47,845 nucleotides of DNA from Pengzhenrongella frigida (GTDB lineage: Bacteria > Actinomycetota > Actinomycetes > Actinomycetales > Cellulomonadaceae): contig NZ_SDWW01000036.1 in NCBI RefSeq assembly GCF_004168625.1, forward strand, positions 1 through 47,845, given 5' to 3'. Below the pieces are notes generated by a model, which saw only the letters and a list, made by a program, of their open reading frames with translations, did no database searches and had not been told where the DNA came from. Of the stretch, positions 1 to 47,845 are shown piece after piece. Positions within the stretch are counted from its first letter, which is position 1. Every line of letters begins with the position of its first letter. A program made the translations under genes and the position numbers.

Positions 1-87
1 GCACAAGACAGTCCACAAGAACGTCAGTGGGTGGCTGAGTCACACCTTGAACGAGGTGTTGCCATCATCACCGTGGGTGGGTCTGGC

Positions 88-93
88 TAGCGT
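88..93 (+). promoter_or_regulatory. -10 box of a probable leaderless promoter
   Basis: TAGCGT is followed by 7 nt and then the ATG at 101, so the transcript would begin at or next to the start codon. I see no convincing -35 hexamer. It supports the ATG at 101 as the start of the first gene. Confidence 0.45.
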
Positions 94-100
94 GGCGCGC

Positions 101-358
101 ATGATCATCGACTGTGGAAGGTGCGCCGTCCGCGGCGCTGCCTGTGCCGACTGCGTGGTGACGTTCCTGACGATCGAGGTCCGCGAGCCGATCGAGGTGG
201 ACCGCGACTGCGTTGTCGTGGACCTCGACGCCGCCGTCGCGGGCCTCGACGGCGCTGCCGTGGATCTCGACGGCGCCGAGCAGGCGGCGCTCGAGGTGCT
301 CGCTTCCTCGGGGCTCGTGCCGCCGCTCCGGCTGGCGATCCTGGGTCAGACCGGATAG
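101..358 (+). CDS. Small Cys-rich conserved actinobacterial protein
   Basis: This is an 85-residue protein whose N-terminus carries a compact cysteine cluster (MIIDCGRCAVRGAACADCVV, Cys at residues 5, 8, 15 and 18), a pattern seen in small uncharacterised actinobacterial proteins and consistent with metal binding. The rest is acidic, with repeated DLD-type units (VVVDLDAAVAGLDGAAVDLD), and ends near LRLAIL. There is no signal peptide or membrane segment. The ATG at 101 is preferred over the in-frame ATG at 47 and GTG at 92. A TAGCGT -10 box lies 7 nt upstream, and the Cys motif begins immediately. It converges with the acyl-CoA synthetase gene. The function is unknown; zinc or iron binding is inferred from the cysteines only. 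Confidence 0.7.
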   Translation: MIIDCGRCAVRGAACADCVVTFLTIEVREPIEVDRDCVVVDLDAAVAGLDGAAVDLDGAEQAALEVLASSGLVPPLRLAILGQTG

Positions 359-362
359 CCGC

Positions 363-386
363 GGGCCGACCCCGAAGGGCCGGCCC
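363..386. terminator. Hairpin between convergent genes
   Basis: GGGCCG-A-CCC pairs with GGG-C-CGGCCC around a CGAA loop, with one A/C mismatch. It lies in the 41-nt gap between two converging genes. There is no U-tract, so it is only a possible bidirectional terminator. Confidence 0.35.
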
Positions 387-399
387 ACCCGGATGCGAG

Positions 400-2220
400 C
401 TACTCCTTCGGCCCACTGGACGGCGGTCCGCCGTAGAGCGCGTCGATCTCCCCGGCGAAGTCCTTGAGGACCTCCATCCGGCGCACGCTCAGCTTCGGCG
501 TGAGGTAGCCGTTGGCGATCGTCAGGTCCTCGGGGAGGATCCGGTACTTGCGGATCGACTCGGCGCGCGACACGGCACGGTTGGTCCGCTCGACCGCCTT
601 GTCGAGCGACGCCAGGACGGCCGGGTCCTTCGCCGCCTCCGCGGGACTCATCTCGGGGTGCCCGTGCGCGGTCAGCCACCCGGGCAGGCTCTCGACGTCG
701 AGCGTGAGCAGCGCCCCGATGAACGGGCGCTGGTCGCCGACGACGACGACCTGGCTCACCAGCGGGTGCCCGCGCAGCCGGTCCTCGAGCACGGCCGGTG
801 CGACGTTCTTGCCGCCGGCGGTCACGATGATCTCCTTCTTGCGACCGGTGATCCGCAGGCAGCCGTCCTCGTCGAGCGTCCCGAGGTCTCCGGTGCGCAG
901 CCAGCCGTCGTGGAACGTGTCGATGTTCGCCTGGGCGTTGTTGTGGTAGCCCTTGAACACCTGCGGGCCCTGCACCTCGACCTCGCCGTCCGTGGCGATG
1001 CGCACGGCCGCGCCGGGGAGCGGCTGGCCGACGGTGCCGATCTTGGTCAGCCGCGGCGTGTTCACCGTGGCCGGTGCGGTCGTCTCGGTCAGCCCGTAGC
1101 CCTCGAGCACGTGCAGGCCGAGGCCGCGGTAGAAGTGGCCGAGGCGCTCCCCGAGCGGTGCGCCGCCCGAGACGGCCCACACGGCCTGCCCGCCGAGAAG
1201 CTTGCGCATCTTGGACAGCACGAGCACGTCGGCGACCTTGTGCTGCAGCCGCAGCCACAGGCTCGGGCCGTGCGGGTTGTCCAGCGCCCGTGAGTACACG
1301 ATCGCCGTCTTGGCCGCGCGCTCGAAGATGCCCTGCTTGCCACCCGACACGGCCTTCTGCTCGGCCGAGTTGTAGATCTTCTCGAAGACCCGGGGGACCG
1401 AGAGGATGAACGTCGGCTGGAACGTCGCCAGGTCCGCGATCAGGTTCTTGGGGTCCGACGTGTGGCCCAGGACGGCCCCGCCGGGGATCACCAGCACCTC
1501 GATGAACCGCGCGAACACGTGCGCGAGCGGCATGAACAGCAGCGTGCGCGGGTTCGGGGTGGAGAAGACCTCGTGCAGGCTCTTGACCGCGTTGACCGTG
1601 AGGACGTAGAAGTTCGCGTGCGTGAGCTCGGCGCCCTTGGGTCGGCCCGTGGTTCCCGACGTGTAGATGATCGTCGCGACGTCCTCCAGGTTCGCCAGGC
1701 CGCGCCGCCGGACGATCTCCTCGTCGCTGACGCCGGCGCCGTCGGCGATCAGCGTGGCCACGGCGCCCTCGTCGATGAGCAGCACGTCGCGCAGGTGCGG
1801 CACCTCGCTGCGGACCTCCGCCACCGTGGCTGCGTGCTGGACCTTCTCCACGATCAGCAGGCTGACCTCCGCATCCGTGAGGATCCAGTGCACCTGCTCG
1901 GCCGACGACGTCTCGTACACCGGCACCGAGATCGCGCCGGCCGCCCAGACGGCCCAGTCGAGCAGCGTCCACTCGTACCGGGTGCGGGACATGATGCCGA
2001 CGTGCGCACCGGGTTCGACCCCCCGGGCGACGAGTCCCTTGGCGACGGAGACCACCGCCGCGTCGAACTCGCGCGCGCTGAGGGGGATCCACGGGCCGTC
2101 GCCGGTCTTGTGCTCGACCACCGTCCGGTCCGGGGTGGCGGTCACACGCGCCGCGAGCAGGTCGTTGAGGTTGTGCCCGGGATCGACGTCCACGAGCAGA
2201 GGCGTGCGGAACTCGTCCAT
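400..2220 (-). CDS. fadD15: Long-chain acyl-CoA synthetase (AMP-forming, FadD15-like)
   Basis: This 606-residue enzyme would activate fatty acids to acyl-CoA through an acyl-adenylate, in the cytosol or at the membrane face. It has the full set of adenylate-forming motifs: the P-loop-like YTSGTTGRPKG (about residues 185-195), YGLTET (about 373), and the hinge and lysine region WLRTGDLG...GRKKEIIVTAGGKN near 445-475. Length and order match FadD15/FACS-type enzymes. The start is an ATG with GGAG 6 nt upstream on the minus strand. A TATCAT box at 2256-2261 is a plausible -10. It is divergent from the glucokinase gene. In M. tuberculosis fadD15 lies in the same broad neighbourhood as the acyltransferase, aroG and pknL found here. 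Chain-length preference cannot be read from sequence. Confidence 0.92.
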   Translation of the reverse strand: MDEFRTPLLVDVDPGHNLNDLLAARVTATPDRTVVEHKTGDGPWIPLSAREFDAAVVSVAKGLVARGVEPGAHVGIMSRTRYEWTLLDWAVWAAGAISVPVYETSSAEQVHWILTDAEVSLLIVEKVQHAATVAEVRSEVPHLRDVLLIDEGAVATLIADGAGVSDEEIVRRRGLANLEDVATIIYTSGTTGRPKGAELTHANFYVLTVNAVKSLHEVFSTPNPRTLLFMPLAHVFARFIEVLVIPGGAVLGHTSDPKNLIADLATFQPTFILSVPRVFEKIYNSAEQKAVSGGKQGIFERAAKTAIVYSRALDNPHGPSLWLRLQHKVADVLVLSKMRKLLGGQAVWAVSGGAPLGERLGHFYRGLGLHVLEGYGLTETTAPATVNTPRLTKIGTVGQPLPGAAVRIATDGEVEVQGPQVFKGYHNNAQANIDTFHDGWLRTGDLGTLDEDGCLRITGRKKEIIVTAGGKNVAPAVLEDRLRGHPLVSQVVVVGDQRPFIGALLTLDVESLPGWLTAHGHPEMSPAEAAKDPAVLASLDKAVERTNRAVSRAESIRKYRILPEDLTIANGYLTPKLSVRRMEVLKDFAGEIDALYGGPPSSGPKE

Positions 2221-2366
2221 TACTGACTCCAGTGGCAGGTGGTGGCGGTGCAGCGATGATAAGGGACCTTCGGGATATGGCGCGAGGGTTTGACGTGGGT
2301 ACCCTTCGGCGGGGGCATCTGTTCGTGATGCAGCCCACTCATGCCCGCCTGACGCAAAGGACGTAC

Positions 2367-3311
2367 ATGCACGCCATCGGTGTGGACATCGGCGGGACGA
2401 AGATCGCGGCCGGGGTCGTCGATGAGGACGGAAACATCCTCGCCCAGACCCGCAGGGTCACCTCGCCGGACGATCCCGCCAGCATCGACCGCGCGGTCTG
2501 CGACGTGTACGACGAGCTCTCCCAGAAGTACGACGTCGGCGCCATCGGGGTCGCCGCGGCGGGATTCGTGAACTCGGCCCGGTCGACCGTGCTGTTCGCG
2601 CCCAACATCGCCTGGCGCGAGTACCCGTTGCAGGATCGGGTGCAGTCCCTGCTGAAGAAGAAGGTGCGGGTCGTCGTCGAGAACGACGCGAACGCCGCCG
2701 GCTGGGCCGAGTTCCGTTTCGGGGCCGGCCGCGAGGTGCAGGACATGCTGCTGCTCACCGTCGGGACGGGCCTGGGTGGCGCGATCGTCGTCGGCGGCAA
2801 CCTGGTGCGCGGCGCCTGGGGCGTGGCCGCCGAGGTCGGGCACATGCGCGTGGTCCCCCACGGGCACCTCTGCGGCTGCGGCAACGAGGGGTGCTGGGAG
2901 CAGTACACGTCGGGCAGCGCCCTCGTGCGCGACGCCCAGGCCGCAGTCCTCACCGAGCCGGAGCGTGCGCACCGGCTGGTCGAGCTGGCCGGTGGCGACA
3001 GCGCCCGGCTCACCGGTCCGCACGTGACCCTCGCCGCTCAGGAGGGCGACCCCTTGGCGATCGAGCTGCTCGCCGAGCTCGGCCGGTGGATCGGCGAGGG
3101 CTCGGCGTCGGTCGCCGCGCTCCTGGACCCCGCGCTGATCGTCATCGGCGGGGGAGTGGGAGCGGCGGGCGAGCTGCTGCTCGGTCCCGCACGGGACGCC
3201 TTTGCGAACAACCTCTCGGCGCGGGGCTTCCGGCCACTGGCCGGGTTCACCCTCGCGGCGATGGGCAACGAGGCGGGCATCGTGGGCGCTGCGGACCTCG
3301 CCCGCATCTGA
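2367..3311 (+). CDS. glk: ROK-family glucokinase
   Basis: This 314-residue sugar kinase would phosphorylate glucose to glucose-6-phosphate in the cytosol. The N-terminal phosphate-binding motif IGVDIGGTKIAAG starts at residue 4. The catalytic segment ENDANAAGWAEF is at about 105-116. The ROK zinc motif CGCGNEGCWEQ is at about 169-179, followed by the C-terminal IGGGVG loop. The ATG at 2367 is chosen because AAAGGA lies 5 nt upstream and the nucleotide-binding strand begins at once; longer in-frame starts would add a non-conserved extension. A TACCCT box near 2302 may be its -10. ATP versus polyphosphate use cannot be decided, although the ROK family includes both. Confidence 0.9.
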   Translation: MHAIGVDIGGTKIAAGVVDEDGNILAQTRRVTSPDDPASIDRAVCDVYDELSQKYDVGAIGVAAAGFVNSARSTVLFAPNIAWREYPLQDRVQSLLKKKVRVVVENDANAAGWAEFRFGAGREVQDMLLLTVGTGLGGAIVVGGNLVRGAWGVAAEVGHMRVVPHGHLCGCGNEGCWEQYTSGSALVRDAQAAVLTEPERAHRLVELAGGDSARLTGPHVTLAAQEGDPLAIELLAELGRWIGEGSASVAALLDPALIVIGGGVGAAGELLLGPARDAFANNLSARGFRPLAGFTLAAMGNEAGIVGAADLARI

Positions 3312-3329
3312 CCGCCCGCGTCGAGCTGC

Positions 3330-3866
3330 TCAGACCACCGCGCCGGGATCGTCGTCCGACTCGTCGCGGTGGTGCGGCAACCGCCACACGAGCAGCATGC
3401 AGCTGAGCGCGAAGGCGACCCCCGCGATCTGCAGGAAGATCAGCGGGGCGTCCCGCCACGCGACGATCATCACGAGCAGTCCGATCGGGATGCCCGCCGC
3501 GCCGAGCCAGGCCATCGTGAGCAGCGGGTCGCCGCCGAAGATCGGCCCGGGATCGCCCGGGACGAAGTGCTCGACGTCGTCCATCTCGGCTTCGGCGGCA
3601 TCGATCTGGTCGGTGCCGTCCCAGTCCCGCCCGGACAGCTCCCGTGGGGCCCGGATCGGTGTCGGCGCGGGCACCCACGGCGCAACCGGGTAGGTTACGG
3701 CCGGGCCGGTGCCGCCGGTCGGGTCGGCAATCTCGGTCGCTTCTTCGGTGATGTCCGGTTTGCCGAGCTCGGCCACGATCTCGGCCCAGCGTTCGGCGAA
3801 GTCGTCCTCCGGCGCCCGATCGCCGTCGTCGGGAGGAATCCCGGTGTCGTCGTGACGTGGCGTCAT
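3330..3866 (-). CDS. Hypothetical protein with two C-terminal membrane segments
   Basis: This 178-residue protein has a long acidic, Pro-rich N-terminal half (DDGDRAPEDDFAERW, then AEAEMDDVEHFVPGDPGP). Two hydrophobic segments follow at about residues 115-155 (LLTMAWLGAAGIPIGLLVMIVAW and LIFLQIAGVAFALSCMLLVW), and a short acidic tail ends it. That suggests a cytosolic N-terminus anchored by a hairpin. I do not recognise a family. The ATG at 3866 is preferred over the GTG at 3875, because a minus-strand TAGAGT box ends 7 nt before it, which fits a leaderless start. It converges with the glucokinase gene (18-nt gap) and diverges from the acyltransferase, sharing a promoter region with it. Confidence 0.7.
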   Translation of the reverse strand: MTPRHDDTGIPPDDGDRAPEDDFAERWAEIVAELGKPDITEEATEIADPTGGTGPAVTYPVAPWVPAPTPIRAPRELSGRDWDGTDQIDAAEAEMDDVEHFVPGDPGPIFGGDPLLTMAWLGAAGIPIGLLVMIVAWRDAPLIFLQIAGVAFALSCMLLVWRLPHHRDESDDDPGAVV

Positions 3867-3873
3867 ACGGAGC

Positions 3874-3883
3874 ACTCTAGAGT
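3874..3883. promoter_or_regulatory. Palindromic shared -10 box for divergent genes
   Basis: ACTCTAGAGT is a perfect palindrome and reads TAGAGT, a TAnnnT-type -10, on both strands. On the minus strand it lies 7 nt before the ATG at 3866. On the plus strand it would start an mRNA around 3890, giving the acyltransferase a short leader with a strong ribosome binding site. Confidence 0.45.
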
Positions 3884-3933
3884 CGGATCAGTCGGTGCGC
3901 GGATTGCCCGTTGCGCTGTGGCGAGGAGGCACG

Positions 3934-4731
3934 TTGTTTTACTGGTTCCTGAAGCGGGTGCTCTTCGGCCCGATCTTGAAGGTGTTGTTCCGCCCCTGGG
4001 TGCGAGGGATCGAGAACGTCCCTGCCGAGGGTGGGGCGATCTTCGCCTCCAACCACCTCGCTGTCGTCGACTCGTTCTTCCTTCCGCTCGAGCTCAATCG
4101 AGAGATCGTCTTCATCGGCAAGGCCGACTACTTCACCGGCTCCGGCCTCAAGGGCCGCCTCATCGCCGGCTTCATGCGCGGGGTGGGCACGATCCCGGTC
4201 GACCGGGCCGGGGGGCGTGCGAGCGAGGCCGCGCTGCGTACCGGGCTGCGCCGGCTCGAGGAGGGCAAGCTCTTCGGGATCTATCCCGAGGGCACCCGTA
4301 GCCCCGACGGTCGCCTCTACCGGGGCAAGACCGGCGTCGCGCGGCTCGCGCTCGAGTCCGGTGCCCCGGTCATCCCGGTGGCGATGATCGACACCGACAA
4401 GGCCCAGCCGATCGGCCAGCGCCTGCCCAAGCCGATGCGCATCGGGATCGTCATCGGCGAGCCGCTCGACTTCAGCCGGTACAAGGGCATGGAGAACGAT
4501 CGCTTCATCCTGCGCTCGGTCACCGACGAGATCATGTACTCGCTCATGAGCCTGTCCGGCCAGGAGTACGTGGACGTCTACGCCGCCACCCAGAAGGCGC
4601 GGATCGCGGCAGGCAACGCCGTCCCGCCCGTGCCCGGCGTCCCCAGCCCCGCCGCGCCCGGTGGTCGGCCCGTTCCCGACGTCCATGTTCCGGTCCCACC
4701 CGAGGACTCACCCGAGCCGTCGGTAGAGTAG
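3934..4731 (+). CDS. plsC: 1-acyl-sn-glycerol-3-phosphate acyltransferase (PlsC family)
   Basis: This 265-residue membrane-associated enzyme would acylate lysophosphatidic acid to phosphatidic acid. The catalytic HX4D motif appears as NHLAVVDSFF (about residues 39-48), and the second signature is YPEGTRSPDGRLYRG (about 116-130). The N-terminus LFYWFLKRVLFGPILK is hydrophobic and amphipathic, suiting membrane attachment. The TTG at 3934 is chosen because AGGAGG lies 4 nt upstream and homologues as I recall them start at FYWFLKR; an in-frame GTG at 3895 is the alternative. The C-terminal 60 residues are Pro/Ala-rich and look disordered. Rv2182c of M. tuberculosis is the likely counterpart. Glycolipid substrates other than LPA cannot be excluded. 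Confidence 0.87.
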   Translation: MFYWFLKRVLFGPILKVLFRPWVRGIENVPAEGGAIFASNHLAVVDSFFLPLELNREIVFIGKADYFTGSGLKGRLIAGFMRGVGTIPVDRAGGRASEAALRTGLRRLEEGKLFGIYPEGTRSPDGRLYRGKTGVARLALESGAPVIPVAMIDTDKAQPIGQRLPKPMRIGIVIGEPLDFSRYKGMENDRFILRSVTDEIMYSLMSLSGQEYVDVYAATQKARIAAGNAVPPVPGVPSPAAPGGRPVPDVHVPVPPEDSPEPSVE

Positions 4732-4818
4732 GGACGCGTCGCCGAGCGGGAGCACTCCCGGGCGACCACCCGTTCAGCATCACCTGACCTGCACACAGAT
4801 CTACGAGAGGCGTGTCCC

Positions 4819-6036
4819 ATGTCGGTTCGTCGCGTTGCCCTCCTTACCGCAGGGGGCTTCGCTCCGTGCCTCTCCTCCGCCGTCGGCGGACTGATCGAGC
4901 GGTACACCGAGCTGGCTCCGGAGATCGAGATCATCGCCTACCAGCACGGCTACCACGGCCTGCTGACCGGCAACAAGATCGTGGTCGACGCCGAGACGCG
5001 CGCCAAGGCCGGCCTGCTGCACAAGTTCGGCGGCTCGCCGATCGGCAACTCCCGCGTCAAGCTCTCGAACGCGGCCGACCTGGTCAAGCGCGGCCTCGTG
5101 GCCGAGGGCCAGAACCCGCTGCAGGTCGCCGCCGAGCAGCTCAAGGCCGACGGCGTCGACGTGCTCCACACCATCGGTGGCGACGACACCAACATCACGG
5201 CCGCCGAGCTGGCGGCCTACCTCGAGGAGCACGGCTACCACCTCACGGTGGTCGGCCTGCCCAAGACGATCGACAACGACGTCGTGCCGATCAAGCAGTC
5301 CCTCGGCGCGTGGACCGCCGCGGAGGAGTCCGCGAAGTTCGCGCAGAACATCATCGGCGAGCACCGTTCGGGCCCGCGCATGCTGATCGTGCACGAGGTC
5401 ATGGGCCGGCACTGCGGGTGGCTCACCGCGGCGGCCGCCGCCGAGTACCGCAAGTGGCTGGCCCTGCAGGAGTGGGTTCCGGGCATCGGCCTCACCAAGG
5501 AGCGGTGGGACATCCACGCCGTCTTCCTGCCCGAGCTCGCGCTCGACATCGAGTCGGAGGCGGCTCGCCTGCGCACGGTGATGGACGAGGTCGGCAACGT
5601 CAACATCTTCCTGTCCGAGGGCGCCGGCACGCACGAGATCGTCGCGCAGCTCGAGGCCTCGGGCGCCGAGGTCAAGCGGGACGCGTTCGGCCACGTGCGC
5701 CTCGACACGATCAACCCCGGCGCGTGGTTCGCCAAGCAGTTCGCCGAGCTGCTCGGCGCCGAGAAGGTCATGGTGCAGAAGAGCGGCTACTACTCGCGGG
5801 CCGCCGCCGCCAACGCGGAGGACCTGCGCCTGATCAAGTCCATGACCGACCTCGCGGTCGAGTGCGCCCTCAAGGGCGAGTCGGGCGTCATCGGCCACGA
5901 CGAGGAGGACAGCGACCGCCTCAAGGCCATCGCCTTCCCCCGGATCGCCGGTGGCAAGGCATTCGACGTGTCGCAGCCCTGGTTCGGGCAGCTGCTCGCC
6001 GACATCGGCCAGCAGCTGGTCCCGGCAGCTTCATGA
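4819..6036 (+). CDS. pfp: Pyrophosphate-dependent 6-phosphofructokinase
   Basis: This 405-residue cytosolic enzyme interconverts fructose-6-phosphate and fructose-1,6-bisphosphate. The phosphate-donor signature is GGDDTN (about residue 119), with Asp where ATP enzymes have Gly, and the catalytic segment is PKTIDND (about 147), with Lys where ATP enzymes have Gly/Thr. Together these mark PPi use. MGRHCGWLT (about 194) is the sugar-phosphate loop. GAGAGG sits 8 nt before the ATG. Its TGA overlaps the ATG of the DAHP synthase gene (ATGA), so the two are one transcription unit and probably translationally coupled. A reversible PPi enzyme can feed gluconeogenic or pentose-phosphate flux, which would also supply erythrose-4-phosphate to the next enzyme; that link is inference. 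Confidence 0.88.
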   Translation: MSVRRVALLTAGGFAPCLSSAVGGLIERYTELAPEIEIIAYQHGYHGLLTGNKIVVDAETRAKAGLLHKFGGSPIGNSRVKLSNAADLVKRGLVAEGQNPLQVAAEQLKADGVDVLHTIGGDDTNITAAELAAYLEEHGYHLTVVGLPKTIDNDVVPIKQSLGAWTAAEESAKFAQNIIGEHRSGPRMLIVHEVMGRHCGWLTAAAAAEYRKWLALQEWVPGIGLTKERWDIHAVFLPELALDIESEAARLRTVMDEVGNVNIFLSEGAGTHEIVAQLEASGAEVKRDAFGHVRLDTINPGAWFAKQFAELLGAEKVMVQKSGYYSRAAAANAEDLRLIKSMTDLAVECALKGESGVIGHDEEDSDRLKAIAFPRIAGGKAFDVSQPWFGQLLADIGQQLVPAAS

Positions 6037-7403
6037 CGTACTCGTCCGACGCGTCCGTGGCCCCGGACCCGGCCGTCCTCGCGGGGCTGGACCACTGGCG
6101 CACGTTGCCCGTGGCGCAGCAGCCGACCTGGCCGGACGCCGAGCACGTGAACCGCGTCACCACGCGGCTGTTGACCCTGCCGCCGCTCGTGTTCGCGGGG
6201 GAGGCCGACGTGCTCAAGAGCCGGCTGGCCGCTGCGGGCCGTGGCGAGGCGTTCCTGCTGCAGGGCGGCGACTGCGCCGAGACGTTCGCGGAGGCGACCG
6301 CCGACAACATCCGCAACAAGATCAAGACGATCCTGCAGATGGCGGTCGTGCTCACGTACGGCGCGAGCCTGCCGGTCATCAAGATGGGGCGGATGGCGGG
6401 GCAGTACGCCAAGCCGCGCAGCTCGAACGACGAGACGCGCGACGGCGTGACCCTGCCCGCGTTCCGGGGCGACACGATCAACGGCTACGACTTCACGCCC
6501 GAGTCGCGGATTCCCGACCCGGAGCGGCTGCTGCAGGCGTACCACACGTCGGCGTCGACCCTGAATCTCCTGCGCGCCTTCACGACCGGCGGTTTCGCGG
6601 ACCTGCGCCGCGTGCACGAGTGGAACCGCGGCTTCATGGCGAACCCGTCGTACGCCCGCTACGAGGAGACCGCCGCGGAGATCGACCGCGCGATCCGCTT
6701 CATGGCGGCGTGCGGTGCGGACTTCGATGCGCTGCGCACGGTCGAGTTCTTCTCGAGCCACGAGGCGCTCCTGCTCGACTACGAGCGGCCGCTCACGCGG
6801 ATCGACTCGCGCACCGGGCTGCCGTACGACTGCTCCGCGCACTTCCTGTGGATCGGGGAGCGCACGCGCCAGATCGACGGCGCGCACGTCGACTTCCTGT
6901 CCCGGGTCCGCAACCCGATCGGCGTCAAGCTCGGGCCGACGACGACGGCGGACGAGGCCCTGGCGCTGATGGACCGGCTCAACCCCGCGGGCGAGGCCGG
7001 TCGGCTGACCTTCATCACCCGCATGGGTGCCGGCACGGTGCGCAACGTCCTGCCGGGCCTCGTCGAGAAGGTGTCTGCGGTCGGCTCGCCGGTGACGTGG
7101 GTGTGCGACCCGATGCACGGCAACACGATCAACTCCGAGAGCGGCTACAAGACGCGCCGCCTCACGGACGTGCTCGACGAGGTCCGTGGCTTCTTCGAGG
7201 TGCACCGCGCGTTGGGCACGGTGCCCGGCGGGCTGCACATCGAGCTCACGGGCGACGACGTCACGGAGGTGCTGGGCGGGAGCGAGGAGATCGACGACGC
7301 CGGCCTCGCGGTGCGGTACGAGACGCTCGTCGACCCGCGGCTGAACCACCAGCAGTCCCTGGAGATGGCCTTCCAGGTCGTTGAGCTCATGCGCGGGGTC
7401 TGA
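6033..7403 (+). CDS. aroG: Class II 3-deoxy-7-phosphoheptulonate (DAHP) synthase
   Basis: This 456-residue enzyme condenses phosphoenolpyruvate with erythrose-4-phosphate, the first step of the shikimate pathway. Type II signatures are present: LQGGDCAETF near residue 75, GRMAGQYAKPRSS near 120, a mid-protein FFSSHEALLL, WIGERTRQ, and the metal-ligand segment CDPMHGNT near 360. Length matches the plant/actinobacterial type II family (AroG, Rv2178c). The ATG at 6033 overlaps the stop of the PPi-phosphofructokinase. No independent ribosome binding site is obvious, which fits coupled translation. The gene ends just before a strong terminator. Feedback control by aromatic amino acids is known in mycobacterial AroG but cannot be read here. 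Confidence 0.93.
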   Translation: MTYSSDASVAPDPAVLAGLDHWRTLPVAQQPTWPDAEHVNRVTTRLLTLPPLVFAGEADVLKSRLAAAGRGEAFLLQGGDCAETFAEATADNIRNKIKTILQMAVVLTYGASLPVIKMGRMAGQYAKPRSSNDETRDGVTLPAFRGDTINGYDFTPESRIPDPERLLQAYHTSASTLNLLRAFTTGGFADLRRVHEWNRGFMANPSYARYEETAAEIDRAIRFMAACGADFDALRTVEFFSSHEALLLDYERPLTRIDSRTGLPYDCSAHFLWIGERTRQIDGAHVDFLSRVRNPIGVKLGPTTTADEALALMDRLNPAGEAGRLTFITRMGAGTVRNVLPGLVEKVSAVGSPVTWVCDPMHGNTINSESGYKTRRLTDVLDEVRGFFEVHRALGTVPGGLHIELTGDDVTEVLGGSEEIDDAGLAVRYETLVDPRLNHQQSLEMAFQVVELMRGV

Positions 7404-7430
7404 CCCCGCGGGCACGCGCGCACAGAGACA

Positions 7431-7477
7431 CAGCAGAACCGCCCCGTCGGAGTGATCCGGCGGGGCGGTTCTTGCTG
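7431..7477. terminator. Bidirectional terminator between aroG and pknL
   Basis: AGAACCGCCCCGTCGG pairs with CCGGCGGGGCGGTTCT (one G-U pair) around a 6-nt loop, extended by CAGCA/TGCTG with one unpaired T. It lies between two convergent genes and has T-rich flanks (TTCTTGCTGT). Confidence 0.8.
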
Positions 7478-7491
7478 TATCGAGGGGATTG

Positions 7492-9498
7492 CTAGAACAC
7501 GTTGATGACGATGGTGCTCCCCTTTGGTGCGGTCTTCCCCGCGCCGCCGGCTGGTGTCTGCGAGTACACGATATTCAGGGGAGAGAAGCCCTGCGGGTTC
7601 CGTACCTCGACCTTGAATCCGGCCGCCGTGATCGCCTCCGAAGCCTTCTTCGAGTTCTGGCCGTACACGTCAGGCACTTCGATCATCTCCGGCCCCTGCG
7701 ACACCGTGATCGTCACCGTGTCCAGCCGGTGCCCCGCGACCCCCTGCTTCGGGTCCTGGTCGATCACGCGGCCGGCGTCGACCGTGTCGCTGAACGCGGG
7801 CACCGCCGCAACCGCCAGGCCCAGCCCTTCGAGGTCCTTGGTGGCCTGCTCCTGGGTGGCGCCGATCACGGAGATGATGGTCAGCGGCGCTCGGCCCTGC
7901 GAGACGGTCAGCACGATCTCGGTGCCGACCTCGAGGCTGGCGTTCGGCTCGGCCGAGACGGCCATCACCGACCCGACCGCGGCGACGTCGTCGTATGGCG
8001 TGATCGAGTCGCCGACCGTGAAGCGTGCGGCCACCAGGGCCGCGGAGGCGTCGTCGAAGCTCATGCCGACCAGGCCCTCGGGCACGGTCGTCATCTCCGG
8101 ACCCTGCGAGACCCTGAGCTCGACCGAGCCGTCCTTGCGGATGCGCGCGTCGGCGCCGGGATCGGTCGAGACGACCACTCCCGGGACGGCAGTGTCGAAG
8201 ACCGAGACCGCGGTCGTGTCGAGCCCCGCCAGGGTGAGGACCGACTCCGCGCTCTCCTGCTGGGTCCCGATGACGTCGGGCACCGCGGTGAACGCGCCCG
8301 GCCCGATCTTCACGAACCACCACGTCCCGGCGGCGAGCAGAGCAGCCACGAGCAGGGTGATCGCCGCGACCCGCAGGTTCCGCCGTCGTCGGGCAGGCGC
8401 GGTCGCGGCCCGCTCCTCGGCCACGATCTGCGCCGGGGTGCGGACGCCGGTCCCGATGGCGAGCGCGATCGTGCCGCCCGAGGAGGCGACGTCGAGGCGC
8501 GCCGTCGCGCCGGCGTCGGGATCGCTCGCGAGCGGACCGCTGCCGGACGACTCCGCGGGAGCGCCGTCGTCGTCGGGTGCCTCGGTCGCCGTGGGCAGGA
8601 CGAAGGACGGCGGGATGTCTGCGTGGCGTGCGAGGGTCTCGTCGTCGAGCAGGGCGTGCGTGCGCCGGACGAGGTCGAGGGCCGCGGCGGCGTCGACCGG
8701 CCGGTTCTCGGGTTCCCGCGCGGCGAGCGCGCTGACGAGCCCGTCGATCTCCGGCGGAAGCCAGTGGACCAGGTCGGACGGCACGGGGATGTCCGAGTTG
8801 ACGTGCAGGTACGCCACCTGGATGGGGGTCTCGCCCGTGTACGGCTGGCGACCCGTGATCATCTCGTAGAGCAGGATGCCGGCCGAGTAGATGTCGGTGC
8901 GAGCGTCGCACACGCCCATGGCCACGAGCTCGGGCGCGAGGTACGCGACCGTGCCGAACACGGTGCCGGTGGTGGTGGACGTGACCTCGGTGACCGCGCG
9001 GGCCAGTCCGAAGTCCGCGAGCTTGATGCGCCCGTCGGTGGCCAGCAGGACGTTCTCCGGCTTGATGTCGCGATGCACCAGCCCGGTGCGGTGCGCGGCG
9101 GCCAACCCGTCCAGCACCCGCTCGAGGATGGTGAACGACTCCGCCACGGTCAGCGCGCCGCGCTCGCCCAGGTGGCGGCGCAGGTTCACGCCGTCGACGT
9201 ACTCCATCGTCAGGTAGCTGGTCTCGCCGTCGACCCCCTGGTCGAGGACGCCGACGAGGGCCGGGTGGGTGAGGCGGGCCGCGGCCCGTGCCTCGCGCCG
9301 GAACCGGGCGATGAACGCGGCGCCGGCCGTTCCCTCGGCGAGGTGCGGGTGCATGACCTTGAGCGCGACCTCACGGTCGAGCCGGCGGTCGACTGCGAGA
9401 TAGACGGTCGCCATCCCGCCCCGGGCGATGCGGGAGACGACTTCATAGCGGCCGTCGACCAGGCGGCCGACGAGCGGGTCGGTGATAGTGGCTCCCAC
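7492..9498 (-). CDS. pknL: PASTA-domain Ser/Thr protein kinase (PknL-like)
   Basis: This 668-residue membrane kinase would sense cell-wall fragments and phosphorylate cytosolic targets. The kinase domain (about residues 15-280) has the Gly-rich loop IARGGMATVY, VALKVM, the catalytic HRDIKPENVLL (about 139), DFGLA and APE. A disordered linker, an Arg cluster and one membrane helix (about 369-392) follow, then four extracellular PASTA repeats to the C-terminus. The start is uncertain. The in-frame TTG 9528, ATG 9507 and GTG 9498 are all possible. I chose 9498 because a minus-strand TAGGAT box ends 7 nt before it, and because the resulting N-terminus resembles that of mycobacterial PknL as I recall it. 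It lies 36 bp downstream of the LysM transglycosylase gene. Rv2175c, a known PknL substrate in M. tuberculosis, has its homologue nearby. Confidence 0.9.
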   Translation of the reverse strand: MGATITDPLVGRLVDGRYEVVSRIARGGMATVYLAVDRRLDREVALKVMHPHLAEGTAGAAFIARFRREARAAARLTHPALVGVLDQGVDGETSYLTMEYVDGVNLRRHLGERGALTVAESFTILERVLDGLAAAHRTGLVHRDIKPENVLLATDGRIKLADFGLARAVTEVTSTTTGTVFGTVAYLAPELVAMGVCDARTDIYSAGILLYEMITGRQPYTGETPIQVAYLHVNSDIPVPSDLVHWLPPEIDGLVSALAAREPENRPVDAAAALDLVRRTHALLDDETLARHADIPPSFVLPTATEAPDDDGAPAESSGSGPLASDPDAGATARLDVASSGGTIALAIGTGVRTPAQIVAEERAATAPARRRRNLRVAAITLLVAALLAAGTWWFVKIGPGAFTAVPDVIGTQQESAESVLTLAGLDTTAVSVFDTAVPGVVVSTDPGADARIRKDGSVELRVSQGPEMTTVPEGLVGMSFDDASAALVAARFTVGDSITPYDDVAAVGSVMAVSAEPNASLEVGTEIVLTVSQGRAPLTIISVIGATQEQATKDLEGLGLAVAAVPAFSDTVDAGRVIDQDPKQGVAGHRLDTVTITVSQGPEMIEVPDVYGQNSKKASEAITAAGFKVEVRNPQGFSPLNIVYSQTPAGGAGKTAPKGSTIVINVF

Positions 9499-9505
9499 GG
9501 GTGCC

Positions 9506-9511
9506 ATCCTA
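9506..9511 (-). promoter_or_regulatory. -10 box of a possible leaderless pknL promoter
   Basis: On the minus strand TAGGAT is followed by 7 nt and then a GTG (9498). The in-frame ATG at 9507 overlaps this box, so both readings cannot hold for one transcript. Confidence 0.35.
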
Positions 9512-9534
9512 CGGTCGGGGCTCGACAACGCCCG

Positions 9535-10965
9535 TCAGCGGAACCGCGACATGTGGGTCTGGATGTTGGCGACGTAGACCCGGGTGTCCGAGAACATGCC
9601 GTTTCGCCGCACCGACGACGACCCCTGGTAGTAGCCGGCGATGGCGGTCGGGAGGTCGGCGCCCGTGCGCACCAGCTGGCGCAGGATGGCGACGCCGGCG
9701 GTGACGTTGTCGTCGGGGTCGAGCAGGTTGAGGTGGCGGCCGACCAGCTGGGACGCCCACTCACCCGAGGTCGGGATGACCTGCATGGTGCCGATGGCGT
9801 TGGCGGGGGAGACCGCGGTGTGGTTGAACCCGGACTCCTGGAAGGCGATCGCCTGAGCCAGCGCCGGGTCGACGCCCATGGCGCTGGCCGTGGCGGCCAC
9901 CTTGGCCTGCATCTGCGCCTTGGACGGGACACCGAGGCTGAGCAGGGTCGCCTTGTTGAGGTTGGCGGACGCGACCACCGCTTCCGGGTACGTGCGGCCG
10001 GCGAACGTGCTGCCGACCAGCTTGACCGTCGGCGCTGCGGTCGAGGCCGAGGCGCCGGGGATCGTCAGCTGCTGGCCGATGCGGATGAGCGAGCGGGCGC
10101 CGAGCGAGTTGGCGCTGGTGATCGCCGCGACGGTGGTGCCGTGGCGGGTGGCGATGCTGGAGACGGTGTCGCCGGACACGACGCGGTAGGTCGCGGTGGC
10201 GGCGACGGGGTTCGAGACCGCGACGGCGGTCGGGGCGGCGCCGGTCGCGGAGCCACCGGTGACGGACAGCTGCTGGCCGACGCGGATGAACGCGCGGGCG
10301 TCGAGCCCGTTCGCGCTGATCAGTGCCGCGACCGTGGTGCCGTGGCGGGCGGCGATGCCGGAGACGGTGTCGCCGGACACCACGCGGTACGTGGCGGCCG
10401 TCGCGGCGGGCGCGGCGGCGACCGCGGCGGTGGCGGTGCTCCCGGCGGCGCCGGGGATGGACAGCTGCTGGCCGACGCGGATGAACGCGCGGGCGTCGAG
10501 CCCGTTCGCGGTGACGATCGCGGCGACCGAGGTGCCGTACCGGGCGGCCAGGTGCGAGACCGTCTCTCCGGACGCGACGGTGTGGCCGGCCGCCTGGGTG
10601 GACGCGGGAGCGGCGGCAGCGACCGGAGCGGCGGGTGCGCCGCCCGCCGTGGGGATCGTCAGCTGCTGACCGATCCGGATCTTCGCGGCGTTGGCGAGAT
10701 TGTTCGCGCGCGAGATCGCGCTGACGGACGCTCCGGTGCGGGCGGCGATGTGGCTCACCGTGTCGCCGGTGCGCACCACGTAGGTCTCGTCGGCGTGCGC
10801 GGCACCGCCGACGGCGACCGAGGCGACGGCCAGGGCGAGCGTGGCCCCGGTTCCGGTCGCGACGCGGCGTCGGGTGCGCGTCGAGGGGGCCGGTCGTGCG
10901 CCCGCGGGCTGCGCGTCGTCGAGGTGCCCGGGGGCGCCAGGGCGGACGTTGCCGTGCTGGGTCAT
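9535..10965 (-). CDS. Secreted LysM-repeat lytic transglycosylase
   Basis: This 476-residue protein is exported and would bind and cleave peptidoglycan. An extended N-region with RTRRR leads a hydrophobic core (ATLALAVASVAVGGAAHA), with likely cleavage after residue 58. Four LysM modules follow (about 60-105, 120-165, 185-230 and 250-295), each with the pattern xYxVxxGDTVSxIAxRxGT...IRIGQQLxIP and separated by Ala-rich linkers. The C-terminal part (about 340-476) is an SLT/goose-lysozyme-like domain with the catalytic Glu in AIAFQESGFNHTAVSPANAIGTMQV and a closing AIAGYYQGSSSV. AGAGGT lies 6 nt before the ATG. Three 9-bp GTCACA repeats lie just upstream. pknL follows on the same strand. Confidence 0.9.
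   Translation of the reverse strand: MTQHGNVRPGAPGHLDDAQPAGARPAPSTRTRRRVATGTGATLALAVASVAVGGAAHADETYVVRTGDTVSHIAARTGASVSAISRANNLANAAKIRIGQQLTIPTAGGAPAAPVAAAAPASTQAAGHTVASGETVSHLAARYGTSVAAIVTANGLDARAFIRVGQQLSIPGAAGSTATAAVAAAPAATAATYRVVSGDTVSGIAARHGTTVAALISANGLDARAFIRVGQQLSVTGGSATGAAPTAVAVSNPVAATATYRVVSGDTVSSIATRHGTTVAAITSANSLGARSLIRIGQQLTIPGASASTAAPTVKLVGSTFAGRTYPEAVVASANLNKATLLSLGVPSKAQMQAKVAATASAMGVDPALAQAIAFQESGFNHTAVSPANAIGTMQVIPTSGEWASQLVGRHLNLLDPDDNVTAGVAILRQLVRTGADLPTAIAGYYQGSSSVRRNGMFSDTRVYVANIQTHMSRFR
10264..10315. repeat. 52-bp direct repeat, copy 1 (LysM-coding)
   Basis: This 52-bp stretch, coding for the end of one LysM module, is identical to 10459-10510, which lies 195 bp (65 codons) away. 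Such identity in DNA, beyond what the protein repeat needs, points to recent duplication or gene conversion. Confidence 0.85.
10459..10510. repeat. 52-bp direct repeat, copy 2 (LysM-coding)
   Basis: This is the identical partner of 10264-10315. Recombination between the copies would remove exactly one 65-residue LysM-plus-linker unit in frame. Confidence 0.85.
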
Positions 10966-11000
10966 GGTCGGACCTCTGTGACGTGAGTGATGAATGGGGC

Positions 11001-11027
11001 CTGTGTGACTGATGTGACTGGTGTGAC
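11001..11027 (-). promoter_or_regulatory. Three 9-bp direct repeats, MtrA-box-like
   Basis: Read on the minus strand the stretch is GTCACACCA-GTCACATCA-GTCACACAG, three GTCACA units at exact 9-bp spacing. A further GTCACA lies at 10977-10982, 27 bp (three periods) away. As I recall, the MtrA motif in mycobacteria is two 9-bp direct repeats of GTCACAgcg, and MtrA controls cell-wall hydrolases. The array lies 36-62 bp upstream of the LysM transglycosylase ATG, over its likely -35 region, and also faces the Rv2175c-like gene. MtrA binding is inference. Confidence 0.55.
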
Positions 11028-11132
11028 AACAACGAACGTACTGCGTCGCGGCCGAGGGCGAAAGGCAGGCAGGGAGTTCGACCCGGCGACGCCGCTTTGT
11101 CCCGGTCCGTTCGGCTCAGCCGGGCCTGTGCG

Positions 11133-11138
11133 TACTCT
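11133..11138 (+). promoter_or_regulatory. -10 box of a probable leaderless promoter
   Basis: TACTCT is followed by 7 nt and then GTG 11146. It decides the start of the Rv2175c-like gene against longer in-frame readings. Confidence 0.5.
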
Positions 11139-11145
11139 GTCCTTC

Positions 11146-11586
11146 GTGACGGACAACTCAGCTCTTGATTCCCTGGTGGGCGAATGGCTCACCGTGCCCG
11201 AGGTCGCCGACCGGCTCGGTATCGACGCCGGCAAGGTGCGCCGCCTGGTCCATGAGGGCCGCCTGGCGGTCGTCCGGCGTGGCCGTTCCTCGGTGGTGTC
11301 GGTCCCGGCGGACTTCCTCGTGCCTGAGCACCTGGAGAACCCGGCCAACTCGACCCTGAACAAGCCGGAGCCGGAGCCCGACGAGTATGGCGTCCCCGCC
11401 CCGCGGTGGGCCGTGCTGGCCTCGCTCTACGGCACCTTCACCTTGCTGCGCGACGCCGGTTTCGCGGACGATGAGGCGATCGAGTGGCTCTTCACCCCCG
11501 ATACGACCCTCGGTGAGACTCCGATCAGCGCGATGCGGACGGGACGGAAGACCGCGGTGCGTCGCATCGCCATGACCCTGCTGTAG
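11146..11586 (+). CDS. Rv2175c-family DNA-binding protein
   Basis: This 146-residue protein has an N-terminal winged helix-turn-helix (WLTVPEVADRLGIDAGKVRRLVHEGRL, about residues 14-41), a short basic strand (VVRRGRSSVVSVP) and a C-terminal helical domain (WAVLASLYGTFTLLRDAGFADDEAIEWLF) that ends RKTAVRRIAMTLL. This is the layout of M. tuberculosis Rv2175c, which binds DNA and is phosphorylated by PknL. The GTG at 11146 is chosen from the TACTCT box 7 nt upstream. It diverges from the LysM transglycosylase and converges with the polyprenyl synthase. Many annotations misname the family as excisionase-like; I see no mobile element here. The physiological target is unknown. Confidence 0.85.
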   Translation: MTDNSALDSLVGEWLTVPEVADRLGIDAGKVRRLVHEGRLAVVRRGRSSVVSVPADFLVPEHLENPANSTLNKPEPEPDEYGVPAPRWAVLASLYGTFTLLRDAGFADDEAIEWLFTPDTTLGETPISAMRTGRKTAVRRIAMTLL

Positions 11587-11614
11587 GGCGTCGCGCACGG
11601 CCCCGGGCGCACGC

Positions 11615-12724
11615 TCAGGCGCGACGATCGATCGCCGCGTGACCGAGCCGCGCGAGCATCTCGGCGCCCGGTTCGTCGAGCGTCGCCGCCGCCAGGGCGG
11701 TGAAGGCTCGTGACGACAGCTCCGCGATGAGCGTCTCCACCTCGTCCGGCGCACCCGTCGCGGCGATCGCGGCCGCGACGGTCGCGACGTCGTCGTCGGC
11801 CAGGTCGCGAATCCCGAGCCGCTCGCGCAGCAGCGCGCGCTGCGCCTCGTCGCCCGCGGCCATCGCGCGGGCGACCAGCACGGTCCGCTTGCCTTCGCGC
11901 AGGTCGTCGCCGGCCGGTTTGCCGGTGGTGGCCGGGTCACCGAACACCCCGAGCAGGTCGTCGCGCAGCTGGAAGGCCTCACCGAGCGGGAGGCCGAACG
12001 CAGACGACGACGCGAGCGTGTCGGCGTCGGCCCCGGCGAGCGCGGCGCCGAGACCCAGCGGGTGCTCGACGCTGTAGCGGGCCGACTTCGCCCGGATCAC
12101 CTCGCGCGCGCGGGCCTCGTCGGCCACCGGGTCCATGCCCCAGGGCAGCACCTGCGCGAGCATGTCGAGGTACTGGCCCACGGTGACCTCGGTGCGCATC
12201 CGGTCGAAGATCCGCCGGGCGACGGGTCCGACCTCGGCCGGGAACTCGGCCAGGGCGCGATTGAACTCCGCGTCGCTGGCGACCAGGGCGAGGTCGCCGA
12301 GCAGGATCGCGGCGGCTTCCCCGAACCGCCGGGAGTCACCGGTCCAGCCCGACCGCTGGTGCAGCGCCTCGAACGTCCGGTGGGCGGTCCGGTGGCCGCG
12401 CCGGGTGTCCGAGTCGTCCATGACGTCGTCGTGGAAGAGCGCGGCCGCCTGGAACAGCTCGAGGGCGGCGCCGACGCGCAGCACGGCGCCGGCGAGCGGG
12501 GAGTCCGGTCGGCCGCCATGGGCGCGCCACGACCAGTAGCAGAACGCCGCCCGCAGCCGCTTGCCGCCGGACAGCATCTCGGCGACGGCGTCCGCGAGCA
12601 CCGCGCTGTCGACCCCGAGACAGGCGAGGACGGGCCGCTGTTCGGCGATGTGCTCGGCCAGCAGGGCGTCCACCCGACGGCGGACGTCCTCGACATCGAC
12701 CGGTGCGTTCAGAGTCGGGATCAC
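11615..12724 (-). CDS. idsA: Polyprenyl (geranylgeranyl-type) diphosphate synthase
   Basis: This 369-residue cytosolic trans-prenyltransferase extends allylic diphosphates with isopentenyl diphosphate, giving precursors for quinones, carotenoids or lipid carriers. The first Asp-rich motif is DDVMDDSDTRRG (about residues 98-109). SGGKRLR (about 52-58) binds IPP. GDDLREGKRT follows the second Asp-rich motif DDLLGVFGD (about 255-263). Residues before the first motif are Ala/Leu (ALFHDD), which in this family allows C20 or longer products; the product length is not certain. The GTG start has a minus-strand TAGGCT box 6 nt upstream. The lipoprotein gene lies upstream on the same strand (19-nt gap). 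M. tuberculosis idsA2 sits in the equivalent place near pknL. Confidence 0.9.
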   Translation of the reverse strand: MIPTLNAPVDVEDVRRRVDALLAEHIAEQRPVLACLGVDSAVLADAVAEMLSGGKRLRAAFCYWSWRAHGGRPDSPLAGAVLRVGAALELFQAAALFHDDVMDDSDTRRGHRTAHRTFEALHQRSGWTGDSRRFGEAAAILLGDLALVASDAEFNRALAEFPAEVGPVARRIFDRMRTEVTVGQYLDMLAQVLPWGMDPVADEARAREVIRAKSARYSVEHPLGLGAALAGADADTLASSSAFGLPLGEAFQLRDDLLGVFGDPATTGKPAGDDLREGKRTVLVARAMAAGDEAQRALLRERLGIRDLADDDVATVAAAIAATGAPDEVETLIAELSSRAFTALAAATLDEPGAEMLARLGHAAIDRRA

Positions 12725-12730
12725 GGTGGC

Positions 12731-12736
12731 AGCCTA
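12731..12736 (-). promoter_or_regulatory. -10 box of a probable leaderless promoter (idsA)
   Basis: On the minus strand TAGGCT is followed by gccacc (6 nt) and then the GTG at 12724. It lies inside the 19-nt gap after the lipoprotein stop. Confidence 0.45.
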
Positions 12737-12743
12737 GGTCGGC

Positions 12744-13376
12744 TCAGCCGGCGGTGCGGAGCCGGCCGCCGATCGTGACCGTTCGGACGCCGTCCCGGTC
12801 GAGCACGCCGATGACCAGCACCTCGTCCCCGGCGGACCGGGTGAACGTCGTCTGGGCGGCCAGGGCCGCATCCGGCGTCGTCTGCTCGGCCTCGGCGAAC
12901 CCGCCGGCGGTCAGGGTCTGGCGGTAGACGTCGACGATCTGCGTCGCGGACAGCACCGTCCGCAGGTTGAGGCTGACCTGATAGGCGCTCGAGTCGCCGA
13001 CCGGGTCGACCGACGAGACGAGCACCTCCACGCCGGCGGGGACGGGCAAGAGGTCGCTCGGGAACCCCGGCGCGAGGCCGCCGACCGTGGAGTTCGGGTC
13101 GGGCTCCTCGTTGAGCAGGGGGGTCGGGGCCGGCGTGGGGGGCAGCAGCGTCGGGTCGGCAGCCTTCGACGCGGCAGCGCTCGACGGGGTGGCTGACGCG
13201 CTGGTGTCGGCCGCCGGTCCGCCCGATGCGCAACCCACGAGCACCGCGCACACCAGCACGCCCAGCGCCGCGGTGCGGGCTCGGCGGGTCGGGCGGGCAG
13301 CGCTGGATCCGACGGGGAGGTCCGCCGGGAGCCGACGACCGACCGCGCCGACCGTCAGGTTCCCGTCGATTCGCAC
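12744..13376 (-). CDS. Putative secreted lipoprotein
   Basis: This 210-residue protein has an Arg-containing N-region (RPTRRARTA), a hydrophobic core and a lipobox LVGC with Cys at residue 49, so it is probably lipid-anchored outside the membrane. A disordered Ser/Ala/Pro stretch follows (about 50-90). The remaining ~115 residues form a small alpha/beta domain (VEVLVSSVDPVGDSSAYQVS...TQIVDVYRQTLTAGGF...FTRSAGDEVLVIGVLDRDG). The family is not recognised. The signal peptide is unusually long, so a later start inside it is possible. The GTG at 13376 has a TACGGT box 6 nt upstream. It diverges from the DUF4192 gene and precedes idsA. Confidence 0.78.
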   Translation of the reverse strand: MRIDGNLTVGAVGRRLPADLPVGSSAARPTRRARTAALGVLVCAVLVGCASGGPAADTSASATPSSAAASKAADPTLLPPTPAPTPLLNEEPDPNSTVGGLAPGFPSDLLPVPAGVEVLVSSVDPVGDSSAYQVSLNLRTVLSATQIVDVYRQTLTAGGFAEAEQTTPDAALAAQTTFTRSAGDEVLVIGVLDRDGVRTVTIGGRLRTAG

Positions 13377-13382
13377 CCCGCA

Positions 13383-13388
13383 ACCGTA
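13383..13388 (-). promoter_or_regulatory. -10 box of a probable leaderless promoter (lipoprotein gene)
   Basis: On the minus strand TACGGT is followed by tgcggg (6 nt) and the GTG at 13376. Confidence 0.45.
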
Positions 13389-13519
13389 ACCGCGCCGGCA
13401 GGGGGGATCGGAGCGTTTCCCTGCTTCTCACCCGACCACAGCCCGGGCACGCGTGGCACCGTCCACATCTGGGCGCGGGGACCTCCCCGCACCGCTCACT
13501 GGTGCGGTCTCCTGCGGTC

Positions 13520-14698
13520 ATGGATGCCACCACGATTCGGGTTCGCGAGCCCCGAGAGCTGCTCGCCCTGCTGCCCCACCAGCTGGGGTTCCGTCCACAG
13601 GAGAGCGCCGTCGCGGTCTCGCTGCGACACCCGCGCGGCCGGGTCGGACTGATCGCGCGGGTGGATCTCGACGACCTGGGCGATGTCGTGGGTGGCCCCC
13701 AGCTCGCGCGGGGGCTCGTCTCCCACCTCGTGTCCGACGGCGCCATCCGGGCCGTGCTCGTGCTCTACACGGCCGAGGACCCGCGGTACCCCGCAGCGGG
13801 CCGACCGTGGGCCGCCGGCTCCGGCGTGCCCCGACGAGCCACGCTCGCGCGGGCCGCCGCCGAGCAGTTCCGGGAGTCGGCAGTGCCCTTCCTGCCGGAC
13901 GTCGCGGTCTGGGTGGTCGCGCGCTCGGGGTACCTGTCGCTGGACTGCGCCGATGAGGCCTGCTGCCCGCCGGGGGGACGCCCGCTGCGCGACCTCGACG
14001 AGACGATGGTCTCCGCGCACATGGTGCTCGCGGGCTCGCTGGTCGCGGACTCGCGCGACGACCTCGCCCGGATCAGCCCCGCCGCCGCGCAGGCGCGGCA
14101 CAACACCGCGCGGGTGGCGCAGCGGTCGAGGGCGCGCCGGGTCGAGGCTCGGGCCGCAGGGGCCTGGGCGGAGCACCGGTGGCGCGCCGAGGGCCTGGCC
14201 TCCTGGCGGGATGCGATGGAACGGAGCCTGGCCGGCGTCGCGGGCGCACCGCCGGCCGTCCTCGGGCGGATCGAGGCAGCGCTCACCGACGTGCGGGTCC
14301 GGGACGCGGTGCTCCTCGCGCTCGTACCCGGCACCGGCGACCTGCCGGAGCGGACGCTGGTCGGCCCCACGGAGCGCGCCGTGGGGGAGGTGGCGGCGAG
14401 CACGTCCGACGCGCTGGGGGTGATCCTGGATCCGCATCGAGGGGTGCCGCCCGACGACGAGCTCGTCACGGCGGGGGTCGACGTGCTCGAGCGGGTGGTC
14501 GCCCACACGCGGACCCCCGACCAGGCCGCGGCGCTCACGCTGCTCGCCCTGATCGCCTGGTGGCGGGCCGACGGCGCCCGGGCCGGCGTGCTGCTGGACC
14601 GTGCGCTCGGCGTCGATCCGGACCACCGGCTGGCCCGGCTGCTCAACGATGCGGTCACCAGGGGGCTCTCTCCGGGGTGGATGCGCAAGCCCGCCTGA
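13520..14698 (+). CDS. DUF4192 family protein
   Basis: This 392-residue protein of unknown function has the DUF4192 opening (IRVREPRELLALLPHQLGFRPQESAVAVSLR, about residues 5-35), a middle region with ADEACCPPGGRPL and a long Ala/Arg-rich helical stretch, and a C-terminal TPR-like part (AALTLLALIAWWRADGARAGVLLDRALGVDPDHRLARLLNDAV). It has no signal peptide or membrane helix and appears cytosolic. The ATG at 13520 is chosen because the conserved domain begins right after it; GTG 13502 is an in-frame alternative. It is common and often near sigA in actinobacteria, as here. I infer no biochemical role. Confidence 0.85.
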   Translation: MDATTIRVREPRELLALLPHQLGFRPQESAVAVSLRHPRGRVGLIARVDLDDLGDVVGGPQLARGLVSHLVSDGAIRAVLVLYTAEDPRYPAAGRPWAAGSGVPRRATLARAAAEQFRESAVPFLPDVAVWVVARSGYLSLDCADEACCPPGGRPLRDLDETMVSAHMVLAGSLVADSRDDLARISPAAAQARHNTARVAQRSRARRVEARAAGAWAEHRWRAEGLASWRDAMERSLAGVAGAPPAVLGRIEAALTDVRVRDAVLLALVPGTGDLPERTLVGPTERAVGEVAASTSDALGVILDPHRGVPPDDELVTAGVDVLERVVAHTRTPDQAAALTLLALIAWWRADGARAGVLLDRALGVDPDHRLARLLNDAVTRGLSPGWMRKPA

Positions 14699-14730
14699 GC
14701 GCCGCGAGACGACCGGACCTCCGTCCCCGG

Positions 14731-14755
14731 CGGTACCTGACCCGCTCAGGTACCG
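14731..14755. promoter_or_regulatory. Perfect inverted repeat before the universal stress gene
   Basis: CGGTACCTGA (14731-14740) and TCAGGTACCG (14746-14755) are perfect 10-bp arms around CCCGC. The right arm contains TACCGT (14751-14756), a TAnnnT-type -10 for the following gene. It may be an operator over the promoter or, less likely without a U-tract, a terminator for the DUF4192 gene. Confidence 0.45.
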
Positions 14756-14798
14756 TCGGATGAGCGGCTGGGGCCGGCAGCAGTGCAATGGAGGACAC

Positions 14799-15218
14799 AT
14801 GAGCATCGTCGTGGGCTACCTCGCCACTCCGGAAGGCAGAACGGCACTCGAGGCGGCCACGGTCGAGGCGCAGAACCGCTCGACCCACCTCGTGGTGGTC
14901 ACGAGCCACCAGGGCAACGGTCGGGACGAGCGCGTTCGGCTCGACGAGGAGCGGGAGCTCGACGAGGTCAGCGTCGGGCTCGAGCTGCGCGGCGTCTCGC
15001 ACGAGATCCGGCTGGTCGCCCGCAGCAAGGACGTCGCGGACGACCTCATCGCAGCGGCGCAGGAGAACGACGGCTCGCTCATCGTGATCGGACTGCGTCG
15101 TCGCAGCCCGGTCGGCAAGCTCATCCTCGGGGTGAATGCCCAGCGGATCCTGTTGGGCGCACCGTGTCCGGTGCTGGCCGTGAAACCGGCACTTGCCGTC
15201 AAATCACCCGAGGAATGA
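14799..15218 (+). CDS. Universal stress protein family protein
   Basis: This 139-residue single-domain UspA-type protein has an N-terminal strand [20 protein letters not shown] and the C-terminal nucleotide-binding region [34 protein letters not shown] (about residues 93-126). The GxRRxxPxGKxxxGxxxxxxL pattern resembles the ATP-binding loop G-2x-G-9x-G(S/T), with Asn-Ala-Gln in place of the usual Ser, so binding is likely but not certain. GGAGG lies 4 nt before the ATG. It sits between DUF4192 and sigA with its own promoter-like inverted repeat. A role in stress tolerance is assumed from the family. Confidence 0.85.
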
Positions 15219-15294
15219 TCCGCCGGTCCCGTTCGTTGGGCAGGTCTAGCCTCCTCGAGGCAGTCTTCGGCCGAGCGCAACGCGACCCGGCCGG

Positions 15295-15300
15295 TACAAT
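15295..15300 (+). promoter_or_regulatory. -10 box for the principal sigma factor gene
   Basis: TACAAT, close to the housekeeping consensus TATAAT, lies 52 nt before the GTG at 15353. No clear -35 is present at 16-18 bp. The leader of about 45 nt ends with GAAAGG at 15341-15346. Confidence 0.5.
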
Positions 15301-15352
15301 ATCGAAGTACCCGGACCTCGTCTCCGGGCTAGGCGCTGCCGAAAGGTCGTTC

Positions 15353-16939
15353 GTGTCGTCCCTCCCCACAAGTCCTTCACTTCCGCGCGAGTTCGAGCAC
15401 CCTGCCCTGCAGGACCTCGTCGTGCGCGGCCGCACCCACGGAACCGTGGACGCAGAATCGTTCCGCACCGCATGTGAGTCCGCCGAGGTCAACGACGCGA
15501 AGCGGCTCAAAGCCGTCTACCGCGGCCTGTCCTCCGCGGGCATCGTCGTCTCGGAGCCCATCGTGGCAAAGACCAAGATCAAGGCACGGGTGGCGGCCGC
15601 AACCACCACCGCACGCAAGACCACCAAGGCCACCGTCGACCCCGAGACCGGTGAGTCGGTCGAGTCCACGAGTGCCGCGAAGCCCGCCACCAAGCCGGCC
15701 GCTGCGAAGCGGGCACCCGCCGTCAAGCGGATCCCCGGCGCGAAGAAGGCCGTGGCCCCCGCCGAGACCGACGAGGCCAGCCCCGCTCCGGCGGTTCGCA
15801 AGCCGGCCGCCAAGAAGGCCGTCTCTGCGCGGGCCGCCAAGGCCGCCGCGACCCGCGAGGCGAAGGCGGATGCCGAGTCCCGGGAGAACGACTCCGAGCG
15901 GGCCACCGACAACCACGCGGATGACGTCGTGGTCGTCAAGAAGCCCGAGGACGAGTCCGAGGATGCCGGGTACACCTACTCCGACGCCGACGACGACGAC
16001 GCGCCCGCCCAGCAGGTCGTCACCGCGGGCGCGACCGCCGACCCGGTCAAGGACTACCTGAAGCAGATCGGCAAGGTCGCCCTGCTGAACGCCGAGCAGG
16101 AGGTCGACCTCGCGAAGCGGATCGAGGCCGGCCTGTTCGCGGAGGAGCGTCTCAACGCCGGGATCAAGCTCGAGCCCAAGGTCAAGCGCGAGTTCGAGTG
16201 GATCGCGTCGGATGGTCGGCGCGCGAAGAACCACCTGCTCGAGGCGAACCTGCGGCTCGTCGTCTCCCTCGCCAAGCGGTACACCGGGCGCGGCATGCTC
16301 TTCCTGGACCTGATCCAGGAGGGCAACCTCGGCCTGATCCGTGCGGTCGAGAAGTTCGACTACACCAAGGGATACAAGTTCTCGACGTACGCGACGTGGT
16401 GGATCCGCCAGGCGATCACCCGCGCGATGGCTGACCAGGCGCGCACCATCCGCATCCCGGTGCACATGGTCGAGGTCATCAACAAGCTGGCGCGCGTGCA
16501 GCGGCAGATGCTCCAGGACCTGGGCCGCGAGCCCACCCCGGAGGAGCTCGCCAAGGAGCTCGACATGACCCCCGAGAAGGTCGTCGAGGTCCAGAAGTAC
16601 GGCCGTGAGCCCATCTCCCTGCACACCCCGCTCGGCGAGGACGGTGACAGCGAGTTCGGTGACCTCATCGAGGACTCCGAGGCTGTTGTCCCGGCCGATG
16701 CCGTCAGCTTCACGCTCCTGCAGGAGCAGCTGCACCAGGTTCTGGACACGCTCTCCGAGCGTGAGGCGGGCGTGGTGTCCATGCGCTTCGGTCTGACCGA
16801 CGGTCAGCCCAAGACGCTCGACGAGATCGGCAAGGTCTACGGGGTCACGCGCGAGCGCATCCGCCAGATCGAGTCGAAGACGATGTCGAAGCTGCGCCAC
16901 CCGAGCCGGTCGCAGGTCCTGCGCGACTACCTCGACTAG
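15353..16939 (+). CDS. sigA: Principal RNA polymerase sigma factor (SigA/HrdB/RpoD)
   Basis: This 528-residue group 1 sigma factor directs housekeeping transcription. A degenerate region 1.1 is at about residues 20-75 ([21 protein letters not shown]). A Lys/Ala-rich low-complexity linker (about 80-210) follows, then region 1.2 ([28 protein letters not shown]), region 2 ([52 protein letters not shown]), region 3 ([12 protein letters not shown]) and region 4 ([27 protein letters not shown]). The GTG at 15353 has GAAAGG 6 nt upstream. It ends at a strong terminator. The mycobacterial homologue Rv2703 has dut, suhB, DUF4193, ceoB and ceoC nearby, as does this window. Confidence 0.96.
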
Positions 16940-16954
16940 AGCGCGAGCGCGACG

Positions 16955-17029
16955 GCGGATGCGGTGTCATCCTCCGGCCAGAGGAGCCTTCGGGTGCCTC
17001 GCCGGAGGACGGCACCGCATCCGCTTTTT
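16955..17029 (+). terminator. Rho-independent terminator after sigA
   Basis: A long stem pairs GCGGATGCGGTG...CCTCCGGC with GCCGGAGG...CACCGCATCCGC, with small internal loops and an apical region around 16980-17000. It is followed by TTTTTGTTG at 17025, a classic U-tract. Confidence 0.88.
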
Positions 17030-17106
17030 GTTGTCCTCGGGCCTGCGCCCTCCGGCGGTGGGTTGCGAGGCCGATCTGCCTCGAGAAGCCCGCGGCCGAC
17101 TGCCCG

Positions 17107-17268
17107 GCGGGCGACGCCCCGACGCGCTACTTTGGTCATGCCCATGGCGTCGTGGGTAGACGGTTAGCACCGGCGTGCCGGGGACGACTAGATCAATGAA
17201 TCGTCTCGGGCGTCGCCTGCGGACCGCGCGGCGGTGCGTTCCCCACGCGACGCACCGCCGCTCCGCAG
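17107..17268 (+). ncRNA. Structured intergenic stretch, possible small RNA
   Basis: No convincing gene lies between the sigA terminator and the riboswitch. A TACTTT box (17128-17133) is followed by a nine-codon ORF (ATG 17138, MPMASWVDG). Further on, CCGGC/GCCGG and GACGA/TCGTC pairs form small hairpins. CTGCGGA + GCGGCGGTGCGT pairs with ACGCACCGCCGC + TCCGCAG (17217-17268), a 19-bp stem with a 4-nt bulge. An outer imperfect pair, GGCGACGCCCCGA with TCGGGCGTCGCC, encloses part of it. It may be a leader RNA, a small RNA or only a second terminator. I know no family that matches. Confidence 0.3.
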
Positions 17269-17328
17269 CTCGACGGACTTCACGGGCGAACAGGTCGGCT
17301 TAGGCCAAATGGGGCATACCTGCCGGAA

Positions 17329-17347
17329 ATCGGCTTGTTGCGCCGAT
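17329..17347. promoter_or_regulatory. Inverted repeat upstream of the riboswitch
   Basis: ATCGGC-ttgttgc-GCCGAT has perfect 6-bp arms with a 7-nt spacer. It lies just before a TACCTT box (17355-17360) and could be an operator. That box would place +1 inside the riboswitch P1 stem, so the true promoter may be further upstream. Confidence 0.3.
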
Positions 17348-17363
17348 CATGGGCTACCTTTGC

Positions 17364-17448
17364 GTCGTCAGCGAGAAGTGCAAACCCGCCGCGAGGCGGG
17401 GACGCAAAGCCACGGGACCCACCAGGGCCAGCCGGGCTGCCGAACGAC
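17364..17448 (+). promoter_or_regulatory. GEMM-I (cyclic dinucleotide) riboswitch aptamer
   Basis: The stretch has the conserved core of the c-di-GMP-I/GEMM family: GCAAACC, then a P2 stem CCGCC/GGCGG closed by a GCGA (GNRA) tetraloop at 17391-17394, then GGACGCAAAGCC. Next comes a variable second stem ending CAGCCGGGCTGCCGA, as in deltaproteobacterial members. GTCGT (17364-17368) pairs with ACGAC (17444-17448) as P1. The ribosome binding site AGGAG starts directly after P1, so translation control of the 65-residue ORF is likely. I cannot place the residue that separates c-di-GMP from 3',3'-cGAMP specificity with confidence. Confidence 0.8.
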
Positions 17449-17458
17449 AGGAGCAATC

Positions 17459-17656
17459 ATGAGCAACCTCAGCGGCGCCCTCCCCGAGAACGGCGCGAGC
17501 GGTCCTGCCTCCCACGGCGAGACGATCCCTGCTGACACTGCGGCCAGCGTCCCGGCTCGACCCCGGGCCGGCTCGTCCCTCGACGCGCTCGTGCGGCGCC
17601 AGGCGGCGGTCCGCACGGGTCAGCGGCTCGGCTTCGTGCCCGCCCAGGTCCGCTAG
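17459..17656 (+). CDS. Riboswitch-associated 65-residue protein, unrecognised
   Basis: A 65-residue ORF starts at an ATG with AGGAG 5 nt upstream, right behind the GEMM-type aptamer. An in-frame extension to 17234 would read through the riboswitch and is rejected. The N-terminal 40 residues are polar and Ala/Pro/Ser-rich, probably disordered (NLSGALPENGASGPASHGE). The C-terminal 25 are basic and may form a helix (SLDALVRRQAAVRTGQRLGF). No signal peptide, membrane segment or cysteine is present. It is monocistronic, ended by a perfect 15-bp hairpin. I recognise no family. Its position makes it the likely output of cyclic dinucleotide signalling. Confidence 0.65.
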   Translation: MSNLSGALPENGASGPASHGETIPADTAASVPARPRAGSSLDALVRRQAAVRTGQRLGFVPAQVR

Positions 17657-17715
17657 CGCGGTCGACCCCACCTCACTCGTCGACTGAGCTCGGTCGTCAC
17701 CCAGACCTCAGGCAG

Positions 17716-17751
17716 CAGAAGGGCCCCCTCCCAGCGGAGGGGGCCCTTCTG
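17716..17751. terminator. Strong bidirectional terminator hairpin
   Basis: Perfect 15-bp arms, CAGAAGGGCCCCCTC and GAGGGGGCCCTTCTG, surround CCAGCG. It lies between the riboswitch-controlled ORF and the convergent DUF7455 gene. Confidence 0.85.
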
Positions 17752-17787
17752 TCTGAGTCAACAGGGGTTAGCGCACTGGCTTCGTGC

Positions 17788-17997
17788 TCAGTGCGCGCTG
17801 CCGATTCCCGCGCCGTGCTCCTCAAGGAGCCGGGCGCTCTCGTCTTGCACGTGGGTCGCGAGCGCCTTGAACTTCGGCTCGTGCTCACGCGCGTGGTGGG
17901 CGCAGAAGAGCAGCTCGCCACTCGACATGAGGACGCGCACATACGCCTGCGCGCCACAGCGGTCGCAGCGGTCGGCTGCGGTCAGGGGCTGAGTCAT
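17788..17997 (-). CDS. DUF7455-type small zinc-ribbon-like protein
   Basis: This 69-residue protein opens MTQPLTAADRCDRCGAQAYV and continues with SGELLFCAHHAREHEPKF. The CxxC plus CxHH arrangement (Cys 11, 14 and 33, then His 35-36) suggests a single zinc site. Small proteins of this pattern are widespread in actinobacteria, often beside sigA and parE/gyrB genes as here. The function is unknown. The ATG at 17997 is chosen because conservation starts there; a longer reading to 18051 adds an unrelated sequence. It diverges from parE. Confidence 0.82.
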   Translation of the reverse strand: MTQPLTAADRCDRCGAQAYVRVLMSSGELLFCAHHAREHEPKFKALATHVQDESARLLEEHGAGIGSAH

Positions 17998-18147
17998 TGT
18001 CGCGTTCACAAACACATGTAACCATCCGCCGGGAGATCCGATGCCACCCAACGGGTCGAGTTCGCTACCCGCGAAGCGAAATCGGGATATTCACCCGAAA
18101 ACGACACCGAGACGGCACGGCGCCGCGGGTGTGTCGGTACGAGCGAT

Positions 18148-18153
18148 TACGCT
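18148..18153 (+). promoter_or_regulatory. -10 box of a probable leaderless promoter (parE)
   Basis: TACGCT is followed by 8 nt and the GTG at 18162. Confidence 0.45.
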
Positions 18154-18161
18154 CGGGCCTC

Positions 18162-20291
18162 GTGTCGACCGTATCCACGCAGTCCAGCTACACCGCCCGG
18201 CATCTCTCCGTGCTCGGGGGGCTCGAGGCGGTCCGCAAGCGCCCCGGGATGTACATCGGCTCGACCGACTCGCGCGGCCTCATGCACTGCATGTGGGAGA
18301 TCATCGACAACGCGGTCGACGAAGCCCTCGCGGGCCACTGCGACCGGATCGAGATCGTGCTGCACGCCGACTCGTCGGTCGAGGTCAAGGACAACGGCCG
18401 CGGCATCCCCGTGGACATCGAGCCGAAGACGGGCCTGACCGGGGTCGAGGTCGTCTTCACCAAGCTGCATGCCGGGGGCAAGTTCGGCGGCGGTTCCTAC
18501 GGGGCCTCGGGCGGGCTCCACGGCGTGGGCGCGAGCGTCGTCAACGCCCTGTCGTCCCGGCTGGACGTCGACGTCGAGCGTGGCGGCAAGGTCCACCGGA
18601 TGACGTTCCATCGGGGCGTCCCGGGTACGTTCACCGACCCGGCGTCGGGCCCGTCCCCGGACTCCCCGTTCGCGCCCTTCGTCTCGGGGTCGGAGCTCGT
18701 CGTCGTCGGGCGTGCCGCCAAGGCCCGCACGAGCACCCGCGTGCGCTACTGGGCCGACCGTCAGGTGTTCCCGGCGAACGCCGTCTTCTCCTACGACGAG
18801 CTCGTCACCCGCGTGCGGCAGACGACGTTCCTGGTGCCGGGCCTGGCGGTGACGGTGCGCGACGAGCGTCGGCTGGCGGGCACCCCCGGCGCCGAGGAGT
18901 CGCACACCGAGACGTTCCAGCACTTGGGTGGGACGGTCGACTTCGTCGACTTCCTCGCCCCCGATGCCCCGCTGACGGGCACCTGGCACCTGACCGGTGC
19001 CGGGACCTTCGTGGAGACCGTGCCGGTGCTCGACGAACGGGGCCATCTCACCCCGCAGGCGGTCACCCGTGAGTGCGAGGTCGACATCGCACTGCGGTGG
19101 GGAACCGGCTACGAGACCGAGGTACGCACGTTCGTCAACATCATCGCGACGCCGAAGGGCGGGTCGCACCTGGCCGGGTTCGAGGCCGGGCTGCTACGGA
19201 CGTTGCGCAAGGCGGTCGAGGCCAACGCCCGTCGGCTGAAGATCACCGCGCGCGGGGACGCGGAGCGGATCGAGAAGGACGACGTCCTCGCCGGGCTCAC
19301 CGCGGTGCTCACCGTGCGCCTGGCCGAGCCCCAGTTCGAGGGGCAGACCAAGGAGCTGTTGGGGACCGCCCCGGTGCGTGCGATCGTCGCCAAGGTGGTC
19401 GACGTCGAGCTCGCCAAGCTCCTCAACGCCACGACGCGGGACCAGAAGACGCAGGCGACGATCCTGCTGGACAAGGTCGTCGCGGAGATGCGCGCCCGGC
19501 TCAGTGCGCGCAAGCAGAAGGAGATCTCGCGTCGCAAGAACGCGCTCGAGACCTCGTCCCTGCCGGCCAAGCTGGCCGACTGCCGCAGCGACGACGTCGA
19601 GCGCAGCGAGCTGTTCATCGTCGAGGGCGACAGTGCGCTCGGCACGGCCAAGCTCGCGCGGAGCTCGGACTTCCAGGCCCTGCTGCCCATCCGCGGCAAG
19701 ATCCTCAACGTCCAGAAGGCGTCCATCACGGACATGCTCAAGAACGTCGAGTGCGCGGCGATCATCCAGGTGCTCGGGGCCGGATCCGGCCGTTCGTTCG
19801 AGCTGGAGGCCGCCCGCTACGGCAAGATCGTGCTGATGACCGACGCCGACGTCGACGGCGCGCACATCCGGACCCTGCTGCTCACCCTGTTCTTCCGGTA
19901 CATGAAGCCGATGGTCGCCGCCGGACGTGTGTATGCGGCGGTGCCCCCGCTGCACCGGGTCGAGGTGATCGGCGCCGGGTCGCGGAAGAACGAGTACATC
20001 TACACCTACTCCGAGTCGGAGCTCGTGGCGACGCTGAAGAAGCTCCAGCGCGCGGGGAAGCGCTACAAGGAAGACATCCAGCGGTACAAGGGGCTGGGTG
20101 AGATGGATGCCGATCAGCTGGCCGAGACGACCATGGACCCGCGCCACCGCATGCTGCGGCGCGTCACGATGGACCACGCCATCGATGCCGAGAAGGTCTT
20201 CGAGCTGCTGATGGGCAGCGACGTCGCACCGCGCAAGGACTTCATCGTCGCGGGTGCCTCGGAGATGGACCGCAGCAACATCGACGCCTGA
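18162..20291 (+). CDS. parE: DNA topoisomerase IV subunit B (ParE) / GyrB-type ATPase
   Basis: This 709-residue ATPase subunit of a type IIA topoisomerase works with the ParC-type subunit encoded at 22260-24758. The GHKL ATPase domain shows EIIDNAVDEALAGH (catalytic Glu about residue 46), DNGRGIPVD and the GGLHGVGASVVNALS lid (about 122-136). A transducer domain and the TOPRIM domain follow (VEGDSALGTAKLARS near 487, DADVDGAHIRTLLLT near 563), with the C-terminal KGLGEMDADQLAETTMDP. The GTG at 18162 has a TACGCT box 8 nt upstream. The EGDSALGTAK motif differs from the EGDSAGG of standard gyrase, which supports ParE. Decatenation rather than supercoiling is inferred. Confidence 0.92.
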   Translation: MSTVSTQSSYTARHLSVLGGLEAVRKRPGMYIGSTDSRGLMHCMWEIIDNAVDEALAGHCDRIEIVLHADSSVEVKDNGRGIPVDIEPKTGLTGVEVVFTKLHAGGKFGGGSYGASGGLHGVGASVVNALSSRLDVDVERGGKVHRMTFHRGVPGTFTDPASGPSPDSPFAPFVSGSELVVVGRAAKARTSTRVRYWADRQVFPANAVFSYDELVTRVRQTTFLVPGLAVTVRDERRLAGTPGAEESHTETFQHLGGTVDFVDFLAPDAPLTGTWHLTGAGTFVETVPVLDERGHLTPQAVTRECEVDIALRWGTGYETEVRTFVNIIATPKGGSHLAGFEAGLLRTLRKAVEANARRLKITARGDAERIEKDDVLAGLTAVLTVRLAEPQFEGQTKELLGTAPVRAIVAKVVDVELAKLLNATTRDQKTQATILLDKVVAEMRARLSARKQKEISRRKNALETSSLPAKLADCRSDDVERSELFIVEGDSALGTAKLARSSDFQALLPIRGKILNVQKASITDMLKNVECAAIIQVLGAGSGRSFELEAARYGKIVLMTDADVDGAHIRTLLLTLFFRYMKPMVAAGRVYAAVPPLHRVEVIGAGSRKNEYIYTYSESELVATLKKLQRAGKRYKEDIQRYKGLGEMDADQLAETTMDPRHRMLRRVTMDHAIDAEKVFELLMGSDVAPRKDFIVAGASEMDRSNIDA

Positions 20292-20351
20292 GGCTCGGCC
20301 GACGACCGCGGGTGGCCGGAAGCTCGGAGGCGACCCGCGCGGGTGCCTGGC

Positions 20352-20357
20352 TACCGT
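20352..20357 (+). promoter_or_regulatory. -10 box of a probable leaderless promoter
   Basis: TACCGT is followed by gggcgg (6 nt) and ATG 20364, the same arrangement as at 24891. Confidence 0.45.
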
Positions 20358-20363
20358 GGGCGG

Positions 20364-21479
<1,116 letters not shown>

Positions 21480-21562
21480 CGCGGACCTCCGCGACCGGGC
21501 CCCCGACCGCTACCATCGCGCAGGCGGCACGACGACGTGCGGCCCGGGTCGAGGGGGTACGG

Positions 21563-22294
21563 ATGACCGGAACGATGCGGGCCGCAGGACCGGACGACGG
21601 CCGGGTCGCGCGACGTCCCACCGCGCTCGCCGCCGGGGTCGCGGTGGCCGGCGTCACCGTCGCCGTCGTGCACCTGGTCGCGCTGCTGGCCGACGCCGAC
21701 GGGCTCGCGATGGTCACCAAGGCGCTCCTGATGCCGACGCTGGCCGCGTTCCTGGTCGCCTCGACCGCGGGGCCACGCCCCCGGATCGTTCGCCTCACGC
21801 TGGTCGCGCTGGGGTTCTCCTGGCTCGGTGACACCGCACCGTTCGCCGTGCCCGACGACCTGGCGTTCCTCGTCATGGTCGGCTTCTTCCTCGTCGCGCA
21901 GCTCGCCTACATCGCCGCGTTCGCGCCGGCGGCACGCACCGGGCCGCTGGGCCGCCGACCGGCACTCGCGGTCCCGTACGTGGCCGCCCTCGTGCTGCTG
22001 CTGGTCGCCTGCGTGCCGGGCGCGGGCACGCTCGTGGTGCCCGCCGTGGTCTACGGCGTGTGCCTGGTGACCATGGCGGCCCTCGCCGCCGGGGTGCACC
22101 CGCTGGCCGCCGTCGGCGGGGTCGTCTTCCTCTCCTCCGACGCGATGATCGCGCTCGGCGAGTTCACGACGTGGTTCACCCCGCCCGCCGCCGGGTTCTG
22201 GGTGATGCTCACCTACATCGCCGGTCAGGTCCTGCTGGTCACCGGGGTCCTCGCGTCGGTCAGCCGATCGCGTGCACCGGTGCCGGCAGCGTGA
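21563..22294 (+). CDS. Lysoplasmalogenase-like membrane protein (YhhN/TMEM86 family)
   Basis: This 243-residue polytopic protein with about seven or eight hydrophobic segments carries the two family Asp motifs: [11 protein letters not shown] (about residues 87-97) and [13 protein letters not shown] (about 190-202). The family hydrolyses the vinyl-ether bond of lysoplasmalogens. Activity and substrate in this organism are not shown, since plasmalogens are uncommon in aerobic actinobacteria. The ATG at 21563 follows GAGGGGG; a TACCAT box about 50 nt upstream may be its -10. Its last 35 nt overlap the 3' end of the oppositely transcribed parC. Confidence 0.82.
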
Positions 22295-24758
22295 TCCCCG
22301 AGCCGTCCCGGCGCGGGTCGACCGGCGGCAGCTCGAGCGGCTGACCCGCCGACCCGCTGGCCCGCGGCGGCGCGATCCCGACCCAGGCCAGCTGGAGGGA
22401 GTCTTCGCCCTTGAGGAACCGGTGCGCCCGCACCCCCATCCCGCCGCGGTTCTTGGGCGGGTAGGCCGCGAACGGCGTCGTCTTGGCGGAGCCGGGGACC
22501 GTGCCGGGCAGCGCCGACTGCGAGCCGGCGATCGTGACCACCGCGTACTCGCGCCCGCCCGCTCCCAGCAGGTCCAACGTGCCGTCGCCGTCGCCGTCGG
22601 CGGCGGTGGTCGCGCCGAAGAACACCACCCGCTGGTCGTCGGCGAGCTTGATGCCGAGCATCCCGCCGGCGGTGCGGCCCTGCGGTCGGACGGCCGAGGC
22701 GCTGAAGCGGAGCAGCGACGCGTCCGAGCTGATCAGGACGAGCTCGTCGTCGTCGCTCACCGCAACGGCACCGACGACCTCGTCGCCGTCCTTGAGGGCG
22801 ATGACGTCCCACGCGTCCTTGTTGTTGGGCGGGTCGCCGGCGGCGACGCGCTTGACCACGCCGGACGCCGTCCCGAGCGCCAGGGTGGGCGCGGTCGCCG
22901 CGAGCGAGGCGAGCGCGAGCACGCTCTCGCCGGGCAGCAGCGCCACGACCTCGCTCACGGGCACCCCGCCGGACAGGCTCGGCGCGCCGTCGGTGCCGGG
23001 GAGCGCGGGCAGGTGCAGCACCTGGACGCGGACCATCCGACCCAGCGAGGTCACCGCGCCGATCTCGCCGCGGGTGGTGGCGGGGATCGCCGTGCGCACC
23101 ACGTCGTGCTTGTGCCGAGCGCCGGCGCGGAGCGGGGTGCTCTCATCACCGGTGCGTGCGAGCAGACCGGTCCCGGACAGCAGCGCCCAGCACGGCGAGT
23201 CCTCGATCTGCAGCGGGGTCGCGTTCTTGAGCGAGGCGGCCGGGGAGCCCGAGCCGTCGGAGTCGAGCAGGATCGTGCGCCGCGGCGTGCCGTGCACGCG
23301 GGCGACGTCGGCCATCTCGGCCGACACGATGCCGCGCAGCCGGACGTCGTCGGCCAGGATCGCGGTGAGCTCGGCGATCTCCTGGGCGAGCTGCGACTGC
23401 TCCTTCTCGAGCTCCATCCGGGAGAACTTGGTCAGCCGTCGCAGCCGCAGCTCGAGGATGTACTCCGCCTGGAGCTCGGACAGGTCGAACACGTCGCGCA
23501 GGCGGCCCCGGGCGGTCTCGGCGTCGTCCGAGGTGCGGATGACCTGGATGACCTCGTCGATGTCGACGATCGCGAGCAGCAGGCCTTCGACCAGGTGCAG
23601 GCGCTCGGAGCGCTTGGCCAGGCGGTACGCGCTGCGCCGCCGCGCGACGTCGATCCGGTGGTTGACCCAGACCTCGATCAGCTCGCGGAGGCCGAGCGTG
23701 CGCGGCTGACCGTCGACGAGGGCGACGTTGTTGATGTTGAACGAGTCCTCGAGCGGGGTGAACCGGTAGAGCTGCTCGAGCACCGCCTCGGGGTTGAACC
23801 CGGTCTTGACCTCGATGACCAGGCGCAGCCCGTGCTCGCGGTCGGTGAGGTCGACGACGTTCGTGATGCCGGTGAGCTTCTTGGCCTGCACGCCCTCCTT
23901 GATCTTCTCGATCACCCGCTCCGGCCCGACGAGGTAGGGCAGCTCGGTGACGACGATGCCCTTGCGCTTCGCGGTGACGTTCTCGATCCGGCTCGTCGCG
24001 CGGGTGCGGAACTGGCCGCGACCCGTGCGGTAGGCCTCGCGCACGCCGTCCAGGCCGACGATCTTCCCGCCCGTGGGCAGGTCCGGACCGGGCACGAACC
24101 GCATGAGGTCGTCGAGCGTCGCCTGCGGGTGGTCGACGAGGTGGCGCGCCGCGGCGATGACCTCGACCAGGTTGTGCGGCGCCATGTTCGTGGCCATGCC
24201 GACGGCGATCCCGGCCGCGCCGTTGACCAGGAGGTTCGGGATCGCGGCGGGGAGGACCTCGGGCTGGACCAGCTTGTTGTCGTAGTTCGGGACGAAGTTG
24301 ACGACGTCCTCGTCGAGGCCGACCGTCATCGCGAGCGCGGCGGGCGACTGGCGGGCCTCGGTGTAGCGGGGCGCGGCCGGGCCGTCGTCGAGCGAGCCGA
24401 AGTTGCCGTGCCCGTCGACCATGGGCAGCCGCAGCGAGAAGGACTGCGCGAGGCGCACGAGCGCGTCGTAGATCGACGCGTCCCCGTGCGGGTGCAGCTT
24501 GCCCATCACGTCGCCGACCACGCGCGCCGACTTCACGTGGCCACGGTCCGGGCGCAGGCCCATCTCGGACATCTGGTAGAGGATCCGACGCTGTACCGGC
24601 TTGAGGCCGTCGCGCGCGTCCGGCAGGGCCCGCGCGTAGATGACCGAGTACGCGTACTGGAGGAACGAGCCCTGCATCTCGTCGGCGACGTCGATGTCGA
24701 CGATGTTCTCGATGTAGTCCTCGGGTACCCCCGGCGGGGTGGCGGTGCGGCGCGCCAT
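22260..24758 (-). CDS. parC: DNA topoisomerase IV subunit A (ParC) / GyrA-type
   Basis: This 832-residue DNA-cleaving subunit of a type IIA topoisomerase pairs with ParE at 18162-20291. The breakage-reunion domain has [14 protein letters not shown], the quinolone pocket [17 protein letters not shown] and the active-site Tyr in [11 protein letters not shown] coiled-coil arm follows ([19 protein letters not shown]), then a C-terminal beta-propeller (about 520-832). A degenerate box KNRGGMG replaces the QRRGGKG box of gyrase A, which favours ParC. The residue matching E. coli GyrA Ser83 is Ala. AAGGGAG lies 9 nt before the ATG. The gene overlaps the lysoplasmalogenase-like gene tail to tail and diverges from the GNAT/ligase gene. 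Confidence 0.93.
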
Positions 24759-24890
24759 GGTGATCCGGCTCCCTTGAGTTTCACGTGATCGAACGTGCGG
24801 TCGTGCCTGCCGAGCGCGCGGTGCGTGCGTGGCCCCGACATTCTCCCCCGTCGCGGGTGGAACACGGCCCGGGACGCGGCGAGGACCGCC

Positions 24891-24896
24891 TAACCT
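24891..24896 (+). promoter_or_regulatory. -10 box of a probable leaderless promoter
   Basis: TAACCT is followed by gggcgg (6 nt) and ATG 24903. It lies in the 144-bp divergent region with parC. Confidence 0.5.
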
Positions 24897-24902
24897 GGGC
24901 GG

Positions 24903-27794
24903 ATGGCTGGCCCCGACGACGTGAGCAGCGCGCTGGGCGCGTCCTACCCCGGCGACTGGGAGGCCGACGTCGTGCTGCGCGACGGCGCGACGGCGCACCT
25001 GCGCCCGATCGCCCCGACCGACGCGGACGCGCTGCAGGCGTTCCACGTCGGGCAGTCCGAACGCTCGACCTACCTGCGGTTCTTCGCCCCGCTGCAGCGG
25101 CTGTCGGAGCGTGACCTCGCCCGGTTCACGAACGTGGACCACCGCGACCGGGTCGCGCTGATCATCGTCCAGGATCTCCCGCCCGACCCGGGCGTCGACC
25201 CCGCGGGTGCCGGGCCGCGCGAGCAGATCATCGGCGTCGGCCGGTACGACCGGATCGGCCCGGACGAGGCCGAGATCGCGTTCAACATCGCCGATGCTCA
25301 CCACGGCCGCGGCCTCGGCTCGGTGCTGCTCGAGCACCTGGCCGCCGCCGCCCGCGAGCGGGGGGTCCGACGGTTCACCGCCGAGGTCCTGCCGCAGAAC
25401 GGACGCATGATCGCGGTGTTCCGCGAGGCGGGCTTCGACGTGTCGCAGACGGTCGACGACGGCGTCGTGACGGTCTCGTTCGACATCGACCCCACGGACC
25501 GGTCCCTCGCGGTGATGGCCGACCGCGAGCACCGCGCCGAGGCCCGCAGCGTGCAGGGTCTGCTCGGAGCCCGGTCGGTGCTCCTCATCGGCCAGCCCGA
25601 CGCGATCGCCGGCTCCGCGGTGGACCTGCTGTTCCGGCGCGGCTTCGAGAGCGTGACGAGCGGCGGGTTCGACGTCGTCCACGTGCTCGGGGCGGGCCGG
25701 CCGGCCGACGGCGACGAGGGTGGGGCCGTGCGGTACTGGGCGCGGCTCGAGGACGTGCCCGGGCCCGTCGATCTGGCGGTGGTGGCGCTCCCCGCGAGCC
25801 AGGTGGTCGCCGTCGTGCGCCAGTTCGCCCCGCTCAGCATCCGCGGCATCGTCGTGCTGTCGACGGGGTTCGCCGAGACCGGTGCGGCGGGCCTCGCCCT
25901 GCAGCGCGCGCTGGTGCGGACCGCGCACGCCGGGGGCATGCGGCTGGTGGGGCCCGCGTCCTACGGGTTCTTCTCCGCCACCGTCGAGCCGCCGGTCAAC
26001 GCCTCGCTCGCCGAGCGCCTGCCGCCGCCCGGGAACATCGGGCTGTTCTGCCAGTCGGCGCCGATGGCGGTCCCGATCCTCGCCTCCGTCGAGCACCGGG
26101 CGCTCGGGGTCTCGTCGTTCTTCTCGTCCGGCCACCGGGCCGACGTCTCGGGCAACGACCTCATGCAGTTCTGGCACGAGGACCCGGCCACGCAGGTCGT
26201 CGGGATGGTGCTCGAGTCGATCGGGAACCCCCGGAAGTTCTCCCGGATCGCGCGCCGGCTCGCCGCCGTCAAGCCCGTGGTCGTGGTGACCGCGGGCCAG
26301 TCCGGGCATGTGGTGCCGCCCGGGCACGCGGTCCGGGCGACCCGTTCGCCGCGGCGCACGCTCGAGGAGATGTTCCGGCAGTCCGGCGTGATCCGGGCGC
26401 AGAACACCCACCGGATGCTCGACATCGTCCAGCTCGTCGCGCACCAGCCGCTGCCGTCGGGCGATCGCGTCGGGATCGTGGCGGGTTCGTCGTCGCTGGC
26501 CGCGCTCGTGGCCGAGGCGGCGGCCGCCGCCGGGCTCGACCACGAGGGTCGCGTGGTGATGGTCACGGAGGACACCGACGACGTGGCGCTGAACGCCGCG
26601 ATCCGGGCGCTGTACGCGGACGGGAGCTGTGACGTCGTCGTCGCCGTGCACGTCCCGACCGTCGGGGCCGCCTCGCCGCGGCTGGCTCATGCGGTGGCCA
26701 CGGCCGCCGCGGGGTCGGGGGTCACCACCGTCGCGTGCGTGCTCGGCCTGCACGGCGTGACCGCTGCGCTCACCGCGGTCGGCCCGGTCGGCCCGGTCGC
26801 GGCGGGCGACCCGGTCGCTGCCGACGGCTCCGCCGCCGTCGGCGATCCCGGCCCCGACCCGGACTCGGACTCGGACTCTGACTCGGCCTCTGCGGCCGTC
26901 CCCGAACCCGCGGCCGCCGCGAGCCGACCCTGGACCGTGCCGGCCTACTCGACCCCGGAGGCGGCCGTCGCCGCGCTCGGTGCGGTGGTGCAGTACGCGG
27001 CCTGGCGCGCGGTCGATCGGGGGCGGCTCGTGCGACCCCTCGGCACCGACCGACCCCGGGCGCGCGCCCTCGTCCGGCAGCACCTGCCGGCCACGCTCGG
27101 CACCGGGCCCGTGGACCTCGCCCCGGCCGTGGCCGTCGAGCTCGTCGCGTGCTACGGCATCGAGGTGTGGGCGGGGCGCATCGTCGCGACCGCCGACGAG
27201 GCCGTCGCCGCCGCCGAGGAGCTCGGCTGGCCGGTGGCGCTCAAGAGCACCTCACCGCTGCTGCGCCACCGGGCGGACCTCGGGGGGGTGCGGCTGGACA
27301 TCGCCGACCCGGACGAGCTGCGGGTCGCCGTCGAGCACCTGTTCGGGCGCGCCCGCCAGATCGGCGCCGCCGGGGTACCGCTCGAGGTCCAGCGGATGGC
27401 GCCGTCGGGGGTGGCCTGCGTGGTGCGCTCGGCCGAGGACCCGCTGTTCGGGCCCGTCGTGTCGTTCGGGCTGGCCGGGGACGCGGTCGACCTCCTCGGG
27501 GACATCGCCTACGGGATCCCGCCCCTCACCGACGTGGACGTGGCCGACCTGGTGCGCTCGGCCCGGGCCGCGCCCCGGCTGTTCGGCTACCGCGGGCTGC
27601 CCTCGGCCGACGTCGCCGCGCTCGAGGACGTCATCGCCCGGGTGTCGGTGATGGCGGCCGACCTGCCGGAGCTGCGCAGCCTCGAGCTGCACCCCGTCGT
27701 GGTGGGGGAGACCGGCGCCGCCGTGCTCTCGGTCACGGTCCAGCTCGAGGAGGCGACCCGCGCCGACGGCACGCGGCGTGCGTTGCCGGCATGA
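24903..27794 (+). CDS. GNAT acetyltransferase fused to ADP-forming acyl-CoA ligase modules (Pat-type)
   Basis: This 963-residue fusion starts with a GNAT domain (about residues 18-200; acetyl-CoA loop [17 protein letters not shown]). A CoA-binding Rossmann domain (about 218-350, [19 protein letters not shown]) and a succinyl-CoA-synthetase-like flavodoxin module follow. A low-complexity Asp/Ser linker near 650-665 leads to an ATP-grasp domain (about 735-963; [38 protein letters not shown]). Relatives acetylate lysines of acyl-CoA synthetases (Pat/PatA), with the ligase part often regulatory or inactive. I do not see a clear catalytic His. The ATG has a leaderless-type TAACCT box. Protein lysine acetylation linked to acetyl-CoA status is the likely role. 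Confidence 0.88.
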
Positions 27795-27834
27795 CGCGTG
27801 AGGACCCGCCCGCCAAGGATGGGAGAATGCTCCC

Positions 27835-28410
27835 GTGACCGGAGCTACCACTGACCTGCGCCAGGACCTGCATCGCGCGGGCTACTACCCCGAACTCGTC
27901 TCGGACGTGCTCGACCTCGCGATCGCCGACGAGGTCGTCGTCGCGCACCTCGTGCACCCGGAGACCACCTTCGACGCCAACGAGGTCCGACGGCACGTGA
28001 CGGTGCTGGTGCTCACGCCCACCCGGCTCGTCGTCGCGCACGTGGACGATCACCCCGCCGACAGCGAGCACCCCGCGTCGAGCGCCTCGGCGACCACCGA
28101 GTCCGTCCCGCTGACCGAGCTGCGCTCCGTCGCGCTGACCCACGTGATCGAGTCCCCGGCCACGCACAAGGCCGGCACGGTGCCGCTCGAGCTGACCCTC
28201 GCCATCGGCTGGGGCGCGGTCTCCCGGATCGACCTCGAGCCCGCGACCTGCCCGGACCCCGCGTGCGAGGCCGACCACGGGCTCACCGGCTCGATCACCC
28301 CCGATGACATCGTGGTGCGGATCAGCGCCCAGGCCGAGGGGCCGGGTGCGGTTCGCGCGGCCTCGGACTTCGCGCGCCGGCTCTCGGCTGCCTCCGCCCG
28401 GACGCGATGA
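27835..28410 (+). CDS. DUF5998 family protein
   Basis: This 191-residue protein of unknown function begins TTDLRQDLHRAGYYPELVSDVLDLAIADEVV. It continues with a beta-rich region including HVTVLVLTPTRLVVAHVDDH and LELTLAIGWGAVSRIDLEPATCPDPACEADHG. Two cysteines (TCPDPAC) could bind a metal. There is no membrane segment. The GTG at 27835 lies 6 nt after GAGAAT, a weak leaderless-type box. Its TGA overlaps the ATG of the phosphodiesterase-like gene (ATGA), so the pair is an operon and probably coupled. Confidence 0.85.
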   Translation: MTGATTDLRQDLHRAGYYPELVSDVLDLAIADEVVVAHLVHPETTFDANEVRRHVTVLVLTPTRLVVAHVDDHPADSEHPASSASATTESVPLTELRSVALTHVIESPATHKAGTVPLELTLAIGWGAVSRIDLEPATCPDPACEADHGLTGSITPDDIVVRISAQAEGPGAVRAASDFARRLSAASARTR

Positions 28411-29642
28411 GCGCGACCGGGTCGCCCCACGTCGCGACCGAACCGCTCGCTCCGCTCGAGCCCACGCAGGTCGACGGTTTCGCGCGGGCGGGGTTCGTGT
28501 CGCCGCAGTACGACGGTGCCGGGTTGGGTGCCGTGCTGCCCGCGGTCGCCGATGCGCTGGGCGTCGAGGTCACGGTCGACGGGCGTTCCGGAGCGCGGGC
28601 ACGCGCGACCCTGGGCCTGCCGAACGCGAAACGCGCGTGCGTGGTCCTCATCGACGGGCTCGGTCACAGCAACCTCTCCGAGCGGTCCGGCCACGCCCCG
28701 TTCCTGCGCTCGTTGCTCGCGGACGGCCAGGTGCTGACCGCCGGGTTCCCCTCGACCACCGCTGCCTCGATCGGGCTCTTCGGCACGGGAACCGGTCCCG
28801 GCCGCACCGCGATGGTGGGCTACACCGCCCGCAACCCCGCGACCGGCGGCCTCGCGAACCTCGTGTCCTGGCAGGGTGCCGGCGACCCCCGCGACTGGCA
28901 GCACGAGCCCACCTTGTTCGAGTCGGTGGCCGCCGCCGGGATCCCCGTGACGACGATCGGGCCGGCCAAGTTCGCCGGGTCGGGCCTGACCGAGGCCGCC
29001 CTGCGCGGCGGCGGCTACCACCGCGCCGAACGGCTCGACGACCGGATCGACGCCACCGTCTACGAGCTCATGGGGCCAGCCCTCGTGTACCTGTACTGGG
29101 GCGACGTCGACAAGGTCGGTCACCACCACGGCTGGGGCTCGTGGCAGTGGGGCGACGAGCTCACCGCGATCGACCGCGAGCTCGCGCGGCTCGAGCGGTC
29201 GCTGCCGCCGGACACCCTGCTGATCGTCACCGCCGACCACGGCATGGTCGACGTCGACCGCTCGCAGCGCTGGGACGTCGCCCGCACCCCCGCCCTGGCC
29301 GACGGCGTCGAGCTCATCGCCGGCGAGCCCCGCGCCCTGCATGTGCACACCCTGCCCGACGCCCCCGGCGGTGCCGACGAGGTCGCGGCGCGCTGGCGCG
29401 CGACGCTCGGGGACGCGGCCGTCGTCGCGACCCGGGACGAGGCGATCGGGGCCGGCTGGTTCGGGCCCGTGTCCGACCACGTCCGATCCGTCCTCGGCGA
29501 CGTGGTGGTCGCCATGGCCGGCCGTGCGACCGTCGTCGACTCGCGCACGCAGACCAGCGGTTCGATGGATCTCGTCGGGGTGCACGGCTCGTTCACCCCC
29601 GAGGAGATGCACGTGCCGCTCCTCATGGTCCACCGACGCTAA
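28407..29642 (+). CDS. Alkaline phosphatase superfamily / nucleotide pyrophosphatase-like hydrolase
   Basis: This 411-residue type I phosphodiesterase-fold protein has metal and nucleophile motifs: CVVLIDGLGHSNL (about residue 73), FPSTTAAS with the probable nucleophile Thr (about 115), the mid-sequence YWGDVDKVGHHHGW (about 230-243) and LIVTADHGMVDVD (about 272-284). No signal peptide is visible, so it is predicted cytosolic. The substrate is unknown; family members cleave phosphodiesters or pyrophosphates of nucleotides and lipids. The ATG overlaps the DUF5998 stop. The downstream thymidine kinase gene begins 16 nt later and is likely co-transcribed. Confidence 0.85.
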   Translation: MSATGSPHVATEPLAPLEPTQVDGFARAGFVSPQYDGAGLGAVLPAVADALGVEVTVDGRSGARARATLGLPNAKRACVVLIDGLGHSNLSERSGHAPFLRSLLADGQVLTAGFPSTTAASIGLFGTGTGPGRTAMVGYTARNPATGGLANLVSWQGAGDPRDWQHEPTLFESVAAAGIPVTTIGPAKFAGSGLTEAALRGGGYHRAERLDDRIDATVYELMGPALVYLYWGDVDKVGHHHGWGSWQWGDELTAIDRELARLERSLPPDTLLIVTADHGMVDVDRSQRWDVARTPALADGVELIAGEPRALHVHTLPDAPGGADEVAARWRATLGDAAVVATRDEAIGAGWFGPVSDHVRSVLGDVVVAMAGRATVVDSRTQTSGSMDLVGVHGSFTPEEMHVPLLMVHRR

Positions 29643-29658
29643 GGACGGATCCCCCCGC

Positions 29659-30303
29659 ATGGCAGAGCTGGCCTTCTTCTCCGGCACCATGGACAGCGGC
29701 AAGTCCACGCTCGCCCTGCAGATGGACCACAACCACCGGGCGCGCGGGCGCGGTGGCGTGATCTTCACCCGGAACGACCGGGCGGGCACCCACCTGCTGT
29801 CCTCTCGCCTCGGCCTGCAGACCGCTGCGCACGAGGTCACGGACGACACCGACTTCTGGTCCGAGGTGGCCGCGCGGCGGATCCACGGCGAACGCGTCGA
29901 CTACCTGATCTGCGACGAAGCCCAGTTCTACTCGGCCGCCCAGGTCGAGCAGCTCGCGCGGCTCGTCGACGAGATGGGGGTCGACGTCTTCGCGTTCGGG
30001 ATCACGGCCGACTTCCGCACCAGCCTGTTCCCCGGCTCGCAGCGCCTGATCGAGCTGGCCGACCGGGTCGAGGTGCTCCAGGTCCAGGCCCTGTGCTGGT
30101 GTGGGGCCAGGGCGACCCACAACGCGCGCACCGTGAACGGGATCATGGTCGTCGAGGGCGCCCAGGTCGTCGTCGGCGACACCGCGAGTGCCCCCGAGGT
30201 CGCCTACGAGGTGCTCTGCCGTCGGCACCACATGCGGCGCATGACGGCGATCGCGGCCCGGGCGGCGAGCCCGTCGCCCGACACGCTCACCCTCGACCTG
30301 TAG
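29659..30303 (+). CDS. tdk: Thymidine kinase
   Basis: This 214-residue type II thymidine kinase salvages thymidine to dTMP. The P-loop is FFSGTMDSGKST (residues 6-17), the Walker B/lid is ICDEAQFYS (about 91-99), and the zinc-binding pairs are CWC (about 152-154) and CRRHH (about 192-196). The TK1-type lasso segment FGITADFRTSLFPGSQ is at about 113-128. The ATG at 29659 gives the expected N-terminus; an AAGGAC 12 nt upstream is a weak ribosome site. The stop lies 7 nt from that of the convergent sepH. With dut at 34162 it supplies dTMP. Confidence 0.93.
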   Translation: MAELAFFSGTMDSGKSTLALQMDHNHRARGRGGVIFTRNDRAGTHLLSSRLGLQTAAHEVTDDTDFWSEVAARRIHGERVDYLICDEAQFYSAAQVEQLARLVDEMGVDVFAFGITADFRTSLFPGSQRLIELADRVEVLQVQALCWCGARATHNARTVNGIMVVEGAQVVVGDTASAPEVAYEVLCRRHHMRRMTAIAARAASPSPDTLTLDL

Positions 30304-30310
30304 GCGCCGA

Positions 30311-31417
30311 CTACTCCGGCTTGGCCCCGAACACGATCTCGTCCCAGCTCGGCACGCTGGCCCGGCCCCGGCGGCCGCTGCGCGGGCGCTCGGAGAGGGT
30401 GACAGCTTGCTCGCGCTCGTCCGGGTGAGGTTCGTTCGGCTCCAGGGCCACCGGAGTCTCCGGTTCGATCCGCCGCAGCCCGGAGGGCCGGGACGGGTCG
30501 TGCGCCGGTCGCGGCAGGACATGGGTGTCCTGAGCCGCGGTCGGATCGGAGTGGGCCGGGTGCGCTGCGGGCGGCTCGCTGGCCGCACCGAAGTCGAACG
30601 CCCGCGGCGGTCCGAAGCCCTCGAAGGCCTCGCCGTCGTCGTCGTCGTCGGGCAGGTCGAGCTGCTGCCGCACGCCCCGCTTGGTGCGCAGGTCGTCCAG
30701 CAACGCGTCCGTGGGGTCGCGCGGCTCGGGTTCGCTCGCGGGTAGGGGTGCGTCGACGAAGGCCAGCACCGGACGGACGGAGCCGTCGGCCTGGACGTCG
30801 AACACGGCGTCGCGCACTGCGGCGAGGTGGCGACGGGGGATCGGCTCGTCGGCGAGCTCGGTCTCGGAGAGCCACCGGGCCTCGTCGTCGAGCGCGAGCA
30901 CGGAACGGGCCTGGGTGTCGAACGACCACAGCGCCTCGCTCGGGTCGTCGCCGGCGCGGAACCGCACCACGACGGTCCACGGGCCGCTGCCTTCGCGGTA
31001 GGCGTCCCACTCGATCGAGTCGACGTCGACCCCGCGAGCGGCGAGCCGGTCGGTGACGAGGTCGCCGAGCACGGGCGCGCCGGTCTCGCGGCCGACCCGG
31101 GTGACGCGCGCCTGACCCGAGATGAACTCGCGCTCGGCGAGCACGGGGCCCTCGTACCGGCGGACGTGCTCCACGGCGATCCCGGCGGAGTCAGCCACGT
31201 CCTGCGCCGAGCGTCCGGACCGGATGCGCGTCTGGATCTCGCGCGGCGACGGCGTTCCCGCGCGCTCGGCGCGCAGCTGCTCCAGCTGCGGACGATCGCG
31301 GCGCACCGCGGCGCGCAGCGGCTCGTCGATCCGCAGCCGGAACCGTTGACCGTCCGGGCCCATCAGGACGAGGTGTTCCCCGTCCTCGTGCAGACCCACT
31401 AGCTCCAGCTCACCCAT
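30311..31417 (-). CDS. sepH: Septation protein SepH (DUF3071)
   Basis: This 368-residue actinobacterial division protein in Streptomyces stimulates FtsZ assembly. The N-terminal DUF3071 domain (MGELELVGLHEDGEHLVL...FRLRIDEPLRAAVRRD) contains a helix-turn-helix at about residues 70-100 (IRSGRSAQDVADSAGIAVEHVRRYEGPVLAERE). The second half (about 210-368) is acidic, Pro-rich and likely disordered, ending in the conserved-looking SVPSWDEIVFGAKPE. The ATG has GAGGAGG 4 nt upstream. It diverges from the TRIC-type gene and converges with tdk. Confidence 0.92.
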   Translation of the reverse strand: MGELELVGLHEDGEHLVLMGPDGQRFRLRIDEPLRAAVRRDRPQLEQLRAERAGTPSPREIQTRIRSGRSAQDVADSAGIAVEHVRRYEGPVLAEREFISGQARVTRVGRETGAPVLGDLVTDRLAARGVDVDSIEWDAYREGSGPWTVVVRFRAGDDPSEALWSFDTQARSVLALDDEARWLSETELADEPIPRRHLAAVRDAVFDVQADGSVRPVLAFVDAPLPASEPEPRDPTDALLDDLRTKRGVRQQLDLPDDDDDGEAFEGFGPPRAFDFGAASEPPAAHPAHSDPTAAQDTHVLPRPAHDPSRPSGLRRIEPETPVALEPNEPHPDEREQAVTLSERPRSGRRGRASVPSWDEIVFGAKPE

Positions 31418-31546
31418 GCGACCTCCTCGTACCTCAAAGAAGAGGGTGCCACCTCGACGACCCGATCTCCGGTAGCCACGCGGTGCGCCGCGGTGGCCGC
31501 CTCCTGTGTCGCAGGTCGCATCTGCCCGTGGTGGGAGACTGGGGCC

Positions 31547-32230
31547 GTGCCGCCAGACATCGCCATCGCTCCCGTGATCGAGCTCAGCGGAGTCTTCGTG
31601 GGGGCGCTCTCGGGCGGCCTGGCCGCCGTCCGCAAGCAGTTCGACCTCTTCGGCATCCTCGTCCTCGCGTGGGCCGCCGGCCTCGGCGGCGGGCTGATGC
31701 GCGACCTGCTCATCGGTGCGACCCCGCCCGTCGGCATCGCCGACTGGCGCTTCATCGCGGTCGCCTGCCTGGCCGGCGCCGTCATGTACTTCTTCAACCC
31801 CCGGCTCGAGCGGGCGCGGCGGATGATCCTGGTCCTCGACGCGGGCGCCCTGGCCCTGTTCGCCGTCTCCGGCACGCTCAAGGCCCTCGAGCTGGGCCTC
31901 AACGGCGTGGCCGCCGTGTCCGCCGGGATCATCACGGGCATCGGCGGCGGGGTCCTGCGCGACCTGCTCATCGGGGAGGTCCCGGTGGTGCTGCACCAGC
32001 GCCAGCTGTACGCCGTGCCGGCCGTCGTCGGGGCCGTGCTCACGGCCGGGCTCTGGGCGGCCGGCATCCTCACCGCGCTCACCGCGCTGGGGGCCGTCGG
32101 GGTGGTGTTCGCCCTGCGGGTCGCCGCCCTGAGGTTCCGGCTCCAGGCGCCCGGTCCCTGGGTCGCCGGGGCCAGGACCCGGAAGGTGGGGGCCAGGCGC
32201 CGGAACGTGTCAGGCAGGATGGAACGGTGA
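31547..32230 (+). CDS. TRIC-type cation channel family protein (UPF0126)
   Basis: This 227-residue membrane protein is built from two homologous three-helix halves, each with a Gly-rich break: GLGGGLMRDLLIGATP (about residues 45-60) and GIGGGVLRDLLIGEVP (about 132-147). These are the kinked pore motifs of bacterial trimeric intracellular cation channels. A seventh helix and a basic tail (ARTRKVGARRR) follow. K+/monovalent conduction is known for prokaryotic TRIC proteins; the ion and role here are inferred. The GTG at 31547 lies 6 nt after GAGACT. Its TGA overlaps the GTG of the next gene (GTGA). Confidence 0.85.
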   Translation: MPPDIAIAPVIELSGVFVGALSGGLAAVRKQFDLFGILVLAWAAGLGGGLMRDLLIGATPPVGIADWRFIAVACLAGAVMYFFNPRLERARRMILVLDAGALALFAVSGTLKALELGLNGVAAVSAGIITGIGGGVLRDLLIGEVPVVLHQRQLYAVPAVVGAVLTAGLWAAGILTALTALGAVGVVFALRVAALRFRLQAPGPWVAGARTRKVGARRRNVSGRMER

Positions 32231-33114
32231 GCCACCCCTTCGCCGTGCCCGAGTCTGTCCGCCCCGACCCGGCCCTCCCGGCCACCGTGCTGCCCGACCC
32301 CGATGCGACCACGGTGCTGATGGAGCTCGCGGCGCGGCTCGCGCGGGAGGCCGGCGACCTCGTGCGGGAGGGGCGCCCGGACCGGGTCCTGGTGGCCGCC
32401 ACGAAGTCGAGCGCGTCCGACCCCGTCACGGAGATGGACATGGCGGCCGAGGCGCTGCTGCGCGAGGCGCTCGGCCGGCTGCGGCCCGACGACGCGATCC
32501 TCGGCGAGGAGGGGGCGTTCCGGCCCGGTACGTCCGGGCTCACGTGGGTGCTCGACCCCATCGACGGCACGGTCAACTATCTCTACGGCATCCCCGCCTA
32601 CGCCGTGTCGGTCGCCGTCGTCGCGGGCGGGCCGGACCCGGCCACCTGGACCGCCGTGGCCGGCGCCGTCCACGCTGTGCCGGACGGTCGCACCTGGACG
32701 GCCGGCCGCGGGCTCGGCGCGTTCCTCGACGGACGGCGCCTGAACGTCAACGCCGCGCGCCCGCTCGCCGAGTCGCTCGTCGGCACCGGCTTCGCGTACA
32801 CGCTGCAGCGCCGCACGGAGCAGGCGCAGCTGGTGGCGCAGGTGCTGCCGCGCGTCCGCGACATCCGTCGGATCGGGGCGGCGTCGCTCGACCTGTGCTC
32901 GATCGCCACCGGCGGGCTCGACCTGTACTACGAGCGCGGGCTCAAACCGTGGGATCACGCCGCCGGCGGGCTGGTGGCGATGGAGGCCGGTGCGGTCGTC
33001 ACCGGGCTGCACGGTGCGACCGCGGGGGAGCAGATGACCGTCGCCGGGCCCCCCGCGAGCGTGCTGGAACTGGTCGCGCTGCTCGAGGAGCACGGGGCCG
33101 CGAGCGGAGCCTGA
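32227..33114 (+). CDS. suhB: Inositol monophosphatase family protein (SuhB-like)
   Basis: This 295-residue Mg2+-dependent sugar-phosphate phosphatase has metal ligands in ILGEEGAF (about residues 94-101), the signature WVLDPIDGTVNYLYG (about 108-122) and LKPWDHAAGGLVAMEAGAVV (about 239-258). The first 40 residues are Pro-rich and not conserved. Candidate substrates are inositol-1-phosphate, for phosphatidylinositol or mycothiol, and fructose-1,6-bisphosphate. The GTG overlaps the TRIC gene stop by 4 nt, indicating coupling. M. tuberculosis suhB (Rv2701c) is likewise near sigA and the DUF4193 gene. Confidence 0.9.
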   Translation: MSHPFAVPESVRPDPALPATVLPDPDATTVLMELAARLAREAGDLVREGRPDRVLVAATKSSASDPVTEMDMAAEALLREALGRLRPDDAILGEEGAFRPGTSGLTWVLDPIDGTVNYLYGIPAYAVSVAVVAGGPDPATWTAVAGAVHAVPDGRTWTAGRGLGAFLDGRRLNVNAARPLAESLVGTGFAYTLQRRTEQAQLVAQVLPRVRDIRRIGAASLDLCSIATGGLDLYYERGLKPWDHAAGGLVAMEAGAVVTGLHGATAGEQMTVAGPPASVLELVALLEEHGAASGA

Positions 33115-33118
33115 CCGC

Positions 33119-33142
33119 CGCGGCCGACCGGCGTCGGCCGCG
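33119..33142 (+). terminator. Terminator-like hairpin after suhB
   Basis: Perfect 10-bp arms CGCGGCCGAC and GTCGGCCGCG surround CGGC, 4 nt after the suhB stop. There is no U-tract. Confidence 0.5.
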
Positions 33143-33297
33143 CTCACGCACGCCTGTGACGTGCGACTCACCGCCTTCGCGTGCAACCGGCCCGAAAATG
33201 GTGCACAATCCAGCCGCCTGGGGAACATCTCGGGCCAGTTGCGCATTGAGCACCCAGGCCCCCCGCCCGCAATATGACACGGAGTGTGACCACACAG

Positions 33298-33597
33298 ATG
33301 GCAACCGACTACGACGCCCCTCGAAAGACCGAGGAGGACCTCAGCGAAGACTCGCTCGAGGAGCTCAAGGCTCGACGCTCGGACAAGAGCTCCGGCGTTG
33401 TGGATGAGGACGAGACCGAAGCGGCCGAAGGGTTCGAGCTCCCGGGCGCGGACCTGTCGGGCGAGGAGCTCTCGGTCCGCGTCCTGCCGCGCCAGGCTGA
33501 CGAGTTCACCTGCTCGAGCTGCTTCCTTGTCCACCACCGCAGCCAGCTCGCCTACGAGAAGAACGGCAAGCCGGTCTGCACCGAGTGCGCCGCCTGA
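33298..33597 (+). CDS. DUF4193 small zinc-finger protein
   Basis: This 99-residue protein has an acidic N-terminal two-thirds (TEEDLSEDSLEELKARR, VDEDETEAAEGFELPGADL) and a C-terminal zinc finger with two Cys pairs (FTCSSCFLVHHRSQL then KPVCTECAA). DUF4193 proteins (Rv2699c type) are found throughout actinobacteria; their function is not settled. The ATG at 33298 is used because the family begins MATDYDAPRK; an in-frame ATG at 33274 lacks conservation. A 183-bp gap upstream holds the suhB hairpin; I see no clear -10/-35 there. Convergent with DUF3093. Confidence 0.9.
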   Translation: MATDYDAPRKTEEDLSEDSLEELKARRSDKSSGVVDEDETEAAEGFELPGADLSGEELSVRVLPRQADEFTCSSCFLVHHRSQLAYEKNGKPVCTECAA

Positions 33598-33635
33598 CCT
33601 GAATCTCGTTCCACGACGGCGGTCGGTCGGGCTGC

Positions 33636-34121
33636 TCAGCCCTGGCCGATCGCCGCTTCGCGTCCGCGCACGACCGCCGTGGCCAGTGCGGCCGGGTGGC
33701 GCGTGGACACCAACCAGTACGGGGTCGAGTCCGCGGCGTCCCGCACCTCCACGCGCACCGCCGTGTGCGCGCCCGCGCGCAGGCAGATGTAGGCCCGCGC
33801 GTCGAGGCCCGTTCCGAGCTCGACCCGGGTCTGCTCGGCGGTGAGCTCGCGAACCTCGCCGAGCAGGGCGAGCGGGATGTGCGCGCCACCGGCCCGCAGC
33901 TCGCCGCCGGCGACCGCGACGCGCGGTGCCGTCACGATGGACACCACGGCCCCCACCACGAGCACGAGCACCCCGGCGACGGCGGCGACCACGGGGCTCA
34001 CCGGATAGAGCGCGAGACCGGCGAAGAGGCCGAAGACGACGACGGCGGTCCAGCCGAGCGGCCCCGACCACAGGCGTTCCGCGTAGGCGGGGTGGTCGGA
34101 TCCGGGCGGTGTCGTGGTCAT
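33636..34121 (-). CDS. DUF3093 family membrane protein
   Basis: This 161-residue protein has an N-terminal YAERLWSGPLGW, two adjacent hydrophobic segments (about residues 23-62) and a C-terminal domain that starts APRVAVAGGELRAGGAHIPLALLGEVREL and ends with the conserved-looking STPYWLVSTRHPAALATAV. The function is unknown; the family matches Rv2698. It is divergent from dut with 40 nt between the starts, an arrangement also found in M. tuberculosis (Rv2698/dut). The ATG at 34121 is the natural start; longer reading runs antisense into dut. Confidence 0.87.
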   Translation of the reverse strand: MTTTPPGSDHPAYAERLWSGPLGWTAVVVFGLFAGLALYPVSPVVAAVAGVLVLVVGAVVSIVTAPRVAVAGGELRAGGAHIPLALLGEVRELTAEQTRVELGTGLDARAYICLRAGAHTAVRVEVRDAADSTPYWLVSTRHPAALATAVVRGREAAIGQG

Positions 34122-34147
34122 CGGTCCAGCATCCCAGGTGTCGGCAC

Positions 34148-34153
34148 TAGAGT
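34148..34153 (+). promoter_or_regulatory. -10 box of a probable leaderless promoter (dut)
   Basis: TAGAGT is followed by 8 nt and ATG 34162. Confidence 0.5.
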
Positions 34154-34161
34154 CGTCGGCC

Positions 34162-34632
34162 ATGGCCGCCCGTGATTCGGACCTCGAGGTCCTCCTGCTC
34201 CTGCTCGATGACGACCTGCCCGAGCCCGCGTACTCGCACCCGGGCGACGCCGGCGCCGATCTGGTCACCCGGATCGACGTCGTGATCCCGCCCCAGGGCC
34301 GCGTCACCGTGCCCACCGGGGTCGCCATCGCGCTGCCCGACGGGTATGCCGGCTTCATCCACCCGCGCTCCGGCCTCGCGCGCAAGCACGGCCTGACGAT
34401 CATCAACGCCCCCGGCACCGTGGACGCGGGCTACCGCGGGGAGATCCAGATCACGCTCCTGAACACCGATCCCACCGAGGCCCTCACCCTGCACCGGGGC
34501 GACCGGATCGCGCAGCTCGTGGTGCAGCGCGTGGAGCGCGCGCGGTTCATCCGGGCCGAGCGGTTGCCGGGATCGCACCGCGGCGAGGGTGGATTCGGGT
34601 CCAGCGGGGGATGGCAGGCCGCGAGCTCGTAG
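34162..34632 (+). CDS. dut: dUTP diphosphatase (dUTPase)
   Basis: This 156-residue trimeric dUTPase hydrolyses dUTP to dUMP and PPi, keeping uracil out of DNA and feeding dTMP synthesis. All five motifs are present: SHPGDAGADLVT (about residues 25-36), HPRSGLARKHGL (about 70-81), GTVDAGYRGEIQI with the catalytic Asp and Tyr (about 87-99), GDRIAQLVVQ (about 113-122) and the C-terminal Gly-rich lid RGEGGFGSSG. The leaderless-type TAGAGT box fixes the ATG. It is followed by DUF3710 116 nt later. Confidence 0.95.
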   Translation: MAARDSDLEVLLLLLDDDLPEPAYSHPGDAGADLVTRIDVVIPPQGRVTVPTGVAIALPDGYAGFIHPRSGLARKHGLTIINAPGTVDAGYRGEIQITLLNTDPTEALTLHRGDRIAQLVVQRVERARFIRAERLPGSHRGEGGFGSSGGWQAASS

Positions 34633-34747
34633 CGTCCACTCGGTCGCCGGACTACTGTTCGCCGGATTACTGTCGTCCTATGTGCCGCGCCCCATCGCGC
34701 CCGAACGGGTGTGCGCTGGAGGATGCGGCCCGAGAAGGAGAGCACAC

Positions 34748-35560
34748 GTGGGTCTGTTCCGACGGGGCGCGAGCAGTCGCGCCACGGATGACGCCGTTCT
34801 TGACGGCGAGGTCGCCGTGCCCGACGACGAAGCCGCTGTCACCAGCGACAACGACGAGGTCCCGGCCGCGGACTCCCCGGAGGCGGCCGAGCTCGCCACG
34901 TCGACCGGGGCCGACGACGCCGCGGTCGCCCTGACCCGTCCCGGTGCAGGCGGGCCGTGGGACGAGAGCGAGGTCGACGGCATCGGCCGCCGGGTGGACC
35001 TCGGGGCGCTGTGGCTCCCCGGCGTCCCCGGCATGGAGCTCCGGATGGAGATCGACAAGGCCAGCAACCAGGTCACGGCCGTCGCGCTGAACCTGCAGGG
35101 CTCGGCGCTCCAGGTCCAGGCGTTCGCCGCGCCCCGCACCGAGGGGATCTGGGCCGAGATCCGGGCCGAGATCGCCGAGTCGGTGACCAAGCAGGGCGGT
35201 TCGGCCGACGATCTGCCGGGGCCGTTCGGCCGCGAGCTGCTCGCCCGCCTGCCCGTGCGCACCGCCGAGGGGCGCACCGGGCACCGGCCGGCCCGTTTCA
35301 TCGGGCACGACGGACCGCGGTGGTTCCTGCGGGGCGTGCTCACGGGCAAGGCCGCAGTCGACCCCGAGGCCGCGCGGGCGCTCGAGGAGATCTTCGCCGA
35401 CATCGTCGTGATCCGCGGGTCACAGGCCCGTGCACCGCGCGACCTGCTCGCGCTGCGGCTCCCGGGCCAGGCCGGACCCGTCCTGACGGACGTGCCCGCA
35501 CCGGCCGCCGTGCTGGACCCGCTGGTGCCCCGCGGTCCCGAGATCACCGAGATCCACTGA
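34748..35560 (+). CDS. DUF3710 family protein
   Basis: This 270-residue protein of unknown function has an acidic disordered N-terminus (about residues 15-60), then the DUF3710 domain with DESEVDGIGRRVDLGALWLPG, MELRMEIDKASNQVTAVAL, LQVQAFAAPRTEGIWAEIR, and RFIGHDGPRWFLRGVLTG near 180-197. There is no signal peptide. The GTG at 34748 has AGGAG 7 nt upstream. It matches Rv2696c, which also follows dut. It is probably the first gene of a run with the OB-fold and DUF3159 genes. Confidence 0.88.
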   Translation: MGLFRRGASSRATDDAVLDGEVAVPDDEAAVTSDNDEVPAADSPEAAELATSTGADDAAVALTRPGAGGPWDESEVDGIGRRVDLGALWLPGVPGMELRMEIDKASNQVTAVALNLQGSALQVQAFAAPRTEGIWAEIRAEIAESVTKQGGSADDLPGPFGRELLARLPVRTAEGRTGHRPARFIGHDGPRWFLRGVLTGKAAVDPEAARALEEIFADIVVIRGSQARAPRDLLALRLPGQAGPVLTDVPAPAAVLDPLVPRGPEITEIH

Positions 35561-35647
35561 GATCCACCAGACGCCACCGAGCGGAAGTCGCACGTCCATG
35601 AACGCGTTACACCTGATGAACCGCAACCTTGTGAGACGAGACCTTCC

Positions 35648-36013
35648 ATGAGCCTTCGCACCGCTCTCCACCATGTCTTCGCGTCGCAGGCCGAGCTCGA
35701 GGCCGACGACGAACGCCTCGAGTCCATGAAGGACGGCTGCACCTGCGTCGACCAGCTCGACAACCGCAAGCGGGCCACCGTGAACGGGGTGCTCCGCTCG
35801 GTCACGCTGCGGCCGCGGCAGGGTGTCGCCGCCCTCGAGGCTGAGCTGTACGACGGGACGGGGACGGTGGACCTCGTGTGGCTCGGACGCCGCGAGATCA
35901 GCGGGATCGAGCCCGGTCGACGGGGCGCCTTCGAGGGCCTCGTGTGTGCGACCGATGGGCGCGCGAAGATCTACAACCCGCGCTACGAGCTTCTTCCCCG
36001 ACCCGGTGAGTGA
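35648..36013 (+). CDS. OB-fold nucleic-acid-binding domain protein
   Basis: This 121-residue protein has a helical lead (residues 1-40) and an OB-fold (about 42-118) with the strand pattern RATVNGVLRSVTL, ALEAELYDGTGTVDLVWLGR, GIEPGRRGAFEGLVC and AKIYNPRYELL. It resembles the RecG/RecJ-like OB domain family (Rv2694c type). DNA or RNA binding is inferred. No strong Shine-Dalgarno is visible. It ends 8 nt inside the start of the DUF3159 gene, so the two are co-translated. Confidence 0.87.
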   Translation: MSLRTALHHVFASQAELEADDERLESMKDGCTCVDQLDNRKRATVNGVLRSVTLRPRQGVAALEAELYDGTGTVDLVWLGRREISGIEPGRRGAFEGLVCATDGRAKIYNPRYELLPRPGE

Positions 36014-36743
36014 GCCCGTCGGGTCGGACGCCTCGTCGGCCACCGGGCCGTCGACGCCCGTCGCGGCCACGGACGTCACCCCAGGAGGTGCCCCAGAGGG
36101 CCGTGGGCTGCGTGCGCTGACCGCGACGGACTTCTCCCTCGCCGAGGCCACCGGGGGCGTGCGGGGCCTCGTGGAGTCGATCGCCCCCGGGCTCGTCTTC
36201 GTGATCGTCTATCTCGTCGCCCGCGAGCTGACGCCGGCGCTCGTGGCCGCGTCCGCGGTCACCGTGCTCGCGGTCATCGTCCGGCTCGCCCAGCGCACCC
36301 CGGTCACCCAGGCCCTGTCCGGTGCCATCGGCGTCGCGATCGGCGTGTTCTGGGCGGCGCGGTCCGGCCAGGCGGAGGACTACTTCGTCGTCGGGCTCTG
36401 GACCAACGCGGGGTACCTCGCGCTGTGCCTCGTCTCGGTGGTCGCCGGCTGGCCGCTCGTCGGCCTGATCGTCGGCCTGCTGCGCGGCGAGGGCACCACC
36501 TGGCGCCAGGACCGCGCGCTCCGCAGCCGCTACGCGCTCGCGACCTGGTGCTGGGTCGCGCTGTTCGGTGTGCGGCTCGCCGTGCAGCTTCCGCTCTACC
36601 TGGGTGCCGAGGTCGGCTGGCTCGGCACCGCACGGCTCGCCATGGGCGTGCCGCTGTGGGCGCTGACCCTGTGGGTCACTTGGTTGTTGGTCCGGACCCC
36701 AGCAGCCGCTCGAGATCCTGCTCGTCCGCATCCCGGCCCGTGA
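36006..36743 (+). CDS. DUF3159 family membrane protein
   Basis: This 245-residue polytopic protein has about six hydrophobic segments after a 55-residue polar N-terminus: LVFVIVYLVARELTPALVAASAVTVLAVIVRL, a pair ending VFWAARSGQAEDYFVVGLWTNAGY, and LVVRTP near the C-terminus. It matches Rv2693c in type and place. A transport role is often assumed; I see no transporter motif. The GTG at 36006 overlaps the OB-fold gene by 8 nt. The 3' end overlaps the opposite-strand TrkA gene by 68 nt. Confidence 0.85.
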   Translation: MSEPVGSDASSATGPSTPVAATDVTPGGAPEGRGLRALTATDFSLAEATGGVRGLVESIAPGLVFVIVYLVARELTPALVAASAVTVLAVIVRLAQRTPVTQALSGAIGVAIGVFWAARSGQAEDYFVVGLWTNAGYLALCLVSVVAGWPLVGLIVGLLRGEGTTWRQDRALRSRYALATWCWVALFGVRLAVQLPLYLGAEVGWLGTARLAMGVPLWALTLWVTWLLVRTPAAARDPARPHPGP

Positions 36744-37350
36744 CCAGCAGCAGCTCGTCGCCCTCCTCGAGGGTGTCGTCCGGGCTCGGGGCGATGGGCT
36801 GGTCGCCCCGGATGACGCAGGCGAGCACGGTGTCGTGCGGCCAGACCACCTGACCGACGCGGACCCCCGCGAGCGGTGAGCCCACCGGCAGGGTGAGCTC
36901 GAGGATGTCCGCACCCGACTGGTGGAACGTGAAGATCCGGACGAGGTCGCCGACGGCGACCGCCTCCTCGACCATCGCCGTCATGATCCGCGGCGTGGAC
37001 ACCGCGACGTCGACGCCCCAGGCCTCGTCGAACATCCACTCGTTCTTCGGGTTGTTCACGCGGGCCACGGTGCGTGGGACGCCGAACTCCGTCTTGGCGA
37101 GCAGCGAGATGACCAGGTTGGCCTTGTCGTCTCCCGTCGCCGCGACGACGACGTCGCACTCGTCGACCTTGGCCTCGGTGAGCGTCGGGAGCTCGCACGC
37201 GTCGGCGAGCAGCCACTCGGCGTCCGCGACCTGCGCGATGCGCATGGCGCTCGGCTGGCGGTCGACGAGGGTGACCTCGTGACCGTGGGCGAGGAGCTCG
37301 CGGGCGATCGACCGGCCGACGGACCCGGCTCCGGCAATGACGACGCGCAT
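36676..37350 (-). CDS. TrkA-type K+ uptake regulator (CeoC-like)
   Basis: This 224-residue cytosolic RCK protein has an N-terminal Rossmann domain with the dinucleotide loop MRVVIAGAGSVGRSIARELLAHGH (residues 1-24) and acidic VDRQPS. The VVVAATGDDKANLVISLLAK segment follows, and a C-terminal RCK_C domain (about 140-220) contains LPVGSPLAGVRVGQVVWP and LLLVTGRDADEQDLERLLG. It would gate a K+ transporter in response to nucleotides. The ATG overlaps the stop of the paired TrkA gene by one base (TGATG), so the two are coupled and may form a heteromer. Confidence 0.9.
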   Translation of the reverse strand: MRVVIAGAGSVGRSIARELLAHGHEVTLVDRQPSAMRIAQVADAEWLLADACELPTLTEAKVDECDVVVAATGDDKANLVISLLAKTEFGVPRTVARVNNPKNEWMFDEAWGVDVAVSTPRIMTAMVEEAVAVGDLVRIFTFHQSGADILELTLPVGSPLAGVRVGQVVWPHDTVLACVIRGDQPIAPSPDDTLEEGDELLLVTGRDADEQDLERLLGSGPTTK

Positions 37351-38012
37351 CAGGAGACCTCCGGGGCCCGGGTCATCGTGCGTTCGACGGCGTCGGAGTC
37401 GACGGTCCGCACGAGCATGTGGAGCAGGTCGTTCTCCTGCAGGACGCCACCGGGGGCGGGCAGCACGCCGTCGCCGTAGCGCAGCACGTACGCCACGCGG
37501 GCACCGGTCGCCTCCTCGATCGCGCGGAACGGGCGGCCGATCCACTGCGGGTGGACGTCCATCTGGAGGAGCCGGATCTGGCCGGACGGGTCCCGGTACT
37601 CGTCGGTCGCGCCCATGGGCAGCAGCCGGCGCATCACCTGGTCGGCGGTCCAGCGCACGGTCGCGACCGTCGGGATGCCCAGGCGCTGGTAGATCTCCGC
37701 GCGGCGGGGGTCGTAGATGCGCGCGACGACGTGATCGACGCCGAACGTCTCCCGGACCACCCGCGCGGCCAGGATGTTGGAGTTGTCGCCGTCGGACACC
37801 GCCGCGAACGCGTACGCGTCGTCGATGCCCGCCTGCGCGAGCGTGTCCCGGTCGAAGCCGAGGCCCGTGACCTTGCGACCCGAGAACGAGGCGTCCAACC
37901 GGCGGAAGGCCTCGGGGTTCTGGTCGATCATCGCGACCGAATGGCCCTGGCGCTCGAGGTTCTGCGCGAGCGTCGCGCCGACGCGTCCGCAACCCATGAT
38001 GACAAAGTGCAC
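37350..38012 (-). CDS. TrkA-type K+ uptake regulator (CeoB-like)
   Basis: This 220-residue paralogue of the downstream gene has the Rossmann loop MHFVIMGCGRVGATLAQNLERQGH and MIDQNP. It then has GLGFDRDTLAQAGIDDAYAFAAVSDGDNSNILAARVVRETF and a C-terminal RCK_C domain (about residues 138-220, VHPQWIGRPFRAIEEATGARVAYVLRYG). It lies divergent from the KimA-type permease gene (126 nt between starts), an arrangement that matches ceoB/ceoC in M. tuberculosis. It probably binds NAD(H) or ATP and, with its partner, controls a K+ channel or transporter. Confidence 0.9.
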   Translation of the reverse strand: MHFVIMGCGRVGATLAQNLERQGHSVAMIDQNPEAFRRLDASFSGRKVTGLGFDRDTLAQAGIDDAYAFAAVSDGDNSNILAARVVRETFGVDHVVARIYDPRRAEIYQRLGIPTVATVRWTADQVMRRLLPMGATDEYRDPSGQIRLLQMDVHPQWIGRPFRAIEEATGARVAYVLRYGDGVLPAPGGVLQENDLLHMLVRTVDSDAVERTMTRAPEVS

Positions 38013-38124
38013 AGGCCGAGACGCTATACCGTCCCGGGCGCCGTAACAGCAACCGGTCGGCTGCCACCGGGCGCCGACGGACGAATACGCGCTCGGTGTG
38101 CACTCGGCAGGGCGAACCAGTGCC

Positions 38125-38130
38125 TAGCAT
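38125..38130 (+). promoter_or_regulatory. -10 box of a probable leaderless promoter (permease gene)
   Basis: TAGCAT is followed by 8 nt and GTG 38139. Confidence 0.45.
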
Positions 38131-38138
38131 TGACTCTC

Positions 38139-40139
38139 GTGCCGGATATCTCAGATGCTGCCAAACGCTTGCTGCTCGGACGTCCCGTCCGCAGCGACCG
38201 CCTCGGGCACACGTTGCTCCCCAAACGCATCGCGCTCCCGGTGTTCGCCTCGGACGCGCTGTCGTCCGTCGCATACTCCCCGGACGAGATCATGCTCACC
38301 CTGTCCCTCGCGGGGGTCAGCGCGCTGGCCATCTCGCCCTGGGTCGGGCTCGTGGTCGCGATCGTCATGCTCACGGTCGTGGCGTCCTACCGGCAGAACG
38401 TGCACGCCTACCCGTCCGGTGGTGGCGACTACGAGGTCGCCACGGTCAACCTGGGGAAGAACGCCGGCGTCACCGTCGCGAGCGCCCTCCTGGTCGACTA
38501 CGTGCTCACCGTCGCGGTGTCGATCTCCTCGGGTGCGCAGTACGCGGCGAGCGCGCTGCCGGCGCTGCGCGGGCACGAGACCACCTTCGCGGTCATCCTC
38601 GTGGTCCTGCTGACCCTGGCCAACCTGCGCGGGGTCAAGGAGTCCGGAACGGCGTTCGCCATCCCGGTGTACCTGTTCATGCTGGCGATCGGGACGACCG
38701 CGGTGGTGGGCTTCGTGCGGTTCGCGCTCGGCACCCTGCCGATGGCGGAGAGCTCGAACTTCGCCCTCGCCAACGAGGCAGGCTTCGAGCACGGCCTGAC
38801 CGGGCTGGCGGGCGGGTTCCTCATCCTGCGGGCGTTCGCCTCGGGGAGCGCGGCCCTGACCGGGATCGAGGCGATCAGCAACGGCGTCCCGGCGTTCCAG
38901 AAGCCCAAGAGCAAGAACGCGGCCACGACGCTCGCCCTGCTCGGCAGCATCTCGGTGACCATGATCCTGTCGATCCTCGTGCTCGCGAACCTCACCGGGG
39001 TCCGGTACGCCGAGGACCTCTCCCAGCTCACGCTCGACGGCGTCCCCGTGGGGCCCGACTACGTGCAGCACCCGGTGATCGGGCAGCTCGCCGAGACGGT
39101 GTTCCAGGGCTTCCCGCTCGCGTTCTACTTCGTGTCCGCCGTGACCGGGCTGATCCTCGTGCTCGCCGCCAACACCGCGTTCAACGGGTTCCCCGTGCTC
39201 GGGTCGATCCTCGCCAAGGACGGCTTCCTGCCGCGCCAGCTGCACACGCGCGGTGACCGGCTCGCGTTCTCCAACGGCATCCTCACGCTCGCGCTCGCGG
39301 CGATCGCCCTCATCGTGGCGTTCGATGCCCAGGTCACCCGACTGATCCAGCTGTACATCGTCGGGGTGTTCGTGTCGTTCACGCTCAGCCAGCTCGGGAT
39401 GGTCCGGCACTGGGGCCGGTTCCTGCGCACGGAGCCGGATCCGGCCGCGCGTCGCCGGATGAAGCGGTCGCGGGTCATCAACGCGATCGGGTTCGGCATG
39501 ACCGCGGTCGTGCTCGTCGTCGTGCTCATCACGAAGTTCCTGCTGGGCGCGTACATCGCCATCCTCGCCATGATCGCCGTCTTCATCGTCATGAAGGCGA
39601 TCCGCAAGCACTACGACCTGGTGCGCGCCGAGCTCGCCCTGGGTGACGACCCGGCCTCCACGCGCGCGCTGCCGAGCCGGGTGCACGCCATCGTGCTGGT
39701 GTCCCGCCTGCACAAGCCGACGATGCGGGCCATCGCCTACGCCCGTGCCTCGCGCCCGCAGCTGCTCGAGGCCGTCACGGTCGGGGTCGACCGCGAGGAC
39801 GTCGAGGCGCTGCGGATCGGCTGGGAGGCGCTGGACCTGCCGGTGCCGCTCAAGGTGCTCGACTCGCCGTTCCGCGAGGTCACCCGCCCGATCATCAACT
39901 ACGTCCGGTCGATCCGCCGGGAGAGCCCGCGCGACATCGTCGTCGTCTACATCCCGGAGTACGTCGTCGGGCACTGGTGGGAGCAGCTCCTGCACAACCA
40001 GAGCGCCCTGCGGCTCAAGGGCCGGCTGCTCTTCACCCCGGGCGTGGTGGTCGCGTCGGTGCCGTGGCAGCTCGCCTCGACCGAGGGGCAGACAGGGCTC
40101 GAGGACAACCTTCGGGGTACCGTACCGCGTGGACTCTGA
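38139..40139 (+). CDS. APC-superfamily permease, KimA-like potassium transporter
   Basis: This 666-residue protein has about 12 membrane helices in residues 25-490 and a cytosolic C-terminal domain (about 510-666) with a Usp-like pattern (HAIVLVSRLHKPTMRAIAYARASRP). The entry sequence KRLLLGRPVRSDRLGHTLLPKRIALPVFASDALSSVAY and the YPSGGGDYEVA helix-break motif resemble B. subtilis KimA (YdaO), a proton-coupled K+ importer inhibited by c-di-AMP. The two adjacent TrkA genes support a potassium role. Amino-acid transport remains the alternative. The GTG start has a TAGCAT box 8 nt upstream. Its stop overlaps the methyltransferase start by 11 nt. Confidence 0.85.
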   Translation: MPDISDAAKRLLLGRPVRSDRLGHTLLPKRIALPVFASDALSSVAYSPDEIMLTLSLAGVSALAISPWVGLVVAIVMLTVVASYRQNVHAYPSGGGDYEVATVNLGKNAGVTVASALLVDYVLTVAVSISSGAQYAASALPALRGHETTFAVILVVLLTLANLRGVKESGTAFAIPVYLFMLAIGTTAVVGFVRFALGTLPMAESSNFALANEAGFEHGLTGLAGGFLILRAFASGSAALTGIEAISNGVPAFQKPKSKNAATTLALLGSISVTMILSILVLANLTGVRYAEDLSQLTLDGVPVGPDYVQHPVIGQLAETVFQGFPLAFYFVSAVTGLILVLAANTAFNGFPVLGSILAKDGFLPRQLHTRGDRLAFSNGILTLALAAIALIVAFDAQVTRLIQLYIVGVFVSFTLSQLGMVRHWGRFLRTEPDPAARRRMKRSRVINAIGFGMTAVVLVVVLITKFLLGAYIAILAMIAVFIVMKAIRKHYDLVRAELALGDDPASTRALPSRVHAIVLVSRLHKPTMRAIAYARASRPQLLEAVTVGVDREDVEALRIGWEALDLPVPLKVLDSPFREVTRPIINYVRSIRRESPRDIVVVYIPEYVVGHWWEQLLHNQSALRLKGRLLFTPGVVVASVPWQLASTEGQTGLEDNLRGTVPRGL

Positions 40140-41496
40140 CCGTTCTTCCTCCGTAACTCCCGCTCCCGTCGACCGCGCCGTGCGGTCCACCCGTCAGCCC
40201 GTGGTGACCGGCCTGGTCGCACCCGGTGCCGTCGTCGAGCTGGAGATCGGCCCGGTCGCGCACGGCGGGCACTGCGTGGCCCGGCTCGCGCTCGACGGCG
40301 ACGCCGCGGGCTCCGGTGGCCGTCCCGGTGGGCGGGTCGTCTTCGTGCGGCACACCCTGCCCGGTGAGCGCGTACGCGCCCGGCTGACCGAGTCCGGCGA
40401 CGACGCGACGTTCTGGCGCGCCGACGCGATCGACATCCTCGAGGCCTCACCCGACCGGGTGCCGTCCGCCTGGCCCGCGGCCGGGCCCGACGGCGTCGGT
40501 GGCGGCGAGCTCGCCCACGTCGCGCTGCCCGCCCAGCGGGCCTGGAAGGCGACCGTGGTCGCCGAGCAGCTCCAGCGGCTCGCGAAGATCGAGCGCGAGG
40601 TCGTCGTCGAGGCGGCCCCGGGCGACGACGAACGCGGCGGGCTGGGCTGGCGGACCCGGATCGACCTCGTGGTCGACGACGCCGGCCGGGCCGGCATGCG
40701 GGGCATCCGTTCGCACGACGTGCACGCGCTGACCGACATGCCGCTCGCCAGCGAGGCGATCGCGAACCTGGGCCTGTTCACGCGCAAGTGGCGGCCCGGC
40801 TCGCACGTCGAGGCGGTGGCGCCGGCCAACGGGCAGACCCCGATCATCCTGGTGGACGGCATGCCGTTCGCCGGGGGCAGCGCGGACAACCGCCCCAACG
40901 CCCGCACCAGCGTGCGGGAGACCTTCACCGTCGGCGGGCGCGAGTACTCCTACCGGGTCACCGCCGACGGCTTCTGGCAGGTCCACCGCGAGGCCCCGAG
41001 CATGCTCACGGGCGCGGTTCTCGAGGGGCTCGGCGACGTCGACGGCGCGACGGTGCTCGACCTGTACGCCGGCGCGGGCCTGTTCACGCTCCCGCTCGCC
41101 GACGCCGTCGGGCTCACGGGCGAGGTCGTCTCGGTAGAGGGCGACGCCCGCGCCGTCCACGACGCGCGGCGCAACTCGCACGACCGGCCGAACATCGAGC
41201 TCCACCACGGCGAGGTCGCCAAGGTGCTGGCCGGGACGATCGACTCCGACTCCGACGTCATCCACGCGGACGCCGTCGTGCTCGACCCGCCCCGCGCCGG
41301 TGCGGGTCGCAAGGTGATCACCTCGATCGCCGAGCTTCGCCCCGAGCGGATCGTCTACGTGGCCTGCGACCCCGCGGCGCTGGCTCGGGACGTCTCGTAC
41401 CTCGCGGAGGCCGGGTACGGCCTGACGGGGCTGCGGGCGTTCGACCTGTTCCCGATGACCCACCACGTCGAGTGCGTGGCCGTCTTCACCCGCTGA
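40129..41496 (+). CDS. TrmA/RumA-type class I SAM-dependent RNA methyltransferase
   Basis: This 455-residue enzyme has an N-terminal TRAM-like beta-barrel (about residues 28-85, ELEIGPVAHGGHCVARL...VFVRHTLPGERVRARL) and a C-terminal Rossmann fold. The SAM loop is VLDLYAGAGLFTLPLAD (about 309-325), followed by the DPPRAG motif (about 387), the catalytic Cys in IVYVACDPAALARDV (about 412) and the C-terminal MTHHVECVAVF with the general-base Glu. It would form 5-methyluridine in tRNA or rRNA. The CxxC-type iron-sulfur cysteines of RlmD are absent. The GTG overlaps the permease gene by 11 nt. It corresponds to Rv2689c in place and type. Confidence 0.88.
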   Translation: MDSDRSSSVTPAPVDRAVRSTRQPVVTGLVAPGAVVELEIGPVAHGGHCVARLALDGDAAGSGGRPGGRVVFVRHTLPGERVRARLTESGDDATFWRADAIDILEASPDRVPSAWPAAGPDGVGGGELAHVALPAQRAWKATVVAEQLQRLAKIEREVVVEAAPGDDERGGLGWRTRIDLVVDDAGRAGMRGIRSHDVHALTDMPLASEAIANLGLFTRKWRPGSHVEAVAPANGQTPIILVDGMPFAGGSADNRPNARTSVRETFTVGGREYSYRVTADGFWQVHREAPSMLTGAVLEGLGDVDGATVLDLYAGAGLFTLPLADAVGLTGEVVSVEGDARAVHDARRNSHDRPNIELHHGEVAKVLAGTIDSDSDVIHADAVVLDPPRAGAGRKVITSIAELRPERIVYVACDPAALARDVSYLAEAGYGLTGLRAFDLFPMTHHVECVAVFTR

Positions 41497-41605
41497 CCCC
41501 GGACGACACCGGCCCTCACCAGACACTGGCCCTCGGCGCGGCTGCGGCATAGCGTCGAGGTGCGGCGCGTCCCGACCGGGGCCGCCCGGTGGACGAGAGG
41601 GGTGC

Positions 41606-41779
41606 ATGGTGACTGGCCAGAGCGAGGCGGCCAAGCGGTACATCGAGGCCGGTCGGGTGGCTGCCGCAGAGGCGCGCAAGACCGGGACCCCGGAGTACGA
41701 CCCGCGGGCCCATGAACGCGCCGTGGAGCACGAGCGCAAGATGGCCGAGGAGCTCGCCAAGGAGCAGGCCGCGACGTAG
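41606..41779 (+). CDS. Small basic/acidic helical protein, 57 residues
   Basis: An ATG with AGAGGGG about 3 nt upstream opens a 57-codon frame (MVTGQSEAAKRYIEAGRVA...) to a TAG. The product is almost all Ala, Glu, Lys and Arg after residue 6, with a break at TGTPEYDPRA, and should form two amphipathic helices. Third codon positions are strongly G/C, as in neighbouring genes. It has no signal peptide, membrane helix or cysteine. A 17-bp hairpin follows. I do not recognise it; it stands alone between the methyltransferase and acn. Confidence 0.65.
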   Translation: MVTGQSEAAKRYIEAGRVAAAEARKTGTPEYDPRAHERAVEHERKMAEELAKEQAAT

Positions 41780-41792
41780 GGCGAACGTCCGG

Positions 41793-41839
41793 CGGCGGCA
41801 GCGATCGGCACGGACGGACGCGACCGATCGCTGCCGTCG
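41793..41839 (+). terminator. Hairpin after the 57-residue ORF
   Basis: GGCAGCGATCGG (41797-41808) pairs perfectly with CCGATCGCTGCC (41824-41835). The stem extends outward by about five more pairs with one wobble. The loop is 15 nt. There is no U-tract, so termination is probable rather than certain. Confidence 0.5.
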
Positions 41840-41889
41840 CATGCCATCTGGCCACGCCGAAGCGGGCGCCGCGCGCCCCGTCGGCACGC

Positions 41890-41895
41890 TAGGAT
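41890..41895 (+). promoter_or_regulatory. -10 box of the aconitase promoter
   Basis: TAGGAT places transcription start near 41902, giving a leader of about 100 nt. The leader holds a CCCCT/AGGGG hairpin near 41925-41945 and ends in AAGGAG 7 nt before the GTG. Confidence 0.5.
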
Positions 41896-41896
41896 G

Positions 41897-41914
41897 TATG
41901 TTGACGTCGAGATA
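41897..41914. promoter_or_regulatory. Imperfect 18-bp palindrome on the acn transcription start
   Basis: TATGTTGACGTCGAGATA is palindromic at 14 of 18 positions around ACGT (consensus TATsTyGACGTCrAsATA). It starts one base after the -10 box and covers the predicted +1, the position expected of a repressor operator. It is unlike the AcnR site of Corynebacterium as I recall it. Confidence 0.45.
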
Positions 41915-42004
41915 CTTGGTGGCGCCCCTCCGCATGCAGGGGAGCCCCGTCGTCGTCCGGCGACCTCCTAGTCGTCGGCACCCGCCAGACGAAGGAGTTC
42001 ACCT

Positions 42005-44836
42005 GTGAGCAACGTCGACACGTTCGGGTCCAAGGGGATCCTGGAGGTCGGCGCGACCTCCTACGAGATCTACCGCCTCGCCGCGGTCCCGGGCCTCGAA
42101 CGACTCCCGTACAGCCTCAAGATCCTGGCCGAGAACCTCCTGCGGACCGAGGACGGCGCGAACATCACCGCCGCCCACGTGCAGGCGTTCGCGGACTGGG
42201 ACCCGGCAGCGCAGCCGGACACCGAGATCCAGTTCACGCCCGGCCGGGTCGTCATGCAGGACTTCACCGGCGTGCCGTGCGTCGTCGACCTCGCCACGAT
42301 GCGCGAGGCCGTCGCCGACCTCGGCGGCGACCCGGACCAGATCAACCCGCTCGCGCCGGCCGAGCTCGTCATCGACCACTCGGTCCAGATCGACATCGCG
42401 GGCCGCGCGGACGCGTTCGAGCGCAACGTCGCCCTCGAGTACGAGCGCAACCACGAGCGCTACCAGTTCCTGCGCTGGGGCCAGACGGCGTTCGACGACT
42501 TCAAGGTCGTGCCGCCGGGCACCGGCATCGTGCACCAGGTCAACATCGAGTACCTGGCGCGGGTCGTCATGACCCGCAAGGTGCCTGGCGCGGTCGACGG
42601 GGACGGCGCCGTGCTGCGGGCGTACCCCGACACCTGCGTCGGCACCGACTCGCACACCACGATGGTCAACGGGCTCGGGGTGCTCGGCTGGGGCGTCGGC
42701 GGGATCGAGGCCGAGGCGGCCATGCTCGGGCAGCCGGTCTCCATGCTCATCCCGCGGGTGGTCGGGTTCAAGCTCTCCGGCGCGATCCCGCCGGGGGTGA
42801 CCGCGACCGACGTCGTGCTCACGATCACTCAGCAGCTGCGCGCGCACGGCGTCGTCGGCAAGTTCGTGGAGTTCTACGGCGAGGGCGTCGCGCAGGTCCC
42901 GCTCGCGAACCGGGCCACGATCGGCAACATGTCGCCCGAGTTCGGCTCGACCTGCGCGATCTTCCCGATCGACGACGTGACCCTCGGCTACCTGCGCCTG
43001 ACCGGGCGGGACGAGGCGGCGGTCGCGCTGGTCGAGGCGTACGCCAAGGAGCAGGGCCTGTGGCACGACCCGAGCGTCGAGCCGGTGTTCTCGGAGTACC
43101 TCGGGCTCGACCTGTCCACCGTCGTCCCGTCGATCGCCGGCCCGAAGCGGCCCCAGGACCGGATCGCGCTGTCCGAGGCCAAGGAGTCGTTCGCCACGAC
43201 GATCCTGGACTACGTCGACTCCGTGCCGCCCGCCCCGGTCGTCGGTCTCGACGAGGCCGTCGTCGAGACGTTCCCGGCGTCCGACCCGATCGCACCGGGG
43301 GAGCACGCCGACACGTCCACCGGGCCGGCGCACGTGGCCGGCGGCGACGTCGCCCACCGCCCGCACCGCCGGATCCCGGTGACCCTCGCCGACGGGACCG
43401 TGACCGAGGTGGACCACGGCTCCGTGGTGATCGCGTCGATCACGTCCTGCACCAACACGTCGAACCCCTCGGTGATGCTCGCCGCCGGGCTGCTCGCGCG
43501 GAACGCCGTCGAGAAGGGGCTGACCGCCCAGCCGTGGGTCAAGACCTCGATGGCGCCGGGCTCGAAGGTCGTCACCGACTACTACGAGAAGGCGGGCCTG
43601 TGGCCCTACCTGGAGAAGCTCGGGTTCCACCTCGTCGGCTACGGCTGCGGCACGTGCATCGGCAACTCGGGCCCGCTGGCCGAGGAGATCACCGCCGTGG
43701 TCAACGAGCACGACCTGTCGGTCGTCTCGGTGCTGTCCGGGAACCGCAACTTCGAGGGCCGGATCAGCCCCGACGTCAAGATGAACTACCTCGCCTCGCC
43801 GCCGCTGGTGATCGCCTACGCGCTCGCCGGCACGATGGACTTCGACTTCGAGTCCGAGCCGTTGGGGCACACCGACTCCGGTGCACCCGTGTTCCTGCGT
43901 GACATCTGGCCGACGCCGGCAGACGTCCAGTCCACGATGGACTCGGCGATCGACCGCGCGATGTTCACCACCGACTACGCCGACGTCTTCGCGGGCGACG
44001 AGCGGTGGCGCGGGCTCCAGACGCCGGCGGGCTCGATCTTCCAGTGGGACCCCGAGTCCACCTACGTGCGCAAGCCCCCGTACTTCGACGGCATGGGTGC
44101 GACGCCGGAGCCGGTCACCGACATCGCCGGGGCACGCGTGCTGGCCAAGCTGGGTGACTCGGTGACCACCGACCACATCAGCCCAGCCGGTTCGATCGGG
44201 GCCGACAGCCCGGCGGGGGTCTATCTCGCCGAGCACGGCGTGCAGCGCCGGGACTTCAACTCCTACGGCTCGCGCCGGGGGAACCACGAGGTCATGATCC
44301 GCGGGACGTTCGCCAACATCCGGCTGCGCAACCAGCTGGTCCCCGGGGTCGAGGGCGGGTTCACGCTCAACCACCTCACCGGCGAGCAGTCCACGATCTA
44401 CGACGCCTCCCACGCGTACGCGGCGGCGGACGTCCCGCTCGTGATCCTCGGTGGCAAGGAGTACGGCTCCGGCTCGTCGCGGGACTGGGCAGCCAAGGGC
44501 ACCTCGCTGCTCGGGGTGCGCGCGGTCATCACGCAGAGCTTCGAGCGGATCCACCGGTCGAACCTCATCGGGATGGGCGTGCTGCCGCTGCAGTTCCCCG
44601 CGGGCGCGTCGGCCGACTCGCTCGGCCTGGACGGCACCGAGACGTACGACATCTCGGGCGTGACGGTGCTCAACGAGGGTGTGACTCCCAAGACGGTCGC
44701 GGTCCGCGCCACGCGGGCCGACGGTTCGGTCGTGGCGTTCGACGCCGATCTGCGGATCGACACCCCCGGCGAGGCGGACTACTACCGCAACGGCGGCATC
44801 CTGCAGTACGTGCTGCGGTCGTTGGTCGCCGCCTAG
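42005..44836 (+). CDS. acn: Aconitate hydratase (AcnA type)
   Basis: This 943-residue enzyme interconverts citrate and isocitrate in the TCA cycle. The three 4Fe-4S cysteines are visible: [11 protein letters not shown] (about residue 481), then [14 protein letters not shown] with two Cys (about 548 and 551). The swivel domain carries [25 protein letters not shown] (about 818-842) and [17 protein letters not shown]. The GTG start has AAGGAG 7 nt upstream. An Ala/Pro/His-rich insertion near residues 415-460 accounts for extra length over E. coli AcnA. Such enzymes can act as iron-responsive RNA-binding proteins when the cluster is lost; not shown here. It is monocistronic. Confidence 0.95.
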
Positions 44837-44870
44837 CGGCGCCCGCCCCCCGCCGGCCCGGCGGGGGACG

Positions 44871-44918
44871 CACGAAGGCCCGTGGCCTCGGATCGCTCCG
44901 AGGCCACGGGCCTTCGTG
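44871..44918. terminator. Perfect 22-bp bidirectional terminator hairpin
   Basis: Arms 44871-44892 and 44897-44918 are perfect complements around TCGC. It separates the convergent acn and thiolase genes. The arms start CACGAAGGCC and end GGCCTTCGTG. Confidence 0.88.
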
Positions 44919-44932
44919 GTGCTAGCTCAGTC

Positions 44933-46111
44933 TCAACGTTCGACGACGAGCGCCGTTCCCTGGCCGCCACCGATGCAGAGCGTCGCCAGGCCGTGCTTGG
45001 CGTCCCGACGCTTCATCTCGTGCAGCAGCGTGACGAGGATCCGGGCGCCGCTCGCACCGACCGGGTGGCCGATGGCGATCGCGCCGCCGTTGACGTTCGT
45101 CTTCTCCGGGTCGAGCTTGAGGTCCTGGGCCACGGCGAGCACCTGCGAGGCGAACGCCTCGTTGGCCTCGACCAGGTCCATGTCCTCGATCGTGAGGCCG
45201 GCCTTGGCGAGCGCCTTGCGGCTGGCCGGGATCGGGCCGGTGCCCATGATCTTCGGGTCCACGCCGGCCGAGGCCCACGAGGTGAGGGTCGCGAGCGGGG
45301 TGATCCCGAGCTCGAGGGCCTTCGCCTTGGACATGACGACCAGGGCCGCCGCGCCGTCGTTGATGCCGGACGCGTTGCCGGCGGTGACGGTGCCGTCCTT
45401 CTTGAACGCACCGCGGAGCTTGCTCAGGCCCTCGATGGTCGTGCCGAACCGGGGGAACTCGTCCTGGTCGAAGACGACCGGGTCGCCCTTGCGGCGCGGG
45501 ATGACGACGGGGACGATCTCCTCGACGAACTTGCCGGCCTTGATGGCCGCCTCGGCCCGGTTCTGGCTCTGGACGGAGTAGTTGTCCTGGTCCTCACGGG
45601 AGAGGTCGTACTGCGCGGCGACGTTCTCCGCGGTGACGCCCATGTGGATGTCGTTGAACGCGTCCCAGAGGCCGTCCTGGATCATGGAGTCGACCATCGT
45701 GGCGTTACCCATGCGGTAGCCCGTGCGCGCCTTGTTCAGCAGGTACGGGGCCAGGGACATGTTCTCCATGCCGCCGGTGACGACGATGTCCGCGTCGCCC
45801 GCGAGGATGGCCTGGGCGGCCAGCTCGAGGGTCTTGAGGCCGGAGCCGCACACCATGTTCAGCGTCCAGGCCGGCACCTCCTGGGGGATGCCGGACTTGA
45901 TGGCCGCCTGGCGGGCCGGGTTCTGGCCGAGGCCCGCCTGGATGACGTTCCCCATGATGACCTGGTCGACCTGCTCCGGCGTGATGCCGGCGCGGGCGAT
46001 GGCCTCCTTGATGACGAGGGCGCCCAGCTCGACGGCCGGGACCTCTCCGAGGGCGCCGCCGAACGATCCGACGGCCGTGCGAACTGCACTGGCGATGACA
46101 ACGTCGCTCAT
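44933..46111 (-). CDS. Acetyl-CoA acetyltransferase (thiolase)
   Basis: This 392-residue thiolase condenses or cleaves acetoacetyl-CoA/acetyl-CoA. The nucleophile Cys is in NMVCGSGLK (about residue 88). The His of [17 protein letters not shown] is at about 348, and the acid/base Cys of [14 protein letters not shown] is at about 378. The start [19 protein letters not shown] is typical, with AAGGGAG 8 nt upstream. It lies 25 nt after the short-chain reductase gene and is the last gene of an operon kinase-reductase-thiolase. With the reductase it could make 3-hydroxybutyryl-CoA or work in degradation; no polymerase gene is in view. Confidence 0.93.
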
Positions 46112-46136
46112 GTGTGTTGCTCCCTTGCAAGTAGAA

Positions 46137-46883
46137 TTAGATGAAGCTTCCGCCGTTGATGTCGAGCACCGCGCCGGTGATGTAGCTCGAGGAGTCCGAA
46201 GCCAGGAAAAGGGCCGCGTCGGCCACCTCTGTCGGCTCGGCGAAACGGCCCACCGGAATCGTCGCAATGAGCTTTGCATTCTGCTCGGCGGGGTACTTGT
46301 TCATCATGTCCGTGTTGATGTAGCCGGGCGCCAGGGCGTTGCACGTGATTCCCTTGGTGGCGTTCTCGACCGCGGTGACCTTGGTGAGGCCGATCAGGCC
46401 GGCCTTGGTGGTCGCGTAGTAGCCGGTACCGAAGATGCCGATGCGAGCCGTGAGCGAGGACATGTTCACGATCCGACCGTAACCCTGCGCGCGCATGCCG
46501 GGAAGCACGGCCTTCGTGCAGTTGAACGGACCGGTGAGGTTGACGGCCACGACGGCAGCCCAGTTTTCGCCGCTGGCCTTGTGGAGCAGCCCGTCGCGGT
46601 TGATTCCAGCGTTGTTGACGAGGATGTCGAGACGGCCGAACCGGGCCTGGACATCGGCCACCATCTTCGTCACCTCGTCCTCCTTGCTGACGTCCGCGAG
46701 GAAGAGCTCGGCTTCGACGCCCAGGGCGCGAAGCTCCTCGACGGTCGCCTTGGCCTTCTCCTCATTGAAGGGAATGTCGTTGACAGCGATCGAGGCGCCT
46801 TCGCGTGCAAAGGTGAGGGCAATTGCCTTCCCGATTCCCTGGCCGCTGCCGGTAATCAGGGCGATACGCTTTTCAATCTTCAT
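46137..46883 (-). CDS. Short-chain dehydrogenase/reductase (FabG/acetoacetyl-CoA reductase type)
   Basis: This 248-residue classical SDR has the cofactor loop [16 protein letters not shown] (about residues 8-23), NNAGINRDG (about 89-97), the catalytic Ser in IVNMSS (about 141), Tyr-Lys in YYATTKAG (about 155-160), and the closing [13 protein letters not shown]. It matches FabG and PhaB-like acetoacetyl-CoA reductases, likely NADPH-dependent (no acidic residue right after strand 2 is obvious except VNDIP). Sitting before a thiolase favours 3-ketoacyl-CoA reduction. Its base composition is lower in GC than its neighbours. The gene starts 35 nt after the kinase stop. Confidence 0.88.
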
Positions 46884-46918
46884 CTGGCTGCGCTTCTCTC
46901 GTCGGGGTCGGTGGTACG

Positions 46919-47845
46919 TCAGGTGGAATACTTCGAAAATAATGCAGGATCAGGGTCGTCGACCCAGCCGAAGGTCCTAGTGACCGCCTTCTTCCACATC
47001 CGGTACTGCCGGGCACGCTCGTCCGAGTCCATCATGGGCGCCCAACGCGTGTCCTCGCGACGACGGTCGATCACGTCCTGCACGCCGGACCAGAACCCGA
47101 CGGCGATGCCCGCGGCGTAGGCGGCACCGAGGGCGACCTGGTCGCCCGCCCGGGTGCGCACGACGGGGACGCCGAGGATGTCGGCCTGGAACTGCATGAG
47201 CTCCTCGTTGGCGACCATCCCGCCGTCGGCCATGACCTCGGTCAGGTCCACGCCGGAGTCGGCGGTCATGGCGTCGAGCACCTCGCGGGTCTGGAAGGCG
47301 GTGGCCTCCAGGACCGCGCGGGCGATGTGGCCCTTGTTCACGAACCGGGTCAGGCCCACGAGCGCACCGCGGGCGTCCGCGCGGTCGTACGGGGCGTCGA
47401 GGCCCGAGAACGCCGGCACGAAGTACGCGCCACCGTTGTCCTCCACCGTCGCCGCGAGCTGCTCGATCTCGGCCGCGGACGAGATCATCTCGAGGTTGTC
47501 GCGCAGCCACTGCACCAGGGCGCCGGTGACCGCGATCGTCCCCTCGAGCGCGTACACGGCCGGCTGGTCGCCGATCTTGTAGGCGACGGTGGTCAGCAGC
47601 CCCTGCTTCGAGATGACCGGCACGGCGCCGGTGTTGAGGAGCATGTCGTTGCCGGTGCCGTAGGTGTTCTTCGCGTCGCCGACCTCGAAGCACGCCTGGC
47701 TGAACAGCGCGGCCTGCTGGTGCCCGAGGACGCCGGCGATCGGCACCCCGAACAGCAGCCCGCCCCGACGGCCGGTGCCGTAGACCTCGGACGACGAGCG
47801 GATCTCGGGGAGCATCGACAGCGGGATGGTCATCTCCGCCGCGAT
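46919..47845 (-). CDS. FGGY-family carbohydrate kinase, glycerol-kinase-like, partial
   Basis: This is the C-terminal 308 residues of an FGGY kinase; the frame is open to the right window edge, so the start lies outside. Glycerol kinase features are clear: [86 protein letters not shown] and [15 protein letters not shown]. However, the GDQQAAL motif holding the catalytic Asp (Asp245 in E. coli GlpK numbering) reads GHQQAAL. The position of pocket Phe270 is Asp, and APYW reads APYD. This is therefore probably not an ordinary glycerol kinase; a different polyol substrate or loss of activity are both possible. First gene in view of the operon with reductase and thiolase. Confidence 0.85.

Follow-up and report, generated by a model that had tools for sequence, protein, structure and literature searches.

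A class I c-di-GMP riboswitch ahead of a small-protein gene in Pengzhenrongella frigida, and its pairing with riboswitch-controlled BldC-like genes

The riboswitch and its locus

The DNA considered here, referred to as the window, is a stretch of 47,845 bases from the 4.3 Mb genome of Pengzhenrongella frigida, whose family is represented by 221 genomes. Only one Rfam family scores over its cut-off in the window: RF01051 (c-di-GMP-I), which cmscan places at 17369-17444 on the + strand with 57.3 bits (E 1e-8; gathering score 35), and whose model is covered at full length, from position 1 to 87. Around this RNA lie the following features, from upstream to downstream.

15245-16939 (start approximate), + strand: principal sigma-70 factor gene, upstream of the RNA (Pfam Sigma70 r1.2, r2, r3 and r4)
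17355-17360, + strand: candidate -10 element TACCTT, picked by eye, which would put the RNA start at about 17366-17368
17364-17369, + strand: 5' strand of P1, GUCGUC, which the predicted fold pairs with the bases immediately preceding the ribosome site
17369-17444, + strand: class I c-di-GMP (GEMM-I) riboswitch aptamer (cmscan, RF01051)
17379, + strand: U at the equivalent of G20 of the Vc2 aptamer, Rfam model column 11 (cmscan alignment and letter)
17380-17386, + strand: GCAAACC core (letters)
17385-17400, + strand: P2 hairpin CCCGCC-GCGA-GGCGGG (letters; base-paired both by cmscan and by the minimum free energy fold)
17400-17411, + strand: GGACGCAAAGCC (letters)
17406, + strand: A equivalent to A47, kept (alignment and letter)
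17429-17443, + strand: CAGCCGGGCTGCCGA (letters)
17440-17441, + strand: CC containing the C92 equivalent, both C (alignment and letters)
17444-17448, + strand: 3' strand of P1, ACGAC, pairing with GUCGU (predicted fold and letters)
17449-17453, + strand: Shine-Dalgarno sequence AGGAG, directly 3' of P1 (letters)
17459-17656, + strand: 65-residue small-protein ORF, from its ATG to the end of its stop codon (matched by the A1 profile with E 1.7e-7 in a search of the genome itself)
17716-17751, no strand assigned: perfect inverted repeat between convergent genes, with two 16-nt arms (17716-17731/17736-17751) and a 4-nt loop
17788-17997, - strand: DUF7455 gene, convergent (PF24254, E 5.9e-25)
18159-20291, + strand: gene of the DNA gyrase B/topoisomerase IV B type (PF00204, PF00986, PF01751, PF02518)

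The RNA genuinely belongs to an established riboswitch class; one base of its ligand pocket is uncommon. A reading made earlier from the sequence alone had assigned it to the class I c-di-GMP family, pointing to GCAAACC, a GNRA-capped P2, GGACGCAAAGCC and CAGCCGGGCTGCCGA; all four are present, and the RF01051 search that it proposed, with 57.3 bits against a threshold of 35, bears out the family. In P2, six pairs (17385-17390/17395-17400) close the GCGA loop at 17391-17394. Support beyond chance comes from the RF01051 score and from the locus itself, since the RNA and small ORF lie between a sigma-70 gene and a gyrB-type gene in all five genomes of the genus (neighbors recognized by short motifs, and DUF7455 in four of the five). 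The distance from the sigma gene to the riboswitch ranges from 144 to 798 nt among these genomes. At one further locus, L082, the RNA and its flanks read the same as those of L046. Compared with the c-di-GMP-I class as a whole, the window RNA shares the full-length match, the GNRA-looped P2, the equivalents of A47 and C92, and a position in a gene leader; it differs in having U at the G20 position and in preceding a small-protein target for which the literature searched gave no description.

The related family RF03167 (c-di-GMP-I-GGC) was considered and ruled out for the window RNA. In permissive scans of short stretches, from which RF01051 is dropped as the lower-ranked overlap of this member of the same clan, the window RNA aligns to RF03167 along its whole length; however, its score of 54.8 bits is below that family's own cut-off of 59, and the base at 17406 is A where the GGC consensus has G. 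RF03167 is over its cut-off in 16 of the 20 loci scanned (14 of 17 from the family, the window's being counted in the 17, and two of three from other families). Since A stands at the A47 position in all six alignments displayed, the RF03167 label should be treated with caution for these RNAs.

Two hairpins precede the riboswitch. One (16955-17024; -60.8 kcal/mol, z -8.8) follows the sigma-70 gene, is itself followed by a T run, and is likely that gene's terminator; the other (17205-17275; -45.3 kcal/mol, z -4.0) lies between the sigma gene and the riboswitch. Downstream, the sequence-only reading had the small ORF closed by a perfect hairpin. The 16-bp repeat is real, and the fold of 17690-17770, which spans it, has a z of -5.3, but the terminator scan lists no site at 17716-17751 and no T run is seen after the repeat; we infer that it serves as a terminator.

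The ribosome site is stacked against P1, as had been noticed from the letters, with AGGAG (17449-17453) immediately after ACGAC, and this arrangement suggests a translational OFF switch. A scan for the sigma-70 consensus gave no promoter-like site for the riboswitch leader. Pairing of the 5' strand with the ribosome site gave no signal of covariation when native partners were compared with swapped ones: mean duplex energies, native versus swapped, were -8.28 versus -8.15 kcal/mol at 67 short-ORF sites, -9.06 versus -9.26 kcal/mol at 64 BldC sites, and -8.53 versus -8.03 kcal/mol at 35 long-ORF sites, where three of 20 swaps were as good. With native and swapped energies so similar, the argument from covariation that P1 reaches into the ribosome site was dropped. 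The leader folds only moderately better than its shuffles (z -1.85); thus, given also the lack of covariation at the ribosome site, folding does not decide between an ON and an OFF switch.

The pocket base and the likely ligand

Column 11 of the Rfam model corresponds to G20 of the Vc2 aptamer. The bases G20, A47, and C92 belong to the binding pocket (PMC9049102). G20 is one that contacts the ligand. Among the 175 family sites read, base 20 is G in 165, A in seven, C in two, and U in one. The window genome's only other copy of the RNA (L001) has C at this position, and two of the three pyrimidine-20 sites among the 175 are thus both RNAs of one genome. By a rough estimate such a coincidence is unlikely by chance for this genome, yet judged post hoc it is only borderline.

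The loss of G20 could mean that the U20 pocket, together with its C20 sister, has switched to another cyclic dinucleotide, for example 3',3'-cGAMP, or has become promiscuous; in detail, U20 would meet the Hoogsteen face of an adenine while C92 would still pair with G. Both the switch and this geometry are considered unlikely. Rfam does keep separate pocket variants (RF03167), rare variants of the c-di-GMP-I class bind c-AMP-GMP (PMC7266159), and neither RNA of the window genome has the G that 165 of the 175 family sites keep. However, finding two rare states together in one genome carries little weight when assessed post hoc, and the homologous small-protein genes persist whether base 20 of the RNA ahead of them is G, A, or U (L181, L183; L334, L335; L002). 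Moreover, pyrimidines at position 20 are found elsewhere in at least 98 (C) and at least 24 (U) pattern matches, some of them visibly chance matches, spread over many phyla; the viral collection gave none. A unique novelty at position 20 is thereby ruled out, and the pyrimidine is better described as a recurrent state. The sequence-only reading had suggested cGAMP. The window RNA resembles the 3',3'-cGAMP (GEMM-Ib) riboswitches in its fold and in having an altered base 20, but their signature is A20, and the base at 17379 is U. The suggestion is thus not backed by the known signature, although U20 makes the ligand preference less certain. An A at position 20 does occur in the same genus, at L040, which belongs to a BldC-like unit.

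Other unusual matches were seen in this survey. In the Fermentibacteria/Aegiribacteria metagenome-assembled genomes (MAGs) of L065, L104, and L126, two GEMM-I-like matches lie about 92 nt apart, and position 20 is U or C in every one of them; L140, L144, and L146 also have two matches each; these pairs are possible tandem switches with unusual pockets. In the Bacteroidetes MAG AlinenLipids_bin-7249, five contigs (L071, L079, L084, L096, L102) have CGCAAACC...GGGACGCAAAGCC stretches that are almost the same; these seem to be copies of a repeat and not riboswitches.

The search for GGDEF proteins that had been proposed as a check returned 45 matches in the window genome, compared with 37, 20, 34, and 34 in four congeners (domain matches, counted irrespective of catalytic residues), which points to c-di-GMP synthesis in the host. 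The targets of the RNA in the family include EAL phosphodiesterases, recognized by Pfam at L045 and L176 and by eye at L192 and L249. These two observations make c-di-GMP the likely ligand; judged from sequence, it is the likeliest one for the window RNA, with a preference that is uncertain given U20.

The riboswitch might instead be decaying in this species, the loss of G20 having ended useful binding and left the gene constitutive. Among the five counterpart loci of the genus the window's RF01051 score of 57.3 bits is the lowest (the others range from 61.1 to 65.3 bits), and both copies in the genome are without G20. Nevertheless, the remaining core elements are intact, and c-di-GMP signaling has not been lost, since the genome has the most GGDEF matches in the genus; decay is considered quite improbable.

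A small-protein family behind the RNA

The RNA is present in 116 of the 221 family genomes. A sample of 396 genomes from the order, some of them from the family, has it in 41, of which 39 are over the cut-off. Once duplicates had been taken out, 175 family sites were read, a minimum since the large genus g4 was covered in part. By automatic classification, 65 precede BldC-like genes, 70 short ORFs, and 37 longer ORFs, and three have no called ORF; 11 of the 70 short ORFs are without the tail motif described below, and most of these look like wrong ORF calls. The longer targets include the EAL phosphodiesterases and secreted proteins, one of which has DUF4214. At 23 RNA sites in other families of the order, the targets are secreted proteins, response regulators, and unplaced proteins, with four sites lacking a called ORF; neither a BldC-like ORF nor the small-protein tail was found among them. 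FlhA matches occur in 114 of the 221 family genomes, against 116 for the RNA, but a strict flagellar link is ruled out by genomes such as G004, G013, G018, and G022, which carry the RNA and have no FlhA match. Of the 18 g2 genomes read, 11 have the small-protein unit and flhA on one contig, 11-27 kb apart; in the window's genus the neighbor of the unit is instead the sigma-70 gene.

Chemotaxis genes, named by eye, are near the small-protein unit in L284, L285, and L289. In L284 and L285 (genus g2) a short peptidase-like gene, with a VanY-type domain by Pfam in L285, is transcribed away from the unit. In L286, L287, and L288 (g4, g5) a small membrane ORF comes next on the unit's own strand; in L286 it has a weak, sub-cut-off SHOCT match.

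The small proteins are 38-66 residues long and lineage-specific. Their alignment, A1, has 40 rows, all first found behind the RNA, with the window protein as a seed row; members have a variable N-terminus, an (L/V)xxWAxxA helix, and a hydrophobic-P-x-Q tail. In the window's genus, Q replaces the W of the helix motif. The 65-residue ORF had been described as unrecognized, and so it proves in the databases: seven small proteins tested had no Pfam match up to E 1, and in NCBIfam the only match was a weak one of the odd member L225 (E 0.085, far below the cut-off). In the literature searched, which leaves most subscription journals outside its coverage, no description of this target was found.

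A protein-profile search of the 221 family genomes, which itself used no RNA information, gave 110 matches at E<=1e-5 in 106 genomes. The RNA is immediately upstream of every one of the 110, in 103 cases by listed RF01051 coordinates and in seven by reading the DNA, and it is also upstream of the next weaker match (G034, E 3.4e-4); matches weaker than this among those listed lie mostly inside longer ORFs. The 110 of 110 is not wholly independent, since a position behind the RNA was how the 40 A1 seed proteins had been picked. A sample of 297 genomes from the order had profile matches (E<=1e-4) in eight, all belonging to the window's family. The small-protein family is thus found only behind c-di-GMP-I RNAs among the genomes searched. 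The sequence-only reading had proposed that the ORF may be a dedicated effector, an idea to be given up if homologs were never accompanied by the RNA. All 110 accompanied homologs and the GGDEF-rich genome uphold that idea as far as linkage goes; overall, what stands of that reading is the RNA class and the link to the target; the effector role is putative, and the hint of cGAMP lacks the backing of the A20 signature.

One could suppose that the 65-residue ORF is a leader or spurious ORF and that the real target lies elsewhere. The ORF is short and without a database match, and the inverted repeat ends the unit soon after it. However, the gene that follows is convergent, and about 500 bases, including that repeat, separate the ORF from the first downstream gene on the + strand. 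In addition, ORFs with this length range, helix, and hydrophobic-P-x-Q tail come after the RNA in five genera (g1, g2, g4, g5, g12). The motif [VILFAM]PxQ is present in the last 20 residues of 59 of the 70 unfiltered short ORFs behind the RNA and in three of 209 control ORFs. A spurious ORF is accordingly held to be very improbable.

The AlphaFold2 model of the small protein has low confidence (pLDDT 69.3, pTM 0.35) and consists of one helix, at residues 40-52, in an otherwise disordered chain; a docking peptide fits such a model better than an enzyme does. Many small proteins of g4 (e.g., L254 and L004) end in AA (ALAA, HAAA). An ssrA-like degron at these ends was considered and rejected: the tmRNA tags of six genomes end in RTDFALAA, which is a loose likeness, and the window protein lacks the feature.

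Pairing with BldC-like genes and its possible meaning

The window genome contains two such RNAs, and the second, L001 (G000:C71:82254-82327), precedes a gene for a 79-residue protein with a MerR-type helix-turn-helix (HTH) (HTH_17 1.2e-13, MerR 2.5e-9). By sequence this product is BldC-like, a term that here covers BldC itself and a paralog alike. Neither this partner gene nor the U at 17379 figures in the sequence-only reading. Across the five genus genomes, c-di-GMP-I RNAs precede BldC-like HTH genes at L001, L036, L040, L043, L047, and L048. In the 36 genomes with listed over-cut-off sites that were read (genera g1, g2, g5, g10, g11, g12), an RNA-controlled BldC-like gene is present in 35, the small protein in 32, and both in 32; the small protein is missing in G103, G152, G153, and G154, and the BldC-like gene in G154. 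The literature searched, again with most subscription journals outside its coverage, yielded nothing that joins BldC, c-di-GMP, and a riboswitch, and matches for Cellulomonas with riboswitch and c-di-GMP look unrelated.

The two products also resemble each other in places. The tail motif [VILFAM]PxQ of the small proteins is present in 41 of 62 distinct BldC-like proteins, compared with three of the 209 control ORFs, and the WAxxA helix of many small proteins recalls the segment of BldC around Trp31, presumably the W of RWAKAG. On the other hand, the small proteins are without an HTH match, and the window's genus has Q instead of W. Set beside MerR-like winged HTH proteins, the small protein shows no Pfam match and a single helix in its low-confidence model. 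Descent of the small protein from BldC is not supported. Although the mean score against a BldC profile is 2.6 bits for the real set of 58 (which includes the degenerate BldC proteins L223 and L225) versus -0.9 bits for shuffles, the best real small protein, at 8.5 bits, is within the shuffled range (best shuffle 8.9 bits), and the one hhalign comparison with BldC gave a probability of 9.6 (E 0.0033). Two proteins behind the riboswitch, L223, which is clearly BldC-like by profile, and L225, which is in the shuffle range and possibly BldC-derived, lack conserved HTH residues and keep the tail (VPTQVR and LPTQVR).

In BldC, a developmental regulator of Streptomyces, Trp31 lies in the head-to-tail interface (PMC5859096). 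Judged from these motifs, the small protein might be a c-di-GMP-gated microprotein that caps BldC and blocks its head-to-tail assembly on DNA: it may keep a stub of the BldC tail together with a helix bearing the oligomer-interface tryptophan, the two riboswitch-controlled products would be of opposite sign, and L223 and L225 would be intermediates in its origin. Since the window's genus has no tryptophan there and homology is unproven, this idea is regarded as improbable.

The RNA family, its tight link to the small-protein family, and the common pairing with the BldC unit are observed. They are probably best explained if the 5' leader of this single small gene is a c-di-GMP riboswitch and the gene's product is a docking protein in BldC's c-di-GMP regulon. 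Binding of a cyclic dinucleotide, most likely c-di-GMP, would stabilize P1, although with lower affinity or looser selectivity, as is probable when G20 is U. The 3' strand of P1, held against the ribosome site, would then reduce small-protein translation when ligand is abundant. The small protein, mostly disordered apart from one helix and the hydrophobic-P-x-Q tail, would dock on a partner from the regulon that c-di-GMP governs and that includes BldC.

The RNA belongs to a known class; its small-protein target is undescribed as far as the literature searched goes. Development in Streptomyces is under c-di-GMP control, exerted through proteins such as the RsiG-WhiG switch (PMC8325347). In the present family of actinobacteria, a layer of riboswitches appears to let a single signal govern both a BldC-like regulator and the unnamed small proteins. 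The system would allow concrete and inexpensive tests of BldC-like proteins and c-di-GMP outside Streptomyces, of the role of a protein family found only behind a riboswitch, and of the response of natural U20, C20, and A20 pockets to different cyclic dinucleotides. Most worth the attention of specialists is the RNA-linked small-protein family and its pairing with RNA-controlled BldC-like genes.
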